The notes beneath the pieces are model-generated. The model worked only from the letters and a program-made list of their open reading frames with translations. It was not told the DNA's origin and searched no databases. A stretch of 64,000 nt of DNA from a virus, in the IMG/VR virus record IMGVR_UViG_3300017987_004587, positions 23,558 to 87,557 of that record. The stretch is one strand, 5' to 3'. Below are positions 1 to 64,000 of this stretch, one piece after another (the stretch's first letter is position 1; each line of letters starts with the position of its first letter). Position numbers and translations under genes: made by a program.

Positions 1-80
1 AGCAAATAAATTTTAGTCTTCACAGATATTTACCAACTAATCCAATTGATTATACAAAATTAGTTAATTATGTACTGATG
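1..80. other. Left-edge intergenic stretch
   Basis: No gene is visible here. Read on the minus strand, bases 49-57 give TTGTATAAT, an extended -10-like box that would transcribe leftwards out of the window. No good -35 box lies 17 bases upstream of it, so the promoter reading is weak. Confidence 0.3.
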
Positions 81-824
81 TTATTTCTTTTTATTTGGTG
101 GGATTTTTGAAACCTCAACTTTACCCTCTTTTAAATTTTTATCAACATAAGTATCAAAATCTTGGCCTAAAATATCTTCAGGTTTTGTTTCTTTCTTTGC
201 GGAAGGATTTTTTTCTTTTGGAGAGAGAGAGGATATGTGTTTGTCAATATGCTTTTTTAAGGTTTTATCTATAACAGCAAGACGCATAAGAGTATTAACA
301 TTTTTAATTTTTAGCATTTCTTTTTTGCGTGTTGCCCAATGCTGATTAAGATCCCAACTTTTAATTAAATCAGCATCATCAACATTAGACATATTTTTCA
401 GTTGTTCAAACTGAATTGAATGATCTTCATCTTCTCGATCTTCAAAGCCAATCTTTGGTTTTTTAGAATCTTTGGTTTTCTTTTGTTTAGACTCATCAAC
501 AGCTTTTGAATCTTCTTCATAAACTATTTGTTCAAATTCTTTTTTCTTCGTTTTTGCTTCAGATTTCTTAACTCCTTCAATTGGACGAGATTCCTCTACT
601 CCTTCATAATCAATACGAGAATCTGCTGATTCAGAAAGATCCTCCATAGCAACAAGCCAACCTCTTTTAATCGCACCAACAAGAGGACTTGGTCGCACAT
701 TCTGTTCAACATTACCAAATTTGACCTTACCTGCATCTTTATCGAAGAATAAAATAGAATCTTTAACTAGATCGCAGGAAAGTTCGCCAAAATGAAAACT
801 CTGCTTTACGATGTACTGTTTCAT
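81..824 (-). CDS. Hypothetical charged protein, probable late/virion-associated
   Basis: A 247-residue protein I do not recognise. The start MKQYIVKQSF is chosen because GAAAGGA lies just upstream and because it sits 45 bases below a copy of the late-promoter motif. The first 60 residues look like a small folded domain ending in GAIKRGWLV. The rest is highly charged, rich in Lys/Glu/Asp and probably partly disordered, with KKKEFEQIVYEEDSK-type helices and a Lys-rich C-terminus. It diverges from the next gene at 971, which carries the same promoter motif facing the other way. I infer a late, perhaps virion-associated, role from the promoter and not from homology. Confidence 0.75.
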   Translation of the reverse strand: MKQYIVKQSFHFGELSCDLVKDSILFFDKDAGKVKFGNVEQNVRPSPLVGAIKRGWLVAMEDLSESADSRIDYEGVEESRPIEGVKKSEAKTKKKEFEQIVYEEDSKAVDESKQKKTKDSKKPKIGFEDREDEDHSIQFEQLKNMSNVDDADLIKSWDLNQHWATRKKEMLKIKNVNTLMRLAVIDKTLKKHIDKHISSLSPKEKNPSAKKETKPEDILGQDFDTYVDKNLKEGKVEVSKIPPNKKK

Positions 825-868
825 GGAAGGTCCTTTCAATCTAAATTTAAATCTAATTAACAAAACGC

Positions 869-881
869 ATTAGTGAACTAT
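869..881 (-). promoter_or_regulatory. Candidate phage late promoter motif
   Basis: On the minus strand this reads ATAGTTCACTAAT, 45 bases upstream of the start at 824. It is one of about ten close copies in the window that keep nearly the same distance to a start codon. Confidence 0.6.
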
Positions 882-907
882 AGACAAAAAAACAAAAACT
901 TGATGAA

Positions 908-920
908 ATAGTTTACTAAT
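908..920 (+). promoter_or_regulatory. Candidate phage late promoter motif, plus strand
   Basis: Reads ATAGTTTACTAAT on the plus strand, 51 bases upstream of the start at 971. It lies back to back with the minus-strand copy at 869-881. The motif thus appears in the right orientation before the only phage-type plus-strand gene, which is strong internal evidence that it is directional. Confidence 0.6.
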
Positions 921-970
921 ATCAAGATTTGAGTGTTAACCAGGAATTGAGTATCTTTCAGGAGACAGTC

Positions 971-1483
971 ATGCCGTTTTACTACAACACTGGGACGGAC
1001 AATTTTTCAGGTTTAACTGTGGGGTCAGTCTTTGTTAAGGACCTTGGCGAGCGTACGCATAAGGTTCATGGCCCACAAAGAATGACGCCCAATCCAAACT
1101 TTGGGTCAAAAAGTGCTACTTTGATGGCAACCCTAACTGCCCCAGCAGGCTACACTTATTCAATTGGGGCCGACGGATTTATCCGCCTCACAAGGGATGC
1201 TGACGGCTTTCTAATGAGTTATTACTCAATTACACCGATGGATGTAGCCAACGGGTATATTGCTTATAAAAAGCCGGTGCTGGGCTGGGATGCCACAGCA
1301 AACAGATGGGTAATGTTGTGGCAACCAACGAATATCGGACAAAATAGATACTTTCCTCACCCGCAGACTGGAAATGTTCCAGTAGTTGTTTGGGTTGACC
1401 CTACTGGAGACCAGATCAGAAGTCATAATACAGGACAAATACATGACTTCATCGCTCGCGGCATACTCGTACTAACCGTTTAA
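971..1483 (+). CDS. Hypothetical virion-type protein
   Basis: A 170-residue protein, MPFYYNTGTDNF onwards. An upstream TTG could add 14 residues, but AGGAGA five bases before this ATG decides the start. It is the only plus-strand gene in the window apart from the transposon's tnpB. It is rich in Gly, Thr, Asn and aromatic residues, with no transmembrane segment or long helix, which fits a mostly beta, decoration- or fibre-like structural protein. Its base composition is more balanced than the AT-rich neighbours and resembles the capsid genes at 45.3-46.8 kb, as expected of a highly expressed late gene. A strong terminator follows directly. The family is not recognised. Confidence 0.8.
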   Translation: MPFYYNTGTDNFSGLTVGSVFVKDLGERTHKVHGPQRMTPNPNFGSKSATLMATLTAPAGYTYSIGADGFIRLTRDADGFLMSYYSITPMDVANGYIAYKKPVLGWDATANRWVMLWQPTNIGQNRYFPHPQTGNVPVVVWVDPTGDQIRSHNTGQIHDFIARGILVLTV

Positions 1484-1484
1484 C

Positions 1485-1523
1485 AAAAAATAAGCCCATG
1501 ATTAAATCATGGGCTTATTTTTT
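1485..1523. terminator. Bidirectional rho-independent terminator
   Basis: A perfect hairpin: AAAAAATAAGCCCATGAT pairs with its complement around a three-base loop. The A-run on one side and the T-run on the other make it work in both directions. It ends the plus-strand gene at 1483 and the long minus-strand glycan operon whose last gene stops at 1528. Confidence 0.92.
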
Positions 1524-1527
1524 CTAA

Positions 1528-1752
1528 TTAGCTCCAAACATCAAGCCGCTTTTTAGCCAAAGTCAGAAGATGATCAGCCTTTTTCATTCTCTCAATAGAA
1601 ATTTCTCTCTGTTCTTCGTTTAAATCCTGCGCTAAATGCGATTCAAGAGATAGAAAAGAAACCGCACTAGCAATGAACAAAATAAGATCCCCTAGCCCCA
1701 TAAATTCAATTTCTTCCTCAGTTGTTTCAAAAACAATTGGGCGTTCTTCCAT
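1528..1752 (-). CDS. Small hypothetical helical protein
   Basis: A 74-residue protein, MEERPIVFETTEEEIEFM onwards, started where GAAAGGA lies eight bases upstream; the longer upstream reading frame lacks a site. It is an acidic alpha-helical protein with a central hydrophobic stretch (LGDLILFIASAVSFLSL) that could be one membrane segment or a buried helix. It is the last gene of the glycan operon and overlaps no neighbour. Function unknown. Confidence 0.7.
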   Translation of the reverse strand: MEERPIVFETTEEEIEFMGLGDLILFIASAVSFLSLESHLAQDLNEEQREISIERMKKADHLLTLAKKRLDVWS

Positions 1753-1763
1753 TTGAATTCCTT

Positions 1764-2528
1764 TCAAATTTGGGACGTAGACCAAGACCATGTTTTTACA
1801 TAGTCTTTCAATTGCTCAGCAGACATTCGACGAATTTTATAATACTCCTGCTCGTTTAACTTTGAAAGATTATTCTCAACGCTATTATAATGGCGAGGAT
1901 GAGACAAATGATATAAATGTCCAGAAGTCCTTATAATTTTAAAACCTAATTTTTTAAAACGTATCAAACGTTCATTATCTTCATAACCCCAAGATCTAAA
2001 ATTCTCATTCTCCATCCCGCCTTGGTAAAAAGCCTTTTTGCTCCAAAAAAAGGCTCCTCCAACAGCACGTGGATTAGTACAATGACATTGACCATCCCTA
2101 ATTGAATTTAAACTAAGTTCCGCTCGAATCGTAGGATGAAACTTTTCAGGAACATCTAAGCATCTGCCAGCATAAGGTAAAACACCTGAAGACTGTCCTG
2201 ACACAAGAGAACCTACTGCTTCTGTATACTGACGAAGAGGAAGTAAAATATCAGCATCATAATTAACGATAATGGGAGTCTGTGAAAGTTTTGCCAAATT
2301 ATTTAAAATTCTAGTACGATGAAACCATTTATTTTCAGAAGGGAAGTGATAAACTTTACAATTCTTACCAAAATCTTCTAAGGTAAATATTGGAGATTCT
2401 TCTCCAATTAAAATATTAGTCTTAAAATATTTCTGAAGATAGTCTACAACAAGATCTAAACAAGATCTTCGCTTTGGCGAATCAACACGAATTGGAATAG
2501 TAAACGTTGTATTACTTAAATCAATCAT
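1764..2528 (-). CDS. Glycosyltransferase, galactosyltransferase/chondroitin-polymerase type
   Basis: A 254-residue GT-A fold glycosyltransferase. NYDADILLP near residue 90 carries the DxD-type metal and nucleotide-sugar site. The stretch VGGAFFWSKKAFYQGGMEN...WGYEDNERLIRF (about 160-190) is the Glyco_transf_7C signature of beta-1,4-galactosyltransferases and chondroitin polymerases, followed by LSHPR. It should transfer one sugar from a nucleotide donor in the cytoplasm; donor and acceptor cannot be told. Its start overlaps the stop of the 2-epimerase gene by four bases, so translation is coupled. Confidence 0.85.
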   Translation of the reverse strand: MIDLSNTTFTIPIRVDSPKRRSCLDLVVDYLQKYFKTNILIGEESPIFTLEDFGKNCKVYHFPSENKWFHRTRILNNLAKLSQTPIIVNYDADILLPLRQYTEAVGSLVSGQSSGVLPYAGRCLDVPEKFHPTIRAELSLNSIRDGQCHCTNPRAVGGAFFWSKKAFYQGGMENENFRSWGYEDNERLIRFKKLGFKIIRTSGHLYHLSHPRHYNSVENNLSKLNEQEYYKIRRMSAEQLKDYVKTWSWSTSQI

Positions 2529-3526
2529 TTCGTCTCTAAAAATTTCTCAACAAAAGATAAAATAATCTTTGAAGGGGGCTCCTCAGATAGATAAAATGAC
2601 TGGTCTCTAACTGGAGCCGAAGATAATAACCAAGAAGAATCTGTTATTGAAAATTGACATCTCTTAGCAAAATTAAATACAAAGGTATCTTGCCACTCCG
2701 CCAAAGAACGAAAAACTAAAGTAGACTTTCCAAAAAAAGGAGAGATCTTCTGCAGACTACCAGAATCCGTTAAAACAAAGGAACACCTAGAAAGATAATC
2801 AATCATCTGGGTATAAGAACAAGGCTCCAATTTCTGGATATTACTCGGCAAACTCATTTTTCGAACTAAACTATCAATACGATGGTGCACGAAAAACTTT
2901 ATTGGAATTAAAATACGGCTACAAAATTGAATAATTTTTTCTAGCTGTTTAATATTACAATTCTCTTGACGATGTATTGTCATTACGCCAAACTCTTCAA
3001 AACTAATTTTTGGATCAAGTTTATTCAAATATTCATACTCAAGGTCCCCACAAAAAATACCATTGGATACTTGTTTTAGTGCCCTCTCAGAGGAACAAAA
3101 TTTTAAGGAAGAAACGCTATCAACAAAAAGACGATTAATTTCTTCAGGCACTAAGGAATCTCCACATCTTTCCCCTGCCTCTATATGAGCAACAGGTATA
3201 CCTCTTTTATAAGAAGCGAGTGCGGCACAAAAAGTAGAATTTGTATCACCAAAAGTCATAACAATATTTGGATTCATTAAAGACAAAAAAGTATTGATCT
3301 TTAAAAGACATTCAGATATAAAATTCAATTCAGAATAATTTGTTAAATCTAACGTAAAATCGATCTCTAAACCTAAATCTTTAATAATCTGAGAAGAAAC
3401 ATTCGGAGAAAAATGTTGATAAGTGTCTACAATCTGATGATCGACTCTTAATCTTTTACATAGATCATAAAACGGCTTAATTTTTATATATTGGGGTCGG
3501 GTTCCTATAATACTTAAAATTTTCAT
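2525..3526 (-). CDS. wbpI-like: UDP-GlcNAc-type 2-epimerase, WbpI-like
   Basis: A 333-residue non-hydrolysing UDP-N-acetylglucosamine 2-epimerase (WecB family, slightly short). Visible motifs: GTRPQYIK at the N-terminus, FGDTNST, HIEAGER, PEEINR, HRQEN and TDSGSLQK. The later RSLAEWQDT resembles the R-x-x-TEW segment of WbpI, which epimerises UDP-GlcNAc3NAcA to the manno form, more than the typical WecB sequence. With the WbpA/B/D/E homologues at 19.1-23.4 kb it would complete UDP-ManNAc3NAcA synthesis. The substrate is inferred; plain UDP-ManNAc formation is the alternative. Overlaps both neighbours by four bases. Confidence 0.85.
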   Translation of the reverse strand: MKILSIIGTRPQYIKIKPFYDLCKRLRVDHQIVDTYQHFSPNVSSQIIKDLGLEIDFTLDLTNYSELNFISECLLKINTFLSLMNPNIVMTFGDTNSTFCAALASYKRGIPVAHIEAGERCGDSLVPEEINRLFVDSVSSLKFCSSERALKQVSNGIFCGDLEYEYLNKLDPKISFEEFGVMTIHRQENCNIKQLEKIIQFCSRILIPIKFFVHHRIDSLVRKMSLPSNIQKLEPCSYTQMIDYLSRCSFVLTDSGSLQKISPFFGKSTLVFRSLAEWQDTFVFNFAKRCQFSITDSSWLLSSAPVRDQSFYLSEEPPSKIILSFVEKFLETK

Positions 3527-4638
3527 TTTTCTAAAGCTTTCTTTACAGAATCAACAACATAATTAACTTCAGTATCTGATAACTTTGGATATAAAGGAAG
3601 AGATATTGTAGATGCCCCAATTCGTTCAGTCTCCGGAAAAGCTTCTTCTTTTTGTTGGAATAAATCTCTAAATTTACGCAACAAATGTAAAGGCTCATAA
3701 TTAATAGTAAAGCCTATACCAAAAGATCTAAGATTTTCCATTATCTTCTCTCGCTTATTTGGGTCAACCCAAATTGTTGAAAGATGATAACCGCTCTGAG
3801 AATTTGGATAAATTTTTGGCATTATTGTTGAAAAATGTTTATGATATTCAATATCAATTTCTTTTCGTCTTCTCCAATGTTTTTCAATTTTAGACATCTG
3901 AGGCAAAAGTAAAGCGGCTTGTATATTTGACATGTTATATTTCCACCCTAATTCAACTAAATCCCAATGACTAATTTTATGAGCATATCTTAAAGAAACT
4001 TCCTTATCAATCCCATGCGTGTGTAAAAGTCGGACTTTATCTATTATATCTGAACGATTAGATATAAGAGATCCTCCCTCACCACAAGTTAAACTCTTCG
4101 TTGCATAAAAACTAAAACAAGATGCATCACTCAATTCACCTACCCTGATCCCATCACGTGAGGCTTCTAAAGCATGAGCTGCATCTTCTATGACAATTAA
4201 ATTATAATTATCAGCAATTTTTCGAATTGCTCTCATATCACACATCTGTCCATACAAATGAACAGGCAAAATAGCTTTTGTTTTAGGAGTAATCGCTGCT
4301 TCAATTAAATTTGCATCGAGATTTCCAGTATCTCTTTCAACATCAACCCAAACAGGCTTTGCCCCAATATGTACTAAAATTAGAGAAGTAGCAACAAAGG
4401 TTAAAGGCGTTGTTATAACCTCATCTCCTTCTTTAATACCTGCAGCTAAAAGAGCCAAATGAAGAGCCCCAGTACAATGAGATAGACCAACGCAGTAGTC
4501 TACAGATAAATAATTGGCGAACTCTTGCTCAAATTGTGTAACCAAAGAACCTGTTGTTAAAAATTCCGAATCTAAAGCAGAACAAACAGATTCTTTTTCT
4601 TCTATATCTAAATTGTGTTTAAAAAATTCTACTTTCAA
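3523..4638 (-). CDS. DegT/DnrJ/EryC1/StrS sugar aminotransferase
   Basis: A 371-residue PLP-dependent nucleotide-sugar aminotransferase. The lysine that binds PLP is in SFYATKSLTCGEGG; HCTGALHLAL and VIEDAAHALEA are the other family signatures. It would transfer an amino group from glutamate to a keto-sugar, most likely the product of the adjacent dehydratase (4635-5663), giving an amino-dideoxy sugar. It is one of two such enzymes in the cluster; the other (20545) belongs to the WbpB/D/E set. Overlaps both neighbours by four bases. Confidence 0.9.
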   Translation of the reverse strand: MKVEFFKHNLDIEEKESVCSALDSEFLTTGSLVTQFEQEFANYLSVDYCVGLSHCTGALHLALLAAGIKEGDEVITTPLTFVATSLILVHIGAKPVWVDVERDTGNLDANLIEAAITPKTKAILPVHLYGQMCDMRAIRKIADNYNLIVIEDAAHALEASRDGIRVGELSDASCFSFYATKSLTCGEGGSLISNRSDIIDKVRLLHTHGIDKEVSLRYAHKISHWDLVELGWKYNMSNIQAALLLPQMSKIEKHWRRRKEIDIEYHKHFSTIMPKIYPNSQSGYHLSTIWVDPNKREKIMENLRSFGIGFTINYEPLHLLRKFRDLFQQKEEAFPETERIGASTISLPLYPKLSDTEVNYVVDSVKKALEK

Positions 4639-5663
4639 TGGAGAATTACCTTTCCATCTGGGAGTTTAATAGGAACCTCACGCATCCATCTTAGAGGTTC
4701 CCACCATTCACGGTTTGCCGCATACCATTTAATTGTTTTTTGCAAACCTTCTTTAAATGGAGTCTTTGCCTTCCAGGACCATTGCTTAAAAACTTTTTCA
4801 GTGGAAGCAATATGCCTAGTTACCTGTCCTGGACGATCATAAATGTACTCGATTAAATCTGAAGATTTTTCTAAGGACGATAAAATAAAATTGGCAATAA
4901 AGTTCAAATCATAATCTTTACCTGAACCTGCATTAAAACATTGGCCAAATAAATTTTCACTTGATCTTAGGATAGTATCCAAAATTTCACAATGGTCATG
5001 AACAAAAATCCAATCTCGTGAAGCTGTCCCGTCTCCGTGGATTTTCAAAGGCTCGTTTAAAAGAGCGTTCGTTATGAAACGAGGTATTACTTTTTCCAAA
5101 TGCTGGTTTGGGCCATAATTATTAAAAGGTCTAACAATAATGGCAGGTATATTATAAGTCTTCCAATAAGAATAAACTAATCTATCAGCTCCGGCTTTTG
5201 CACTAGCATATGGGCTCATAGGTAAAAGTGGATGTTCTTCAGTCATCGGATCTTCTACCGCTGTACCGTAAACTTCTGACGTTGAAATATGTATAAACTT
5301 TTTTACTTTTGGATTTTTTAAAATAGCGCTACAAAGCGTTTGTGTTCCTAGAACATCTGTCTCAAAAAAGATACGATTATCAAAGATAGAGCGAGCAACA
5401 TGACTTTCAGCAGCAAAATGAACGATGTAGTCAGAACGATCTACTAATGGGTTAACAATCTCAGGATTACAAATATTTCCATACCAAAACTCAAAACGAT
5501 CAGAATCTAAAAGAGATTTACTAAAATTCTGGAGATTACCTGCATAAGTCAAAAGATCTAGAACTATCAAACGGCATTGAGGATATTTATTAAAAAGAAA
5601 CTTTACAAAATTGCTTCCAATAAATCCTGCCCCACCTGTAATTAAAATAGTAATCTGATCCAT
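4635..5663 (-). CDS. NAD-dependent sugar epimerase/4,6-dehydratase
   Basis: A 342-residue extended SDR enzyme. GGAGFIGSN binds NAD, HFAAESHV is the family signature, and YASAK carries the catalytic Tyr and Lys. RmlB enzymes have STDEVYG in the active site; here it is STSEVYG, as in LegB-like dehydratases and some decarboxylases or epimerases, so plain dTDP-glucose 4,6-dehydratase activity is not assured. The ATG at 5663 (MDQITIL) is chosen over 5675 because GGAGGG lies five bases upstream. It overlaps the preceding stop as TGATG. It probably supplies the 4-keto sugar for the aminotransferase at 3523. Confidence 0.85.
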   Translation of the reverse strand: MDQITILITGGAGFIGSNFVKFLFNKYPQCRLIVLDLLTYAGNLQNFSKSLLDSDRFEFWYGNICNPEIVNPLVDRSDYIVHFAAESHVARSIFDNRIFFETDVLGTQTLCSAILKNPKVKKFIHISTSEVYGTAVEDPMTEEHPLLPMSPYASAKAGADRLVYSYWKTYNIPAIIVRPFNNYGPNQHLEKVIPRFITNALLNEPLKIHGDGTASRDWIFVHDHCEILDTILRSSENLFGQCFNAGSGKDYDLNFIANFILSSLEKSSDLIEYIYDRPGQVTRHIASTEKVFKQWSWKAKTPFKEGLQKTIKWYAANREWWEPLRWMREVPIKLPDGKVILH

Positions 5664-6583
5664 CAGTCCCTCCAAACAGCTATACCAAAACCTGACGCCC
5701 CATAACCATTCCCATTATATAAAAGATATTTTCTAGAATCATGTTTAAAAACACAAGGGAAACAAACTGATTCTGAATCCCAACCATCTGCAGAAATACT
5801 CAAGCCAATAAATTTATCTTTTCGTTGCCAACTTAAACCATCCAAAGACTCGGCATAACCTATTCGAAATGTTTGAGCTTCTTTTGAAGCACGATAAGAG
5901 TACCACATTTTATAGAGATTATCTTCTTTTAGAACACATGGACGGCCTATAGAATACTCAATATTGGAATTGAAATCTATACAAATATGTCCAGACCTTT
6001 CCCACTCAAGCCCATCAGAAGATTCTGCATATTTAATATGATAATAATGTTTAGGCTTATTATGCTCGACTACCCATTTAACTCCAGAACTATACCACAT
6101 TCGAAAATAATTGTCTTCTTGGAGGACCCAACAAGTCCCGGCTAAAAATGGATCAATTTTATTACGACCTAAAATAGGAGATTTGGAGAGGCGAGAAAAG
6201 ATAGATTCATCATTTTGGTTTGCTGCTACACCAAGAAAAGAGTACATTGGAACTGTTTTTCCTAAACTCCAACCAACATAATATAGGTATTTAACGCCAC
6301 CAAAACTTAAAATCTGACAAGGAAAAAGACCGCTATCATCAAAAGTCCCTAAATCTCCTAAACTTAAAACAGGCCTCTGATCAACATCAATAATAACTTG
6401 TTTATTTAGATTAAATTTTAAACGCCCAATTTGAGACCTATTTAAGGCATCTCGAGCAGCAAAATAAATATGGAAAAGATCTGTCCCAATATGCTCAACG
6501 CAGGGCATTGCAGCATGCGAGCAAAGCCAATCCAAATTTGCATCTTTTGGATTAAAAATTAACCCTTTTTTAAGCCATGGCAT
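5663..6583 (-). CDS. Five-bladed beta-propeller glycosidase-like protein
   Basis: A 306-residue protein resembling the GH43/GH32/GH130 beta-propeller superfamily. Repeated blade-like segments appear: MWYSSG, IKYAESSDGLEWER, YKMWYSYR and IGYAESLDGLSWQR, each ending in a (Y)AES(x)DGLxW turn. Such proteins occur in polysaccharide clusters of bacteria, where they are annotated as glycosylases. No signal peptide is visible, so it would act in the cytoplasm. Catalytic acids cannot be assigned with confidence; substrate unknown. It overlaps the methyltransferase start by 14 bases. Confidence 0.7.
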   Translation of the reverse strand: MPWLKKGLIFNPKDANLDWLCSHAAMPCVEHIGTDLFHIYFAARDALNRSQIGRLKFNLNKQVIIDVDQRPVLSLGDLGTFDDSGLFPCQILSFGGVKYLYYVGWSLGKTVPMYSFLGVAANQNDESIFSRLSKSPILGRNKIDPFLAGTCWVLQEDNYFRMWYSSGVKWVVEHNKPKHYYHIKYAESSDGLEWERSGHICIDFNSNIEYSIGRPCVLKEDNLYKMWYSYRASKEAQTFRIGYAESLDGLSWQRKDKFIGLSISADGWDSESVCFPCVFKHDSRKYLLYNGNGYGASGFGIAVWRD

Positions 6584-7307
6584 TTCTTTTTGCCTGAATT
6601 AAAATACTAGTACAAAGTTCTGGATAATGGATTCCCTCTTTAAAAAGACCTGTTATGATCGAATTTGATAAATTCAAAGACTCAATTTGTTTAGTTGCAA
6701 AGGGCTTTAAATAAATCCCCTCAACTGAATTAACATAATAACCACAAGCAGACACTAAAGAATTTAAAGAATTAACTGAAAAAAGGCGCTTATGTCCTAC
6801 AGAAAGATCTGCTTCACTTAAATCAGACAAATTTTTAATAAGCCCGGCATGTAAACCTAAACGCTTATTTAAAGCCTCAAAATTAGGAACAATAATAAAT
6901 AAAGAACCGTCAGGCACTAAATGCTTTCTAAATCTCTTTAATATAACTTCAGGATCTTGTACATGCTCTAAAATAAAACCCATCATAATAACATCAAAAT
7001 AATCACTTGATTCATACTCCTCAAAAAGAGTATGAATTATCTTAGTATCTCCAATGGCTTTCTCTTTAAATTTATCAATTGCTTTTTTTGATCCCTCTAT
7101 AATAACATGTTTAGAAAAATGTTTAGAGAATTTTAAAGAAGAGTCTCCATAACCAATACCTAATTCTAATACTGATAATTCTTCGGGGTTCTTTAACTGT
7201 GTTATAATTCTATCTGTGTACCAGTTTATAACTAATTTGGTTTCATCAGCATAAGGAAATGCTTCATAATTTGTATAGAAAGCATCAAGACTATCAAATA
7301 AAGACAT
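6570..7307 (-). CDS. SAM-dependent methyltransferase
   Basis: A 245-residue class I methyltransferase. VLELGIGYGDSSLKF (about 46-60) is the SAM-binding motif I, and FDVIMMGFILEHVQDP (about 104) and VPDGSLFIIVPN are motifs II/III. The family methylates many small molecules; in this cluster a sugar or acyl-sugar intermediate is likely. It is preceded by a 27-base gap after the acyltransferase gene and overlaps the propeller gene downstream. Confidence 0.85.
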   Translation of the reverse strand: MSLFDSLDAFYTNYEAFPYADETKLVINWYTDRIITQLKNPEELSVLELGIGYGDSSLKFSKHFSKHVIIEGSKKAIDKFKEKAIGDTKIIHTLFEEYESSDYFDVIMMGFILEHVQDPEVILKRFRKHLVPDGSLFIIVPNFEALNKRLGLHAGLIKNLSDLSEADLSVGHKRLFSVNSLNSLVSACGYYVNSVEGIYLKPFATKQIESLNLSNSIITGLFKEGIHYPELCTSILIQAKRNAMA

Positions 7308-7334
7308 AACAAACCTCTATTTTATTTTTACTAC

Positions 7335-8000
7335 CTAAAGCTTCATAAATCTACTAAATTGTTCTGAATCTAAACGAAAAGGTTTTGTGGGTTCCGTAAC
7401 AAACACTTGTTTATCTGTTGTATCATTTAAAATAACTGTTTGTGAGCCAATAATGCATTCGTTTCCTATTTTTAAAGCATTACGAATGAAAGAATTGCCT
7501 CCTATAAAACAATTATTTCCAATTTTGACATCTCCGCAAACAACAACATGTGACGAGAAAAAACAAAAATTTCCGATCTCAACATCATGGCCAAAATGAC
7601 AACCGCTCCAAATAACTGTGCCGACTCCAATCTGCATAAAAGGTTGTAAATTATTATCTTCTAGAATAAAAGAATTTTCTCCAATTTGAGTATCTCCCCA
7701 ATGAGTTGCTTTTGAACTCAGATATTTTGCAAACTTATATCCTTTTTCCTTTGCTTCAAGATATTTTGATTCACGTATAGAATTCAACTTTGAATAACCA
7801 ATCGCTACAAACATCTCAAAAGATGAAGGTGGGGCATACCTCTCAATTTCGTCGAAAGGGATAACAGGTAGACCACAAAAATGACTTTCTTGTGGTTGGT
7901 CCTCTGTGAAACAAGTAATCGCATAAGAAGAATCTTTGATAAAATAAAAATGAGCTAATTGCGCAAATTTAGAAGTACCAAAAATAATAAGATTAGGCAT
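7335..8000 (-). CDS. NeuD/PglD-like sugar O- or N-acyltransferase
   Basis: A 221-residue protein with an N-terminal Rossmann-like nucleotide-sugar domain (IFGTSKFAQLAHFYF) and a C-terminal left-handed beta-helix of hexapeptide repeats (IGENSFILEDN, IGVGTVIWSG, IGNFCFFSS, IGNNCFIGG, IGNECIIGS). This is the NeuD/PglD arrangement; those enzymes use an acyl-CoA to acetylate an amino or hydroxyl group of a nucleotide sugar. It could acylate the amino sugar made by the genes at 3523-5663, or accept an acyl group from the carrier protein at 8733. The choice is inference. Confidence 0.85.
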   Translation of the reverse strand: MPNLIIFGTSKFAQLAHFYFIKDSSYAITCFTEDQPQESHFCGLPVIPFDEIERYAPPSSFEMFVAIGYSKLNSIRESKYLEAKEKGYKFAKYLSSKATHWGDTQIGENSFILEDNNLQPFMQIGVGTVIWSGCHFGHDVEIGNFCFFSSHVVVCGDVKIGNNCFIGGNSFIRNALKIGNECIIGSQTVILNDTTDKQVFVTEPTKPFRLDSEQFSRFMKL

Positions 8001-8012
8001 TACTATCTCCTT

Positions 8013-8729
8013 CTATAGTCTGAGACCCCCGTCTACCTGCAAAATTCGACCATTAAAAAAAGCATTTTCAATAATAAATATAAAACCTTTAATGATCTCT
8101 TCTTCAGTAGCTAAACGTTTTAAAGGAGTCTGTTTAATCCATTTTTTCTGTAAATCTATAGGCATTTTACTTGTAATGCCTGAATCTACAAATCCTGGAG
8201 CAATCCCAGCAACTCGAATCTTGAAATTGGATAACTCTTTAGCCCATGTTAAAGTTAAGGATTCAACTGCGGCTTTCGAAGCGCTATAAGCAGATTGTCC
8301 GGAGTTTCCTAAGGAAGCGATAGAACTAACATTAATAATTAAACCCTTAACTCGATTCTGGACCATTTTCAGGACAACTTCACGAGTAACATAAAAAAGC
8401 CCATTTAAATTAACATCGAAAACTTCATGCCATTCATCTATTGGGTGAGATATCAAACCTGATTCCGAAAAACCAACTAAAAGATGATCCTGTGTGACTG
8501 CCGCATTATTAATTAGAATGTCAACTGGATCAAGATCTTTTAAAGAATGATAAACATTTATTGCTTGGGAGACATTACACTTAATAAAATTATCAAAGGT
8601 AGCGGAATTATTTTCAACCAAATCTAAAACCGTGATTTGAGCTCCACGTTTCTTTAATTCTATAGCAAGAGATAAACCAATACCCGAAGATCCTCCTGTA
8701 ATCAAAATATGTTTGTTAAGTAGAGCCAT
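8013..8729 (-). CDS. Short-chain dehydrogenase/reductase, FabG-like
   Basis: A 238-residue classical SDR. GGSSGIG near the N-terminus binds the nicotinamide cofactor, INNAAV is the second motif, and the catalytic Ser and Tyr-x-x-x-Lys are in NVSSIASLG and YSASKAAV. FabG-type enzymes reduce a 3-ketoacyl group on acyl carrier protein. The adjacent carrier protein (8733) and acyl ligase (8963) make an ACP-bound substrate likely. Three bases separate it from the carrier gene. Confidence 0.88.
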   Translation of the reverse strand: MALLNKHILITGGSSGIGLSLAIELKKRGAQITVLDLVENNSATFDNFIKCNVSQAINVYHSLKDLDPVDILINNAAVTQDHLLVGFSESGLISHPIDEWHEVFDVNLNGLFYVTREVVLKMVQNRVKGLIINVSSIASLGNSGQSAYSASKAAVESLTLTWAKELSNFKIRVAGIAPGFVDSGITSKMPIDLQKKWIKQTPLKRLATEEEIIKGFIFIIENAFFNGRILQVDGGLRL

Positions 8730-8732
8730 TCA

Positions 8733-8963
8733 CTAAAAACCCTTCTTCTTTAAGACTTCAAGTATCTTCAAAAAGCTCTTCATTTCAATAATATCAGCAA
8801 CTTCTAAAGTTATTCCAAATTCACTCTCAATAGTACTCATAATTTCTAAATGCCGCATTGAGTCCCAACTAGGAGTTTTTTGTAAAGAAACAGATTCATC
8901 AACTTGATCTGCGGATAAATCAAAAATATCAGACAAAATTTTCTTGATTTGTTCTTCTAACAT
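8733..8963 (-). CDS. Acyl carrier protein
   Basis: A 76-residue acidic carrier protein. SWDSMRHLEIM contains the Asp-Ser pair to which phosphopantetheine is attached, at about residue 36, in a four-helix layout of normal ACP length. The start is the ATG at 8963, which overlaps the ligase stop as TGATG. It would carry the acyl or aminoacyl unit activated by the ligase at 8963 and modified by the SDR at 8013. A phage-encoded ACP inside a sugar cluster is unusual. A host phosphopantetheinyl transferase would be needed, as none is in the window. Confidence 0.9.
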   Translation of the reverse strand: MLEEQIKKILSDIFDLSADQVDESVSLQKTPSWDSMRHLEIMSTIESEFGITLEVADIIEMKSFLKILEVLKKKGF

Positions 8964-10540
8964 CAAATGCTCTCCAAAAAATTAGATTTAAAATAATCTA
9001 CAAGAAGACGATAAAGAATTTTTTGAGTAGGTCCCTTTGGGATCTCCGATAAATCCGACAGCGTGTTGATTATAATTACTTCTTTCGGGCACTTAAAATA
9101 AGCAAGGTAATCAGCGCAAAACCCAATAATTGTCTTTTTATCAAGTGAACTATTTATAGTTAATTTTACAAACGCACAAAGTTCTTGTCCAAGTATGGGA
9201 TCAGGTATACCAATCACTGCACAATCTGCAATTTCTGGATGCTTAAGTAAAACATTTTCAGTCTCTGATGGATATATATTTTCTCCGCCTTTTATAATCA
9301 GAAAGTCATGTCTACCCGCAAAATAAAAATAACCATCTTCTGTCTCATAACCATAGTCACCAGTATGGAACCACCCATTTCGAAAAGATTTTTCATTGAG
9401 GTCAGGCAAATTATAATAGCCCCGTGTCACATTTAAACCACAAATACAAATCTCGCCAACTTCATTAAGAACAACATGGCCATTTTCATCTAAGACTTTC
9501 ATTTCATTTATATTGAGAGGTCGCCCAACTGATCTCTTTCTTCGTTTTTCTGCTGGGTAATCATTAAAACATGAAAAAGATGTAGTTTCAGTTAAGCCAA
9601 AGCCTTCAAAAATTGGAACTCTAAAAGCGTCTTCAAACTTCTTTTGAATTTCTTCAGATAATGTTTGCCCCCCACAAATTATACCTTGTAAACTGCCCCT
9701 ACGCTTTGATTTCTTCTCTCTTAATAAAACTGATAAAATAGAGGGCATTACACTTAACCAAGTACACTGATATTTTTCAACAATCTCCCAAAAAGACTTT
9801 AAGACCAAAACAGACTCTACAAGAACTAAAGAACCTCCCACACTTAAAGGAGCAAGAAGAGTTACTACCTGCCCATTATTATGAAAAAGAGGTAGTATAC
9901 ATAAGGTCCTTGTCTCCTTATTAAATTGAAATTTCTCTGCAATAGCCTGGGCGTCATAAATTAGATTAGCTTGAGATAAGATCACACCTTTAGGGTTACC
10001 TGTAGTCCCTGAAGTATAAATAATAACTGCATCATCCCAGAGAGAAGTCCTTAAAACATCCAAATTCTTCACTGAAAATAAATGTTCTGACGCAGAAAAG
10101 AGATTTAAATCAATAGAAATTTTCTTTATAGATAGAGTGTCAACTTTCGAGGATAACTCTTGTTTATAAAATAAAATCTTTGAATCACTATTGTTAGCAA
10201 TAAAATCGATCTCTCGAGAAGATAATTTAGGATTAATTGGAACTACAATGATACCTGAAACAAGACAAGCAAAATATAATAACACGAATTCTTTACAATT
10301 ATCGGCAAGTAAGCTAACATGATCTCCCTTTTTGAGTCCCATATTATGCTTTAAATAATAGCTTCCAGAAATCGCTGAGTAATATAATTCCTCAAAAGTC
10401 ATTTGTGAATCAAAAAAGATTAAAGCTGTTCTAGAACCATAAAGAGTAGTCTGTTCTCTCAAGAGTTTATAAATATTAATATAACGAGGTGGGACCGCTT
10501 GAGAAAATTTAAGTTTCTGATGCTCTTCTAATTCAGCCAT
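8963..10540 (-). CDS. AMP-dependent acyl ligase (ANL superfamily)
   Basis: A 525-residue adenylate-forming enzyme of normal length. VIIYTSGTTGNPKGVIL is the AMP-binding P-loop, FEGFGLTETT the A5 motif, TGDYGYETEDGYFYFAGR the A7-A8 region and IKGGENIYPSETE follows; the C-terminal KxxKGPTQKI segment carries the late lysine. It activates a carboxylic acid as acyl-AMP and probably loads it on the neighbouring ACP. The start overlaps the aminotransferase stop by eight bases. Confidence 0.9.
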   Translation of the reverse strand: MAELEEHQKLKFSQAVPPRYINIYKLLREQTTLYGSRTALIFFDSQMTFEELYYSAISGSYYLKHNMGLKKGDHVSLLADNCKEFVLLYFACLVSGIIVVPINPKLSSREIDFIANNSDSKILFYKQELSSKVDTLSIKKISIDLNLFSASEHLFSVKNLDVLRTSLWDDAVIIYTSGTTGNPKGVILSQANLIYDAQAIAEKFQFNKETRTLCILPLFHNNGQVVTLLAPLSVGGSLVLVESVLVLKSFWEIVEKYQCTWLSVMPSILSVLLREKKSKRRGSLQGIICGGQTLSEEIQKKFEDAFRVPIFEGFGLTETTSFSCFNDYPAEKRRKRSVGRPLNINEMKVLDENGHVVLNEVGEICICGLNVTRGYYNLPDLNEKSFRNGWFHTGDYGYETEDGYFYFAGRHDFLIIKGGENIYPSETENVLLKHPEIADCAVIGIPDPILGQELCAFVKLTINSSLDKKTIIGFCADYLAYFKCPKEVIIINTLSDLSEIPKGPTQKILYRLLVDYFKSNFLESI

Positions 10541-11768
10541 GTAAAAATTTCCCGACTCTCTCTAAACCTGTATGAATTTTTTTAAAACTTCCTACAAGCG
10601 GCCCAAAACTTAATCTAATACCTTTTTTCATCGAATTACCAAAACCCCATCCTGGAACAAATAATACATTAGTTGCTTCCAAAACTTTTTTCACAAAGCC
10701 AACGCTATCGGCTTCAGTTTTAATACAAATATAAGGTGCACTCTGAGCAGATATGTAAGGTAATTTTAAATTAGTTTTTATTTCTTCTTCAACAAAAGAA
10801 GCGGTTTTCTTATAAAAATCTCTTATTTCAGATATATACCCAGTCAATAAATTATTATCTAAAACTACTTTATCGATAAAATGAGTAAAAGCTAGCTGAT
10901 GTAAAGTATCGGGACTTAAACTCAATGAATTCTGTATTGATCTTAAGGAATCTATAATAAATTCTGGAGCCTCAACCCATCCCATTCGTCTTCCGAGATT
11001 TTTCGCCCACTTTGAATTTGAATGAATAGACAAAAAGTTTGGGCTTGGTGCCCAAGAAAAATACTCAGGAATTTCCTCAGTAAAAGTAAGAGTTTTGTAA
11101 GCAAAGTCTAAAATAAGGAAACTATCAATTTTTTCGACAGCCTCTCTAGCCCGTTTAACAAAATTTGTTGGAAGTATTTGTGAAGTAGGATTATCCGGAG
11201 ATATCAAAATAACAACTTTCGGTTGCTCTTTTAAAATGAAATTAGATAAATCATCTGTCTTTTCATTTACTTCATACTCCCATAATTGTGTATTTAAAAC
11301 AGGAAAGCGTATAATTTCTATATCACAAGCTGTTAAAGACTGTATTGGATAATTGCAATAGGTTGGGTCTAAAAGTAAAATCTTTTCTCCAGGATTCATT
11401 AAACAAAGAATAAGAGCATAAAAGAGTTGAGTAGAACTCGACCCAATAGCAACATTAGCCACTTTTAAATCTTTAACATTAAAAAGGATCTGCTCAAACT
11501 GAATAATAGCCTCTTTACATTCATTAAAGCCTAAAGTCGGGGAATACTCACCAGTAAAGTCAAAACTATCTCTTATAAGAAATTCATAAGATTCAGATAA
11601 AGATATAGGAGCGTGATGCCCAACGAATCCACCGGCAAAGCTAATTAGATCTTTCGGATTTAAACCAAGAGACTTAATAAATTGTGGGTCGGCAAAGTCC
11701 ATAATCTCCCGAATAGGAGAAGGTCGCTGCAAAAACGTCATAGCTTTTTTTGAAATTTGATTTTTCAC
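10533..11768 (-). CDS. Class I/II PLP-dependent aminotransferase
   Basis: A 411-residue fold-type I aminotransferase. SPDNPTSQ is the classical N-P motif, LILDFAYKTLTF the D-x-(A/G)-Y motif, and SIHSNSKWAKNLGRRMGW holds the PLP lysine and the conserved Arg. The family transaminates amino or keto acids. In this cassette it may make the amino acid or keto acid that the ligase loads on the ACP. Overlaps both neighbours by a few bases. Confidence 0.88.
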   Translation of the reverse strand: MKNQISKKAMTFLQRPSPIREIMDFADPQFIKSLGLNPKDLISFAGGFVGHHAPISLSESYEFLIRDSFDFTGEYSPTLGFNECKEAIIQFEQILFNVKDLKVANVAIGSSSTQLFYALILCLMNPGEKILLLDPTYCNYPIQSLTACDIEIIRFPVLNTQLWEYEVNEKTDDLSNFILKEQPKVVILISPDNPTSQILPTNFVKRAREAVEKIDSFLILDFAYKTLTFTEEIPEYFSWAPSPNFLSIHSNSKWAKNLGRRMGWVEAPEFIIDSLRSIQNSLSLSPDTLHQLAFTHFIDKVVLDNNLLTGYISEIRDFYKKTASFVEEEIKTNLKLPYISAQSAPYICIKTEADSVGFVKKVLEATNVLFVPGWGFGNSMKKGIRLSFGPLVGSFKKIHTGLERVGKFLHG

Positions 11769-12526
11769 TTTAAATCCTCAGGTGTCAAAATACGCACATT
11801 CTTTGGTTTTGGTATTACCATTCGTCCTGTTAAAATATCTAAACTCTCCTGTCCATGATTAAAAAGTAAGTCAACAATAGATAAATGCGAAATAAAAACA
11901 TCTTGTTTCCATGTCTTCTGATTATAGTAAGGATGTTTATAGTCATGCCACAATAATGAATAACCCACTTCCTTAAATTGATCTTCATCTATATAATTCT
12001 TAGCTAAAACACCTGAAATATAAACTTTAACTTTGGGTAAAGTTTTCAAAATAGCGATAAGTTTATCACTTTTTTCAAGATGAGAAACATTCTTAAATTT
12101 TTGAGAAAATTTAAACACTACATCTTTAATTCCGAGATAATTGACTATTTCAAGAACCAAAGCATAATTCAAATTTGAAATGTTAGAATGTTTTTCTCTT
12201 AAAGGTTTCTCAATCAAAGGAAAAACTTCAGGAAAGAAAGGAGTCTTTTTATAACAACTATATATAAGATTTAAATGCTTTTCTATCCAAGGTTGTGAAT
12301 AACTAATACCAACTTCGCAAATTTTATATTCTCTAGAACTTTTTTTAAGATTAACTGGAACAGTAAGCCAACTCCATCCTTGGGGTGTACGACATCTATT
12401 TCGACTACGCCAATCTCGTTTAGTCCATTGAACATCATCAAGAAAAATAAAATAGTCACTCTGATCAATAAAATCAAAGAAACCTAACCAAGGTAAGTAG
12501 GCCGATTGTAAGATAGTACATTTCAT
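11765..12526 (-). CDS. wbqC-like: WbqC-like family protein
   Basis: A 253-residue WbqC family protein. The family opening LQSAYLPWLGFFDFI and FLDDVQWTKRDWRSRNR are clear, followed by TVPV and W(L/I)EKHLNLI segments. WbqC proteins are found in O-antigen and capsule clusters next to aminotransferases and methyltransferases. Their role is thought to be acyl or glycine transfer to sugars, but the reaction is not firmly known. Position next to the ligase/ACP/aminotransferase set supports aminoacylation of a sugar here. Four-base overlaps on both sides. Confidence 0.85.
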   Translation of the reverse strand: MKCTILQSAYLPWLGFFDFIDQSDYFIFLDDVQWTKRDWRSRNRCRTPQGWSWLTVPVNLKKSSREYKICEVGISYSQPWIEKHLNLIYSCYKKTPFFPEVFPLIEKPLREKHSNISNLNYALVLEIVNYLGIKDVVFKFSQKFKNVSHLEKSDKLIAILKTLPKVKVYISGVLAKNYIDEDQFKEVGYSLLWHDYKHPYYNQKTWKQDVFISHLSIVDLLFNHGQESLDILTGRMVIPKPKNVRILTPEDLK

Positions 12527-13134
12527 TTATAAACATACACCGAATATTCCCATAAAGGGTAATCATGTCGCAAGATAACGCGGGGACTCAAATTTTCAAT
12601 ACAAAAATTAAGCATTTTCTGTGGAGAATAATAAAATAAATGTTCTTCCTCAAAATCAACATATGAAGTCATCATGTTAAAAGCCAAACCTTTTCGAGTA
12701 AATTCAAAAAGCTTTACGAGCATTGATTTTACAAACTCTTCCCATTCAGCATTTAAAATCTGATTTTTGACATAAAATAAACCTGAAATAACAATAAAGT
12801 CAGATAAAATTGGAGGCTCTTCTAAAACGTTTAATATCTCAAAACAAACTCCAGGAAATAAAGATTTAGCTTCTTGAATCATACTTTCAGAAATATCTGT
12901 CCCGGTATATTTACAGGAAATTCTCTGATCTCGAAGATACTTCAAAAAATGTCCGCAGCCACATCCCACATCATGCACTAATTTGTCTGAAAGGTCACCT
13001 ATTTCACTTAAAATCTTAAAACGAAGATTCTGTGAGACATTATCTTTCCAATCAACTCCTTTAGATGTTGGACCATGAAGAGCAAGTTTAGATTCATAAT
13101 AGTCTATAGTTTCTTTATAGATCTTCGGGAACAT
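12523..13134 (-). CDS. SAM-dependent methyltransferase
   Basis: A 203-residue class I methyltransferase. VHDVGCGCGHFLKYL is motif I and the ISGLFYVKNQ region follows at the motif II-III position. It often pairs with WbqC-like genes in O-antigen clusters. Substrate unknown. Overlaps the radical SAM gene stop by 20 bases. Confidence 0.82.
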   Translation of the reverse strand: MFPKIYKETIDYYESKLALHGPTSKGVDWKDNVSQNLRFKILSEIGDLSDKLVHDVGCGCGHFLKYLRDQRISCKYTGTDISESMIQEAKSLFPGVCFEILNVLEEPPILSDFIVISGLFYVKNQILNAEWEEFVKSMLVKLFEFTRKGLAFNMMTSYVDFEEEHLFYYSPQKMLNFCIENLSPRVILRHDYPLWEYSVYVYK

Positions 13135-13990
13135 TTTTTAATTCTCGTTTTTCTTTACAAGTCCAATCTTGACAATTACGACAAATTTCTGGAACTTTTG
13201 ACCATTGTTCCAAAATATGATATTTTGCAAAGTCATGTACTTGTTTTGACCAAATTTCTTTAAGGGGCGTAGTATTAATATTTGAAAATACTGTGCGCCC
13301 ATCCCAATCATTTACACAAAACGGAGTTCTGCCATCCCAATAAATGCCCAAAGTATCAAGAAGAGAAGGGCAAGAATAGCGATCAATTTCAGGTTGGTCG
13401 ACTTCAACCATATCTATCCACTGAGCAGGCTCTTTTATAAAAACACTAACCTCTCGCTGTCCCCAATAATCTGCAAAGAGTTTCTTTTCTTGTTCATTTT
13501 CAGCCATTGAAATCAATTGAACAGAAACCTTTAAGTCTTTGGGCTTTATTTTTAAAAATTGATCAACATTATATAGAACCTTATTAAAATCTCCTCCAAT
13601 TCGGATCTTTTTATAGGTTTCTTCAGTTGCGGCATCAATCCCAATATAAATTTCAGTGAGCCCTGCATCAATCAAAGATTTGGAAGTCTCTGGATCTAAA
13701 GCATTTCCATTAGTATTAATTAAGTGATGTTTTAAACCTAAATATCTTCCAAATCGTATATATTCAGGTAGTCTATTTTTAATTATTAAAGGCTCCCCTA
13801 AAAAACAATACCATAAACGGATATGAGTATTAAAATCGGCAATTTGTTCTAAAATATTTAACATAAGTTCTTTTTTCATATTACCTAATTTACGCTTCGT
13901 TGTTCTTCGACCGCACATCTTGCATTCAAGTTGGCAGTGGGCAGTTGTTTCAACAACAATATTTCTTGGATAACTCAAATCAACAATCAT
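13115..13990 (-). CDS. Radical SAM/SPASM protein
   Basis: A 291-residue radical SAM enzyme. CQLECKMC at residues 19-26 is the CxxxCxxC site for the [4Fe-4S] cluster, and GNALDPETS and IYIGIDAATEETY fit the barrel. The C-terminal Cys set (CPSLL, FCVNDWDG, CRNCQDWTC) is a SPASM region for auxiliary clusters. These proteins act on peptides or on sugar and acyl groups; homologues in glycan clusters are not well characterised. It overlaps the methyltransferase gene, suggesting a joint modification step. Confidence 0.85.
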   Translation of the reverse strand: MIVDLSYPRNIVVETTAHCQLECKMCGRRTTKRKLGNMKKELMLNILEQIADFNTHIRLWYCFLGEPLIIKNRLPEYIRFGRYLGLKHHLINTNGNALDPETSKSLIDAGLTEIYIGIDAATEETYKKIRIGGDFNKVLYNVDQFLKIKPKDLKVSVQLISMAENEQEKKLFADYWGQREVSVFIKEPAQWIDMVEVDQPEIDRYSCPSLLDTLGIYWDGRTPFCVNDWDGRTVFSNINTTPLKEIWSKQVHDFAKYHILEQWSKVPEICRNCQDWTCKEKRELKNVPEDL

Positions 13991-13992
13991 CT

Positions 13993-15096
13993 TTAATTCA
14001 TCCTTTCATAACATGAAATTAAATTTTTGAGCATAAATTCCTTACCATACTTTTTGTAGCGGTCTCGAATAGAGATATAACGTTCTTGAAGATCTTTAAG
14101 ATTCTCGATCGCATATAACAAAGTGTGTATTATCTTCTTTTGATCTAAAGGCGTTCTCAATAAATGTTCTTTATGTTTTAACAAATTTTGAGTTTCTGGG
14201 GAATCAAAAATAATAACGACTGCCCCGGAATAAAGTGCTTGAACATTTGTTCCAGCGAAACCTGAATCATGTGTTGTCATCGAATAAATAATATTATGTT
14301 CTTTAATTAACTGAGCAAAATCTCTTTGTGAGAGTTTTTTACTTATAAATGTACAATATTGAGAGATCTTTAATCTTTTTGTTAGATCTCTCATTTTAAT
14401 AAGATAAGGCATCCCATCTTGAACAGATTGACCAACCACTAGTGTTACATGCACATTAGTATATTTTCGAAGTAGACTTGGGATTGATCTAATTAGAAAT
14501 TCTTGATTATAATGCGGAACCATAGAACGGGGCGAAAGAATTTTAGGTTCTAAAGAAACTTCACGTTGTTTTTCATAAAATGAAAGGTCAATCAAAGGTC
14601 GAAACATTACATATTTATTAGAAAGTTGTACACCGTAGAATTTTTCAAAGACCGGAACCATATGCGCCATACCATGCAAAAAATAATCAATAGTTTTAAT
14701 ACAAAAAGACTCATAATATTTTGATTTTTTTGTTGGCCTTTTTATAGTTTGTGAACTCCAAGGCATAATGCATGTAGGCAATTTAAAAGTCTCTTTTGAC
14801 AACCAAGTAGGAATACAAGAATAAGTTAAGGAATGCCCATGAACTAAATTAGGCTTTTCAATTTTAAAAACTGTAGCTAAAAAATTACGCAATTTCGGAA
14901 TATTGAAGGAAGATGCCCCATGATAAGATCTATAAGGATAGTGGTAAACCGGAATATGTTTAGAAGTTACACTCTGATGCTTAGGCATATAACTTATTAA
15001 ACATTGTTTATAGCCTAATACATCCAAGGATTGTACTACATCTCCCAAATGTACAGAATGTGCTCCGCCGATATGACAAATCTTAGGCTTTTGCAT
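13993..15096 (-). CDS. GT4-type glycosyltransferase
   Basis: A 367-residue GT-B glycosyltransferase. GGAHSVHLGD is near the N-terminus, KPNLVHGHSL marks the acceptor domain, and the donor domain runs from PRSMVPHYNQEFLI to TDSGFAGTNVQALYSGAVVI, the E-x7-E region of GT4 in a degraded form (an Asp/Asn in place of the first Glu). Two bases separate it from its upstream neighbour. Confidence 0.82.
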   Translation of the reverse strand: MQKPKICHIGGAHSVHLGDVVQSLDVLGYKQCLISYMPKHQSVTSKHIPVYHYPYRSYHGASSFNIPKLRNFLATVFKIEKPNLVHGHSLTYSCIPTWLSKETFKLPTCIMPWSSQTIKRPTKKSKYYESFCIKTIDYFLHGMAHMVPVFEKFYGVQLSNKYVMFRPLIDLSFYEKQREVSLEPKILSPRSMVPHYNQEFLIRSIPSLLRKYTNVHVTLVVGQSVQDGMPYLIKMRDLTKRLKISQYCTFISKKLSQRDFAQLIKEHNIIYSMTTHDSGFAGTNVQALYSGAVVIIFDSPETQNLLKHKEHLLRTPLDQKKIIHTLLYAIENLKDLQERYISIRDRYKKYGKEFMLKNLISCYERMN

Positions 15097-15098
15097 CT

Positions 15099-15668
15099 TT
15101 AAATCTTCTGTAAAAAATATTGGATACCTATAAATTCAATTAGTTTCACGTGACCAGATTGAATAAATTCATCTACTGCACGGATAGGTCCTTCAAAATA
15201 AGGTTTTTTAATGTAGTCATCTCCAGTTATAAAACCTCCAGGCTTAACCTTTAAATAACAAAGATCTAAATCTTTTTTAACAAAAGCATATTCATGATTT
15301 CCATCAATATAAACCCAATCAAAATAATTATCTGGAAAACTAGATAGCGTTTTATCTGAATAGTCTCGATGTACCTTAACAATTTCTTTTTGAATTAGAG
15401 AATTGAATCTAACAAGAACATCTTGATACATTTTATCTAAATCCTTTTGTCCGAAAACCTTTCTTCTCTGGTTCGTCTCTTGGTGTAAAGGTGTGTGATT
15501 CTGAAAAACCCAGGGGTCTATTAAGTGTAATTTCTTAGGCTGGGTCAATGATAAAATCAATTGAGACCCTTGACCATAAAGAACACCAAGCTCTGCGCAA
15601 ACACTATTTTTTGGTAGCTTTTTAAATAAAATTCTTCTCTGCTCACTATGATATAATTTTTTCGCCAT
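15099..15668 (-). CDS. SAM-dependent methyltransferase (Methyltransf_24 type)
   Basis: A 189-residue methyltransferase. VCAELGVLYGQGSQLIL is the SAM site, LHLIDPW the acidic motif II, and WVYIDGNHEYAFVKKDL and KPGGFITGDDY fit class I-like sugar/macrocin O-methyltransferases. Probably methylates a glycan hydroxyl. Overlaps the next gene by 23 bases. Confidence 0.85.
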   Translation of the reverse strand: MAKKLYHSEQRRILFKKLPKNSVCAELGVLYGQGSQLILSLTQPKKLHLIDPWVFQNHTPLHQETNQRRKVFGQKDLDKMYQDVLVRFNSLIQKEIVKVHRDYSDKTLSSFPDNYFDWVYIDGNHEYAFVKKDLDLCYLKVKPGGFITGDDYIKKPYFEGPIRAVDEFIQSGHVKLIEFIGIQYFLQKI

Positions 15669-16389
15669 AAGCTAATAAGCCTTTCTTACTTTGATTATAG
15701 GCAACAACCACATTTTCAAAATAATGTTTGTGTAAAAGAAGATTAAGAGATTTTCTTGAATAATAAAACAAATGGTTAGGGATATCTATAGTAAACTCAT
15801 TAGCATCCACAGAGGGTACTGAAAGAGATATTACACCTTCCTTTCCTAAGATACGATAGACTTCTTCAAGAAATTTATTTGGATTACCTAAATGCTCTAA
15901 AAGTTGATGAAAAATTATAATATCGAACTCGCCATCTTTAAATTTAAAATCGAAAATAGTTCCTTTTTTAACATTTAAAGCATAAACTGTTTTACAATAA
16001 TTCAAATATCCATCATGTAGGTCTAAACCCAAACAGTCATAACCTAAATTTACAAATCTCTTCAAGAAAGACCCCGAATAGCAACCAATCTCAAGAACTT
16101 TACCCTTAGGTTTTAAATTAGAAAATTGTGATAAAAAATTAAAGTATTCGGGGTAAACATTTTTTTCTCTAAATTCTGTATCATTTTTAATCAAATTAAA
16201 GGATTTATTTTTTCGGGCATAATGTTGAACTAAAAATTCTCCTGTAGGTAAAGGTTGGGCAAAATAGGTTTCGCATTCTTGACAAAAGAAAATTGAAAAG
16301 GAACCTTGATTCACTATCTTCATTCTTTTTTTAGAATGTTTTGGATTAATGGCTGTTGCAGAATCTTTCTCACAGATGGGACAAATCAT
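15646..16389 (-). CDS. Methyltransferase with N-terminal zinc ribbon
   Basis: A 247-residue protein. The N-terminus MICPICEKDSAT plus FFCQECETYF form a CxxC...CxxC zinc ribbon. Residues from about 75 are a class I methyltransferase: VLEIGCYSGSFLKRF, then IIFHQLLEHLGNP. The ATG at 16389 is preferred to a TTG four codons earlier. This architecture resembles sugar C-methyltransferases of the NovU/TylC3 kind, but the C-terminal domain of those is absent. Overlaps the long glycosyltransferase stop by four bases. Confidence 0.82.
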   Translation of the reverse strand: MICPICEKDSATAINPKHSKKRMKIVNQGSFSIFFCQECETYFAQPLPTGEFLVQHYARKNKSFNLIKNDTEFREKNVYPEYFNFLSQFSNLKPKGKVLEIGCYSGSFLKRFVNLGYDCLGLDLHDGYLNYCKTVYALNVKKGTIFDFKFKDGEFDIIIFHQLLEHLGNPNKFLEEVYRILGKEGVISLSVPSVDANEFTIDIPNHLFYYSRKSLNLLLHKHYFENVVVAYNQSKKGLLAYGEKIIS

Positions 16390-19115
16390 GGTCTTTTCCA
16401 AAATTGATTGTAACCTTCACCCATCCAATATTCCCATTTAGAAGGTAAAGCTGTACAAACACCATCTATAGAACCTGGATCTTTTATAGTGTCTTTGAAA
16501 TACTGATTAAAAATAGATTTAGTTAATTCAGGTTTCCAAGAAAATTTATGAGCATTTATATTTAATTCTTCAATCCAAGTGGCATAAGGTTGTTTCTTTA
16601 CTTTTTTATCTGTGTTATATACATCGTCTTTAATCATTGGGTTAAAAGTCATTGGGTTCATTGAACCTATCCGCATTCTAGGAAAACCCCATTTTCTAGG
16701 ATTTTCACCCAAAGCTTGGATAAAACTATTAATACCATAGCATTTTCCGCACTGCCCACAATTTGGGAAACCAAGCATACAACTTCTTTGCCATTTCATT
16801 GAATCTGGATATCTTTTAATTAACAAAGTTTGCATTCCGTAATGAGCGAGTCCCCAAAATGGACAGTTTATTTCATAACCCGTTGCTTTAGAAATACTAT
16901 CAAAATGAAAAACTGAACTATTTGTACGAATCGGTGTATTGTCACGAACCCAAACTTTTGAATCTGGAGTATTCAAAGCAGTTAAAATTGTATTAGAACC
17001 ATAAGCATGAGCAAGAGGCAAAGCAAAAAGCCACCAAGGAATAATTTTATAACCATTTCTCACAAAATCTGTTTTAATATAGAGTGAAGAAATATTATTT
17101 TGTTTATAAAAACCTACCATTGCTTTTTTGCGTTCTGCCCAAACCTCTTCACCTCGAGATACAGCAATATATTGATTACCTACTATAAAACTCTTAAGCG
17201 GAAATCCAAGTTCCTTAACTAATAATGACAAAAGTAATCCATCCTTGCCCATACCATTTGAACATAAAATAGGTCCTGTATTCTTAACTTCTTCTGCTTC
17301 CACAATTTTTTTAGCAGACACTTTAACTGGCGATTTAGTTTTTACTAAACCATAAGAATTTGAAGCATGATTCAAACGCACATGGTCATTAATACAATCA
17401 ACCTCTTTTTGAGTTAATTCATCAAACTCAATTGGAATATTATTCCAAGCAAAATGTTCTGACATTATAATCCCACACATAAAATTTGCTAAATGGCGTG
17501 GAGTATGAATAACTTTTTCAGTATAAACTATAGTTAAATTTTTTCGGTTCATATGTTTTAAAAAATGAGGCCATAAAAAAGTAATGTGTTTATCACAAAT
17601 ATTAGTCTTAATCTTCATCAGAGTCTCCTTTGCTTTTTGAGAAATAAATAAATTTTCACTAACTAAACTCTTACAACGTTTAAGGCGGATCCAAACTTCT
17701 CTTGGAATATGTTTTGATAAATCAATTTTATGTTTAACAAAAGGATAGTGACACTTTCTCATTAATTTGCCACGAGTATTAGAAATATTATTTAACCCAT
17801 TCGAATCAAAACCCTTCAACCAATTTTTTGAAGTTAGTAAAGAAACTTTTAGTTTTCGTTTAACAATAGTCTTAAGAGTATGAAAAATCCAACTATCAAT
17901 AGAAAATCGACGATCTATCAAAGGTAACCTTTTCATTAAATCTGTACGGATAGCCATATTTAAACCAGTATTCCCCTTACCTTTAAAAAGAACAGTAATA
18001 TCTGTAGCAATATCATAAAAAGGCCCTAATTGTGCTTGAACCCAATCTGGTTTTTGTTGCTTGAATAGATCATAGGTTTCTTTCAATCTAAAAGGCTGAG
18101 AATAACAATCAGCAGCTTGCAATAAAAAACAAAGAGAACTATTACTTGCCTGTTGAGCCAACTGATACCATTTCCGTGATAAAGGCTGCCAATTTTTAAG
18201 ACTATTATACTCTAATCTCTGACAACGTATTTTTGCGAAGGCTTCTCTATAGTCTTCTATTTGTTCTCTACCAAATGAAAATTCTTCTTCTTCTATAATT
18301 AATAATTCCCAATCGAAATTTATATTCTTTTGACGAACTAAACTCTCTAAAGCGAGCCATGCAATATGTTTCCCTCTAAAAATTGGAAGAGCAACTGTTA
18401 ATTCTATCTTCGATTTCTTTTTGGATCTTCTTTTTCTTGCTTCTTGCTTAGCTATGCCATAACCATTTAGAGCTTCTTGAAAATTACTACCCCGAGAAAG
18501 AGAATGGGGAAGAGAGCGATATAAATAAAGAGGCTTTGGTATATGCAATGGGGTTGCTACTTCCTCTAATTTTAAAATTAGATCTTTATCTACTGCCCCT
18601 TTAAGTTTTGTATTTAAACCTGGAGTTTTTAGATAAATAGATCTTCGGAAGGTTTGTAGAGCACTAATGCAATCTACTTCTAAACTAGTTTTCCCTTTAG
18701 GTAATGCTCGACTCCATCCAGGATTTTGTTTTCTTAATTCAGAATCACAAACGAAAAAATTGGTATAAACAAAACCTGCATTTGGGTGCTCTCTATAGAA
18801 CTTAAGGACTTCTTCAACACAAGTAGAGGCTAAACCGTCATCTGAGCCTAAAAAACAAACTATGTCATTTTTAGATTGCAAGATCAACTGATGAAGCGAA
18901 GCAGCACATCCTAAATTTTGACTATTAAAACTTAGATGAATTTTTGGATGGTTTGCATAATCTTGAAGTATAGCCCGTGAATGATCTGTACTATTATCAT
19001 CTACAATATAAATTTCCCAATCTTGGGAGGTCTGTTGAAAAATTGAGTCAATACATCTCCTTAAAAAGCGTCCTTTATTATAATTAGGAATTAATATTGA
19101 AATTTTTTCAATCAT
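16386..19115 (-). CDS. Three-part fusion: GT2, GT2-like and PP-loop-like domains
   Basis: A 909-residue protein. Residues 1-230 are a family 2 glycosyltransferase: ISILIPNYNKGRFL, VDDNSTD at 39-45 and GSDDG at 90-94, the metal site. Residues 237-440 look like a second, degraded GT2 domain (LTVALPIFRGKHIAWLALES, then a weak acidic site). Residues 520-909 hold CSNGMGKDGLLL at 618-629, a variant of the SGGxDS PP-loop of ATP pyrophosphatases, and the Cys pair NCGQCGKC near residue 810, as in 7-cyano-7-deazaguanine or sulfur-transfer enzymes. I read the last part as an AMP-forming ligase-like domain of unknown substrate. The fusion is unusual. Confidence 0.75.
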   Translation of the reverse strand: MIEKISILIPNYNKGRFLRRCIDSIFQQTSQDWEIYIVDDNSTDHSRAILQDYANHPKIHLSFNSQNLGCAASLHQLILQSKNDIVCFLGSDDGLASTCVEEVLKFYREHPNAGFVYTNFFVCDSELRKQNPGWSRALPKGKTSLEVDCISALQTFRRSIYLKTPGLNTKLKGAVDKDLILKLEEVATPLHIPKPLYLYRSLPHSLSRGSNFQEALNGYGIAKQEARKRRSKKKSKIELTVALPIFRGKHIAWLALESLVRQKNINFDWELLIIEEEEFSFGREQIEDYREAFAKIRCQRLEYNSLKNWQPLSRKWYQLAQQASNSSLCFLLQAADCYSQPFRLKETYDLFKQQKPDWVQAQLGPFYDIATDITVLFKGKGNTGLNMAIRTDLMKRLPLIDRRFSIDSWIFHTLKTIVKRKLKVSLLTSKNWLKGFDSNGLNNISNTRGKLMRKCHYPFVKHKIDLSKHIPREVWIRLKRCKSLVSENLFISQKAKETLMKIKTNICDKHITFLWPHFLKHMNRKNLTIVYTEKVIHTPRHLANFMCGIIMSEHFAWNNIPIEFDELTQKEVDCINDHVRLNHASNSYGLVKTKSPVKVSAKKIVEAEEVKNTGPILCSNGMGKDGLLLSLLVKELGFPLKSFIVGNQYIAVSRGEEVWAERKKAMVGFYKQNNISSLYIKTDFVRNGYKIIPWWLFALPLAHAYGSNTILTALNTPDSKVWVRDNTPIRTNSSVFHFDSISKATGYEINCPFWGLAHYGMQTLLIKRYPDSMKWQRSCMLGFPNCGQCGKCYGINSFIQALGENPRKWGFPRMRIGSMNPMTFNPMIKDDVYNTDKKVKKQPYATWIEELNINAHKFSWKPELTKSIFNQYFKDTIKDPGSIDGVCTALPSKWEYWMGEGYNQFWKRP

Positions 19116-19989
19116 TTTTAAAGGATCTCAAAGCAGAAACCAGAGCAATCGCAGGCTTTGCGTCATCAATACTGAAACCTTTACCTTCCAAAATTTCTTG
19201 ATAGCATACAGTATGTAAAGGCTCTAGCCCTTTAGAAAGATCCAAAACATAGTCATCAATCATAAAAACTCGTCGAGCAAATTCGTCCTCTTCTAAATCT
19301 TTTGAATCAAGTGATAAAGACCAGTTAACTTTTGCATGTTCTAAATCCAAAAAACCAGAAACCTTTGCAGGAGAATACTCTGAAATCAAATATGACTTAA
19401 CAGACCCAAAAAACCAAAGTACAAGATCAAAAAGATGAATACCAATATTAGTTACTAAATCTCCAGATCTTATCGAGTCGCCTTTCCATGAAGTATGATA
19501 CCAAGGACCTCTACGAGTAATATAATCAATTTTTACTATAGCGTGTTCTGAATTTGAAGACTCAATTATCTTTTTTAACTTTAATACTTCAGGATGATAT
19601 CTCAATTGTAAGATCGCATAGATTCTTTTGTTAAAGCGTGCTTCTAGCTCTTGTAATGGGTCTAAGTTCCAGGGGTTAATAGTCAAAGGTTTCTCACAAA
19701 TAGCGTTTGCTCCCAAACGCAAAGCTATCCGACAATGGGCATCATGCAAATAATTAGGAGTACAAATACTAATATAGTCTACACCTTCTCCTTTAAGACG
19801 GAGTTTTTCTAAATGTCTATCAAATCTCTCGATCTCAGTAAAAAAGCGAACATCAGAAAAGTAACTATCCAAAACACCTACAGAATCATGCGGATCACAA
19901 GCAGCAACCAAAGTATGTCCAGTATCTTTAATTGCTTTTAAATGCCGAGGAGCAATATAACCAGCAGCTCCTAGTAAAGCAAATCTCAT
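19108..19989 (-). CDS. wbpB-like: UDP-GlcNAcA 3-dehydrogenase, WbpB/WlbA-like
   Basis: A 293-residue Gfo/Idh/MocA oxidoreductase. The N-terminus RFALLGAAGYIAPRHLKAI, then DPHDSVGVLDSYF and ERFDRHLEKL, closely follow the WbpB/WlbA pattern, and CEKPLT is the catalytic Lys motif. WbpB oxidises C3 of UDP-GlcNAcA with NAD, giving the keto sugar for the aminotransferase. It forms one overlapping unit with the acetyltransferase and aminotransferase genes upstream, as in the Pseudomonas wbp and Bordetella wlb clusters. Confidence 0.92.
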   Translation of the reverse strand: MRFALLGAAGYIAPRHLKAIKDTGHTLVAACDPHDSVGVLDSYFSDVRFFTEIERFDRHLEKLRLKGEGVDYISICTPNYLHDAHCRIALRLGANAICEKPLTINPWNLDPLQELEARFNKRIYAILQLRYHPEVLKLKKIIESSNSEHAIVKIDYITRRGPWYHTSWKGDSIRSGDLVTNIGIHLFDLVLWFFGSVKSYLISEYSPAKVSGFLDLEHAKVNWSLSLDSKDLEEDEFARRVFMIDDYVLDLSKGLEPLHTVCYQEILEGKGFSIDDAKPAIALVSALRSFKND

Positions 19990-20552
19990 TTTTGGACAAG
20001 CTCTCCAGAAACAAGATGATACTCTCTACCGCATAAGCAACGAACATTTGACGTTATTAAATTAAGAGAATTACCACATTTACAAACCCAACCTCTATCT
20101 ATAGCCGGATTCCCATAAAACAACTTAAAATTGGGGAGATCTTGAGTAACAACACTTCCAGCTCCAACAAATGAATATTTACCAATCTTACGGGGACAAA
20201 TAATCGTTGAATTAGCACCTAAGGTTGCTCCCTTACTGATGACAGTTTTTTCATAATTTTTATTTTTGGGAAAACGGCTTCGAGGACGAAGAACATTTGT
20301 GAAAACTACACTTGGGCCACAAAAAACATCATCTTCCAAGAGAATTCCAGCAAAGATTGAAACATTATTTTGTATCTTACAATTATCCCCAATAATAACC
20401 TTCTCTCCTATAAATACATTTTGACCTAAAGTACAATTTGACCCAATTTTAACATCTCTAGAAATATGAGAAAAATGCCAAATCTTTGTATCTGAACCAA
20501 TAGAGGTATTTGAATCAATAATAGCCGAAGAATGCGTATAAAATTTAGGCAT
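19986..20552 (-). CDS. wbpD-like: UDP-sugar 3-N-acetyltransferase, WbpD/WlbB-like
   Basis: A 188-residue left-handed beta-helix acetyltransferase. Hexapeptide repeats run from IGSDTKIWHFSHIS to GANSTIICPRKIGKYSFVGAGSVV, and FTNVLRPRS is the WbpD-type insertion. The C-terminal CKCG...CLCG pairs probably bind zinc. It transfers acetyl from acetyl-CoA to the 3-amino group of UDP-GlcNAc3NA. The ATG at 20552 has AAGGA upstream and starts just before the aminotransferase stop; the longer frame from 20612 is only overlap with that gene. Confidence 0.9.
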   Translation of the reverse strand: MPKFYTHSSAIIDSNTSIGSDTKIWHFSHISRDVKIGSNCTLGQNVFIGEKVIIGDNCKIQNNVSIFAGILLEDDVFCGPSVVFTNVLRPRSRFPKNKNYEKTVISKGATLGANSTIICPRKIGKYSFVGAGSVVTQDLPNFKLFYGNPAIDRGWVCKCGNSLNLITSNVRCLCGREYHLVSGELVQK

Positions 20553-21660
20553 CAAAAAAATCCTTAATCGTTCTAACAACTTTATAAATTTGTCTTTCTG
20601 AGATGCCAGCAAACAAAGGTAAGGAAAGAACTTCTTGAGATACTCTTTCAGACTCAGGCAAACTACCTACACTATAAGTATAATTAGAAAAAATCTTTTG
20701 AAGATGTAAAGGTTGGGGATAATAAATTGCACAGCCTATCCCTTTTTCTCTCAAAAATTGAATTAAAGCAGGGCGTTTCTGAACCCTAATAGTAAAAAGA
20801 GCCCAAGATGACTTAAGATAATCTTCTGGAAATTTAGGAAGAACTATCTTTTCATTTAAATTAAAAGAGGAAAAAATCTCCAAATATTTTTTAGCTGCTT
20901 GTTCTCGACGCTCTCTCCAAAGATCTACATAGTCTATTTTTATAGAAAGTAAGGCTGCTTGAAGGGCATCTAATCTAAAATTCCCTCCCATTTGACTAAA
21001 AGTAAGAGAACCAATAGACCTTTGCTGTCTCATTGCTAAGATTTTCTCTAGCAATTCTAAAGAATTTACGCTAATGAGACCCCCATCTCCAAAACCCCCA
21101 AGAGGCTTGGTTGGGAAAAAACTAAAACAACCTAAAGAACCGAAGGTACCAACTTTTCTGTCATTGATTGTTGCCCCAAAAGCCTGTGCAGCATCTTCAA
21201 TAATAAAGATATTATGTCTATTGGAAATCTTTAAAATTTCTTCCAAATTAATAGGCAAACCATAAAGATGTACAGGAATAACTGCCTTTGTTTTGGAAGT
21301 AATTGCCGCTTCAAAACTCTCAACAGAAATATTAAATGTTTCAGAATTTATATCTACAAAAACTGGTTTAGCTCCAACCCAACAAATCGCAGATGCTGTG
21401 GCAATAAAAGTAAAAGAGGGTAAAATAACTTCATCTCCGGGCCCAATACCTAGAGACTTTAGAGCAAGTATTAGAGCATCTGACCCGCTTGAAACACCTA
21501 CTGTATGTTTAGAACCTAAAAACTTAGAACATTTTGTCTCAAAATCAGTAACTTGGGCTCCCAATATAAATTGATTAGAACTCAAAATCTCTTGAAAAGA
21601 TTCTGTTAAAGATGAAGTTAAAGGGGCATTTTGAAAAGATAAATCAAATAAAGGTATCAT
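20545..21660 (-). CDS. wbpE-like: UDP-3-keto-sugar aminotransferase, WbpE/WlbC-like
   Basis: A 371-residue DegT/DnrJ/EryC1/StrS aminotransferase. PLP lysine in FSFFPTKPLGGFGDGG; other motifs GVSSGSDALILAL and IIEDAAQAFGA. The opening MIPLFDLSFQN and the context next to WbpD- and WbpB-like genes point to WbpE, which aminates the 3-keto sugar using glutamate. Its start abuts the upstream glycosyltransferase stop (one-base overlap). Confidence 0.92.
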   Translation of the reverse strand: MIPLFDLSFQNAPLTSSLTESFQEILSSNQFILGAQVTDFETKCSKFLGSKHTVGVSSGSDALILALKSLGIGPGDEVILPSFTFIATASAICWVGAKPVFVDINSETFNISVESFEAAITSKTKAVIPVHLYGLPINLEEILKISNRHNIFIIEDAAQAFGATINDRKVGTFGSLGCFSFFPTKPLGGFGDGGLISVNSLELLEKILAMRQQRSIGSLTFSQMGGNFRLDALQAALLSIKIDYVDLWRERREQAAKKYLEIFSSFNLNEKIVLPKFPEDYLKSSWALFTIRVQKRPALIQFLREKGIGCAIYYPQPLHLQKIFSNYTYSVGSLPESERVSQEVLSLPLFAGISERQIYKVVRTIKDFFDA

Positions 21661-22532
21661 TAACCGATCTCCAATTTATTTAACCTCTCATAGTCGAATC
21701 TTCTACCAATAATCTTATTATCTCTAAAAATCAAGTGATAAGGAGGATTCTTAACATAATTTTTTAAAATTAAAGGCACATCATAGGGAAATTGGATTAA
21801 TTTCTTAGAGTATAATTCCTTAATTAAATCGGAAGCATCCTTATGCAAAACTTCTTTAAGATAAGAAAGATGATCCAGATTAAGATGCATCTTCCTTCTA
21901 AAAAGTCTCCATTTTGAACGATGAACTCTATAAACAAAATGTAGATCAGATTTAACGTCTACTGAAATAAAATAATAACCAGCCATTTCAAATGTTTTAC
22001 AACCCTTTTTCCAAATACGTTCATCCCAACCATGTGTATTAGAAACAACAACTTTTTCTAAATAATCTTTATGAAACATCGCACAATTAAGAGGATGTAT
22101 ATGAGAAGTTTTCCAAGTTTGATTTAATAAAACTCTCATAACTGGAGTCTTACACATAAAGCGATGGTAACGATCAAACGCTTTATTCTTTTCTAAATAA
22201 AGTAATTGTTTTTGTAGACTATGCGGGGAAGTATCTTCAAAAGCAACAAAATCAGCATCCCATACAAATATAAAAGCATTAGAACATTTAGAAATAGCAA
22301 AATTGCGGAGATCTGCTAAATCAATAATCTTAGGTTCTTTAAATATTTTAAGATTTAAATTATGTTTTGATTTTAATTGTTCAACTTTTAAAACAGTCTT
22401 ATCTGTAGAACCATTATCTACAAAAATAATCTCATCGGCAATGTTAGCAATAGATAGGATACAGGGTTCAATCCAATAAATTTCATCTTTAGCAACGATA
22501 TAAAAAGAGATGGGAGTCTTAAGATTGTCCAT
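21660..22532 (-). CDS. Family 2 glycosyltransferase
   Basis: A 290-residue GT2 enzyme. ISFYIVAKDEIYWIEPCILSI, then VDNGSTD, and FVWDADFVAF with a D-x-D site near residue 92. This resembles the 'benzoyl-CoA/WaaE-like' subgroup of cytoplasmic GT2 enzymes. It overlaps the dehydrogenase stop by 14 bases. Donor unknown. Confidence 0.87.
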   Translation of the reverse strand: MDNLKTPISFYIVAKDEIYWIEPCILSIANIADEIIFVDNGSTDKTVLKVEQLKSKHNLNLKIFKEPKIIDLADLRNFAISKCSNAFIFVWDADFVAFEDTSPHSLQKQLLYLEKNKAFDRYHRFMCKTPVMRVLLNQTWKTSHIHPLNCAMFHKDYLEKVVVSNTHGWDERIWKKGCKTFEMAGYYFISVDVKSDLHFVYRVHRSKWRLFRRKMHLNLDHLSYLKEVLHKDASDLIKELYSKKLIQFPYDVPLILKNYVKNPPYHLIFRDNKIIGRRFDYERLNKLEIG

Positions 22533-23367
22533 AAAAATATTTCTCCCAATTAGTTTGTTCTTCTTCCATAGGCATCTCTCGAAACTGCGTATTCAAATTT
22601 TCTACGTCTATAAATAAATCATAAGGCAAATCTCTTTTTGAACACCAAGACATGAAAGCTTTTAAATCCTTAGGCAAACACATACCAGAAAAACCTCGAA
22701 GACCATCTCGTCCAGGCGAAAAGGTATGCATTGGATGAATCCAACCATTTTGAACAGAGACTTCGCGAACTAAATTAAAATCAATTTGTAAGTTTTCACA
22801 GGCTAAACGTAATAAATTAAAATAAGTATTCTTAACAGCATAAAAAACATTGCAAGCATATTTAATAATTTCAGACTCTTCATAGAGACAAGTAATTATT
22901 TTAGAACTCTCAATAGGTTTAGAAATCTTATTAATTAAACTCTCCCACTTTTTATAAGACGAAAAATCTTGAAAACCATAAATGATCTGAGGAGCTTTCA
23001 AAATATCTTTTTCATCTCCCGTTACATTTAAAAACTCAGGAGAATGAGCAATATTCAAATTTAGGTAAGTTTCTGATAATCTTCTTGAAGTGCCTGGAAC
23101 AACAGTACTCTTTAAAATGACCAAACCTAAAAAATTAAGAGTATTTAAAGAATGAAAAACTTGTTCTATATGCGAGGAGTCCTGGGAACCTGAGACCGTT
23201 GGAGTCGGAACGCAAACAAATATAACAGAGCATTCAGATACTAAAGTCTCCAAAGAATTTTTACTTCGAGACCGATCAATATCATAAACTTTAGTTTGGA
23301 ATTGGGCAATAGAATAAAATCTATCAATTCTTTGACCTACAACACCATTTCCAATAATCCCGATCAT
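22519..23367 (-). CDS. wbpA-like: Nucleotide-sugar 6-dehydrogenase, WbpA-like, short
   Basis: A 282-residue UDP-glucose/GDP-mannose dehydrogenase family enzyme. MIGIIGNGVVG binds NAD, VCVPTPT and KSTVVPGTS are family motifs, and FSGMCLPKDL holds the catalytic Cys. It would oxidise C6 of UDP-GlcNAc to the acid. Usual members have 400-440 residues; the C-terminal UDP-binding domain is missing here and no frameshifted remainder follows. Activity is therefore likely but not certain. A GTG two codons earlier is an alternative start. Confidence 0.87.
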   Translation of the reverse strand: MIGIIGNGVVGQRIDRFYSIAQFQTKVYDIDRSRSKNSLETLVSECSVIFVCVPTPTVSGSQDSSHIEQVFHSLNTLNFLGLVILKSTVVPGTSRRLSETYLNLNIAHSPEFLNVTGDEKDILKAPQIIYGFQDFSSYKKWESLINKISKPIESSKIITCLYEESEIIKYACNVFYAVKNTYFNLLRLACENLQIDFNLVREVSVQNGWIHPMHTFSPGRDGLRGFSGMCLPKDLKAFMSWCSKRDLPYDLFIDVENLNTQFREMPMEEEQTNWEKYFYGQS

Positions 23368-23411
23368 TTCCACAAAGCCTTAAAAGATCAAAACATTATA
23401 AGTGAAAAATT

Positions 23412-24218
23412 TCAATCATTTTTGACTTCTTTAGCAACAATTCCATCCCCGTCAAGAGGGAGACAAGAAATATTTTTTCGATAATCAAAATCTCCCCTAC
23501 TTGAAGTGTGTAATTTCCAGAGGTCATATTTACGATAAGCGTTATCTCCTTGTAAATGAGTAACCCAAGAATCTGAAGAACGAATCTGACCACTAACTAA
23601 ACCAGAAGCGGCAACTTTCATAACAAAACGGGCGTCCTCATGCCCATAAAGACGGTCTTCTGCAAATTTATGTTTTAACCAAAAAGATCTAGGTAAAGCG
23701 AGTGGTGCCCCATTAACCACTGTAGTGTGTTCAAAAAGTAAGTCAGCATGAATAGGATTAATATGTCCTGCAGTGGCACTTTTTGGAACTTCAGGAGTTC
23801 CAAAAAGATTTCTAACTTCTAAACAACAAGCCCCAAAACGTTCTCCGAAAAATTTATAAGATCCCCATAAAAAATAAAGCCAATCTTTGTAGACTAAAAT
23901 ATCATTATCTAATTTAATAAATAATTGACGAGAGCTCTTAGCGAGTATTTGATTAATTGCCCTACCAATACCTAAATTCTTTTTATTATCAATAATCTTA
24001 ATTTGATGTTTAGAACCTTCTTTTTTTCTTTGGGCAAAAAATTGATGCAATTTAGTAACTGTCCCATCCGTAGACCCATTATCAGATAGGATAATTTCAA
24101 CACTAGGTGCTGTATGCTTTAGAAGATTCTCAAGAGTAGCCTTTGTATATTTCCAACGATTAAAAGTGAGAATACCTATAGTAATTTGACTTCCATCATA
24201 AATTCTTTTTTTCATCAT
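23412..24218 (-). CDS. Family 2 glycosyltransferase (tandem copy A)
   Basis: A 268-residue GT2 enzyme: ITIGILTFNRWKYTKATL, SDNGSTDGTV, NKKNLGIGRA and KLDNDILV (the D-x-D site near residue 99). The C-terminal half contains DRLYGHEDARF and a Cys-containing SCLPLDGD tail. It is a clear paralogue of the next gene (24219-25196) over its whole length, so the two arose by tandem duplication. Two ATG codons in a row make the exact start uncertain by one codon. Confidence 0.87.
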   Translation of the reverse strand: MMKKRIYDGSQITIGILTFNRWKYTKATLENLLKHTAPSVEIILSDNGSTDGTVTKLHQFFAQRKKEGSKHQIKIIDNKKNLGIGRAINQILAKSSRQLFIKLDNDILVYKDWLYFLWGSYKFFGERFGACCLEVRNLFGTPEVPKSATAGHINPIHADLLFEHTTVVNGAPLALPRSFWLKHKFAEDRLYGHEDARFVMKVAASGLVSGQIRSSDSWVTHLQGDNAYRKYDLWKLHTSSRGDFDYRKNISCLPLDGDGIVAKEVKND

Positions 24219-25196
24219 CTAAAACCACATTGTAAATATCTTTTTTAATTCTTCTCTTAAATCATTCCGAATCTCATTTTTTAGATCATCTAAAATATCT
24301 CTACGTAACTTTTTATACAATTCGACACCTAATTCTTCTTTTATATCTTTTTTAATGAGAGTGATTAAAGTATTTTCAGAATCTTTAATTAAATTTGAAG
24401 CAGGCGCTTTATTCCCAAGCTGAATTTGATCTCCCTCAAGAGGCAAACACGAAACACCTGCTTCAAATTTAAAACTTCTCCCAATTTTTGCAACATGATT
24501 TTTCCATAGATCATATTTTCGATAACGGTTGTCATGCTGAAGATGAGTTACCCAAGTAGTCGGTGAACGTAGTTGCCCACAAACTAAGCCTTTATTCCAG
24601 GCTTTTACAGCAAGTCGTGCGTCTTCATGTCCATAAAGACGATCCTCAGAAAACTTATGCCGCGACCAAAAAGATCGAGACATGGCCATTGTAGCTCCGT
24701 TTACAGCAGGAGTCCGTTCGAATAAAATCCCTCCCACTATTATCTCAGTTTTACCTTGAGTTCTTTTTCGTGACAGTCGAGAACGTCCATCAGTGTCACG
24801 AACTTCAAGACAGCAAACACCTAATCTATTTTTAAAATGTGCATAAACCAACCAAAGAAAATAAACCCATCTTCTACATACAAGAATATCATTATCTAAT
24901 TTGATTAAAAGATCTCCTTTACTTTGACTAAAAGCTAAATTAACTGCACGACCTATCCCCAAATTCTTCTTATTTTCAATAATTTTGATATTGCGCTGCC
25001 CACTTTTCTTCTGGGCATTTTGTATATAAGTCTTCAATTTTTGGACCGTATTATCTGTAGAACCATTATCAATAATAATAATTTCAGTTTTTAAGGGAGT
25101 ATGTTTGAATAAATGATTAAGTGTGCGTTCGGTATATGGCCACCTATTAAATGTTGTCAGAGCAATCGAAATTTTATGTTCAGGATAACTCAACAT
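24219..25196 (-). CDS. Family 2 glycosyltransferase (tandem copy B)
   Basis: A 325-residue GT2 enzyme, paralogue of the gene at 23412: ISIALTTFNRWPYTERTL, IDNGSTDNTV, NKKNLGIGRA, KLDNDILVC and DRLYGHEDARL. After the shared SCLPLEGD segment it has an extra C-terminal tail of about 60 residues, rich in Lys and Glu (DIKEELGVELYKKLRRD), likely a helix for membrane or partner contact. It ends one base before the copy A start. Confidence 0.87.
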   Translation of the reverse strand: MLSYPEHKISIALTTFNRWPYTERTLNHLFKHTPLKTEIIIIDNGSTDNTVQKLKTYIQNAQKKSGQRNIKIIENKKNLGIGRAVNLAFSQSKGDLLIKLDNDILVCRRWVYFLWLVYAHFKNRLGVCCLEVRDTDGRSRLSRKRTQGKTEIIVGGILFERTPAVNGATMAMSRSFWSRHKFSEDRLYGHEDARLAVKAWNKGLVCGQLRSPTTWVTHLQHDNRYRKYDLWKNHVAKIGRSFKFEAGVSCLPLEGDQIQLGNKAPASNLIKDSENTLITLIKKDIKEELGVELYKKLRRDILDDLKNEIRNDLREELKKIFTMWF

Positions 25197-25197
25197 G

Positions 25198-25944
25198 CTA
25201 AAAATCTCTTTTCAAAACTTCGAACTTTTCCTCAGGATCTTTTTGGTATAATTTAAATTTCTTGCTATGCGTGAAATCTGAAAAAATCTGAGAATTCTTC
25301 TCAGACCATCTGTTTTTATTCCTTTTAGGCATACCTCCGTTTACTGATAAAAACTCAAAAAAACGTTTTGGTTGGTGGAGAGTGTAATAAGGAACCCATT
25401 TATATAAACCAGCTTTACAAATACGATAAGTCCATTCACAATGCTCATAACCATAACCTTTAAATGCCGGGTTCAAATAACCCACTTTCTGTAGCACTTT
25501 TTGAGTAATAAAAACAAATTGACCATTTAAATCTCCAGAACCATATAAAGGTATTCCTTTATATATCTTAGGTTTATAAGTTGCCAAACAACCATAATTA
25601 AAATGATGCAAACCTGTTTTTTTATGGGTATTTATAGTATATTGAAACAACTGAGGTTTCACCAATAAAATATCATCCTCAAAAAGAAAGATATATTCAA
25701 AGTTCTTGAGTACTTTTAAAAGTCTATTCTTATTTGCAGCGACTCCTTGGTTCTTAGCCAAAATCGAAACAATATCTTTTTGTTGTCTTAAAAAATTTTG
25801 GGTACCATCTGTGCAGCCATCAGAAGCAAATACAACGAGATATCCCTTTGTAAGATTAAATCTTCTTAAGGTTGCTAGAATAGATCGCACATTATTTAAA
25901 CGGTTAAAACATGAAATGCCAATGCCTATTGTTTTATTTCGCAT
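25198..25944 (-). CDS. Family 2 glycosyltransferase, first gene of the glycan operon
   Basis: A 248-residue GT2 enzyme: GIGISCFNRLNNVRSIL, ASDGCTDGTQ and FLFEDDILL, with the EDD metal site near residue 92. It stops two bases before the next gene. It is the most upstream gene of the long minus-strand glycan run. No confident promoter is visible in the 43 bases before it, so transcription may come from further upstream. Confidence 0.87.
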   Translation of the reverse strand: MRNKTIGIGISCFNRLNNVRSILATLRRFNLTKGYLVVFASDGCTDGTQNFLRQQKDIVSILAKNQGVAANKNRLLKVLKNFEYIFLFEDDILLVKPQLFQYTINTHKKTGLHHFNYGCLATYKPKIYKGIPLYGSGDLNGQFVFITQKVLQKVGYLNPAFKGYGYEHCEWTYRICKAGLYKWVPYYTLHQPKRFFEFLSVNGGMPKRNKNRWSEKNSQIFSDFTHSKKFKLYQKDPEEKFEVLKRDF

Positions 25945-25987
25945 AACTTAGTAACAGATATAAGTTCTTTATGACCAAGAGAGGAAA

Positions 25988-27487
25988 TTAAGGCAGGATC
26001 TGTTTGAATTTTCTTTTGATCTCACCAGCCTGCAACAGCATAATTTTAGAAGATTTGCCAGCCAACTTTTCAATATATCTGTACTGTTCTTGAGTATGTT
26101 TGTAAGGCGAAACATGGCTCACTTCATGAATGATAATACCTAAACCTTGATCAGTAAAAGGAGATTTTGTGAAGAACTCGCAATACTTATTCAAAGACTT
26201 TCTGTACAACCGAATCAAAAAGGCACCATTACCTTCACTCCCACAATCAGCAAGCCGTCTACCTCCTGGATAGGAGTTTTCAATAACCTCAACTCGCCAA
26301 GAATAAGAAGGTTCAAGCTGTTCAGCAAACCACTTCACAAAGTCAACGATCTTCTTATCTCTAGGACTAAGGTCTTCATATGAAGTGACCTTAGGCGTCC
26401 ACTCTGAACTCTGAGTACGTCCAAACCAATCTAAATCTCCCTCCATAGTCTGCTTCATGAACTTCTTGACTGTTGGTCTTCTCTGCTTAAACGCTTTTCG
26501 CCAACCCTGAGAAAGATGCCCAGTTACAACGACTCGGGCCCCTTTCTCAGAAACTAAAATATTCTGAGCATGATCCAAATTAGTTCCTACAACCGTATTT
26601 GCCCCAAAGCGCTTCTGGATCACTTTATCTTGAACTTCTGGGTCTGAATCTCCGATTACTTGACCTACGTAATCTGCTGTTACTTCCTCTTTAGTTAGTT
26701 TAGATACACGACGCTCCAAAAGCTGTTTGTAAAGACGCTTTTTATAAGTCTCACGGATATGATTTCGCTCAGGTGGAATCGAAATACGTTGTAGAATATT
26801 CACATCATAAGGATAGTCAAGTAGAACGTCAACAGGAATGCCCATTTCATAGATATAAGCAACATCATGTTTCTTCTCATAAAGTTCAACAGTAGTCATT
26901 CTAAGTTTTTCATGTTCTCTTAAACTATCATCATAAATAACAGTCTTTAAATTAATCTCATCATACTCCTCGAGTTTTTCTCGAGGTTCTATTTTAAGAC
27001 CATTAATGTAAAAACTAACATTTTCTGGGATAATCAAAAATTGACACCAAGAAATAATCTTATCAATTGACTCAGATGGCCATTCTGTAATAAACAATCT
27101 TAGACAGGTACCTTTTTCAGTTCTATCAGGAAGTTCTTTGCGTTTACTCTTTAAGATATCAAATGAAATTGAACCATTTTGGGAAAATACCAAAGCTTTA
27201 TCTGCGACTATAATAAGTTCTTTAATTCCACGTCCCATTCTACCACGACTTGTCGGCTTGAGTCTCTTATCTGTTTTAAAGAGTGTCCAAAGGGTGCTGA
27301 GATCTCGAACCCCTCCTTCGCAATCGTCTTCTATTTGAAGGATGATTTCTTCAAATTCTTCCTTAATATCGAGTTTAAAACAAGTTGGACTCTCATCAAG
27401 TATGTTTTGAATTGCCTCACGCACTAGTTCTTCAGGAGATCGAGAAAGATTCTTTTTTCGCCAAGCATCCAAATCAACTTCTAGCAT
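25988..27487 (-). CDS. GHKL ATPase fused to an HExxH metallopeptidase-like domain
   Basis: About 499 residues from the ATG at 27487; a longer frame begins at 27565 but lacks support. Residues 20-100 show the GHKL ATP-binding fold: EAIQNILDE (N box, 24-32), EDDCEGGV (G1 box, about 53-60) and GRMGRGIKE (G2 box, about 82-90). The C-terminal 150 residues include IIIHEVSHV (about 450-458), an HExxH zinc-protease signature. The middle links them. T4 rIIA is also a phage GHKL protein, but has no HExxH that I know of. A role in ATP-gated proteolysis or in anti-defence is speculation. Confidence 0.75.
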   Translation of the reverse strand: MLEVDLDAWRKKNLSRSPEELVREAIQNILDESPTCFKLDIKEEFEEIILQIEDDCEGGVRDLSTLWTLFKTDKRLKPTSRGRMGRGIKELIIVADKALVFSQNGSISFDILKSKRKELPDRTEKGTCLRLFITEWPSESIDKIISWCQFLIIPENVSFYINGLKIEPREKLEEYDEINLKTVIYDDSLREHEKLRMTTVELYEKKHDVAYIYEMGIPVDVLLDYPYDVNILQRISIPPERNHIRETYKKRLYKQLLERRVSKLTKEEVTADYVGQVIGDSDPEVQDKVIQKRFGANTVVGTNLDHAQNILVSEKGARVVVTGHLSQGWRKAFKQRRPTVKKFMKQTMEGDLDWFGRTQSSEWTPKVTSYEDLSPRDKKIVDFVKWFAEQLEPSYSWRVEVIENSYPGGRRLADCGSEGNGAFLIRLYRKSLNKYCEFFTKSPFTDQGLGIIIHEVSHVSPYKHTQEQYRYIEKLAGKSSKIMLLQAGEIKRKFKQILP

Positions 27488-27579
27488 AACTATAACTTCT
27501 TTCTTTTTATATTGTACAAGAATGGCACAAAGATATTTACAAAGTAAACTTTTTAATAATAACAAGATAACTGAAGTGC

Positions 27580-28128
27580 TTATTTCAAGAAGGAATCATA
27601 TGACCAAAATTTTGTTTTCTTAGGTCTTGGATCATAATCTCGAGTGAAACTATGAGTCCACTCTGGGTGGACAAAGTTTTGATTCGGACGGACAGCATAA
27701 CCTGAAGGATCGAGCAAAAGTTTAAATATAGCAGTACCTGGAACTACAAGACATTTAACACTATTTTCAATTAAATTAATCCATCGCTCTGCTAAAGATT
27801 GATCAGTTCTTTCTCCAATCCAGTCAGCATCTGGAGGTATGAAAACAAGCCCTTTCTCTTTCTGAACTTCTCTTACAAAGTCAATAAACCACATATAGTG
27901 ACGAACAGGTGCGATATGTGGGTTCTTCCTAAGAGCAAAAGTTCTACAATCGACAATCGTTAACTCTTTTGCTTTAACAAAAGGAATATCAGGATGAGGA
28001 GAAATTAAATGCTTAGAATTCTGTTCTAGATCAAATGTACTCTTCTTACCTACTAATGAAGTAATGCAAGGTACCCATTCAGGTTTTTGGATGAGATCAC
28101 TCAATGAAAACCAAGTCCACCTTTCCAT
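27580..28128 (-). CDS. Hypothetical protein
   Basis: A 182-residue protein of unknown family, rich in aromatic residues (MERWTWFSL, RHYMWFIDF, FVHPEWTHSF). DCRTFALRKNPH, FIPPDADWIGERTDQ and VVPGTAIFKLLL are the segments most likely to be conserved. The blend of nucleotide-handling-like segments hints at a distant deazaguanine/tRNA-transglycosylase relative, but I cannot support that. It overlaps the primase stop by 32 bases and so is co-transcribed with it. Confidence 0.7.
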   Translation of the reverse strand: MERWTWFSLSDLIQKPEWVPCITSLVGKKSTFDLEQNSKHLISPHPDIPFVKAKELTIVDCRTFALRKNPHIAPVRHYMWFIDFVREVQKEKGLVFIPPDADWIGERTDQSLAERWINLIENSVKCLVVPGTAIFKLLLDPSGYAVRPNQNFVHPEWTHSFTRDYDPRPKKTKFWSYDSFLK

Positions 28129-28894
28129 GTTTTTGATATACGGCGTACGGATCCTTTCCTTCGGGGCTATAGAAACAAGCGCGATTCTGATCTATAAACT
28201 TCGAAGATTTAATTAAACCATAACCATCCATATCAAAACAAACGACCCAATTAGCAGTCTTTAATTGTTCCATATGATTTGGTGTAATTTCAATAGAACC
28301 AAGACCAACTATATTTTTATAACCACTCTCATTAAAAGCAACATAATCAAGAAAACCTTCGCATAAAACCAGTTGTTGACCTTTGCTACATTTATGAAGA
28401 CCAAAAGTAGCTTGCTGACCAATAGGAAATAACCACTTGAAACTATTTTGAACAATCTGAGGGTTGAGTATACGAAAGCCTATCTCATTAATCTTGCCTT
28501 CCCAATCCCTACTAGGAATTACCATAAATTGAGCATTAAAAATACTTACACCGGCAGATTTCCAAAAATTAAGCTGCTCTTTGTTAAATAAAACATAAGC
28601 ATTTTCAAAACAATTCTGTTCTGAAACAGTAAACAAACCTACTTCATATTTATCAAGAATCTTAGAAGAAAGACCACGAAAATCTATATTTTTAGATTGT
28701 TTACGCGAAGTTATACAAGATTTAATGAAATCTTCAGATTGTTGGAATGAAAAAGATAGTTTACAGTGCTTTTGAACGTGTTTTTGGCCATAAAGACCTA
28801 TAATAGAACGAGTGAGAGGTTTAGCAATCAAATCTATACCATCGTAGGCCAATTTATAACGAAATGCTTGCCGATCTATAAATGCATGTCTCAT
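28097..28894 (-). CDS. Toprim-domain DNA primase core (DnaG-like)
   Basis: A 265-residue protein. VLCEGFLDYVAFNE carries the Toprim glutamate (about 186) and VVCFDMDGYG the D-x-D pair (about 228), the metal-binding residues of DnaG-type primases. The N-terminal zinc-finger domain and the helicase-binding C-terminus are absent, so either it acts with another subunit outside the window or it works as a minimal primase. It begins just below a promoter with near-consensus boxes. Confidence 0.82.
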   Translation of the reverse strand: MRHAFIDRQAFRYKLAYDGIDLIAKPLTRSIIGLYGQKHVQKHCKLSFSFQQSEDFIKSCITSRKQSKNIDFRGLSSKILDKYEVGLFTVSEQNCFENAYVLFNKEQLNFWKSAGVSIFNAQFMVIPSRDWEGKINEIGFRILNPQIVQNSFKWLFPIGQQATFGLHKCSKGQQLVLCEGFLDYVAFNESGYKNIVGLGSIEITPNHMEQLKTANWVVCFDMDGYGLIKSSKFIDQNRACFYSPEGKDPYAVYQKHGKVDLVFIE

Positions 28895-28899
28895 GCAAC

Positions 28900-28928
28900 A
28901 TTATACAAAAAATAAGAGTAGTTGTTAA
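28900..28928 (-). promoter_or_regulatory. Sigma70-like promoter for the primase gene
   Basis: On the minus strand TTAACA (28923-28928) and TATAAT (28900-28905) are separated by 17 bases, with an extended TTG before the -10 box. The start site would fall at about 28893, at the ATG itself, so the message would be leaderless or nearly so. The -35 box lies inside the terminator hairpin. Confidence 0.55.
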
Positions 28929-28941
28929 CTACTCTTATTTT
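28909..28941 (-). terminator. Rho-independent terminator
   Basis: A perfect 15-base-pair stem (AAAATAAGAGTAGTT) with a three-base loop, followed on the minus strand by T-rich sequence. It separates the three-gene group at 28.9-30.3 kb from the primase gene. Confidence 0.88.
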
Positions 28942-28952
28942 AATTTAGCAAT

Positions 28953-29525
28953 CTATTCATAATCAGCGGGATTTATATTCATCACTTTAAAATACTGATC
29001 AGCGTTTGTTGATATATTTTTCTTTACAGCATCTATATGTTTTTTCATCTCATCATCACTAAGTAACATGAGTATTGATTTCACAAATGCTGTAGCTTTG
29101 CGCGCAAGATCTTCAAAAGCATTTGGAAAATATATCTCGTCTGTTATCCACTCGAGCGTTTTGGCTGGGTCTTGAAGAACATCTTTCTTAAAAATCTCAA
29201 TAGCTCCAGATGAAAGATTTCTATTTGAATAATACATATTTGTTAAATCTGTAATCGACTCTTTTGCAGTAGAATTTACTAACGCTTGGGCTAGGATTTT
29301 TGGGTAACCTTCTGACCAGTCAAGATAACTCCACCCAGACGGAAACCAATTATGGGGCGCCCCAGCATTCATCATCTTGGTAATTTCATCTACACCGAGA
29401 TTATTAAGGTAATCCATAAAATCAGCGTAGACATCAAATTCTTCTGCGTCTCTTCCTTGCACTGCCTTTTTCTGTGTTTTTGCTAAATCTTGAGCGATCT
29501 TTTTGAGTTCTTCTGCTGGGTTCAT
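28953..29525 (-). CDS. Hypothetical protein with shared N-terminal MNPAEELKKIA module
   Basis: A 190-residue protein opening MNPAEELKKIAQDLAKTQ, the same leader as the two genes upstream. The rest is helical and acidic, with YADFMDYLNNL and VDAVKKNISTNADQYFKV segments. Function unknown. Similar Leu-x-x-Ile-Ala-x-x-Leu helices occur in structural-module proteins at 51315 and 52854, so a virion link is possible. Good GGAGAGAAAA site upstream of the ATG. Confidence 0.75.
   Translation of the reverse strand: MNPAEELKKIAQDLAKTQKKAVQGRDAEEFDVYADFMDYLNNLGVDEITKMMNAGAPHNWFPSGWSYLDWSEGYPKILAQALVNSTAKESITDLTNMYYSNRNLSSGAIEIFKKDVLQDPAKTLEWITDEIYFPNAFEDLARKATAFVKSILMLLSDDEMKKHIDAVKKNISTNADQYFKVMNINPADYE
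29494..29525. repeat. Direct repeat, copy 1 of 3 (gene-start repeat)
   Basis: A 32-base block that encodes the first residues of the gene at 28953. Copies lie at 29906-29937 and 30265-30296. Copy 1 differs from each of the others at two positions. Such repeats could allow unequal recombination that swaps gene bodies behind a fixed N-terminus. Confidence 0.85.
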
Positions 29526-29559
29526 TTTTTCTCTCCAAATGAATCAAACTAAATAATAT

Positions 29560-29937
29560 TTAATAATAAACCATAGACTCTAAAACAAGTGTTCCGCCTG
29601 TGGTACTAACTACATCAGTTGCTGTGGCTAAGAAATCATGAAGATCTTCATAGTCTACTGGAAGGTCAGATGATTCTGGCTCAACTACTTTATCAAGAAA
29701 AGCACTCATTGCCATGCCGAAGTCTTCTTCATTTTCTCCCAGTTTAAAATCTCGAGCGGATTCTAAAAGATCCTCTGGGACTCCTTTTAATACGGCAGTT
29801 ATCTTTGGAGATCTTCCAGTACTGGGTGAAGAAACTTCGAGTGAGACACCTCCAGTGAAATCCTTCTTCCAATTCCATTTTAAATCTTCTTTATCAAGTT
29901 CTTCTGCGATCTTTTTGAGTTCTTCTGCGGAGTTCAT
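29560..29937 (-). CDS. Hypothetical protein with shared N-terminal module
   Basis: A 125-residue protein opening MNSAEELKKIAEELDKED. The body differs entirely from its neighbours: WNWKKDFTGGVSLEVSS and a Gly/Thr-rich C-terminus. The leader is shared with the genes at 28953 and 29964 at DNA level too. Function unknown. Confidence 0.75.
   Translation of the reverse strand: MNSAEELKKIAEELDKEDLKWNWKKDFTGGVSLEVSSPSTGRSPKITAVLKGVPEDLLESARDFKLGENEEDFGMAMSAFLDKVVEPESSDLPVDYEDLHDFLATATDVVSTTGGTLVLESMVYY
29906..29937. repeat. Direct repeat, copy 2 of 3
   Basis: Same 32-base block as at 29494-29525, two differences, at the start of the gene at 29560. Confidence 0.85.
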
Positions 29938-29963
29938 GTTTGATTCTCATTAAAAACTAATTT

Positions 29964-30296
29964 TTAGAGTTCAGGATGTCCTTCAGGAATTCTCCAGATA
30001 ATCTTACCTGGCTCCACTTTATACACAACATAAAGTGGAGTTTCAAAGGCATCCTCAATTAAATCTGGATCATATTTATCCTGCACTTGAGGACGAATAG
30101 TTTTCTCAAGTTCTTCTCCAAGTTCTGTATCATCTGCAGTTTCCATTGATTCCAATGCCAAATTAGTAATATATTCAGGCAAACCTGACATCTCAATTGT
30201 TTTTGAATCAACTCTATGAATTTCAACTTCTTCATCTCTCTTCAAATTTTGCTCTAACTCTGCAGCGATCTTTTTGAGTTCTCTTGCTGGGTTCAT
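29964..30296 (-). CDS. Hypothetical protein with shared N-terminal module
   Basis: A 110-residue protein opening MNPARELKKIAAELEQN. The rest is acidic with a C-terminal beta-like segment (VVYKVEPGKIIWRI). It is the first of the three-gene group and lies 46 bases below a late-promoter motif, so the group is probably late. Function unknown. Confidence 0.75.
   Translation of the reverse strand: MNPARELKKIAAELEQNLKRDEEVEIHRVDSKTIEMSGLPEYITNLALESMETADDTELGEELEKTIRPQVQDKYDPDLIEDAFETPLYVVYKVEPGKIIWRIPEGHPEL
30265..30296. repeat. Direct repeat, copy 3 of 3
   Basis: Same 32-base block as at 29494-29525, two differences, at the start of the gene at 29964. Confidence 0.85.
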
Positions 30297-30341
30297 TGTG
30301 TGTCCCTTTAAAAACCAAAAACTAATTTTTAAATCTCGATA

Positions 30342-30354
30342 ATTAGTAGATTAT
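30342..30354 (-). promoter_or_regulatory. Candidate late promoter motif (variant)
   Basis: Minus strand ATAATCTACTAAT, 46 bases upstream of the start at 30296. Confidence 0.5.
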
Positions 30355-30389
30355 TTAGAAAATCTAGAAATAAATTTAGTGATCTACCG

Positions 30390-30569
30390 TTAGCTAAAGC
30401 ACATGGCTTTCTTTGTTTTGATTCTTGTGATAGGACGATCTACCCCAGGAGTTGGGCCATTAACCCAGTGGCAGAAAACTGTTTCAACATCTAAACTAGA
30501 AAAATCACGAAGACAGCGAAGCAGGTCTTCTTTGCTAAAAATTTTTTCGTCATTCAGTACTATCTTCAT
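30390..30569 (-). CDS. Small hypothetical protein
   Basis: A 59-residue protein, MKIVLNDEKIFSKEDLLRC onwards, ending KTKKAMCFS. AGGAG lies eight bases before the ATG, and its start overlaps the end of the gene at 30550 by 20 bases, typical of this operon. Cys residues at 19, 33 and 57 are of unknown use. The plus-strand reading frame over the same bases is its shadow. Confidence 0.7.
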   Translation of the reverse strand: MKIVLNDEKIFSKEDLLRCLRDFSSLDVETVFCHWVNGPTPGVDRPITRIKTKKAMCFS

Positions 30570-31026
30570 TTTTAAGACTCCTATCTTGATTAACAGGAAC
30601 TAAACGATACAAAGAGTCTTGATAACAAACAATTTTCTCTTCTTCATTATGGAAGAAAACATCCCTTGGTTTTAAAAGATAGGGCAAAACGAAAAGAAGA
30701 ACAAAAAATACTGTGCTCAACAAAAAGATATAAATAAAAAATGGAAGATTATCAGAAAAGAAATTCTTGGCTGTATGTTTTAATCCGGGAGGCCCTGGTA
30801 AAGGCATCCAATGGGTTATATCTGAATAACCTAAACCTTCATCAGTATGATAACTATGGCGAGGAGTTTTATCAGAAGAACAAGCATCTCCTCCCACCCA
30901 TTCAAAAATACATGAAACAACTCCACTTTTAGGACCATAAGCTATGACATGCATTGTATCATGAAAACTATTAATAAAACCGGGCTGAGGGTGCTTTCCA
31001 TCTTGACAATCAATCCATTTGCTCAT
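30550..31026 (-). CDS. DUF551-like protein with one membrane segment
   Basis: A 158-residue protein. Residues 1-80 resemble the DUF551 pattern: W...G, then HWMPLPGPP near residue 75. FFIYIFLLSTVFFVLLFVLPYLL (about 95-117) is a transmembrane helix, followed by a charged cytoplasmic tail. The domain plus anchor is unusual for this family, which is normally a short soluble phage protein. Function unknown. Confidence 0.72.
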   Translation of the reverse strand: MSKWIDCQDGKHPQPGFINSFHDTMHVIAYGPKSGVVSCIFEWVGGDACSSDKTPRHSYHTDEGLGYSDITHWMPLPGPPGLKHTAKNFFSDNLPFFIYIFLLSTVFFVLLFVLPYLLKPRDVFFHNEEEKIVCYQDSLYRLVPVNQDRSLKNEDSTE

Positions 31027-31199
31027 TGATAAACCTCATAACTTCGTTTCATTCCACATTTGGAACAAGTCCACACTACATATTCAGGATAACTCTCTCT
31101 GCTTTCAGGTAGATAATCATGGTCACAATCAGAATCCCCTCCTGAGCTTACACCAGTAAAGGGACAACAATAATCAGGCAATTCAATCTTTCGATTCAT
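31023..31199 (-). CDS. Small zinc-ribbon-like protein
   Basis: About 58 residues from MNRKIELPDYCC. The N-terminal Cys pair and the C-terminal WTCSKCGMKRSYE could bind one zinc. A start seven codons earlier (31220) is possible, as neither has a clear ribosome-binding site. Overlaps both neighbours. Confidence 0.6.
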   Translation of the reverse strand: MNRKIELPDYCCPFTGVSSGGDSDCDHDYLPESRESYPEYVVWTCSKCGMKRSYEVYQ

Positions 31200-31371
31200 T
31201 TTGAGGAATCCATTCTCCAAAGATCTCTTGGGTTTTGAAATTCCAAGACATGCGAGTGATTCCTACATAGTAACTAGAAGCAATTTCAAAGGATGACGAA
31301 GAAGCTGAGATAATCTGATTTAAAGTGAGCAAAAAATCCTCACTTGTTGCCGCTGTACGCAATTCAAACAT
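31183..31371 (-). CDS. Small hypothetical protein
   Basis: A 62-residue protein beginning MFELRTAATSEDFL. GAAAGAG precedes this ATG, which is why it is preferred to the one at 31386. No recognised domain; SASSSSFEIASSYYVGI and MSWNFKTQEIFGEW are its main features. Confidence 0.6.
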   Translation of the reverse strand: MFELRTAATSEDFLLTLNQIISASSSSFEIASSYYVGITRMSWNFKTQEIFGEWIPQNESKD

Positions 31372-31409
31372 GCATATCTCTTTCAACGTTTGATTATATA
31401 ATTAGAAGC

Positions 31410-31712
31410 TTATGAATCTTCAGATGAAAACTTAACTCTTAAACCTTCGGACTGAGCATCATAGAGAAGTTTGATTTCTGAAGGAGTGAAAGACTTAGTT
31501 GGAAAAATCAAAACTGATCCAATTTGCTTACCAGACAAGTCCATCCAGGAAATAACATCAAACAGTGCTTTTAAATAACCCTTCCTAACTAAATCTCTAT
31601 CAGTGAAGCTGTTCACTGTATCGCATTCTTGAGCTTCTAAAACATTTAGAATTTCATCTCGAATTTTTAAACGTAATTCTGCCATTTCAACAAAATTTTG
31701 ACCGTCAAACAT
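31410..31712 (-). CDS. Hypothetical protein
   Basis: A 100-residue helical protein, MFDGQNFVEMAELRLKIRDEI onwards. No recognised domain. Part of the small-gene operon, ten bases from the next gene. Confidence 0.65.
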   Translation of the reverse strand: MFDGQNFVEMAELRLKIRDEILNVLEAQECDTVNSFTDRDLVRKGYLKALFDVISWMDLSGKQIGSVLIFPTKSFTPSEIKLLYDAQSEGLRVKFSSEDS

Positions 31713-31722
31713 AATTAACTCC

Positions 31723-31929
31723 CTAATCTAGACGTGTTAAACCCAGTTCGATAAAAGAATCTTCTACAATTTTATCAGGCTCGAATTCTAAAACTTCTTC
31801 AAAAATCCATTCATGTCCGCAATAAGGACATTGACATCCGTCAATGTCTGGAACAGTACAATCATTAAGATCTCCTAGGTTAACATAACAATATTTTTTA
31901 CAAGCAGGGCAATAAACTTTATCGTACAT
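31723..31929 (-). CDS. Small zinc-ribbon protein
   Basis: A 68-residue protein. CPACKKYC near the N-terminus and CQCPYCGHEW (about 33-42) form a CxxC...CxxC ribbon, followed by an acidic tail. The ATG at 31929 overlaps the preceding stop as TGATG. Confidence 0.7.
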   Translation of the reverse strand: MYDKVYCPACKKYCYVNLGDLNDCTVPDIDGCQCPYCGHEWIFEEVLEFEPDKIVEDSFIELGLTRLD

Positions 31930-32159
31930 CAAGAGACCTTTGAATTATTTTCTAAGTTTTCAGTTTTTCGTTTTTGTACATCTTTAATCCTGCTCAAACT
32001 CCATTCTTCTACTTCCACTAAATTATTAGCCTTCTTTAAAGTTATAAATAGTGGGTTTTTAACATTTAAATTTCGACCACCTATTATTAGTTTACCTTGT
32101 TGACTTTTCAATGAGCATCCTAGACTCTTTAGACGTTTTCTAAGATCTCGAAATTTCAT
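31929..32159 (-). CDS. Small basic protein, paralogue of the 42056 gene
   Basis: A 76-residue protein from MKFRDLRKRLKSLGCSLK, with GGAGG before this ATG. The pattern LxSxGxxLKSxxGKLIxxG ... ANNLVEVE recurs in the 57-residue protein at 42056 inside the high-GC island. This looks like a small family for which no function is known to me. Confidence 0.72.
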   Translation of the reverse strand: MKFRDLRKRLKSLGCSLKSQQGKLIIGGRNLNVKNPLFITLKKANNLVEVEEWSLSRIKDVQKRKTENLENNSKVS

Positions 32160-32175
32160 CTTGACCTCCACAATG

Positions 32176-32517
32176 CTAAGACCACATAGACTTTAAAAGA
32201 ACTGAACAGTATTTAAGCAAAGTCCAATCCTCACATTTCACAAGCCCCTCCCATAAGGGAGCTTCATGTTTTGGAACTTTCTTTGCTAAAACATGCAAAA
32301 ATCTTCGGCAAATCCTGGCAATCTTTTTGACTTCATCTTTCTTTGCTTTGTTCGCAGTTTCTGCTACATACATACCTTCAGACAGCACGCTATGTATTTT
32401 AGCCGCGGTTTTTTCTTCTGGTTCATTATCAAGAGACTTAATGTTTGTTTTACCGAAGGCTACTGCAAGTTCACTCCAATCTCGACCTTTAAATCTGTAA
32501 CCTTTTAAAAAGGGCAT
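32176..32517 (-). CDS. Hypothetical basic helical protein
   Basis: A 113-residue protein, MPFLKGYRFKGRDWSEL onwards, with many Lys residues and a WEGLVKCEDWTLLKYC segment. It lies 42 bases below a late-promoter-like site. No recognised domain. Confidence 0.68.
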   Translation of the reverse strand: MPFLKGYRFKGRDWSELAVAFGKTNIKSLDNEPEEKTAAKIHSVLSEGMYVAETANKAKKDEVKKIARICRRFLHVLAKKVPKHEAPLWEGLVKCEDWTLLKYCSVLLKSMWS

Positions 32518-32558
32518 TTTTAAATCTTCCTTAAGATAGTGAAAACAAAAGAAACAAT

Positions 32559-32571
32559 CTTAGTGAGCAAT
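32559..32571 (-). promoter_or_regulatory. Late promoter-like motif (10 of 13)
   Basis: Minus strand ATTGCTCACTAAG, 42 bases upstream of the start at 32517. The spacing fits the other copies, but three positions differ. Confidence 0.4.
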
Positions 32572-32721
32572 CTATTTAAAATTGGATGTTTTAATCTCCA
32601 TTGAATTTTTTAAAAATAGACCTCAAATTGTTCTCTATCCTTAAATCGAAGACATTCAAACTCATTTTTGCAACTACTTTTTTGTAGATTTCTGACACTT
32701 AGTATCAAACATAAATTTCCT
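32572..32721. other. Intergenic stretch, possibly a decayed small gene
   Basis: On the minus strand a well-placed AGAGGAAA site precedes the ATG at about 32712, but the frame stops after 12 codons, at an AAAAAAG run. Another frame then runs on to a stop near 32610 with a Cys-containing, charged sequence. This may be a frameshifted small gene or chance. No other gene is visible. Confidence 0.3.
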
Positions 32722-32904
32722 CTACTTTTGCTTAGGCAGAGGATTAAATTTTGGATTGATAAAGCCATTAACCTCTCTCCACCAATGTTCAATATCATCA
32801 GATCTCCAGGAAGACTTCATCTCGTCATCAAAATCCCAAGGAAATTCAAAGCCGTCCTCAAATTTTATCCCAAAATGAAGTTGTCCATTAGTAGAAATAC
32901 CCAT
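32722..32904 (-). CDS. Small conserved phage protein (MGIST family)
   Basis: A 60-residue protein, MGISTNGQLHFGIKFEDGFEFPWD onwards. I recall this opening from many phage genomes, as a conserved protein of unknown function. Acidic and aromatic, probably a compact fold. It lies in the accessory region between unknown genes. Confidence 0.75.
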   Translation of the reverse strand: MGISTNGQLHFGIKFEDGFEFPWDFDDEMKSSWRSDDIEHWWREVNGFINPKFNPLPKQK

Positions 32905-32944
32905 TAATCAGAACCTTGAAAGAACTGTAAAAGAAAGAGGAAAA

Positions 32945-33133
32945 CTAACAACTAAAACGGCATCTTTTTCTTGTAGAAACCTTTTCAGGTTGTATTCTAA
33001 GATCTTCGAAAGATTCAGTAGTCAAATTGCCTTCAGTAGTTGCTATAAGTGTATCTCCTTCTTTAAATACAAGATCACTCTCACTAAGCAAATTGCCTTC
33101 AGAATCCTTAATTTGAAGTTTAGCTTTTTTCAT
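32945..33133 (-). CDS. Small hypothetical protein
   Basis: A 62-residue protein from MKKAKLQIKDSEGNLL, with GGAGAG upstream; the longer frame overlaps the preceding gene too far. Beta-rich N-terminus, basic Cys-containing tail RKRCRFSC. Confidence 0.6.
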   Translation of the reverse strand: MKKAKLQIKDSEGNLLSESDLVFKEGDTLIATTEGNLTTESFEDLRIQPEKVSTRKRCRFSC

Positions 33134-33554
33134 TCTTGTGTCTCTCCAATTGAACACAGTCTTCGCACAACCAAAGCCTAGTTTTTGAGGGACCAATAGA
33201 ATAACCCTCTGTCAGAGTCCCAATTCGTCCTACAACACTTTCTCGAATTTCAGGACTAGTTATTTTCTCAAGGTCAAGATCCTTAGGATGAACTCTCTCT
33301 TGATTTGTTATCACAAAATTTTGAGGTGCTACATCATAGGGAAGAAGAGGTTTTTCTTCACCGCATCTTTCACAATGTTCAGGTTTCTCTAAAAAACTAT
33401 GCTTCTTATCTTTTATCTTTTCCTGTGGAACATAAACAATGTAATTAACACCATCCTCTTCCCAGGTTACTGCTTCAAAATCTTCTGGACAACGCATAAA
33501 TTTCTGACCATCATAAGTCCTACCATCATGAAGTGTAATCTTTAAATTAATCAT
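33120..33554 (-). CDS. Hypothetical protein with zinc-ribbon-like Cys pairs
   Basis: A 144-residue protein. CERCGEEKPLLP (about 61) and WLCEDCVQLERH near the end can bind one zinc. The N-terminal half is beta-rich (LHDGRTYDGQKFM). Its start overlaps the stop of the interrupted gene upstream by four bases. Confidence 0.7.
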   Translation of the reverse strand: MINLKITLHDGRTYDGQKFMRCPEDFEAVTWEEDGVNYIVYVPQEKIKDKKHSFLEKPEHCERCGEEKPLLPYDVAPQNFVITNQERVHPKDLDLEKITSPEIRESVVGRIGTLTEGYSIGPSKTRLWLCEDCVQLERHKNEKS

Positions 33555-34030
33555 AATGTCTCCTTCAAAACGAATCTACGGGCCTTAAAAGGACCCTGCA
33601 GGGCCCACTGAAGAGAAAAAGTTATTTCTGTTTCTCTAGCAGTAAGTGCAGAACACTTAATTTGAAGATCAAAAGCAAATTTCCCATTTTCTTTGGGCTG
33701 GCCGAAAACATATAATTCAGGTTCTTCAATTAAGCGAGTACAATAAAATAAATGTCCATAAACTTCAAAGAGACTACCAGTCCCAAATAAAGTGCTTGAA
33801 TTCTTACCAAATTTTCGAAGAGCTACCACACTGGCGGAAGAACCTACAATAAAGCCCTCAAATTTTTCTAAGTGACTTTTGAGTTCAGAAGGGAGTATGG
33901 TGGTCGTCTCTTGTTCTCGAAGTTGCTCTAACCAAAAACTGTCAATTTGCTCTGACATCAAAGATACAAATTTATCGCAAGGTAGTGTGATTTGTTTTGC
34001 ATCTAAATTTATGAACTCAGCACAAAATAC
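33551..34030 (-). pseudogene. C-terminal part of a gene split by the IS element
   Basis: An open frame of about 160 codons (VFCAEFINLDAKQITL to RRFVLKETL) that begins in the left end of the IS200/IS605 element and has no convincing start of its own near that end. If the element is 1607 bases long, this frame joins in phase with the frame at 35638-35817. An internal start such as MSEQIDSFW could still give a shorter protein. No family is recognised; GFIVGSSASVVALRKFG and LFEVYGHLFYCTRL look folded. Confidence 0.5.
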
Positions 34031-34050
34031 CTTGGGTCTTGTACCCAAGG
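34030..34050. repeat. Left-end hairpin of the IS element
   Basis: CCTTGGGT-CTTGT-ACCCAAGG: an 8-base-pair stem with a five-base loop, right at the left boundary. The flank AAAATAC just outside would serve as target and TAM. Confidence 0.8.
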
Positions 34051-34060
34051 ATGAATGCGC

Positions 34061-34462
34061 TCACTTCTTCTTTTGTTCTTCAATATATTTCTTGATTGTT
34101 TCTTCATTAACTTGACCTACACCACCATAATAAGTGCTTTTTGACCATAAACCACTACCCCAGAATTTTTTACCTTTTAATTCAGGAAACAAAGTAAAAA
34201 TTTGAACCGCAGTGATACTTTTAATTGTTTTAACAATATTAACCGGGGTTACAAACGGGTCTATTTGTAAAAATATATGGACATGATCAGGCATAATTTC
34301 AATGTTTTCCACTAGCCACTTATAATTAATGCAAATTTCACCAATCAAATGTTTAAGATGTACTTCAATAGGTCCAACTAAAACTTGATGTCTAAACTTT
34401 GTACAAAATACAAGATGAAGACCAATTTGATGTACACAATGAGAAGATTTTATTAACTTCAT
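34061..34462 (-). CDS. tnpA: IS200-type Y1 transposase TnpA
   Basis: A 133-residue HUH single-strand transposase. MPDHVHIFLQ is the His-hydrophobic-His metal site, and the nucleophile is the Tyr in ETIKKYIEEQK near the C-terminus. Length is normal. It makes the single-strand cuts at the two hairpins. Appears intact. Confidence 0.93.
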   Translation of the reverse strand: MKLIKSSHCVHQIGLHLVFCTKFRHQVLVGPIEVHLKHLIGEICINYKWLVENIEIMPDHVHIFLQIDPFVTPVNIVKTIKSITAVQIFTLFPELKGKKFWGSGLWSKSTYYGGVGQVNEETIKKYIEEQKKK

Positions 34463-34513
34463 GTTTCTTCTTTTTAATCAGTAATTATTTACTAATTATA
34501 CAATTAATAAAGT

Positions 34514-35641
34514 ATGAAGAGAACAATTAAAATTCGAGTGACATCAGAAAGGCCAGAGGATCTTCTATCTCTTATGGAATCTTATAGTCAAATTTACCAA
34601 ATACATTCTAACTGGGCTTTTCAAAATAAAACCTACTCAAAACAAAAAGCACACGAATCTCTTTATCTAGATATCAGAAGATGTTATACAGATATACCAT
34701 CGGCCTTAATTCAATGTGCTAGAGATAATGCTCTAGAATCAGTCAAAGCAATTAAATTTAAAAGACAACCTAAACCTAAAAGATATGCCACTATCAGATA
34801 TGACCGCAGAACCGCAACTCTAAGAGGGGAGCAACTTACTATTTCTTCAATAGGTAAAAGACAAAAATTTATTTTGACTATACCAAATTATTTTAAAGAT
34901 ATTTTGAACACTTGGAAATTTACAGGTTGTACTTTGTCATATAATAAGAAAAAACAATTTTGGTGCCATTTGAACTTTGAAAAAGAATCTCCAAACAAAC
35001 AAACAGGTAAGGCTTTAGGCATTGACCTTGGCATTCATAATATGGCGATGACATCAGATGGAGATAAATTTTCAGGCAAAGAAGTTAAAGCCCACAGAAG
35101 ACGCTACCTTTACAATAGAAAAACCCTGCAGACAAAAGGCACTCCTTCAGCCAAAAGAAAGTTAAAACAACTTTCTGGTAAGGAGAAGCGGTTCAGTCAG
35201 CAGGTTAATCATAACATTTCAAAACAACTTGTTCATCTCCCAGTTTGTGTTCTTGTGTTAGAAGATTTGTCTAAGATAAATAAAAAGAAGGGTAAACATT
35301 ATAACAAACGCATTTCTGATTGGTCATTTGCGCAGCTTCAAAAGTTTATCTTCTATAAGGCTGAGGCTCTGGGTAAGACTGTTGTATTTGTTGATGCTAG
35401 ATATACGTCACAAAAGTGTAACTGTTGCGGATATGTCTCTAAAACAAATCGAAACAAAAACAAATTTACTTGTATTAAATGTGGTTACTCAGAACATGCT
35501 GATGTGAATGCTGCAAAGAACATCAAAGATAATTACAAACTCTCTACCCAAGTAGGTAGAGCAGGGTGCAGTCAATCACCCAAATGTAACACATCTTATG
35601 ATGTAGTTACAAGCCTTGGGTCTCGTACCCAAGGTAGTTGA
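34514..35641 (+). CDS. tnpB: TnpB RNA-guided nuclease of the IS element
   Basis: A 375-residue TnpB. The RuvC acidic residues are Asp171 (GIDLGIHNMAM), Glu250 (VLVLEDLSKI) and Asp330 (HADVNAAKNI). The zinc finger is Cys302, Cys305, Cys320 and Cys323. Length and catalytic set suggest it is active. TnpB cuts targets matching the sequence beside the right end, next to a TAM matching the left flank, which helps the element persist. Its 3' end overlaps the right hairpin. Confidence 0.93.
   Translation: MKRTIKIRVTSERPEDLLSLMESYSQIYQIHSNWAFQNKTYSKQKAHESLYLDIRRCYTDIPSALIQCARDNALESVKAIKFKRQPKPKRYATIRYDRRTATLRGEQLTISSIGKRQKFILTIPNYFKDILNTWKFTGCTLSYNKKKQFWCHLNFEKESPNKQTGKALGIDLGIHNMAMTSDGDKFSGKEVKAHRRRYLYNRKTLQTKGTPSAKRKLKQLSGKEKRFSQQVNHNISKQLVHLPVCVLVLEDLSKINKKKGKHYNKRISDWSFAQLQKFIFYKAEALGKTVVFVDARYTSQKCNCCGYVSKTNRNKNKFTCIKCGYSEHADVNAAKNIKDNYKLSTQVGRAGCSQSPKCNTSYDVVTSLGSRTQGS
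35500..35637 (+). ncRNA. Predicted omega RNA of TnpB
   Basis: By analogy with ISDra2 and related elements, the guide RNA covers the 3' end of tnpB and the right hairpin, with the guide drawn from the flank just outside: TAGTTGACTCTCACACTTTG (35635-35654). The extent on the left is a guess. Confidence 0.4.
35614..35634. repeat. Right-end hairpin of the IS element
   Basis: CCTTGGGT-CTCGT-ACCCAAGG, the partner of the left-end hairpin, differing at one loop base. Confidence 0.8.
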
Positions 35642-35817
35642 CTCTCACACTTTGCATGAGCAATTTTATCAGAGTGACGATGAAATAACCATCGCTTAAG
35701 AAATGTCCAAGGATAAAATGTTAGACGATAATGCCAAAAATGAAAACGAGGATGTTTCCACCAAGGACGCATCAGACTTAATAAATTAATTGCAATAAGT
35801 CTAAAGATCTCTCTCAT
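35638..35817 (-). pseudogene. N-terminal part of a gene cut by the IS element
   Basis: About 60 codons from MREIFRLIAINLL. The stretch KHPRFHFWHYRLTFYPWTFLKRWLF is typical of a small conserved phage protein that normally ends with a Cys-rich segment. Here the frame runs into the IS element. The ATG overlaps the upstream stop as ATGA. Either the small protein lost its end, or it was fused to the frame at 33551. Confidence 0.6.
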
Positions 35818-36251
35818 TTCTTGGAAGTTACCCCTTTTCGATGCATTTCCTGAAAATTATCAACAGGGTTAGAAGCAAGCCTTGCTAAATGCATCATTAA
35901 TCTAGGAGTCATTTCCTTTCGCCACACACGCCAAAGAATTGTTGAAGAAACTCCGAATAGCATCTCAAAACAAGAAGTCTGTGGACGGCCTTCTCTATCA
36001 AGAAAACATTGTTCAGTTTCATATTCAAAATCGGCTTCATACATTATTTTTTTGTAATCTTTGGAATCATGCTTAAGTTGCTGGGTGCCAAACCAGTCAC
36101 AAGAATCATCAAAGCCATCCTTCTCGGGATCTTTATGCCAAATAATTGCCATTGTCTCTCGGTAACCCTTTGGAAACATCTTCTCTTTACCAGGCCTATG
36201 TTTCCACCAAGGATATTTAATTTCAAGAACTCGAGTGTATGGATCATGCAA
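35814..36251 (-). CDS. Conserved phage hypothetical protein (MHDP family)
   Basis: A 145-residue protein, MHDPYTRVLEIKYPWW onwards, with AIIWHKDPEKDGFDDSCDWF near residue 40. I recall this opening and the IWHxDPExDGxDDSC block from many phage accessory regions, where the function is unknown. It is often followed, as here, by the KHPRFHFWH-type protein. Confidence 0.78.
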   Translation of the reverse strand: MHDPYTRVLEIKYPWWKHRPGKEKMFPKGYRETMAIIWHKDPEKDGFDDSCDWFGTQQLKHDSKDYKKIMYEADFEYETEQCFLDREGRPQTSCFEMLFGVSSTILWRVWRKEMTPRLMMHLARLASNPVDNFQEMHRKGVTSKK

Positions 36252-36271
36252 TAGAATACCCCTTTAATTTG

Positions 36272-36532
36272 TTAAAGATTATAGCGGTGCCGAACTAATT
36301 CAAGGTTTTCTGCAATTTCTTTTGCTGCTTCTTCTTTCATATTTGGGTAGTTCTTATGAATCGATTCTACTAAGGTTTTAATTTCGAGCAAAGAACCTTC
36401 TTTGAGAATATCAAATTCTTGGCGCATTCTTTTTAATTCCTGCCGTAATTGAGATATCTCGCTATCCATCTCTAATGCAATTGAAGCAATCCATTCTGAG
36501 CGTGTCATTTCACTAGCTTTTTCGTCTGGCAA
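36272..36532 (-). CDS. Small coiled-coil protein
   Basis: An 86-residue protein starting at a TTG: GGAG seven bases upstream decides this over the ATG at 36508, which has no site. Residues 20-85 form a long heptad-rich helix (ISQLRQELKRMRQEFDILK). Unknown function. Confidence 0.65.
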   Translation of the reverse strand: MPDEKASEMTRSEWIASIALEMDSEISQLRQELKRMRQEFDILKEGSLLEIKTLVESIHKNYPNMKEEAAKEIAENLELVRHRYNL

Positions 36533-36552
36533 GATTAATCTCCGCTATCATT

Positions 36553-36915
36553 TTAGATATTTTTGAATGAATTGGTATTAGACCACCCAAAAGGATAAGC
36601 TTTTGCTTCCGGCAACGCAGCCAAGATGTTCTGAACCCCTGATTTATTAAGGCTGTGTACCCATATCCTGGGAGGTTTAAAATGAGGATTTAATTCAAGC
36701 CATTGGGCTACTGCATAACCAGTCCCTACCCCAGATTCAACCATTTCTTTGCCCCCGAGATCATGATCAAGCCATAACTCATCCCATTGTTTTTCCTGAA
36801 GTTGTTCTATACAATCAGTAACAGTATCAACTATAACTACTGTACTTCCAATGAATTTCTGCCGAAATGCTTTGACACGTTCTGGATTATCTTCGAGTAT
36901 TAGAATCTGGGCCAT
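36553..36915 (-). CDS. Cyclic-phosphate processing receiver-like (cREC) protein
   Basis: A 120-residue receiver-fold protein. ILILEDNPERVKAFRQ, LWLDHDLGGKEM (about 48) and PPRIWVHSLNKSGVQNI fit the cREC group, which was predicted to act on cyclic-phosphate nucleotides or RNA ends rather than as a two-component regulator. In phages these may counter nucleotide-signalling defences or process RNA. I see the motifs; the function is from family knowledge and not tested. Confidence 0.75.
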   Translation of the reverse strand: MAQILILEDNPERVKAFRQKFIGSTVVIVDTVTDCIEQLQEKQWDELWLDHDLGGKEMVESGVGTGYAVAQWLELNPHFKPPRIWVHSLNKSGVQNILAALPEAKAYPFGWSNTNSFKNI

Positions 36916-36951
36916 TTTAAAACCTCTACTATTTTACAATTGAAACCAAGA

Positions 36952-37503
36952 TCAATCAACCAAATTAACAATCACTTTTCTATTCTTACTTAGCACATAA
37001 AAATGACTATTTAAATGCCCTTCAGGGAAGAGATCTAATCTACAAACCATAACAGATGACCAAAGTATGGCCATAAAACCATATTTAATAAGAGAAGGAC
37101 TCATAATTAAATCGAGTACATCCCTTCCAAATCTTCTAATGTCTGAATAGATCTTAGGGGTGAAAACACAAGCAATAACTCGTTCATCTTTTTCTTCGAT
37201 TTTAGCAAAAACATCTGATAAATTGTCTGGAGTGAGGGTTTTTAACTTCTGCTTCATAACAATATCATTGTCGGATATGCTTATTCGAACCTTGATTAAA
37301 TCAAGAAAATCTGGTGCTAAAATATCTAAAGGCCAAACAAATTGCTCTGAGTTAGTTTTAAGTCTTAAAATTAACTCAGAGTTGCTTGGAATCTTTTCGA
37401 CTAATTCATTCTTTTGTAATTGACGTGCTTGAGCAGGATATAGATCAATAAGTTCAGTAAGATTTGGTGCTAAAAGTTTAATTTTTGTGCTCGTGTTAGA
37501 CAT
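36952..37503 (-). CDS. Short protein related to the major capsid protein
   Basis: A 183-residue protein. The stretch DVFAKIEEKDERVIACVF followed by YSDIRRFGRDVLDL aligns with the capsid protein's DAFALIERHDLRVARLFF and YTDVRKFGRDILDI without gaps, and the match runs on through LIKYGFMAILWSSVMVCRL versus LLKTGLQANLWGAQLMVSR. An upstream VWPLDIL also matches VIFPLFEI. The N-terminal arm and extended loop of the capsid protein are lacking. It may be a minor capsid variant, an assembly regulator or an anti-capsid decoy. Its AT-rich composition differs from the capsid gene. Confidence 0.72.
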   Translation of the reverse strand: MSNTSTKIKLLAPNLTELIDLYPAQARQLQKNELVEKIPSNSELILRLKTNSEQFVWPLDILAPDFLDLIKVRISISDNDIVMKQKLKTLTPDNLSDVFAKIEEKDERVIACVFTPKIYSDIRRFGRDVLDLIMSPSLIKYGFMAILWSSVMVCRLDLFPEGHLNSHFYVLSKNRKVIVNLVD

Positions 37504-37699
37504 GGATAAGGCCTTCTAAAATAAGACGAAGTTATCTCACCTAACTAGGAGGCGGTCTAAAATCTTAACCAAACTTTGGTTAGTGCTAATTATACAAAGT
37601 GGGGTTAGTATAAGTTTGATGTTTTCACTTTAGGGTCTCCTTTCTCTGATGTCTTAACTGATCTATTTTTTGTACCCAGCATTGGGAGTGAATATTTCT
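37504..37699. other. Regulatory intergenic stretch, no gene
   Basis: No convincing gene. On the minus strand TTTGTATAAT (-10 box TATAAT at 37589-37594) could start transcription towards the capsid-like gene at 37503. A palindrome, TAACCAAA-C-TTTGGTTA (37566-37582), lies where the transcript would begin, as an operator would. The -35 region is weak. Confidence 0.4.
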
Positions 37700-37828
37700 T
37701 TATCTAATGTTTCTCTTATTTCTCCCATCGCCCACAATTTGCTTTCGCCTGCCCTCTGGCACATCAATCCAACAAAAGCATTCGCCGTCGCCGGAAGCAC
37801 GACTCCTGAAAACTATTACGTTTTCCAT
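37700..37828 (-). CDS. Very small hypothetical protein
   Basis: A 42-residue protein, MENVIVFRSRASGDGECFC onwards, ending GDGRNKRNIR. GGAGAGTTAAG before the ATG matches the island's stereotyped site. First of the higher-GC genes. Function unknown. Confidence 0.6.
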   Translation of the reverse strand: MENVIVFRSRASGDGECFCWIDVPEGRRKQIVGDGRNKRNIR

Positions 37829-37849
37829 CTTAACTCTCCTCTCCTACTG

Positions 37850-38047
37850 TTAAATTCCCCTTAGTGTCTGCTGATATGCAAGATTCTCCAAGCGCTCATC
37901 CTCCAGGGACTTCCGTGCAAGGTTAAGCCCATGTAGGATCAGCCGCTTCCTCTGGTGCTCTTTCGAGCAACAAGCGCAATCGTAGCCACCATAAAGAAGG
38001 TAGACCCTTGCAGATTCAAGATCGCTCCATGTTAGTGCTGTCTTCAT
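37850..38047 (-). CDS. Small hypothetical protein
   Basis: A 65-residue protein from MKTALTWSDLESARVY, with AGGG upstream. CACCSKEHQRKR could bind a metal; the rest is helical and charged. Island gene of unknown function. Confidence 0.6.
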   Translation of the reverse strand: MKTALTWSDLESARVYLLYGGYDCACCSKEHQRKRLILHGLNLARKSLEDERLENLAYQQTLRGI

Positions 38048-38058
38048 TGTACTTTTCC

Positions 38059-38256
38059 CTACAGTAGGTTTGGCCACACATCAGGAGCCTGACTCATTTT
38101 AGCCTGAATGTTGCGTCGTACCCTGTCAATGACTGGCCCTGGACCAGTCCGACGTCGAATCTCATCAATGGTACGAATCCTTCCACAAGAACGACATTGC
38201 CATAAATCGCCCCACGCTTTCTCCCACTGGATTTCTCCGCATTCGCATTCGTTCAT
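38059..38256 (-). CDS. Small zinc-ribbon protein
   Basis: A 65-residue protein: CECGEIQWEKAWGDLWQCRSCGRIR (residues 4-28, two Cys pairs) followed by a basic helix. GAGG upstream. Probably binds zinc and possibly nucleic acid. Confidence 0.65.
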   Translation of the reverse strand: MNECECGEIQWEKAWGDLWQCRSCGRIRTIDEIRRRTGPGPVIDRVRRNIQAKMSQAPDVWPNLL

Positions 38257-38290
38257 TGCACTTTACCTCAACTGTTCAAGTAAACTGCCT

Positions 38291-38500
38291 TCATTGCTTT
38301 TCGAACATTTTGTCTTTTGCCTGCTGCATGTCATCCAAAATAATTAAGATGTCCTCACAGACGGCAATCATCAGGTTTCGATTTTCTGCGGGAAGATCCT
38401 CCCACGGCACAGCCGTTTCGGGCCGGGTTTTGTACCCAAACTCCGGAGCCCGCTCTTCGTATCTCTTATGGAAAAACCTTGCCATTCGAACTGCGTTCAT
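38291..38500 (-). CDS. Conserved small phage protein
   Basis: A 69-residue protein from MNAVRMARFFHKRYEERAP. The blocks APEFGYKTRPETAVPWEDLP and NRNLMIAVCEDIL recall a short conserved protein common in phage and prophage accessory regions (function unknown). AGGAGAGTGAAG precedes the ATG. Confidence 0.7.
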   Translation of the reverse strand: MNAVRMARFFHKRYEERAPEFGYKTRPETAVPWEDLPAENRNLMIAVCEDILIILDDMQQAKDKMFEKQ

Positions 38501-38594
38501 CTTCACTCTCCTATTATCTTGCAACGTCTCTTGAAACCTGATATCATACTCCTGTCAACCAAACCCGGGCCTCAGCATCGTGCTGGGGCCTTCT

Positions 38595-38927
38595 TTATTG
38601 CTCTCGTACAGAACTGCCTTGCTCTTTTACGGAAGTGTATTGCAGATCCGCTGCAAACACAGCAAACGTGCGAGCCATCTCCAGAAGACGAGACTTGCAC
38701 CTCTCATAAATTACCGGTAGATCGTCGTCATTGTCCCATGTGTCATCGTTCTCCGAGTCCCAAATGACCTCGCGCCCCAACATGATTTGGAAGTAACCAG
38801 AACATGGGGCGCACAAGTAGGCGAACATTGGTGCCTCTCCGTTTACAGCAAAAAGATTCTCTTCGAATTCGTCCGCGAGAAGGTCAACTGCTCGCTCCAC
38901 TTCCTTGCGTAGTTCTTTGTATGCCAT
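38595..38927 (-). CDS. Hypothetical protein
   Basis: A 110-residue protein, MAYKELRKEVERAVDLLADEF onwards, with GGAGG upstream. CAPCSGYFQIML is a Cys pair; a WDSENDDTWDNDDDL acidic stretch follows. The tail EQGSSVREQ resembles other gene ends in the island. Confidence 0.68.
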   Translation of the reverse strand: MAYKELRKEVERAVDLLADEFEENLFAVNGEAPMFAYLCAPCSGYFQIMLGREVIWDSENDDTWDNDDDLPVIYERCKSRLLEMARTFAVFAADLQYTSVKEQGSSVREQ

Positions 38928-38973
38928 TACTCCTCCGTTGAACTGCCTTGCTTTTCGTCTGTTTTGTCTTCTT

Positions 38974-39366
38974 TCACTCTTTTGGTAAACTGCTCAATTG
39001 TGCTTTGGCCCAGGTCTTCCACTTGGCTGCGTGGCGTTTGAGTTTTGCCCTGGCCTCGGTCGCGGTCATGCCGTGGTCCCGACGGAAGCGGCGCCAGAGG
39101 GTGCGCCTATAATTCGTGTTGTCGCCTGGGGTCTGGATGTCATTCATGGCCCGGATGTACCACCACCCATCACCGTCCAGGATGGAACATCCATCCGGAT
39201 CGCCGTGTCTGTTCGCCGGACACCTCCTGCAATGATAAACGAACCCAGCCTCCGCCCGAAGACCACACACGCACGGACGACAAACGCTCTTACCCCGTGC
39301 GATAGCTTCGTATGCTGGCACCAATCGTTCTAGCACCAGTTCTGCAAACTTTTGTGTCTTAGTCAT
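38974..39366 (-). CDS. Cys-rich basic protein
   Basis: A 130-residue protein. Cysteines in VCRPCVCGLRAE and YHCRRCPAN with CSILDGDGWW suggest zinc binding. The C-terminal half is very basic with many Arg and Trp (RRTLWRRFRRDHGM), so nucleic-acid binding is plausible. AAGGA precedes the ATG. Its end is followed by a 17-codon open stretch ending KQGSSTEE, perhaps a frameshifted tail. Confidence 0.62.
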   Translation of the reverse strand: MTKTQKFAELVLERLVPAYEAIARGKSVCRPCVCGLRAEAGFVYHCRRCPANRHGDPDGCSILDGDGWWYIRAMNDIQTPGDNTNYRRTLWRRFRRDHGMTATEARAKLKRHAAKWKTWAKAQLSSLPKE

Positions 39367-39381
39367 TTTTTTATCCTTTTT

Positions 39382-39657
39382 TTAGTGCGAAAAGTTAAAT
39401 AAGAGCCGGTGAGCGGTGGCGTTTTCGCCGGCGCCATATCGCCCCATCGCCACGGAGCACCCCTCGCCGGGGCAAGCACTCCATTTCGTCCGGCCAAGGG
39501 ACTGGTGAGGAGCAAACCAGGCCGAAAGGCGCGGGCCGGATTTGAACCGGCTTGAGAGGTTGCTTCCACTATGCAACATGCTGGGGCAAAAATCCCTGTT
39601 CTCTCGGGCTGCAATTAATGCCCGCGTGTTCCCATCACGCCGCCGCGCCATCTTCAC
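39382..39657 (-). CDS. Doubtful ORF with a genuine-looking start
   Basis: A 91-codon frame, MARRRDGNTRALIAARENRD onwards. The stereotyped AGGAGAGTGAAG site before the ATG argues for translation. The content is low-complexity and basic, and it overlaps a tRNA-like fold. It may be a true small gene, or a remnant whose start survives. Confidence 0.35.
   Translation of the reverse strand: MKMARRRDGNTRALIAARENRDFCPSMLHSGSNLSSRFKSGPRLSAWFAPHQSLGRTKWSACPGEGCSVAMGRYGAGENATAHRLLFNFSH
39528..39649 (-). other. tRNA-like cloverleaf of 122 bases
   Basis: On the minus strand GGCGCGG (39649-39643) can pair with CCGCGCC (39534-39528), and GCCGG-TTCAAAT-CCGGC at 39551-39535 is a perfect T-arm. Two hairpins sit where D- and anticodon-arms would be, plus a large stem-loop region of about 50 bases. 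No regular anticodon loop with U33 is found and no CCA is encoded. It may be a decayed or intron-bearing tRNA, a tRNA mimic, or an old integration remnant. Confidence 0.35.
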
Positions 39658-39674
39658 TCTCCTGTCAAATTGCC

Positions 39675-39959
39675 TTATTCTCCTGTTATTGCATGATGGG
39701 CAGCGCCTGCTCTACACTTTGCACAATCACACCGCCATTCGAGTAAGGCTTTCAATCCTTCTTTGGTCATTTTCCACGACAAGGATTCTGGATATTGATG
39801 TCCGCATTTGACACATTCCCACAGCAGCCTTGCACCACTACGTTCAGCCGCGCATTCTACGTCTATATCTGCTGGATCATTGGACAATCGCCGTAGGCGC
39901 ATCAGCACTTCAAGCATCGCCGGATTCGGGTATTTACAACGATCAGGTTTACTTGGCAT
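39675..39959 (-). CDS. Small protein with zinc-ribbon-like Cys pairs
   Basis: A 94-residue protein from MPSKPDRCKYPNPAMLEV; AAGGAG lies eight bases upstream. CVKCGHQYPE and CDCAKCRAG (about 53-83) resemble a zinc ribbon. Island gene; the longer frame to 40058 overlaps the next gene and is not used. Confidence 0.65.
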   Translation of the reverse strand: MPSKPDRCKYPNPAMLEVLMRLRRLSNDPADIDVECAAERSGARLLWECVKCGHQYPESLSWKMTKEGLKALLEWRCDCAKCRAGAAHHAITGE

Positions 39960-40185
39960 TTGTTTGCTCCTTACTGAGAATGGATTTATACGGATCAGGA
40001 TACTCCTGCTCGTATTCCGCAAGCATTTCACGAGCGTGCGTTGCCGCATTTTTTGCACGTTCGATTACATCTTCCATGAAGACGCAGGTACCGTAAGGCC
40101 CAATATCCTCCAGGGCCTCAATCGTTTCCGATAGGATCGTCTTGAGGCGAATGCGCGGATCCTGGCGTCTTCTGTGTTTCAGCAT
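39949..40185 (-). CDS. Small helical protein
   Basis: A 78-residue protein, MLKHRRRQDPRIRLKTIL onwards, then an acidic helix (VIERAKNAATHAREMLAEYEQ). Overlaps the next gene start by 11 bases. Function unknown. Confidence 0.62.
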   Translation of the reverse strand: MLKHRRRQDPRIRLKTILSETIEALEDIGPYGTCVFMEDVIERAKNAATHAREMLAEYEQEYPDPYKSILSKEQTNAK

Positions 40186-40218
40186 CAAGTTTCCGTTTCA
40201 ATTGGACCGTATCTATTA

Positions 40219-40905
40219 CTACGTTACGATTGTGCAGCACCTTTCTTTGATTGCATGCCGCAAGATTTGCAATTGTGGCGGGTAAATATCGTCATCGTGT
40301 AAATCAACGTCCATGCCGTGTTCTTTGCTGAGGTAGTCCGAAATCAAAACAGCCAATGTTGACTTTCCAGAACCAACGATGCCGCTGATTGTGATATGAA
40401 GATTGGACTGTCTTTCTATTGTTCTTTCCTTCGTTGAATTGAGCAGATCCAATTGCTGCTTGAGTTCAGATACTTCTTGGCGCAGACGGTCACGCTCCCA
40501 TCCGATTGCACAAATTTTATCTACGATGTGTGTATCACTAACTTTGCCCAGGAAACCGTCTGCAACTTCGTGTGCCTTCTTCAGCCATGTTTCAGCTCGA
40601 TCTTTTTCGCGGACTATCTGTGCTATCGGACGGCCCAGACTTTTGTCTATGATATCGGCGGTATACAACGTTGATTCCCACGTGTTATCTCCGTACTCCG
40701 CGCAAAGTTGTCGCAGTACTTTGATCGTTTCTTCTCGTTCGATAAGAAGCGCGGCCGCTTTGCGCATTTCCTTGTCCGTTCCGGGCTCAATCATATCCAA
40801 ATGACGTACCGCGTTGACCATACACTGCAACCATGCGGCGCGTTCGCCTAATTCGAATTTAAGTTCCTCGCGGGCCATCTGTTCTTCATTTGGTTCATCC
40901 GGCAT
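40219..40905 (-). CDS. Coiled-coil protein with C-terminal P-loop
   Basis: About 228 residues from MPDEPNEEQMAREEL, with AGGAGG before it. Residues 1-175 are helical and rich in Glu, Lys and Arg. ISGIVGSGKSTLAVL (about 179) is a Walker A P-loop, followed by DVDLHDDDIYPP. Only about 50 residues follow the P-loop, less than a full kinase, so the NTPase domain is truncated, or the site has another use. Confidence 0.62.
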   Translation of the reverse strand: MPDEPNEEQMAREELKFELGERAAWLQCMVNAVRHLDMIEPGTDKEMRKAAALLIEREETIKVLRQLCAEYGDNTWESTLYTADIIDKSLGRPIAQIVREKDRAETWLKKAHEVADGFLGKVSDTHIVDKICAIGWERDRLRQEVSELKQQLDLLNSTKERTIERQSNLHITISGIVGSGKSTLAVLISDYLSKEHGMDVDLHDDDIYPPQLQILRHAIKERCCTIVT

Positions 40906-41206
40906 CATCTTCCTCCTGCTTGAAGTGGTTGAAGCCTTCCATCGTGATATGTAGTTTCCAGTGAAAAGATAATTGCATGTCTTTATCCATGAATGGCACA
41001 AAAGGACAATCTGGGGGAATACGGCGAGCAGCGTACACTACTCCATCTTCTCCGACAAGTTCAAATTCACGGACGTATACTCTTTCACGTGGCATTGGGA
41101 AGGTTACATCGTCCGTGATTATGGCATCGTTCTTGTGAACTACGACGGCATGTACTGCTTCGGATTTGAGATTATCGTCTTTGTTTAACCGGATGTAGTA
41201 TTTCAT
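40895..41206 (-). CDS. Hypothetical protein
   Basis: A 103-residue protein, MKYYIRLNKDDNLKSEAVHAV onwards; AAGGAGG precedes the ATG. Beta-rich with a central ERVYVREFELVGEDGVVYAARR block. No recognised domain. Confidence 0.65.
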   Translation of the reverse strand: MKYYIRLNKDDNLKSEAVHAVVVHKNDAIITDDVTFPMPRERVYVREFELVGEDGVVYAARRIPPDCPFVPFMDKDMQLSFHWKLHITMEGFNHFKQEEDDAG

Positions 41207-41225
41207 AGTAGCCTCCTTCAGTCTG

Positions 41226-41525
41226 TCAGTACCGATAGATATGCTTAACTATGAATGGGTAATTTATTGATTGCTTTTTCTCTGAAGAGTTAGATTCAAC
41301 AAGCCACTCAACATGTTCCCTGATGTCCGACTCTACGCAATTATCATGATTACTCATTTCAGAATTGATATTGCTACCCCATATACGAATAACATCAACA
41401 CGCCATGTTTCATTGTTAACCTCAATGGACAGTTTCTTATCGCCACACCATGCCTCAATTAAATAATCTGAAGTTATTGTTTTGGCGTTATATTGTCTAA
41501 GCATTTGCAATATCGAATGCTTCAT
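41226..41525 (-). CDS. Hypothetical protein
   Basis: A 99-residue protein, MKHSILQMLRQYNAKTI onwards, with AAGGA upstream. Lower in GC than the island genes around it. No recognised domain. Confidence 0.6.
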   Translation of the reverse strand: MKHSILQMLRQYNAKTITSDYLIEAWCGDKKLSIEVNNETWRVDVIRIWGSNINSEMSNHDNCVESDIREHVEWLVESNSSEKKQSINYPFIVKHIYRY

Positions 41526-41567
41526 TTGTTCAGTTCCTTAGTTTTGTCTGTCTTGCTCTCCCGATAT

Positions 41568-41756
41568 TTAGTAATAAAGGAAGTTTCCTTCTCTCGGTTG
41601 GGGTTTGGGGTCCGGATGTCTATTACGAGCACTTTTGATAATATTTTCCATGAAATTCCGGTCGGTTAGATCATATAGAAGATCAATAAATTTACCGATA
41701 CAACCCGTCTTAATTAGGAATTGTGCAAATATTTTCATGTCTTTGGCATTTTCCAT
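41568..41756 (-). CDS. Small hypothetical protein
   Basis: A 62-residue protein, from the second of two ATG codons (MENAKDMKIFAQFLIKTG), spaced better from GGGAGGGA. Hydrophobic helix, then a basic, proline-rich tail (RHPDPKPQPREGN). Unknown. Confidence 0.55.
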   Translation of the reverse strand: MENAKDMKIFAQFLIKTGCIGKFIDLLYDLTDRNFMENIIKSARNRHPDPKPQPREGNFLYY

Positions 41757-41767
41757 CATTCCCTCCC

Positions 41768-41890
41768 TTAATCTTGCAAATCCAATAAACTGCCTTGTTC
41801 AACACTTGCGATTTCGTAGCAATTGAAGGTGTTCTCGGCTTTCTGCGCCCGTTCGCACGGCTCGTCTGTATCAAGGATTCGCGTTTCCAT
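41768..41890 (-). CDS. Very small hypothetical protein
   Basis: A 40-residue protein, METRILDTDEPCERAQKAEN onwards, ending VEQGSLLDLQD. AAGGTGG lies before the ATG. Its end carries the island's recurrent AAGGCAGTT motif. Confidence 0.5.
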   Translation of the reverse strand: METRILDTDEPCERAQKAENTFNCYEIASVEQGSLLDLQD

Positions 41891-42055
41891 GGTTCCACCT
41901 TTCACATGAATCTCACCACGCTACTGAATGGTAGAGCAGGAAGCAACCCAACTTAGGATAGCCTTGATCTTTGGTTTCTATGCCTGTGCCGGTCACTGGC
42001 CCTGGGTACTCGTCCCCGACTACATAGACCTTTTGATCTCCCAAACGAAAGCAAT
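41891..42055. other. Intergenic stretch with a possible tiny ORF
   Basis: On the minus strand a frame ending at 41913 reads GDQKVYVVGDEYPGPVTGTG onwards and looks protein-like, but its only start is a TTG without a good site. It may be a small gene with a rare start, or a remnant. Confidence 0.3.
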
Positions 42056-42229
42056 CTATTTAGACATAAACGCTTCTACTTGTACCAAGTTTTCGGCTTC
42101 GAGAAGCACGCCGTATCGTCGCTCTTTCCCTTGGCCTTCGTGTCCTCTGACGATCAGCTTCCCGCGCTCACTTTTTAGGCAGCGACCATGTGATCTTAGG
42201 TGCTTCCTGGCTTTCGAAAATCGGCTCAT
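42056..42229 (-). CDS. Small basic protein, paralogue of the 31929 gene
   Basis: A 57-residue protein, MSRFSKARKHLRSHGRCLKS onwards, with AGGAGAGTGAAG before the ATG. It shares LRSHGRCLKSERGKLIVRG ... AENLVQVE with the 76-residue protein at 31929 (LKSLGCSLKSQQGKLIIGG ... ANNLVEVE). High-GC codon use, unlike the paralogue. Function unknown. Confidence 0.68.
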   Translation of the reverse strand: MSRFSKARKHLRSHGRCLKSERGKLIVRGHEGQGKERRYGVLLEAENLVQVEAFMSK

Positions 42230-42280
42230 CTTCACTCTCCTTAACCCTTGTTGGATTCAATGTTCTTCCTATTTTACAAA

Positions 42281-43471
42281 TCACCAGATGCCTTGTTTAA
42301 GCGCTTGTACGTTAATTTTTGAGAGGTCGTAGTTTGAGGTGACATCGTATGGTGATTCGTTTGGTTTGAGTTTGAGTTTTCCTCTGAGACTTCGAATGTC
42401 TAGGGCAGGAATAAGAAAGAGAGCGAGGATTTTTCTATAAGATCTATTTAGACCAACAAAAAAGTAATTATCTGCGAGTTCTCTTGTTTTGATTTCTTTT
42501 CGCTTAAAATTAAAACAACCATTATTATCAACAGCACTCGTCTTAACATCTATTTTACCCAAAAAAGGCTCAATAAAGTCATAAGGTGAATCAATACCTT
42601 TTTCTATAAGCATATCTTTGGCTTGTGGGTATAACTTGAAAAAGATTAGTTCTCCTAAACGGCCTTTCCATAATGGAATCATTTCCTGTAATTTAGTTAA
42701 ATCATAAGCCCACTTAGGGTGCACTTTAAATAGCTTTTCAAGGTAAAGATTGAGGTTGTTGAGGTCATAGAGATGAGTAACTTCAAAGGGTTGTAACCAC
42801 AAAAGAGCATGATCTTCTACTACTGTTTGAGCATCATAACAAACAACCATAGAACCGCTCAAAAAGATTTTTCGAGGAATAAGCCAAATCTTCGCTATTT
42901 CTATTCTTCCTTTTTCGAAACCTATACAAAATAAATAGTCACAATCTTTTTTAGCATGTTTTTGAAAAGGCCAAGATTTAGAACCGAGGCGTTCTACAGG
43001 TTGACAAGTTTTAACATCTACCCGTTTTAAAATAGAATGATCAAAATCATAAGAGGATGTATCACTTTCTTCTAAATTTAAATCCCGACTATCTGGATAA
43101 AGATACAAAAATAGAGTTTCACCAATACGTCCGAAAAACTTTTCATTTTTTCGCATTTCAGAAAGACGTTGTAAAAGAATTTCTTCTGAATATTTTTGGA
43201 ATGTGGGTCTATATTTTTGTAAGCGTTCTACAACCTCATCAAAACCTTTAATTTCGCATTTAGGACAAAGATATCTAGAGTTCTTATAAGAATCATCAAA
43301 GAATTCTTTTTGGCACTCTTTACAAATTTTCTTTCTCTTCTGTTGCTGAGATTCTTTCTGAGCCAATTTTGAACATTCAAAACTACAACGGAATTGTTTC
43401 GAATGCTTAGGTTTAAATTTCTTGCCACATTGTGGACAAATCATTTCTAGATATTGGTCACTTTTCTTCAT
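42281..43471 (-). CDS. Zinc-finger protein with two PD-(D/E)xK-like nuclease domains
   Basis: A 396-residue protein. Residues 10-75 hold Cys-pair zinc ribbons (CPQCGKKFKPKHSKQFRC, CKECQKEFFDDSYKNSRYLCPKC). Two similar domains follow: GRIGETLFLYLYPDSRDL ... YDF ... RVDVKTCQP, and GRLGELIFFKLYPQAKDM ... YDF ... KIDVKTSA, each with Glu, Asp and D-V-K-T in the PD-(D/E)xK order. The zinc module is shared with the next gene. Likely a restriction-like or homing nuclease; a tandem duplication in one chain is unusual. Confidence 0.72.
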   Translation of the reverse strand: MKKSDQYLEMICPQCGKKFKPKHSKQFRCSFECSKLAQKESQQQKRKKICKECQKEFFDDSYKNSRYLCPKCEIKGFDEVVERLQKYRPTFQKYSEEILLQRLSEMRKNEKFFGRIGETLFLYLYPDSRDLNLEESDTSSYDFDHSILKRVDVKTCQPVERLGSKSWPFQKHAKKDCDYLFCIGFEKGRIEIAKIWLIPRKIFLSGSMVVCYDAQTVVEDHALLWLQPFEVTHLYDLNNLNLYLEKLFKVHPKWAYDLTKLQEMIPLWKGRLGELIFFKLYPQAKDMLIEKGIDSPYDFIEPFLGKIDVKTSAVDNNGCFNFKRKEIKTRELADNYFFVGLNRSYRKILALFLIPALDIRSLRGKLKLKPNESPYDVTSNYDLSKINVQALKQGIW

Positions 43472-43481
43472 TTGTTATTCC

Positions 43482-45143
43482 TTAGTCCAAAGATTTACAT
43501 GCAGAACATTTTGAATGCTTAGCATTTTTAGTTAAATTATCCCCATGAAAAATTTTTCCGCACTTTCTACAGAAACGATAATTTACATGTTCTTTTCTTG
43601 GAATCATATTCTTTAGCAAGAAATCAACTAGATCTTTTGAACAAACCAAACAATATAAAGGAGTATCTTTAGTATACCAAATTACTTCTTTGTTACAACG
43701 AGAACAAATTGGTACTGGACGGGTTTTGAGTTGGCGGCAGGTGGGGCATTTGCGGAATTGACCTTTGCCTCTTAGTTCTTCAGGTACTTCAAATGACTCT
43801 CCACACCAAGTGCAGATTTTCTTTTGGGGGCCTTTATCTAGACGTTGTGAAACATAATTTTCTTTGTAATGTTCTTTAAAAGATTTATCTTTACATTCTG
43901 GAGAACAATATTGTGAGTTGCAAGATTGGCGGATGCTAACCCTATAAGGTTTATTGCAGTATTTGCAGTATTTTGTAGTGAGACGTTCTGACATTGGTGT
44001 ATTCCTTAATTCTTGACAAGTTAAACAATATCTAGAAGAGTTCGCATAAGAATCATCGTAGAAAGATTGTCCACATTGTTTACAGATTTTATTGCGTTTG
44101 GCTTTGTTTTGTTCTTTCTTTCGAGCGTCGTGACCTGTGCGAGAACATTCTTTAGAGCAATAAATGCTATGGCTTGCGTTATTTGTCTCAAACTCTTTCT
44201 TACAATCAGGGTGTTGGCAGATTCGGGTCTCAAAAATCTTACCTTCTGCAAAACGTCTTTTAACAGTGACAATCTGTGGTTTTGCTATCTTGCGAGAAGG
44301 TGTTCCATTCAGATAGTCTTGAGGAATTTTATACATGAGATCTTTGGTGACATATTGTCTTAAATGGTCATAAAAATCCTCTGATGAGTCAGATAAAATT
44401 CTGAATTTACAAAATAACTTACCAGATTCTAAAGTAGAGATATTCCCAAAACAAGTATTAAGATTGTATTTTTCCCATAAAATCTTAACAATCTTTGTTT
44501 TAATTTCTTTAGAAATAAGGAGTGATGTCCCAATAACAAAAGAGCTATTATCAAGTTCTCCATCATCTAGATACCAAAAGGCTAGATGATCTAAACTTAA
44601 ACGTTTTAATAAGTCGTCTGGAAACACTTTAATAGCTGGGCCTTTTTCTTGTTCCAAATAGTATAATTCGCGATAATGATTAAAAATAGGATGTCCTATA
44701 GTTTTAAATCCTTTGCATGAATATTGAGTATTAGAAACCTTTTCAACTTTAATCTTAGCAAGCCCCTGTCGAGTATTCTCTGTTAAAAAAGCATCAAGAA
44801 TTTGAGCTTTGTATCGTAGATATTCAAGTTGCCCAGTAGAATGTCCACATCCATAATAACAAAGACCTGAAGAAGTAATACCAATCGTGCTATCGCCTAA
44901 AAGTGTACCCTCAATAAAACTTTGTTGAGATTCTGTTAATTTAATATCGCCCACGACCTTTTTCCATCTCTTAGATCGACGGATATTCCACTTATGTCGG
45001 GAACTATAAATATGATCATGGTTGTAACCCAGACGTTTAGCAATTTCGTTATCTGTTAAATTTTCCTCTTCAACTAGATATCTTAATAATTCATAGGTGA
45101 GTTGAGTTTTGTGTTCTTTCTTTGATTTTGCTTTTTCATACAT
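43482..45143 (-). CDS. LAGLIDADG homing endonuclease with C-terminal zinc ribbons
   Basis: A 553-residue protein. Residues 15-60 are an HTH (LTDNEIAKRLGYNHDHI). FIEGTLLGDSTIG (76-88) and LAFWYLDDGELD (187-198) are the two LAGLIDADG catalytic motifs of a single-chain enzyme. From about 300 come six Cys-pair ribbons, one (CKQCGQSFYDDSYANSSRYC) nearly matching the neighbour's. Homing endonucleases cut a specific site and spread their own gene. This one sits just behind the capsid gene, beyond its terminator. GGAGG lies before the ATG. Confidence 0.88.
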   Translation of the reverse strand: MYEKAKSKKEHKTQLTYELLRYLVEEENLTDNEIAKRLGYNHDHIYSSRHKWNIRRSKRWKKVVGDIKLTESQQSFIEGTLLGDSTIGITSSGLCYYGCGHSTGQLEYLRYKAQILDAFLTENTRQGLAKIKVEKVSNTQYSCKGFKTIGHPIFNHYRELYYLEQEKGPAIKVFPDDLLKRLSLDHLAFWYLDDGELDNSSFVIGTSLLISKEIKTKIVKILWEKYNLNTCFGNISTLESGKLFCKFRILSDSSEDFYDHLRQYVTKDLMYKIPQDYLNGTPSRKIAKPQIVTVKRRFAEGKIFETRICQHPDCKKEFETNNASHSIYCSKECSRTGHDARKKEQNKAKRNKICKQCGQSFYDDSYANSSRYCLTCQELRNTPMSERLTTKYCKYCNKPYRVSIRQSCNSQYCSPECKDKSFKEHYKENYVSQRLDKGPQKKICTWCGESFEVPEELRGKGQFRKCPTCRQLKTRPVPICSRCNKEVIWYTKDTPLYCLVCSKDLVDFLLKNMIPRKEHVNYRFCRKCGKIFHGDNLTKNAKHSKCSACKSLD

Positions 45144-45161
45144 TTGTTAACCTCCTTGATT

Positions 45162-45190
45162 ATTATACAAGGCAATGTTAGAAAATTTTA
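45162..45190 (-). promoter_or_regulatory. Extended -10 promoter for the nuclease genes
   Basis: Minus strand TTGTATAAT (TATAAT at 45162-45167) lies just upstream of a strong GGAGG site for the gene at 45143. The -35 region is poor. The same box occurs before the primase gene and at 37589. Confidence 0.4.
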
Positions 45191-45259
45191 CGAGTTTTTT
45201 CAAAAAAAGGTATTCAAAAATCCTGAAGCCAATTGTGCGGAAGTTTATTTTAACAATAA

Positions 45260-45286
45260 AAAAGCCGGCCAAAATGACCGGCTTTT
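45260..45286 (-). terminator. Rho-independent terminator after the capsid gene
   Basis: AAAAGCCGG and CCGGCTTTT form the stem around a nine-base loop, with a T-run following on the minus strand. It isolates the structural module from the nuclease genes. Confidence 0.9.
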
Positions 45287-45308
45287 CTACGTTTTATGTG
45301 ATTTTATG

Positions 45309-46232
45309 TTATCTTGTGATGTCAAGCCTGGTGAGTGCGAATGGGTTATATGCCCCGATCCCTAAATTCTCGAATATCGAAAATCCAATTGTTCTCGCCT
45401 TAGGATCATCTGCACTTAGAACCGTGAGTTCCGTACGAACGGGAATGCGGCCAAAGAACTCGGGCTCGGCACACACGTACACGCGTCCCACCGGCACTAT
45501 CCTAGACACCATCAACTGGGCTCCCCAAAGGTTTGCCTGCAACCCAGTCTTCAGCAAGGTCGCCTGGCTCTCGATATCCAAGATATCACGGCCAAACTTC
45601 CTCACATCAGTGTAATCTCTCGCGTTGAAGAACAACCTCGCAACGCGAAGATCATGACGCTCGATCAGAGCGAAGGCATCTGCCAGCACATCGCCCGTGA
45701 TTGGGGCAGCCACTGGGATATCAGGATTAGGAGCCAACCCACCAAAGCCAGCCGCCTGAATCGCATCCATGATGGCGAAGACCCTGGTATCTTCCTCCGC
45801 CTGAACCTCGCTCTTCGCCAAGTCCTGTGCTCTCTCGATCAGGTCATATCTGCGTTCCTTGACCTGAGTCAGCGGGATTTCAGGGTTGGATGCAATCTCA
45901 AAGAGAGGAAAGATCACTCTCTTTGGCTTCTGGATTGCCAGCACGTTTTCACCCTCTTCCCCTATGACGTATGCGACTGCATCTGGGTCCCTGTCATAAA
46001 TAGGAAGAGCACCATCTGGCAGTTGCTCGACCAAAAAGGTCTTTCTGCCAATACTCGTATAGTCCCGACGAGCCCTAAGAGGCTGAATCATCGAAGCAGC
46101 CAACTTCTGTCGACCTGCAGCGGTCTTGATCAACTCCCCGATGATCTGACTCCTGGCCTCGTTGCTAAGGACTTCTCCATGTCCTTCGCCTGCCATCTGT
46201 AAATCCTCCTTTAACTTTGCTATCGCATCCAT
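45309..46232 (-). CDS. Major capsid protein (HK97-like, inferred)
   Basis: A 307-residue protein. The fold is inferred from size, position directly downstream of protease and scaffold genes, and the block TDVRKFGRDILDIESQATLL and WGAQLMVSR, typical of phage capsid proteins of the encapsulin-like group. The N-terminal 50 residues are helical and could be the scaffold-like arm. Base composition is much more GC-rich than the neighbours, fitting a highly expressed gene. It overlaps the upstream gene stop as TGATG, and a terminator follows. Confidence 0.82.
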   Translation of the reverse strand: MDAIAKLKEDLQMAGEGHGEVLSNEARSQIIGELIKTAAGRQKLAASMIQPLRARRDYTSIGRKTFLVEQLPDGALPIYDRDPDAVAYVIGEEGENVLAIQKPKRVIFPLFEIASNPEIPLTQVKERRYDLIERAQDLAKSEVQAEEDTRVFAIMDAIQAAGFGGLAPNPDIPVAAPITGDVLADAFALIERHDLRVARLFFNARDYTDVRKFGRDILDIESQATLLKTGLQANLWGAQLMVSRIVPVGRVYVCAEPEFFGRIPVRTELTVLSADDPKARTIGFSIFENLGIGAYNPFALTRLDITR

Positions 46233-46840
46233 TAGACGCGAAGAGCAATCCTCATCGAGGTGTCCGCTGTCGTCGGCACCCTGGTCAGGATGGCCACTGG
46301 CTGATTGTTGGCTGCAGCGATGATTCCATTTGTTACCGTTGGTGGATAATTAGTGAGATCATCAGGAGCAACGTTTGTCAGCAGACCCGATCTGCTGTCA
46401 CAATACAGCCTATCTCCAGCAGTATAAGTAAGAGTAGTTGCAGTGTGAACACCATAGGTATCCCTGGCATTCGTTTCATAGTACCTAACCTCGTATGTGC
46501 CCATGCTGTCGACATACGGGGCCCGTCCACTCGCTGCTGCCGAGGTGGACTGGAAAGCGTACCCAGCCGCATCATTGATGAACAGACCTAATGGTGTCTC
46601 AGAAAGATCCGGACTTGCAGCCGGAGTAGGTCCACCAATCAAATCCGTACCCTTAACCACTGCAACGCTACCAGCAAGCACGCCTGCCGGAGTCGCAGCT
46701 GAAAGGGTGGAATTGATGGTAGTCCCAGCCGTGAAATTCACTCTCGTGAATCCATTGGCATCCAAGAAACCAAGGCTGTTCCGGTGCCCGACATACAGAA
46801 TGCGGAGTCCGTAATCGGCACCCTGAACGCTGACTACCAT
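46232..46840 (-). CDS. Probable capsid decoration or head-stabilising protein
   Basis: A 202-residue protein rich in Ala, Thr, Gly and Asn (NFTAGTTINSTLSAATPAGVL), with no Cys-pair or enzyme motif. Position just upstream of, and coupled to, the capsid gene and shared GC-rich codon use suggest an abundant head protein, such as a decoration protein. Homology not recognised. Confidence 0.68.
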   Translation of the reverse strand: MVVSVQGADYGLRILYVGHRNSLGFLDANGFTRVNFTAGTTINSTLSAATPAGVLAGSVAVVKGTDLIGGPTPAASPDLSETPLGLFINDAAGYAFQSTSAAASGRAPYVDSMGTYEVRYYETNARDTYGVHTATTLTYTAGDRLYCDSRSGLLTNVAPDDLTNYPPTVTNGIIAAANNQPVAILTRVPTTADTSMRIALRV

Positions 46841-46864
46841 TTCCTTCTACCTCCCAACTTAAGG

Positions 46865-46877
46865 CCTAATAAACTAT
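46865..46877 (-). promoter_or_regulatory. Late promoter-like motif (weaker copy)
   Basis: Minus strand ATAGTTTATTAGG, 25 bases upstream of the start at 46840. Closer and less exact than the other copies. It would serve the capsid pair. Confidence 0.4.
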
Positions 46878-46889
46878 GGCTTTGCAGCC

Positions 46890-47660
46890 TTACACACTAA
46901 AGACATCCGAAACATCTGGATCGGATTTCCAAAGGTTCTCGAGTCTAACACCTGAACCACTCGCTTTCTTCACATTACCAAGTTTCTTGGCACCTTTCTT
47001 AGCGGCGGTTTTTGAAGGCGTTTCAAAAATCTGATCTAAAATAGCGCTATCATCGGAAGCGTTGATTTCGATTTCTTCCTCGCTAGCTTCCTTGTCTTCA
47101 TCCTCGTCTTCATCCTCGTCGTCTTCTTCTGAAGTCTTTGACTTCTGGCACTCTTCGGTGCCTCCATAAGGCCCAGTGCCGTCAGGCTTACCAGGACCTT
47201 CAATTGCTCCTGCTTCTTTGGTCTCTTCGGCTTCCTTGGTTTCTAGAAGCTCGTACTTTCTCTTCAGCAAGTTGATAATTGAAGAAGTTGGAAGATCCAT
47301 AAGTTCGACTGCCTGATCCTCAGCAATCTTTTCATCAGCTCCCGGCAGAAAAAGCTCAGCGATCTTTAAGCAAGCTTCGGCTTTCTTGCTGACCTCAGCC
47401 TTAATTCTCTCACGTTCTTTTCTTGCTTTACGAATAGCTGCTTGTCTCTTCGCTGCAGTAATAGGAGCTGGAAGCCCTACCTCATTCCTCTTATCCTTTT
47501 TCCATTGAGTATCTAAATCAGGAAGAGGATGATTCTCAACGAACTTATGAGTCTCGTACTTTTCCACTGGCGGGTTTTTCCTGTCTTCACGACCAAGCTG
47601 ATTTGGATCAGTTAAATCAGCTTTTTTGGCCTGAGCCCTTTTAGTAAGTCTTTTTCTCAT
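46890..47660 (-). CDS. Scaffold-like acidic structural protein
   Basis: A 256-residue protein. Basic N-terminus (MRKRLTKRAQAKKAD), a charged helix (KRQAAIRKARKERERIKAEVSKK), then a long acidic run (EEDDEDEDEDEDKEASEEEIE) and a Lys-rich tail. Such composition is common in scaffolding or core proteins between prohead protease and capsid genes. Two late-promoter motifs lie upstream (47708 and 47765). Function inferred. Confidence 0.62.
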   Translation of the reverse strand: MRKRLTKRAQAKKADLTDPNQLGREDRKNPPVEKYETHKFVENHPLPDLDTQWKKDKRNEVGLPAPITAAKRQAAIRKARKERERIKAEVSKKAEACLKIAELFLPGADEKIAEDQAVELMDLPTSSIINLLKRKYELLETKEAEETKEAGAIEGPGKPDGTGPYGGTEECQKSKTSEEDDEDEDEDEDKEASEEEIEINASDDSAILDQIFETPSKTAAKKGAKKLGNVKKASGSGVRLENLWKSDPDVSDVFSV

Positions 47661-47707
47661 TTCCAGCTCCTTCTAAACGTAATCAATCTTTTCAACAAAT
47701 AATTCAA

Positions 47708-47720
47708 ATTAGTAAAGTAT
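47708..47720 (-). promoter_or_regulatory. Candidate late promoter motif
   Basis: Minus strand ATACTTTACTAAT, 48 bases upstream of the start at 47660. Confidence 0.58.
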
Positions 47721-47764
47721 TAAACTTTTTTGAATTATTTGCTAATTAACATTTTTGTATGTTA

Positions 47765-47777
47765 ATTAGTGGACTAT
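47765..47777 (-). promoter_or_regulatory. Candidate late promoter motif, second copy in tandem
   Basis: Minus strand ATAGTCCACTAAT, 105 bases upstream of the start at 47660, touching the stop of the preceding gene. Confidence 0.5.
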
Positions 47778-49336
47778 TACGAATCTTTCTGTTCAAGTAA
47801 ATTATATCTCAGGATTTCTGAAGATATTTTCTTGAGCTCCGGCTGAGTTAAATCGCGTTTAAATAAAGTCTTGCAATATTTTATGAATGCTTCCTTTGTT
47901 TTAAAATCTTTAGCCTTTAAAGCAGCTTTATAAATCTTAGGGTCTTGTTTTCCAAGCTCTGAACTAATGAAAGCAGAAAGCAAAATTCCATCTCTTCCAT
48001 CTAAATCAAATTTTCTAAGGCTTTCCCAAGGTTTTCCTTGACTTAAAGCCAAAATCGCCTTTGTAATAGATTCGCTCTTAGATCCAAAAATCTTTTTAAT
48101 CTTTGAAGATATATCATTGTATTTATAAGATTCGAATTCATTGAGAGGTTTTGTATTTGATTTAACTAGCGTATCATGGGTTAAAGCTTCATCTGGTATG
48201 TATTCTCTAGTTCTTCTTGCTGTTTGTATTTCGTCGCTTAGTTCTTTGAGTAGTTCTTCTTTTGCTTCTTCTTTTGCGCGTTCTTTAATCTCTTGTTTAA
48301 TAACATCTTTAATATCGACAAATGTTGTTGGTTTTTCTAACTCTTCAGGAGTTTCCGTTTCTACTGGAGCTGCTTCTTCTGTTGGGGCGTCTTCTTCCGG
48401 GGGTGTCTCTTCTGTTGGGGCGTCTTCCTCTGGAGGTGGCGGAGCCGCTTCCTCTGTTTCTGCTGGTGCGTCTTCTTCTCCTTGAGCTAAAATATAGCGT
48501 GATGTATTAGCAACTTTCTTTAATTTAAGTCCTTCATCTCCCTTTAAGGGCTTAATTTCAAAAGCAGATTTAATTTTATCTTTAAGTTCAAACTTAGGAG
48601 CCACAATATTGCGAGTCACTGCTCCTTCAAATGCCGGATTCTTAACCCAACTAGCGTCAATAAATTGAACTGACTCTGGATCATCCTTATGCCCACAAAG
48701 TTCAGCAATAATTCTCTCAACACCATTATTGTCAATAAATTTATTTCCTTTAAGATATCTAATGTGATGACAGAGTTGTACTGAATCTTCTGCTTTATTC
48801 CCGCATTTTGAACAAAAGGTCCATGCAACCACACAACCCATTGATAATTTATTTGTTTCTCCACTTTCTATTTTCTTAACTAAATCTTTATGTTTTCTAT
48901 CAGTGGCAACTAAAATATCAACATAAATTGATTTGGCTTCTTTGTCCGAAGCAGTCTTTCCTGGAAAAATAACTTCACGAGCGACAGCGTCAATGACTTT
49001 ACCTTTAGACTGTTCTGCAATTTGAACATGCTCAACAAAGTTATCTGCGCCTACGAATGATTTATAACAACCTAAAAGTAAATTTCGTTCCCAAGCATCA
49101 TAATTATTGTTAACGAATTTTGCAGTTTCTGGTGTAATATAATGTTCAGGATCTTCTTCAACATCTACCGAAGCAATAATAGTACAATGACTAAGACAAT
49201 ACTCCTTTGGATCATATTCTGCGACTATTTTACTTGCAGTTCTAGACGAAAAATCTCGATCAGAAATTTCTGACCACTGAGTCCAGTCTACTACTGGATT
49301 AACCACTACTGCTGAAGCTGTTTTTAAAAAGGCCAT
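47777..49336 (-). CDS. Prohead protease/core protein
   Basis: A 519-residue protein. The N-terminal 250 residues look like a phage head-maturation protease: NFVEHVQIAE (His), then ETNKLSMGCVV with a Ser-Met-Gly that could hold the nucleophile, followed by FCSKCGNKAED and CHHIRYLKG that may bind zinc. Residues 290-340 are a Pro/Glu/Ala-rich tandem repeat, and the rest is helical and scaffold-like. It lies 43 bases below a late-promoter copy. The protease call is inferred from position and these motifs. Confidence 0.7.
   Translation of the reverse strand: MAFLKTASAVVVNPVVDWTQWSEISDRDFSSRTASKIVAEYDPKEYCLSHCTIIASVDVEEDPEHYITPETAKFVNNNYDAWERNLLLGCYKSFVGADNFVEHVQIAEQSKGKVIDAVAREVIFPGKTASDKEAKSIYVDILVATDRKHKDLVKKIESGETNKLSMGCVVAWTFCSKCGNKAEDSVQLCHHIRYLKGNKFIDNNGVERIIAELCGHKDDPESVQFIDASWVKNPAFEGAVTRNIVAPKFELKDKIKSAFEIKPLKGDEGLKLKKVANTSRYILAQGEEDAPAETEEAAPPPPEEDAPTEETPPEEDAPTEEAAPVETETPEELEKPTTFVDIKDVIKQEIKERAKEEAKEELLKELSDEIQTARRTREYIPDEALTHDTLVKSNTKPLNEFESYKYNDISSKIKKIFGSKSESITKAILALSQGKPWESLRKFDLDGRDGILLSAFISSELGKQDPKIYKAALKAKDFKTKEAFIKYCKTLFKRDLTQPELKKISSEILRYNLLEQKDS
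48360..48480. repeat. Pro/Glu/Ala/Thr-rich tandem repeats inside the 47777 gene
   Basis: Codes for repeated PPEEDAPTEE units. The DNA shows repeated TCTTCTGTTGGGGCGTCTTC blocks. Likely a flexible linker and prone to length change. Confidence 0.7.
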
Positions 49337-49378
49337 TCTAATCTCCTCGCAACAATCTAATCATTTAAATCGCAACGT

Positions 49379-49391
49379 ATTAGTGAACTAT
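49379..49391 (-). promoter_or_regulatory. Candidate late promoter motif
   Basis: Minus strand ATAGTTCACTAAT, identical to the copy at 869, 43 bases upstream of the start at 49336. It overlaps the stop of the glycosyltransferase gene at 49388. Confidence 0.62.
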
Positions 49392-50404
49392 GAGAAGAGT
49401 GCTTCTTTCCAATTAGAATTTTTAATATCATAATGCTCATGTGCCCAAGAAGAAATGCTCTTTTTAATGATGCTAAATTCCCAAAGATGATAGATATTCT
49501 CAAGTACGTTAAACCAATCGGAATCTTCTACCAGAAGACTATCATAGAGAGTTTTTTCCAGGATTTCTAAATAGGGCTGTACCTTACTAACTACCGGCAC
49601 TATCCCAGATGCCATATATTCAATAGCCTTAAGTCTACTTTTACAACGATTAAATGGGCAGTTTCTTAATGGAGCAAATCCAAGATTCGCTGGCAATTTA
49701 TGAAGAAGTGCTAAATAACTTTCAGGTGGGACAGCAGGTATTAAAAAAATTTGATCTGGAGATACTTGATTTAAAATAGGTTTATTAATTGTATGTATAG
49801 CAATCAATAACATATCTGGATGTAATTTTAAAAATCTAATCAAACCTCTTTCTAAAACTTTTAAATCTGCTTTATGTGAAGTACTACCACCCCAAAGCAA
49901 ACAAAAGCGATCTTTTAAGATATCTATTGAAACCTTTTTGAACTCTTTATTTCTTAGATCAATCTCTACATCTTGGTTTAAATAATCAAAATCAATATAA
50001 TTATCAACAATAACAATATTAGGATTATAGCGATGGTAGGCTTCTTTTAAACATTCATTGGTAACAATAACAAAATCGGCTTCTCTTAGAAAATTACGAA
50101 TAACTACCTGATGTTTTAAATAAAAAGCACTAGCCGGGTTCCAATCAGGTAGATCTAAAAGATTATCATCGATTTCATAGATAACTGTGCCTCCCCTTTT
50201 TTTGATATCTCTAAAAACATTCAATTCTGAATATAAACAGGCACGACCAAAAATATAGGCTTTATCTACAACATTATGAAGGTTTATAGAATCAACAGAA
50301 CTAACTTTAAAACCTAAAGAAAATAAATGTTTAACAGGAAGATCAACCCGATAGTGAGTACAAGCGTTTTCGCCTTTGCGTAAAAAAACGACTTCTTTAA
50401 ACAT
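49388..50404 (-). CDS. GT4-type glycosyltransferase in the structural operon
   Basis: A 338-residue GT-B glycosyltransferase. The N-terminal CTHYRVDLPVKHLFSLGF fits a non-canonical acceptor domain. IPAVPPESYLALLHKLPANLGFAPL and FNRCKSRLKAIEYMASGIVPVV are the C-terminal GT4 donor-binding signature with the Glu. It lies 23 kb from the glycan cluster, between a structural gene and the prohead protease gene. Glycosylation of a virion protein is the simplest inference. Confidence 0.82.
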   Translation of the reverse strand: MFKEVVFLRKGENACTHYRVDLPVKHLFSLGFKVSSVDSINLHNVVDKAYIFGRACLYSELNVFRDIKKRGGTVIYEIDDNLLDLPDWNPASAFYLKHQVVIRNFLREADFVIVTNECLKEAYHRYNPNIVIVDNYIDFDYLNQDVEIDLRNKEFKKVSIDILKDRFCLLWGGSTSHKADLKVLERGLIRFLKLHPDMLLIAIHTINKPILNQVSPDQIFLIPAVPPESYLALLHKLPANLGFAPLRNCPFNRCKSRLKAIEYMASGIVPVVSKVQPYLEILEKTLYDSLLVEDSDWFNVLENIYHLWEFSIIKKSISSWAHEHYDIKNSNWKEALFS

Positions 50405-50412
50405 CTTAAGAA

Positions 50413-51024
50413 TTAGTAGGAATGATCCCAGACTTCAACACGAATTGTTGAGTCGACGGGTACTCTAAACCAAACTTTTCGTTCATAACGTATATCAAAA
50501 ACCATCCCATTATCAGGAGATCCCAAAGGACCAAGCCTCCCATGAACTGTAACACCATCAAAACTATAATCAACTGTATCTGCCCCAGTCAGATTAAGAA
50601 GTGAGATACCTTGAGATAAAAAGCCCCAATTAAACTGTGGATTTACTGGAAAATTAGCTGAAGCAATTATATCTAAATCTTTAGCGAATCTTGGGCCTAC
50701 TTCAGGAGCCAAACCCCTTTCAGGTGAGTTTGCTAAAGAACTTTCTACCCCATTTGAGTTAACTTCAGTAATTCTAAAATAATACGGGGCATTATTAGTA
50801 ATACCTAAATCACCTGAACGTGATAATTGTCTAACGACACAACCCCGAAAAGGCCCCTGCGACGGATAATTTGGAATATTACCATCAATTAAAATACCAG
50901 CAAAGGCTGGAGCGCTGACTGTAGACCCATATAAACGATAAAATTGAATTGTGGAACCACTTGGTTTCCAATATAGAGTGATTATATCTTGTACATTATC
51001 CCCGACATTAAGATCTAAAGCCAT
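50413..51024 (-). CDS. Probable virion protein with a fibronectin-like fold
   Basis: A 203-residue protein. ITLYWKPSGSTIQFYRLYG and PYYFRITEVNSNGVESSL have the W ... Y(x)I/V pattern of a fibronectin type III or immunoglobulin-like domain. The C-terminal half is a second beta-rich part ending FRVPVDSTIRVEVWDHSY. Often displayed on phage heads or tails. Family assigned by pattern only. Confidence 0.65.
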   Translation of the reverse strand: MALDLNVGDNVQDIITLYWKPSGSTIQFYRLYGSTVSAPAFAGILIDGNIPNYPSQGPFRGCVVRQLSRSGDLGITNNAPYYFRITEVNSNGVESSLANSPERGLAPEVGPRFAKDLDIIASANFPVNPQFNWGFLSQGISLLNLTGADTVDYSFDGVTVHGRLGPLGSPDNGMVFDIRYERKVWFRVPVDSTIRVEVWDHSY

Positions 51025-51036
51025 TTTACTTCCCTA

Positions 51037-51318
51037 TTATAAACAAATAAAACTTGGTCCTGGGCAAGATCCAGTTACTTTGGGCACTCCCGTATAACTC
51101 TCGGCAAATGTGTCATCCCTTACCATATAAATGGCAATATACATATCCCTGATTACCTGTTCAGGTATAGGCACTGAAAATCCAGCATGCCCAAGAGGAG
51201 TTTCTATATCTTTAATAAAAACCTTATCTTCAACCTCATTCCAAATTACAGTAAAATAGTAGTATTGACTATCTACCGTGGAACGAAACTTGAATTCTCG
51301 TCCAAGTAAACAGCTCAT
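51037..51318 (-). CDS. Small hypothetical structural-module protein
   Basis: A 93-residue beta-rich protein, MSCLLGREFKFRSTVDSQYYYF onwards, ending SCPGPSFICL. Overlaps the upstream gene stop by four bases. No recognised domain. Confidence 0.62.
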   Translation of the reverse strand: MSCLLGREFKFRSTVDSQYYYFTVIWNEVEDKVFIKDIETPLGHAGFSVPIPEQVIRDMYIAIYMVRDDTFAESYTGVPKVTGSCPGPSFICL

Positions 51319-52823
51319 AATCCAGCTTCCTCTGGAATAGCGGTTTCAGCTGTCCAATCAATATTCCCATCATATTTTTTAATGAGATCTTCTAAATCTT
51401 TTTCAAGACTCTCTGGAACACCAAAAAGGTTAATCGACCCCTTACCTCTAAATTTAACAGTAAAATCTTTTGACATATTTCTGAATTCTTCATCATATGT
51501 AAAATCTGCGCGGTTGTCCTGTGAACCAAAGTCAATCAAGAATTCTAAAAGTTTCTCTTGGCCCATTATCACTCTATCAAGATCTTGAGCAATTTTTTCA
51601 AGACTATCAGATGAACCTGAAGCAAATCGAGCTGCCGGGGTTGGCAAAAGATCAAGATTACCTTTAGAGCGTTTTACAACCTCTTGCATCTTTTCATAAA
51701 CTGCTTTAGCATAGGGAGCATCAATAGCTTCAGTAATTAAATCACTAATTTTAGCTGTTTTCTTCCCTTTAGTTAAGTCTATAATCTCTTTAAAAACCTT
51801 TTGTAGACCTTTTTTATCTGCTTTTAAAGCTAAAATAGTCGCTTGTTTTAAAGTCTCGTCAAAATCTTCTATAAAGTAATTGTGAGGTTTGCAATATAAA
51901 TAAGCAGTGACTGATCTAATTGTAGGTTCTGCATAAATCGAACCAAATCTCTCATACAGGAATTTATAAGTTTCTAATTCTTTAAAATGAGCATTATAAG
52001 GTACTGTGGCTGCTCTCAAGAGAACATTAAAAGCCCGCTTTAGAAATCGACTAGCAACTCTTTTAGGCGCCTTTTCAACTGAAAGTATCCAATTATTTGC
52101 ATTTGGAAACCCTGAATTTGAACTACCCACTGTCCCATCTATTGTTATAGAGGTTCCAAAAAAATTAGTCAAAGTATTCGAAGTTTTGACATCTACTGAA
52201 TCTATATATAATGGAGACTGTCCTGAAACACCTTTCGTTGAACTATTTTCTGGATCTGGTGAATTCCAACGCTCGGCATCCCAAGTCGAATAATAACCCT
52301 CACTATCGACAACAACTGACGGCGGCTGAAACCATGGATTGACTCGTACTAAATCCTGAGGATTTTCAAAACCAATACCATAAGGCCAACGAACATCAAC
52401 TGTATTTGTAGTTGGGTGAATCGCAAGAACTATACCCAAATATTCAGTAACTCTAAAATCACCAAAGATTTTTCGTACAACATCCCCAGTACGAAAATCC
52501 TCAGGGGCTACTAAATTTGGGTAGAGTATATCGGCTTGTTTATTCATAGAAGCTTCCTTACCTGCAGGCACAAAGTCTATGGCTTTAAAATCATGTTCCT
52601 TCAGCCAAGCCTTCGCTTCACCTGGAGAGAATTTATCTTTATCAAAATGAATAGACTGAACTACTGCCCGACCTCCTTCAGGCCCCTCCTTCCTCTCTGA
52701 CTTAATTCCCCAATAAATATGAATCCCAGAACCGAAATCATGGTCTTTTGGTCCTTCACGACGGATTCGAATAAATTGGTCGGGGTCTTTTATTCTGGCC
52801 GAGTGCTCATCTTCAAAGACCAT
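51315..52823 (-). CDS. Large structural-module protein, possibly head or connector
   Basis: A 502-residue protein. Residues 1-85 contain SIHFDKDKFSPGEAKAWLKEH, a pattern seen in several phage structural proteins. A loop-rich middle (about 110-250) includes GDVVRKIFGDFRVTEYLG, a small SH3-like segment. The C-terminal half is helical and includes SLEKIAQDLDRVIMG, like the MNPAEELKKIA leaders at 29-30 kb. Role unknown. Confidence 0.65.
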   Translation of the reverse strand: MVFEDEHSARIKDPDQFIRIRREGPKDHDFGSGIHIYWGIKSERKEGPEGGRAVVQSIHFDKDKFSPGEAKAWLKEHDFKAIDFVPAGKEASMNKQADILYPNLVAPEDFRTGDVVRKIFGDFRVTEYLGIVLAIHPTTNTVDVRWPYGIGFENPQDLVRVNPWFQPPSVVVDSEGYYSTWDAERWNSPDPENSSTKGVSGQSPLYIDSVDVKTSNTLTNFFGTSITIDGTVGSSNSGFPNANNWILSVEKAPKRVASRFLKRAFNVLLRAATVPYNAHFKELETYKFLYERFGSIYAEPTIRSVTAYLYCKPHNYFIEDFDETLKQATILALKADKKGLQKVFKEIIDLTKGKKTAKISDLITEAIDAPYAKAVYEKMQEVVKRSKGNLDLLPTPAARFASGSSDSLEKIAQDLDRVIMGQEKLLEFLIDFGSQDNRADFTYDEEFRNMSKDFTVKFRGKGSINLFGVPESLEKDLEDLIKKYDGNIDWTAETAIPEEAGL

Positions 52824-52853
52824 AATGATCTCCGATAGTATTGATCTAAAATC

Positions 52854-53816
52854 TTATTTATAGTGCTTGACAACTTCCCAGAGTTCAGAATCAATATTAT
52901 CAGAAATCTTATCGATCTCAAGAGCAACTTTCTCATCACCCTGCTTCTCAACCCACTCAGCCAGATTATCCAGGTAACTAGAAGCTTGCTTAAGAGCAGA
53001 AGCCCAGTGATAATCTTCCACAGCTTTATCCACGTGGGGATTCTTTGTTTTAGGAGCTGTGTTCAAATCTTTGACTGGGCCTTCATGCCGACGGGCAACT
53101 TCCGAATGCCGAGCTGGTTGGCGAGGTATATCATCATAGGTATCCATGAACTTTTCATCCTTGTCTCGTTCATAGGCGCCACTAAAATCATACCTCTTCA
53201 TATAACGAGCTTCATCCTTGTCCCCTTCAAGCCAATCAGCTACTCTCCAGATCCTTTTTGCTAAATCTGGATGCGTTGACTTGATCTGATCTGCAACCTT
53301 GTCAAGCCTCTTTGCAAACTCACCTGCCTGTTTCCTGGTCATTTTCTCCTCCTCAAGAGAATCTACATGACTAAGTCTCTGAGCCAAACACAGTAGTTCG
53401 CCAACTTTTTCGAACTCTCTCTTTGGGCATTTACCTGCAGTTTTTTTGATCTTTGATTTTTTCATTTCTTCATACATTGCTTCAAATACATTTGGATGTA
53501 TTTTTGATTGGTATTTTGAATCATCCATACTCCAAATAGCTAATTCTAAAGCCGAGGCAAGCGCAGCCTCTTTATTATAAGAAAAAGTTTCAGGATCGAC
53601 TAACTTCAAGGCTTCCTTGACAATTGCATCAAAGTCCTCTTGCTTCAAATCAGCCTTATCAGTATAAGACCAAGGATTTTTTCTCCAATAATCTAAATCA
53701 TAGACTGAAGGTAAATTAAAAGAACTATAATCTTTAATACTCGGAGTAGTCACTCCAGGTGTCTTTTTCAACCGTTCATCAAATGACCAACCATGTTGAG
53801 CTTTTTTTGTTTTCAT
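52854..53816 (-). CDS. Helical structural-module protein
   Basis: A 320-residue protein from MKTKKAQHGWSFDERL; this ATG is preferred to one three codons earlier because it lies 45 bases below a late-promoter motif, as other genes do. N-terminal half with WRKNPWSYTDKADLK; the C-terminal half has repeated helices of the LDKVADQIKS and VALEIDKISDNID type. Those recur in other proteins here. Possibly internal head or neck. Confidence 0.65.
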   Translation of the reverse strand: MKTKKAQHGWSFDERLKKTPGVTTPSIKDYSSFNLPSVYDLDYWRKNPWSYTDKADLKQEDFDAIVKEALKLVDPETFSYNKEAALASALELAIWSMDDSKYQSKIHPNVFEAMYEEMKKSKIKKTAGKCPKREFEKVGELLCLAQRLSHVDSLEEEKMTRKQAGEFAKRLDKVADQIKSTHPDLAKRIWRVADWLEGDKDEARYMKRYDFSGAYERDKDEKFMDTYDDIPRQPARHSEVARRHEGPVKDLNTAPKTKNPHVDKAVEDYHWASALKQASSYLDNLAEWVEKQGDEKVALEIDKISDNIDSELWEVVKHYK

Positions 53817-53860
53817 AAGCACCATTTACAAAGATGTACTTAAATTGTTTACTCCGTCTA

Positions 53861-53873
53861 ATTAGTAGATTAT
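53861..53873 (-). promoter_or_regulatory. Candidate late promoter motif (variant)
   Basis: Minus strand ATAATCTACTAAT, 45 bases upstream of the start at 53816. Same variant as at 30342. Confidence 0.52.
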
Positions 53874-53893
53874 TGTTTATTGAAAAATTAATT

Positions 53894-54157
53894 TTAAACT
53901 AAAGATATGCGGCGAAAATGGCGTGAAATTATTCGCTTGAGACGTAAGTTTAAGCTAGAGTTTTTCCCGTCATCCCTCTTTGGCTTTTTTAAATATTTGT
54001 GTTCATCTAAATCTGGATCATATTCAGGTTTAGTTATTTTTCTTACATCATAGCGAGGAGGTTTCTCCTTTGGAGAAGGATGTCGACGAATATCTTCTTC
54101 CTTAGGTTGTTTATAAGGTCCCCGCTTTTTGCCTTGTTGGTTTTCGCCCTTTGGCAT
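53894..54157 (-). CDS. Small very basic protein
   Basis: An 87-residue protein, MPKGENQQGKKRGPYKQPKEE onwards, ending RHFRRISLV. High in Lys, Arg and Pro, no fold visible. It lies between portal and structural genes and may bind DNA or act as a small assembly factor. Confidence 0.6.
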   Translation of the reverse strand: MPKGENQQGKKRGPYKQPKEEDIRRHPSPKEKPPRYDVRKITKPEYDPDLDEHKYLKKPKRDDGKNSSLNLRLKRIISRHFRRISLV

Positions 54158-54168
54158 AACTCGTATCT

Positions 54169-55887
54169 CTAAAAACGACCTTCTTCAGGAGATTCTTCAG
54201 GCTCTTCTCCTTTAACCTTCAAATTTAAATAGTCAGCAATTTTTGCAGTGAGGTCAGTTTTATTCGGCAACTCACCTCCTACCCCTGCATAGGCTGCGGT
54301 TATAATATCATTAAATTTCGAATCGGCAACAGTAAACATATCACGTTTAATCTTTTCATTTGCATCCTCGGGGTCAATATTAAGTAATTCCAAAATATAG
54401 TCAAGTGATAACGAACCCTTCGAATAAAGAGTATACACTTGTTCAAAGTAATCAGAATTACCATAAATAGCAAGACGAGTAAAACTCAACCTTGGATAAA
54501 GTAAAATCTCATTCCCAAATTCATCAATTTCAATAAAACCCTTTCTTAAGGCTACCGGTTTAAATAAATTCTCTTCAACAAATTCCTGCAAAATTTCTCT
54601 AAATAATAAATATTGCGTATTCATAATCTCTAATGAAATCCGGTTACCACCATAGGTTCCTTCCCCAGTAAGTAATTCTCTAGTAACACCCAAACCTGCA
54701 AATAAAAGATTTTCAGTATGATCCCATTCAGAGGCAAGTTCTAGAAGTCTCTCCTGAGCTCCAACATCTATCCAATGAACTTCAAAATTCGTCACAATAC
54801 AATAATCTGGATCAAGCAAAGATAGATCAACCTGTTCTCTTAAATCTTCAACATCTTGATCGCTTAAATTCTCTGCCCAAACTAAATGTATAGGAGTCAT
54901 GTGGCGATCGGCAATTAACGTCTGGGCTTGTCTTAATTTATCTCTAAAAAGCAATGTTCTAAGACAGCGGTCAACAATCGATGTTCCTAAATCCTCATAC
55001 CAAGATCTTCTACGAGCTAAGTGATAGACAAAGGATCCAGTATAGGGATCTGTATCTAACCAAATATTCCGATTTTCTTGTAGAGAATTTTTAACTTCTT
55101 CTGGGAATTCAGAAATAATACGTTCGGCTGTCGGGTCACCCTGTAAGGCACGATCAAAAGCAGCTTTTTCATCACCGCTTGGGACAAGTTCTACGCTTCG
55201 AATATCCGTAAAAGAATAAGTCTTCATAATAACATTATCAGGAGGTAATATTGTTAAACGTAGCCAACCGCGATAATTAGGATTTTTCTGCCCAAAATCT
55301 CGGTCTATCCGTTTTCTCTTCTCTTTAATTTCATCGTCGCTCTGTAAAAAATTGTCGATTTCTAAAGTTTCAGGAGTTGGATAATCAGAAATAGATTCGT
55401 CATCTTCAGCAAATAAAAAACAATTTCCCTGTAACCAATATTCATGAGCAGCACTTAATAAAATTTGGAACAACTTAATACGATTAACCATCTGTTGAAA
55501 GAAAGCTAGAACTTCCCTAGCTTTCTTATGATCTGCTGTACCTTTTGGAAGAGTCAAACGAATTTTTGAAAGTGGTAATTCTGTATGTAAATCAATCGCT
55601 CGTCCCACAATTTCATCTGCTGCATAAAAATGCCGGAAGAATTCTCTCTTTTCTTGAAGAGATCGTGGTAGCTCTAAATAATCTGTTGAAAGCTGAGGAG
55701 AATAAAAAGCAAAAGTACTACTAGTTGCAATATCAGACGAAGCTGTTTTCTGTCTCCCAATTTTCTGAGCGATCTTATGAAGCTTCTCTACCTCTGATTT
55801 ATTACCATTCTTTCCTCGAGCTATTCTAGGATGAAAATCAGAAATAGGCTTTTTTTCTACCTGCTCTTCAGTATTCTCGGCAGCCAC
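54169..55887 (-). CDS. Portal protein
   Basis: A 572-residue portal protein. LQEKREFFRHFYAADEIVGRAIDLHTELPLSKI, FAGLGVTRELLTGEGTYGG and ILQEFVEENLFKPVAL are the stem, crown and membership-defining segments of T4-like large portals. It forms the dodecamer through which DNA is packaged. Location three genes downstream of the terminase supports this. The start overlaps the upstream stop by one base. The KLHKIAQKIGRQKTASS segment near the N-terminus may be a maturation-type site. Confidence 0.87.
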   Translation of the reverse strand: MAAENTEEQVEKKPISDFHPRIARGKNGNKSEVEKLHKIAQKIGRQKTASSDIATSSTFAFYSPQLSTDYLELPRSLQEKREFFRHFYAADEIVGRAIDLHTELPLSKIRLTLPKGTADHKKAREVLAFFQQMVNRIKLFQILLSAAHEYWLQGNCFLFAEDDESISDYPTPETLEIDNFLQSDDEIKEKRKRIDRDFGQKNPNYRGWLRLTILPPDNVIMKTYSFTDIRSVELVPSGDEKAAFDRALQGDPTAERIISEFPEEVKNSLQENRNIWLDTDPYTGSFVYHLARRRSWYEDLGTSIVDRCLRTLLFRDKLRQAQTLIADRHMTPIHLVWAENLSDQDVEDLREQVDLSLLDPDYCIVTNFEVHWIDVGAQERLLELASEWDHTENLLFAGLGVTRELLTGEGTYGGNRISLEIMNTQYLLFREILQEFVEENLFKPVALRKGFIEIDEFGNEILLYPRLSFTRLAIYGNSDYFEQVYTLYSKGSLSLDYILELLNIDPEDANEKIKRDMFTVADSKFNDIITAAYAGVGGELPNKTDLTAKIADYLNLKVKGEEPEESPEEGRF

Positions 55888-56213
55888 TAATATTCTCCTG
55901 CTCTTAAATAATCCTCTCGAGTAACTATTTTTACATCTTTAAAAAGCATGCATTGTAGCGGATGATCTACATACAACTCGCCAGATCTAATTTTCTCATC
56001 AATTGCTTCAGGATCAATTGGCTTACCCTCTTTAAATTTTAAACAAAAAACTCCTGCTCCATCATAAGAATCGTGCTGTATCCGCTCATCATTTTCGTCT
56101 TTTATTCCGAGACTACATTTTTCTTGAACAAAATCAAAATAACGACATTTTTTGCAAGATTCCCAACCCAATTCAATCTCTACGCTAACATAAACAGTAC
56201 CAATAGAACTCAT
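55887..56213 (-). CDS. Hypothetical Cys-containing protein
   Basis: A 108-residue protein. CKKCRYFDFVQEKCSLG, FCLKF and LQCMLF give six Cys, arranged like a small zinc- or iron-binding site. Located between terminase and portal genes. Function unknown. Confidence 0.65.
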   Translation of the reverse strand: MSSIGTVYVSVEIELGWESCKKCRYFDFVQEKCSLGIKDENDERIQHDSYDGAGVFCLKFKEGKPIDPEAIDEKIRSGELYVDHPLQCMLFKDVKIVTREDYLRAGEY

Positions 56214-56222
56214 TAAAAACTC

Positions 56223-56501
56223 CTAAGCATTTTCAATTATTTTTTCTTCAATTCCTAACAATTCTGTCTCACTTTCTTCAACTTCAGGCAAAACTAGACT
56301 TAAACGAATATTATTAATGCCTCGAAGCATAGCACCTGTATTTCGCATAAAACCTTTGCAGCGTAAAGAACCTGGTAAATTTTGTTGCTGTTGCATAATT
56401 TTACCTAATTTTTCCAAGTGTTTCGAAATTTCAACCAAATCTACTTCAATTTTCTTTTTTAAAGAATTAATCTTTTGGGCTATTTCTTTGGGGTCTTCCA
56501 C
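56223..56501 (-). CDS. Small coiled-coil protein
   Basis: A 92-residue protein: heptad helix IAQKINSLKKKIEVDLVEISKHLEKLGK, then a basic and an acidic part. Lies just downstream of the terminase gene. Unknown function. Confidence 0.62.
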   Translation of the reverse strand: MEDPKEIAQKINSLKKKIEVDLVEISKHLEKLGKIMQQQQNLPGSLRCKGFMRNTGAMLRGINNIRLSLVLPEVEESETELLGIEEKIIENA

Positions 56502-56565
56502 CTTTAAGCGCTTTCAAAAAACTGCATATTTTATTTTTCAAAGATCTAAAAGTACAAATTAAACC

Positions 56566-58404
56566 TTAACGTCTTCTACGTGAAGTCCCAAATACTGGCC
56601 GTTTGCTTGGATACATTCTTCTCTTAAGCATATATTGCCGAGCCAAATGTTCATAATTTGGGGCCTTAAAACGACGATGGTGAATAGAAGAAGCAATACG
56701 ACTAGCTTTCTCTAAATTTTCGGTAGCTACCCACACACTTCGAACTAAGGCATCTGAAAAGTCATCTTGATGCCCTGTAACTTCAGACTTACTTACAACA
56801 ACCAAATTATTTGAATAACTCTTCTTTTGCAAACGTTTTAATTCTTTAAGATAAACACAATCTTCTTGCTCACCAGTTTTCTGATCGACTATTTCTCCCG
56901 TATTAAATAATCTCAATTTCTTGTCAAGCATCATCAACTTAAAATTGTTATAATATTTAGATTTTAAATCACGCGAAAAATTCACCATCCTTAAACAGGT
57001 GATTTTTTTCTTAGCCAAAATTTGGCGTAGAGGTTCGCCATTAAATTGGTCAAATACCCCATCAGTTACATTATAAAGATTGACAATATCTTCGATCCAA
57101 TCAGCAATCGCTTCAAATTCAAGCACATCAGCCTTAGTAACATAAGGTTCATACATAGGATCAACAACAGCATGCGTTGAATAATTTGCGTCAATATAAA
57201 ATAATTCAATCTCACTATTTTGATTCACAGATGTAACAGATAGAGCAGTTCCATTCGCAGACAAACCTAAGTCAATACCTAAAAAAGAAGGAACTCCTGG
57301 AATACCTCGACTTCGAGGAATTAAATCAGGTATAACTACGCTATTTAAATAAGAATGATCTTCAATCCATCCTGACATCTTATCACTAAAGCGAGCGCCA
57401 AACTCTCTCCAATAATTCTCTTTGCCGCCTTTCTCCTTAAATTTAGCCTTCAAATAATGAGAAGGCACGTTCTTTGGATTAACCTCCCAAGAAGAAGCTT
57501 GAATCATTAAAACTCCCATGTCATCCCCATTCTGAATAGATTCTTTATATTTTTCATACATAATGCCTGATTTATTTAAAGGAGATGAAATCATAATCAT
57601 TTTACCATACATCACCCCATCTTTATTAAAACTAGCAATAGAAGGATCTAAAGCATTATAAACTGATCTATCAGAACTTGCTGAAGCACTTTCTGTAATA
57701 TAATGGCAGCATTCATCCATAATCCCAACAATATTACCTGGACCTCTTAATGTTCTTGAAATACAACTGTTAAATGTAATTTTAATTGAAGGGCGCTTTC
57801 CCTTCCCATAGCGTTCAATATCATAATCAGATTCAAGTTTGATATCATTAACAGTTTCACTCACACGGTGATTTGAAAAAACACTACCTCTTAAAATGAA
57901 ATTTGTAGTCATACCATAAAGAAGAGAGGCTTGTTTTCTTGCTGTTGCTACTGTAGTTATCCCGATCTCTGAAGATTCATCTATTTCAAAAAACTTATAA
58001 GGATCGTATATACTCAAAAGACGATAAACTTCATAACTAGAAATAACAGCAGAAAGAAATGTTTTACCTCCTCGTCTTCCAATCGGTAAAATAAGTGTCC
58101 AATAATTCATCTCAGGAAGTTTTTCAGGATCCTTTAAACTAATTCTTTCATTCTCTCTAAGATACTTCCAATAATCATACTCAGTAAACTTATATAAGAT
58201 TTTTTCATTAAAATGATTTGGGATAAGTATGTCTTTTGTCTTCTTATCTAATTTTAATCCATAAAAGCATTTTAAAATAAAGCGTTGCACTGGAGTCGGA
58301 TTAACTTGAATAATATCTTTACAAAAAGATAGAATATCTACATGCTGCTCTGAAGAAGGTTGTTTCTTTGAATTAAAATCTTTACATATATCAGAAAGGG
58401 ACAT
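56566..58404 (-). CDS. terL: Terminase large subunit (ATPase and nuclease)
   Basis: A 612-residue packaging motor. Walker A is PIGRRGGKT (107-115), Walker B VGIMDE with Asp230-Glu231, and the RNase H-like nuclease begins FLGIDLGLSANGTA with Asp378. Later acids (FDQFNGEP, HQDDFSDALV) complete the nuclease site. It pumps DNA through the portal and cuts the concatemer. Order TerL-portal-protease-capsid is normal for tailed phages. The start has a short gap after the upstream gene. Confidence 0.95.
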   Translation of the reverse strand: MSLSDICKDFNSKKQPSSEQHVDILSFCKDIIQVNPTPVQRFILKCFYGLKLDKKTKDILIPNHFNEKILYKFTEYDYWKYLRENERISLKDPEKLPEMNYWTLILPIGRRGGKTFLSAVISSYEVYRLLSIYDPYKFFEIDESSEIGITTVATARKQASLLYGMTTNFILRGSVFSNHRVSETVNDIKLESDYDIERYGKGKRPSIKITFNSCISRTLRGPGNIVGIMDECCHYITESASASSDRSVYNALDPSIASFNKDGVMYGKMIMISSPLNKSGIMYEKYKESIQNGDDMGVLMIQASSWEVNPKNVPSHYLKAKFKEKGGKENYWREFGARFSDKMSGWIEDHSYLNSVVIPDLIPRSRGIPGVPSFLGIDLGLSANGTALSVTSVNQNSEIELFYIDANYSTHAVVDPMYEPYVTKADVLEFEAIADWIEDIVNLYNVTDGVFDQFNGEPLRQILAKKKITCLRMVNFSRDLKSKYYNNFKLMMLDKKLRLFNTGEIVDQKTGEQEDCVYLKELKRLQKKSYSNNLVVVSKSEVTGHQDDFSDALVRSVWVATENLEKASRIASSIHHRRFKAPNYEHLARQYMLKRRMYPSKRPVFGTSRRRR

Positions 58405-58419
58405 TGGGAGGCCTTTAAA

Positions 58420-58941
58420 TTACTTTTGAGGGCCCATTAACTTCTTCTGAGTCTGTTCCTCCCAAGATGACAAATTTTTAGTTAATTCGTTAAACATTGC
58501 TTCAATATGGTAAACAGGTACTCCCACTTTTTCAGCCGAAGAATGTACAAGATCTAAAATCTCTTTAAAGACAATTTCAAAAGATTCGCTCTTAAGATTA
58601 ATCGCTTCATTTAGAGCCATTTGACGCTTAGCAAAAATAATATCAGTTAATACTTTTAAAGACCGTATCTTTCTACTATTCTGTTCGAAACAACTCTTAC
58701 CCTCAGTTAATCTTTTTTGTATTTCTACGTCAATTAAGGCAATAGTTTTTGCAAGCTCTTCTTCAACCATCCCAATTGTATTGACATCGTTTTTCTGTGA
58801 AACTATTGTGACAATATGATTTTTTGAAGCTTCTTCTTGTAACTTCTGAAATTTCCTAAAAGCAGCCAAATCTTTAATAGAGATTTCATGTATTGATTCA
58901 AGAGGTATCATTTCATTCTCATTATTCGATTGTGAACTCAT
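58420..58941 (-). CDS. Helical protein, possible terminase small subunit
   Basis: A 173-residue helical protein, directly upstream of the terminase gene. The position suits a small terminase subunit, but no HTH DNA-binding segment is clear. Long helices run from VEEELAKTIALIDVEIQKR to SFEIVFKEILDLVHSS. The start overlaps the upstream gene end by 20 bases. I leave the small-subunit call open. Confidence 0.6.
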   Translation of the reverse strand: MSSQSNNENEMIPLESIHEISIKDLAAFRKFQKLQEEASKNHIVTIVSQKNDVNTIGMVEEELAKTIALIDVEIQKRLTEGKSCFEQNSRKIRSLKVLTDIIFAKRQMALNEAINLKSESFEIVFKEILDLVHSSAEKVGVPVYHIEAMFNELTKNLSSWEEQTQKKLMGPQK

Positions 58942-60781
58942 TTAAACCCTCAATTTCACCTTTAAATGTTTTAGGCCTCTCTGATAATTTTACTGAAATC
59001 TTAGACCCCTGAAAGAAATTTTTGATTTCTTCTGAATCTTGGGTAACATTTGATTCTAAACTCTTTTTAAATTCTTGAGCAACAAACTTTCGGCCCAATT
59101 TAGTACAATAAACTTTACTATTAAATAAACAATCTTTACAAGCAGATTTAGGTTCTAATCTTGCATCTTTGTTAATCTTATAACCCTGGCTTCCCAACTT
59201 CTGGCAATATCTAAAAGCATTTGTATTAATTAGGTCAGATTCTAAAAAAGCTGCTTTAAACAAAAAAGCAATTTTAGTTCCTGGGCACAAACTCTCTAAT
59301 TTATGGTGGATACTTTCTATTTTTACTCCTTTTTTAAGAGAAATCTTAATACCCTCAATTAATCGTTTATTTTGTTCTATATCTGATTTATTATTTGAAG
59401 CGCTTAAAGTATATAAAGAAGCTTCTTGTTTTTCAGATTCTTTCGATTGATTAAAACTAAGTAAAAAAAGTTGCTTCAAACGATCTCTCTTATTCTTCAA
59501 GTTTCCAATTTTATCAAGGATATTTTGCTTCGAAATTTTCTTTTGGCTTGCTATCTGTTCAACAAAATAATTAAAAATCTCAGCATTTACTGGTATATCT
59601 TTATCTAAGAAAGTTAAATCCAATTTTAAACACTTATCTTCACTAGCATGAACACAAGATTCACAAACATTTTCTTTTTGCATAAAGCGAGCTGTTGCAT
59701 TAGATTTCTTCAAAATCGAAGCAATCTCGTCACAGTTCTCAAAAGAACCTAGAGTTATGTAAACTCCCCCAAACAATCCCTGCTCTTTGAAAAGTGAACG
59801 GATTTCTGTTTCCGCTAAACGTAAATTGTCTACTGTGAATTTCTGCTGTAAAAGATTGACTGCTTTCTTTCCATAAACTTGTTTTATAAAACAAGTTTTT
59901 AGAAACTTTACAATGCTATTAATAGCTGAAGCATTCTTTTCAATTTCATTTAGTTTGATCTTCTCTTGGGCTTTAATGGAAGCTAAATTCAAAATCTCAT
60001 CTGCTTTTGATATATCTACCTCTGCTTCTAAAGCATGTTCCTGTAAATGAGTACTAAGATTCTCTGATTTTTGTTCTCTTTTTGTGAGAAATATCCTGCG
60101 TATTTGCTCGCTTGGTGAAAGCGAAGAATCTTCATCAAAAATAAAACCATGAGAAGCTACACTTTGTTTAACTTCTTTAACTAAAGATTCATCAAATGAA
60201 ACCTTAAGCACAAGAGGTTTTTCAAACTTTAAGCAGGTCTCTTTTGAATTAAAAGTACAACTCGAGCATTTATTTCTCTTTAAAACAAATCGAACAAATG
60301 GATATTCTGAAGTTGAAATTTTAGAATCCTGGCAATTATATAAAGATGGGTCGATATAGATAAAACCTAAAAGACCATGCTCTTTTGAGAGGTCAGATAA
60401 ATCTCGAGTGCTTGCTTGAATTGTTCTTTGGTCAAAGTTCTCACGAATAAAACTAGAAAGTTTTGCTCCAAATATTCCTTGAGCCATTGCTAAACGCACT
60501 CGCTGAATTAAATTTGCAATAGCCTCTTGGGTAACTTCTTGTGTGCTCGATAAAACTGGTTTTTGTTCAACATTGGGAATAAAATTAAATTGGGCAGGAC
60601 CTTTGAAAAGTTTATGATCCCAAAGAGACCGTAATTGATCCTTGCTATTTAAGGTCTTTTTATTATCAGGAAGTCGTTCATGCTTTCGATATTCCTCTTC
60701 ATCTATATCTAACCAACTCAAATCTTGAATGGGAACATCAGCAGTTTTAACAAAAGATTTTAAAAAAGTATCATCTAACAT
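58922..60781 (-). CDS. Protein with three Cys-rich repeats, unknown
   Basis: A 619-residue protein with three related modules at about residues 90-215, 290-410 and 480-600. Each ends with a Cys block: KCSSCTFNSKETCLKF, VCESCVHASEDKCLKL and ACKDCLFNSKVYCTKLG. Modules 1 and 2 also share L(F/S)KExGLxGxxYI. The blocks could bind zinc or iron-sulfur clusters. It precedes the terminase genes and may be structural or a DNA-packaging accessory. Confidence 0.72.
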   Translation of the reverse strand: MLDDTFLKSFVKTADVPIQDLSWLDIDEEEYRKHERLPDNKKTLNSKDQLRSLWDHKLFKGPAQFNFIPNVEQKPVLSSTQEVTQEAIANLIQRVRLAMAQGIFGAKLSSFIRENFDQRTIQASTRDLSDLSKEHGLLGFIYIDPSLYNCQDSKISTSEYPFVRFVLKRNKCSSCTFNSKETCLKFEKPLVLKVSFDESLVKEVKQSVASHGFIFDEDSSLSPSEQIRRIFLTKREQKSENLSTHLQEHALEAEVDISKADEILNLASIKAQEKIKLNEIEKNASAINSIVKFLKTCFIKQVYGKKAVNLLQQKFTVDNLRLAETEIRSLFKEQGLFGGVYITLGSFENCDEIASILKKSNATARFMQKENVCESCVHASEDKCLKLDLTFLDKDIPVNAEIFNYFVEQIASQKKISKQNILDKIGNLKNKRDRLKQLFLLSFNQSKESEKQEASLYTLSASNNKSDIEQNKRLIEGIKISLKKGVKIESIHHKLESLCPGTKIAFLFKAAFLESDLINTNAFRYCQKLGSQGYKINKDARLEPKSACKDCLFNSKVYCTKLGRKFVAQEFKKSLESNVTQDSEEIKNFFQGSKISVKLSERPKTFKGEIEGLNEFTIE

Positions 60782-60794
60782 TGTAATTCCTCAA

Positions 60795-61376
60795 CTAAGG
60801 GGTGAAGTGATTTTCCTCTTCAAATTCAGTTCTTCTAATCTGATCTATTTCTCTTGACAACTGTTCAGGTGTTTTTTCAGGTATTCGTCCTGTTTCTTCT
60901 ATCTCACGTAAATCATCAAGAGATAATTCAGATTCATAATCTTCCACTTGTTCATTCAATTTATCTTCAGCATAGTCATTTAATTTTTCCTCTGTTTCTT
61001 CACTTAATTCTTCTTTTGATTCTTCTTCATGCTGCTCTTTTAAACGTTTCCAAACAGGATTATTTGAAACTTCATCATCTATAGCATCAATAACTTGTGC
61101 TACGTTATCAATAGTAGCACTTATAATGTCTTTGGTATCTTTAAGCGAAAGAGCAAATCCTCTCCCACCTATCATACCATCAGGAGTAATTTGCGGGGTT
61201 TTCATCCGAGCGAGTAAAGTGAACGATCTAGTCAAATTTCTTTGAGCTCGAGTAAGAGGCACTAAAACCTCTTCGAGCGAAAATAAAGCATTAAGATTAG
61301 GATTGAAATCTGCCGAATTCTCACGAACTTGAGATTCAATAAAACGTTTCATAATTCGAGCTGTTCTTTGATTCAT
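60795..61376 (-). CDS. Hypothetical acidic protein
   Basis: A 193-residue protein. Basic N-terminus (MNQRTARIMKRFIESQ), a mid section with PDGMIGGRGFALSLKD, and a long Glu-rich helical half (ELSEETEEKLNDYAEDKLNE). Unknown. Confidence 0.65.
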   Translation of the reverse strand: MNQRTARIMKRFIESQVRENSADFNPNLNALFSLEEVLVPLTRAQRNLTRSFTLLARMKTPQITPDGMIGGRGFALSLKDTKDIISATIDNVAQVIDAIDDEVSNNPVWKRLKEQHEEESKEELSEETEEKLNDYAEDKLNEQVEDYESELSLDDLREIEETGRIPEKTPEQLSREIDQIRRTEFEEENHFTP

Positions 61377-61379
61377 GTC

Positions 61380-61625
61380 TTATCCTTTTAGAGGAGATTT
61401 CTCATGCTCAAAAAGACGATAAACAACTAGATTACCTTCAGCATCTTCTTCTACTTTCCATAAATCCTTGTCAGCCTTACTAATAAGATTGCTCTCAGAT
61501 ACTCGAATAAAATCTGCGAGTTTATCTAGAGAAGATATCTTCCTTAGATCTAACTTTTTCTGTTTAAACACGAAATCAAAACTATTGTCTGATGCCCAGT
61601 TAAAACCGCCTAAAAATTTGCTCAT
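61380..61625 (-). CDS. Small hypothetical protein, head of the structural operon
   Basis: An 81-residue protein, MSKFLGGFNWASDNSFDF onwards. LDKLADFIRVSESNLISK with DKDLWKVEEDAEGNLVVYRLF suggests a small alpha/beta fold. It lies 47 bases below a late-promoter motif and is probably the first gene of the packaging and head operon. Confidence 0.68.
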   Translation of the reverse strand: MSKFLGGFNWASDNSFDFVFKQKKLDLRKISSLDKLADFIRVSESNLISKADKDLWKVEEDAEGNLVVYRLFEHEKSPLKG

Positions 61626-61671
61626 CTATCTTACCTCACAAACTAAAATACAGGATCTAAAGTTTTAGATT

Positions 61672-61684
61672 ATTAGTGAAGTAT
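61672..61684 (-). promoter_or_regulatory. Candidate late promoter motif
   Basis: Minus strand ATACTTCACTAAT, 47 bases upstream of the start at 61625. It probably drives the packaging and head operon. Confidence 0.6.
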
Positions 61685-61732
61685 TGGTTTTTGAGTGAAT
61701 CTAAAAACAAAAGAAGTGCTTAATTCAGATTT

Positions 61733-62431
61733 CTAAACAACAATATCTGAAAGGGCAATATTTCTCTGTTTTTTCCATCTAGGTACTTCAACTTCTCTTA
61801 AAATATTTAAATTGTCGCTTACCATCTTTAAGGAAGTATAGTAAATCTTAAATTTTGGATCATCTTTAGACTTTTCTTGGATTTTTTTAAGATTACGTAA
61901 AAACCGATGCCGCACACCGCATTGTGATAGACCAACTTCGCGAGCAACTACTGATTGACATGATGTTTCAAAAATGCGAAGCATAATAGTCACTTCAATA
62001 TTCTCAATCAAATTTTCTTCGGAACAATTTGGGCAAAGAGAAAAAGAATTTTCAAATTCTTTATGGCATTTCGGGCACCAATATTTAACTTCATTCCCGT
62101 TCAAAAAGCAAATTAAATCTTTCCGCATTTCGTCAACATCAACCTTAGGTAAATTAATCAAAAACTGTAGTCTCTTAATTGCTTTGCGTAAGCGAAGTGA
62201 AATAGCTCCTTGTGTCACGCCTAAGATACGAGCCATTTGTTTTTGACCTTTACCTAAGATAAAATACATATATATAAGGTCTACCTCGCGCGGAGGAATA
62301 CGCAGCAATAAATCCTTAATCTGACTTAAGGACCCTTTAAATCTAATTTTCTCAGCGCTAATAGATAAACGTCCGCTTTTTGAAAACCTCCGAGCTAGTT
62401 CGACTGGATCGGTACTCTGAACAAAACTCAT
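61733..62431 (-). CDS. Sigma-region-4-like double HTH protein with zinc ribbon
   Basis: A 232-residue protein from MSFVQSTDPVELARRF, with GGAG eight bases before this ATG, which overlaps the exonuclease stop. IPPREVDLIYMYFILGKGQKQMARILGVTQGAISLRLRKAIKRL (about 45-88) resembles sigma70 region 4. A zinc ribbon WCPKCHKEFENSFSLCPNC lies at about 122-140, and a second HTH-like REVGLSQCGVRHRFLRNL follows. A transcription factor that redirects RNA polymerase is likely; it may read the late motif. Not a complete sigma factor. Confidence 0.75.
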   Translation of the reverse strand: MSFVQSTDPVELARRFSKSGRLSISAEKIRFKGSLSQIKDLLLRIPPREVDLIYMYFILGKGQKQMARILGVTQGAISLRLRKAIKRLQFLINLPKVDVDEMRKDLICFLNGNEVKYWCPKCHKEFENSFSLCPNCSEENLIENIEVTIMLRIFETSCQSVVAREVGLSQCGVRHRFLRNLKKIQEKSKDDPKFKIYYTSLKMVSDNLNILREVEVPRWKKQRNIALSDIVV

Positions 62432-63330
62432 TCTTGAGCTCCAAAAAGGCTCTCCCATTGTTGGAAATGTTTAAGAAGATCAAACATTTCTAACATTTGG
62501 AGTGAATCTTTTAAAGATTCGGCGTCAAAATCTGAATGATTTACTGAAACATCTACATACTCTTTTAGTTTAATAAGTTCAAAATTCTTGTAGGCCTGCT
62601 CCATAAAATCAGATATCTTAGTCATTTGATTTTTGGTTAAAAAATCAAATGACTCTAACTGAGTATAAATTTGGTCAATTGTTGAAGAACCATTAAGAGA
62701 AACATGTTTTAAAATTTTGACTACCTGCTTCTTAGGCAAGCGTGAAACACCAGGAATATTATCACTTCGGTCACCTGTAAATACTTTTAGAAAAATAATA
62801 CCTTGAGGCAAAAGTCCGAACTCGTCGAGTACTTTTTGTTCACTATAAATAACTTCATCTTTTTTACCCATTTTAGGTTTGATAACAAGAACCTGAGGAT
62901 CTACTAGCTGCAGAAAATCTTTATCAGCACTAATGATCACAAACTTCTTAACATCTTTACGATACTTCTGAATAAAGCTACTAATTAAATCATCTGCTTC
63001 TTCAAATTCTAAACGGGCTTGCCGCACACCAAGATATCTTAAAATATCCGTTAGTATTTCAAGCTGAGAAGAAAACTCTGAAAAACCTTCTTTGTTTCGA
63101 TGAGCTTTATATTCAGCAAAAATTGATTTCTTGATAATTGGTTGGTCATCCCAGAAAACTACTAAATCTCCACCTTTCGGTTTAAAACGTTGTTTTAATG
63201 AACGAAGAGATTTTAAAAAACCATAGATTAAACCTGTTGCTTGGTTTGTAGTAGTTCTCAGCATTCTAAAGACATGATGGGCTCTATATGCTAGATGGCT
63301 TCCATCAATGAGAACTTCAAATTTTGGCAT
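62428..63330 (-). CDS. 5'-3' exonuclease (FEN/RNase H type)
   Basis: A 300-residue flap endonuclease. LIDGSHLAYRAHH, VVFWDDQP, EEADDLISSFI, ISADKDFLQLV and FTGDRSDNIPGVSRL carry the metal-binding acids of the family, close to T4 RNase H and the polymerase I 5'-nuclease domain. It removes RNA primers and flaps in lagging-strand synthesis. Complete, with normal length and a helix-hairpin-helix region. Confidence 0.92.
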   Translation of the reverse strand: MPKFEVLIDGSHLAYRAHHVFRMLRTTTNQATGLIYGFLKSLRSLKQRFKPKGGDLVVFWDDQPIIKKSIFAEYKAHRNKEGFSEFSSQLEILTDILRYLGVRQARLEFEEADDLISSFIQKYRKDVKKFVIISADKDFLQLVDPQVLVIKPKMGKKDEVIYSEQKVLDEFGLLPQGIIFLKVFTGDRSDNIPGVSRLPKKQVVKILKHVSLNGSSTIDQIYTQLESFDFLTKNQMTKISDFMEQAYKNFELIKLKEYVDVSVNHSDFDAESLKDSLQMLEMFDLLKHFQQWESLFGAQE

Positions 63331-63544
63331 TCTAATCTCTTTAATAATCTACTAATTACGTAAAATGTTTAAAAGTATAGTTCTATTTTTAAATTCCTAC
63401 TTAAAAAACATTTCTAATCTATTCATTTTACATTCTTAAGAGAGAGAAATAAATAACTTTTTTTAAAGAGTTGTGTGATAAAAACTATATCTATAACAAA
63501 TCTTGTTATAAAGAAATGCTCTTTTTTTGAATCAGAAAAAATAG
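63331..63544. other. AT-rich intergenic stretch
   Basis: No gene is visible. It contains a plus-strand copy of the late-motif variant (ATAATCTACTAAT, 63344-63356), with no plus-strand gene after it, and an inverted repeat, TATAACAA-ATC-TTGTTATA (63492-63510), that could end or regulate the NusG-like gene's transcript. Confidence 0.35.
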
Positions 63545-64000
63545 TTAATGGGGCTTGATGAATTCAAAATCTTTGAAATAATCAAAAAATGACTTTTTCT
63601 TTAGAGCCTTTTGTAAACTAGCAAGAGGTACCTCAATCAAGAGTTCAGTGCTTCTTAAATCATCGACTAAAACAAGAGCTATCTGATTTTCTTTATTTAT
63701 AAGGGTCCCACGCAACGCCTTACAGGTTCCATCCATAATTTCAACAAAATCACCTTCTTCAAGATTTTTTGTTGTTAATTTTACTAATTGCTTCTTTAAA
63801 GATTTAATCTTAGATTCAGGTACAAATTCAATAACCCGAAGCCCATTTTGAGTGTGAGTTAAAATAGACTTAAAATGAACATCATCCTCTATTGCGAAAA
63901 ACTTTTCATTTGAGCAATTTGACTTACAAAAAACATAGCCATCAAACAAATAAACTTTTTCATCACATACGGAATTCTCTAACCAAAAAACTGGAACAAA
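63545..64000 (-). CDS. NusG-like transcription factor, cut by the window edge
   Basis: The frame is open to the right edge, so the gene starts beyond 64000. The visible 151 codons include FVPVFWLENS and LFDGYVFCK, the end of the NGN domain, and LEEGDFVEIMDGTCKALRGTLI (KOW domain). Phage NusG-like proteins bind RNA polymerase and control elongation or antitermination. The Leu-TTG at 63949 is inside the domain and is not the start. Confidence 0.8.
   Translation of the reverse strand, partial: FVPVFWLENSVCDEKVYLFDGYVFCKSNCSNEKFFAIEDDVHFKSILTHTQNGLRVIEFVPESKIKSLKKQLVKLTTKNLEEGDFVEIMDGTCKALRGTLINKENQIALVLVDDLRSTELLIEVPLASLQKALKKKSFFDYFKDFEFIKPH

Follow-up and report, generated by a model that had tools for sequence, protein, structure and literature searches.

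Full-length paralogues of capsid proteins are already known. In capsids with the HK97 fold, the A (axial) domain of the major capsid protein (MCP) packs tightly around the capsomer centres (PMC8569155). A capsid homologue known to redirect assembly is Ccm of the satellite SaPIbov5, which acts on the assembly of its helper phage, consists of a complete HK97 fold with an N-terminal delta domain and forms pentamers (PMC8569155). Furthermore, the MCP is a trigger of host immunity and directly activates CapRel (PMC9712102) and Thoeris (PMC11312562). A cultivated jumbo phage, Tunturi_5, has also been described (PMC11924767).

The window analysed here, a stretch of 64,000 nucleotides, is part of an IMG/VR virus record of 87.5 kb that is itself probably a fragment. 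Its MCP (P0002, 307 aa) is encoded on the minus strand at 45309..46232 and belongs to the type of Bacillus phage G, as indicated by PHROG 2522 (E 1e-48) and by the match of the family profile to PDB 6wkk (gp27, E 8e-75). It shares 77% identity with the MCP of an uncultured phage of 485 kb. By means of PHROGs, the genes for the portal, the terminase and the head protease were recognised as well. The MCP gene and a decoration-like neighbour (45309-46840) have a G + C content of 52-53% within an AT-rich genome and use a distinct GC-rich codon set (r 0.19 and 0.11 to the bulk genes). The same GC peak is repeated at the MCP region of locus L004. The stretch directly downstream of the MCP gene (42281-45143) carries genes for a LAGLIDADG homing endonuclease and for an HNH-like protein, and relatives of the former are present in 23 of the fetched loci.

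A second reading frame related to the MCP lies at 36952-37503. It comprises 183 uninterrupted codons starting with ATG and encodes a protein of 183 aa (P0001). A Shine-Dalgarno-like AGAAGG is located 8 nt 5′ of the start codon (37512..37517, minus strand). P0001 and the MCP are both encoded on the minus strand, for which the preliminary description had given no orientation. The gene was described there as AT-rich and as lying about 8 kb from the MCP gene among accessory genes; this agrees with its G + C content of 0.32 vs. 0.52 for the MCP gene and with its position 7.8 kb downstream of it, outside the head gene block. Its codon usage is ordinary for the window (r 0.84 to the bulk genes). A promoter scan around the gene resulted in fewer matches than in shuffled sequences.

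Several other features were recorded in the surroundings. The gene at 36553-36915, which is separated from P0001 by 36 bp on its downstream side, carries a cREC (cyclic-phosphate processing receiver) domain (E 5e-16). Just past the genes adjoining P0001, an IS200/IS605-type element with a Y1 transposase and a TnpB-like gene is found at 34061-35641. Between P0001 and the MCP gene, an island of small ORFs with a G + C content of 44-57% and foreign-looking codon usage extends from 37850 to 41206. At 1764-25944 there is a long series of genes that, judging the translations by eye, resemble sugar-modifying enzymes, glycosyltransferases and methyltransferases and that is unusually large for a phage.

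The relationship of P0001 to the MCP was analysed by pairwise, profile and shuffling comparisons. BLASTP aligned residues 90-156 with MCP residues 178-245 (45498..45701, minus strand) at 44% identity over 68 residues (E 4e-16). With hhalign, residues 87-164 were matched to columns 177-253 of a profile built from 22 MCPs (probability 97.8%, E 1.1e-12), so that similarity at chance level, for which a profile search had been proposed as the check, is ruled out. The C-terminal half scored at z = 27 against shuffles. P0001 thus contains an A-domain at 37012..37245 (minus strand; residues 87-164), which is homologous to MCP residues of about 175-252. The second half had been said to align without gaps, which holds through FGRDVLD and K-x-G-x-x-A-x-LW; a single-residue gap is required before MV-x-R. 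In searches against Pfam no match was obtained for P0001, and the only match among the PHROGs was a weak one to an MCP (E 0.019).

The N-terminal segment (residues 1-86; 37246..37503, minus strand) is not MCP-like by sequence. Residues 1-88 compared with MCP residues 1-175 gave z ~0, and 965 of 2000 shuffles scored as well. For this reason, the upstream V-x-PL-x-I block, which had been noted as a further match to the MCP, is no evidence of homology and was rejected as such. Neither the N-arm nor the E-loop nor the P-domain with its spine helix is recognisable in P0001 by sequence or profile, the profile alignments beginning at residue 87, which bears out the earlier observation that the N-arm and much of the rest are missing. 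A similarity of this segment to the N-arm, E-loop and P-domain at the level of the fold may exist. As the homology is confined to the A-domain, P0001 represents an axial domain without recognisable N-arm, E-loop and P-domain, and the view of the gene as a stand-alone, shortened MCP relative is confirmed in the form of an A-domain joined to a different N-terminal part. A recent copy of the MCP gene was considered as the origin and rejected, because the identity is 44% and the two genes are far apart in G + C content and codon usage.

The AlphaFold2 model of P0001 is of low confidence (pLDDT 45.5), the alignment rows being mostly MCPs. Several of the best PDB matches of this weak model are HK97-fold capsids, none of them significant (E >= 0.35). 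The MCP itself, modelled as a control, reached a pLDDT of only 52.5, with about 70-84 in its A-domain.

In the viral contigs no close relatives of P0001 itself were found, and the search of phage records with P0001 yielded MCPs only. Two clear relatives were identified by their A-domain match: one of 203 aa in locus L058 (L058:15796-16407), 5 kb downstream of the MCP gene, and one of 208 aa in locus L136 (L136:3620-4246), 0.7 kb downstream. As with P0001 at 7.8 kb, the A-domain is in both cases encoded outside the MCP gene, downstream of it and on the MCP strand. An alignment of the three proteins revealed no further member, either in the viral contigs or among the genomes of bacteria and archaea, of which 84,980 were scanned; these scans were run through short peptide patterns, which divergent members may escape. 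Genes of this kind are absent from phage G and Tunturi_5, and none was detected in the 20 kb examined of L004, the MCP of which is 95% identical. The distribution of the stand-alone A-domain gene is sporadic.

The proteins of L058 and L136 are 62% identical. For this pair (203 codons), dN and dS were estimated at 0.27 and 1.45 by NG86 and at 0.26 and 2.0 by maximum likelihood. The resulting dN/dS of about 0.13-0.19 is low in both halves, compared with about 0.03-0.05 for the MCPs of the same loci. This kind of gene is therefore under purifying selection, less strongly than the MCP; since P0001 has no close ortholog, the estimate comes from the L058/L136 pair alone. In the A-domain tree, L058 and L136 fall within the clade of their own MCPs (100/98), and P0001 is placed on a long branch; a single clade of all three was not rejected (p-AU 0.057). 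The N-terminal part of P0001 weakly resembles those of the L058/L136 pair (z 5.9 against L058; hhalign P 0.0014 with a probability of 17.8%), and a common N-terminal domain of the three proteins is not claimed.

When the MCP profile was run over whole records, many more small ORFs were detected, each of which contains a single MCP piece. The pieces in the fetched loci (E<=1e-3) correspond to the N-arm in ten cases, the A-domain in nine, the base of the E-loop/P-domain in six and the C-terminal part in two. To these counts, portal and head protease served as controls: in the same 26 records, all carriers of a phage-G-type MCP and most of them fragments, 20 unlinked stand-alone MCP pieces were found at this threshold, compared with one portal piece and no head protease piece. 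Length-weighted tests of MCP against control pieces resulted in p-values of 2e-8 and 5e-7, which are nominal because phylogeny links the pieces to one another. The contrast is somewhat inflated, as conservation is highest in the MCP profile (mean column identity 78% vs. 55% and 47% for the two controls) and old portal or protease pieces are harder to detect. Given these counts, the small MCP shard genes of phage-G-type huge phages appear to form a class specific to the capsid rather than general debris. An origin as pseudogenes or general gene debris is also disfavoured by the low dN/dS of the L058/L136 pair.

Comparison of the A-domain shards with 151 distinct MCPs revealed that one MCP-invariant glycine of the fold type is kept in all nine shards. 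Among the other MCP-invariant residues, a glutamine is lost in each of nine shards and a tyrosine in each of six. This pattern would fit a folded domain that has been released from the constraints of the capsid.

Further peculiarities were observed among the pieces and head genes of other records. In record G015, at about 267-272 kb (L112:7409-11893, L091), there is a cluster of small genes with different MCP pieces (N-arm, C-terminal, A-domain), most of which end in a V-M-E-S tag. The tag is lineage-wide and occurs in the G015 record (L099-L118) and in pieces of G061 (L260-L263) and G064 (L258, L259, L264). A C-terminus of the form [VI]-M-[ED]-S was present in 78 of 3563 ORFs of 50-250 aa in 400 kb, compared with a single case across three permuted-order controls. 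Since its codons vary, the tag is conserved at the protein level. It frequently follows a Cys-rich segment and might act as a signal for sorting or for degradation. No such tag is found in the window, and it was rejected as a part of P0001, being absent from this protein and from those of L058 and L136. The C-terminal MCP piece at L266:3528-3800 contains, in frame and with MCP-like flanks, a Cys/His-rich segment that has VME at its end, as if this tail module could be inserted into genes. In G014, G016, G023, G026, G054, G070 and others, the portal or head protease matches are split inside single frames of 900-1900 aa, which suggests putative inteins in head genes. In L269 (G051) and L270 (G052) the MCP gene is interrupted, residues 3-30 being located about 1-2 kb ahead of the remainder, which suggests a putative intron.

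By sequence homology, P0001 is the A-domain of the phage's own HK97-fold MCP joined to a different N-terminal segment. The preferred explanation, to which a probability of roughly 0.4 is assigned, is that it acts in trans on capsid assembly as a non-assembling capsid mimic, either interfering with assembly or tuning it. According to this proposal, the A-domain would still fold and bind the partners of the MCP A-domain, most likely neighbouring MCP subunits at the capsomer centres. Lacking a P-domain, P0001 could not extend the shell, and assembly would consequently be blocked, delayed or biased. The target could be the capsid of a superinfecting related phage or the phage's own MCP, in which case P0001 would serve as a regulator. 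The A-domain homology, the purifying selection on the two relatives and their position downstream of the MCP gene on its strand, the capsid specificity of the pieces and the sporadic occurrence favour such a mimic. The loss of MCP-invariant residues, the ordinary codon usage, the packing of the A-domain at capsomer centres in solved HK97-fold capsids and the precedent of a capsid homologue that redirects assembly (PMC8569155) point the same way. On the other side, an A-domain without a P-domain might fail to bind capsomers, and P0001 might damage the assembly of its own phage unless timed or tuned. In a wider form, which is held equally tentatively, huge phages of the phage G type would keep and diversify small MCP-derived proteins (N-arm, E-loop base, A-domain and C-terminal) as mimics against rival shells or capsid-sensing immunity, with P0001 as the A-domain kind.

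Next in order stands an immune decoy, which is possible but rather doubtful. Here the free A-domain and the other MCP shards would occupy MCP-recognising host sensors without triggering them, so that capsid-sensing defence is already neutralised by the time the MCP is produced. The direct activation of CapRel (PMC9712102) and Thoeris (PMC11312562) by the MCP speaks for it, and the capsid specificity and sporadic distribution of the shards, together with the range of MCP segments used, are compatible with sensors directed at different regions of the protein. However, no sensor is known for an MCP of the phage G type, and Thoeris reportedly senses a hexameric form of the MCP that a lone domain would not present (PMC11312562). 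The A-domain homology of P0001 and the location of all three A-domain genes downstream of the MCP gene on its strand are also consistent with a minor constituent of the virion or a determinant of head size. In this case P0001 would be incorporated into a few capsomers or into the portal vertex and would shape the head, much as SaPIbov5 Ccm is incorporated in pentamer form and determines the size (PMC8569155). This is unlikely, as a recognisable N-arm, E-loop and P-domain for a hold in the lattice are missing, whereas Ccm keeps the full fold; moreover, the gene is absent from most relatives, including the region within 10 kb of the MCP gene of the closest one, and its codon usage, unlike that of the MCP and decoration genes, speaks against high expression. 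The sporadic occurrence, the lost invariant residues and the missing shell-forming parts, together with a codon usage like that of ordinary genes, speak in particular against a bulk subunit of the shell. A bulk minor-capsid role is thus less likely, and an interfering or mimicking role would fit better.

Slightly less probable again is a reuse unrelated to the capsid, in which the A-domain fold has been co-opted, e.g., as a binding module of a host-takeover protein. The accessory surroundings of P0001 and the loss of many MCP-invariant residues in the A-domain shards would agree with this, as would the shards of the G015 type, which bear Cys-rich tails common to non-capsid small proteins; yet P0001 is one of many capsid-derived pieces, and random reuse would not prefer the capsid over portal and protease. 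Very improbable is a relic, i.e., a partial MCP duplication caused by homing endonuclease activity or recombination and now decaying. The endonuclease genes next to the MCP gene and the widespread LAGLIDADG relatives could account for such a duplication, and the dN/dS estimate was obtained from the L058/L136 pair and not from P0001. Nevertheless, the P0001 frame has stayed intact with a ribosome-binding site despite the old divergence, its codon usage is adapted to the genome, and both the dN/dS of the pair and the capsid specificity of the pieces speak against decay. Assembly interference or tuning is therefore ranked before the decoy, the minor virion part, the unrelated reuse and the relic.

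The literature, with most subscription papers outside the coverage, was searched for paralogues and fragments of the MCP and for capsid proteins acting as decoys or dominant-negative factors, and nothing comparable was found; neither a free A-domain nor a set of MCP pieces specific to the capsid and spread across huge-phage genomes has a counterpart in the literature searched. Should the pieces prove to be mimics, huge phages would have converted a protein that is both their most abundant and often sensed into a means of countering rivals or host immunity. The MCP shards would then be small natural reagents for mapping the MCP surfaces that immune sensors and assembling shells recognise.

Compared with the known systems, the MCP family of phage G gp27 (PDB 6wkk, PHROG 2522) is the source of the P0001 A-domain. 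P0001 differs from this family in having the A-domain only, with the other domains unrecognisable, and in lying outside the head gene block; with one MCP domain present, it is by its sequence not an MCP. The triggering of CapRel and Thoeris likewise marks the MCP as a recognised surface in the conflict of phage and host that a mimic could exploit. In these systems the trigger is the full-length MCP, and the accessible parts of the reports describe no phage-encoded, MCP-derived decoy (PMC9712102, PMC11312562). A stand-alone piece of the same MCP type is gp172 of the Tunturiibacter phage Tunturi_5 (XOB77615.1; L274:3431-3724), whose host group is the Acidobacteriota. This protein of 97 aa has a hydrophobic N-terminus followed by a segment closely matching its own MCP and, unlike P0001, bears the E-loop base/P-domain segment and no A-domain. 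As it is encoded by a cultivated phage, the question of the MCP pieces is open to bench testing. Like SaPIbov5 Ccm, P0001 is a relative of the capsid protein with a gene separate from that of the main capsid protein, and an action of it on assembly is possible. It differs from Ccm in that it is predicted to be unable to form a shell and is encoded by a phage instead of a satellite. P0001 is not classed with redirecting proteins of the Ccm type, which have the full fold, although by analogy it may work in a similar way.
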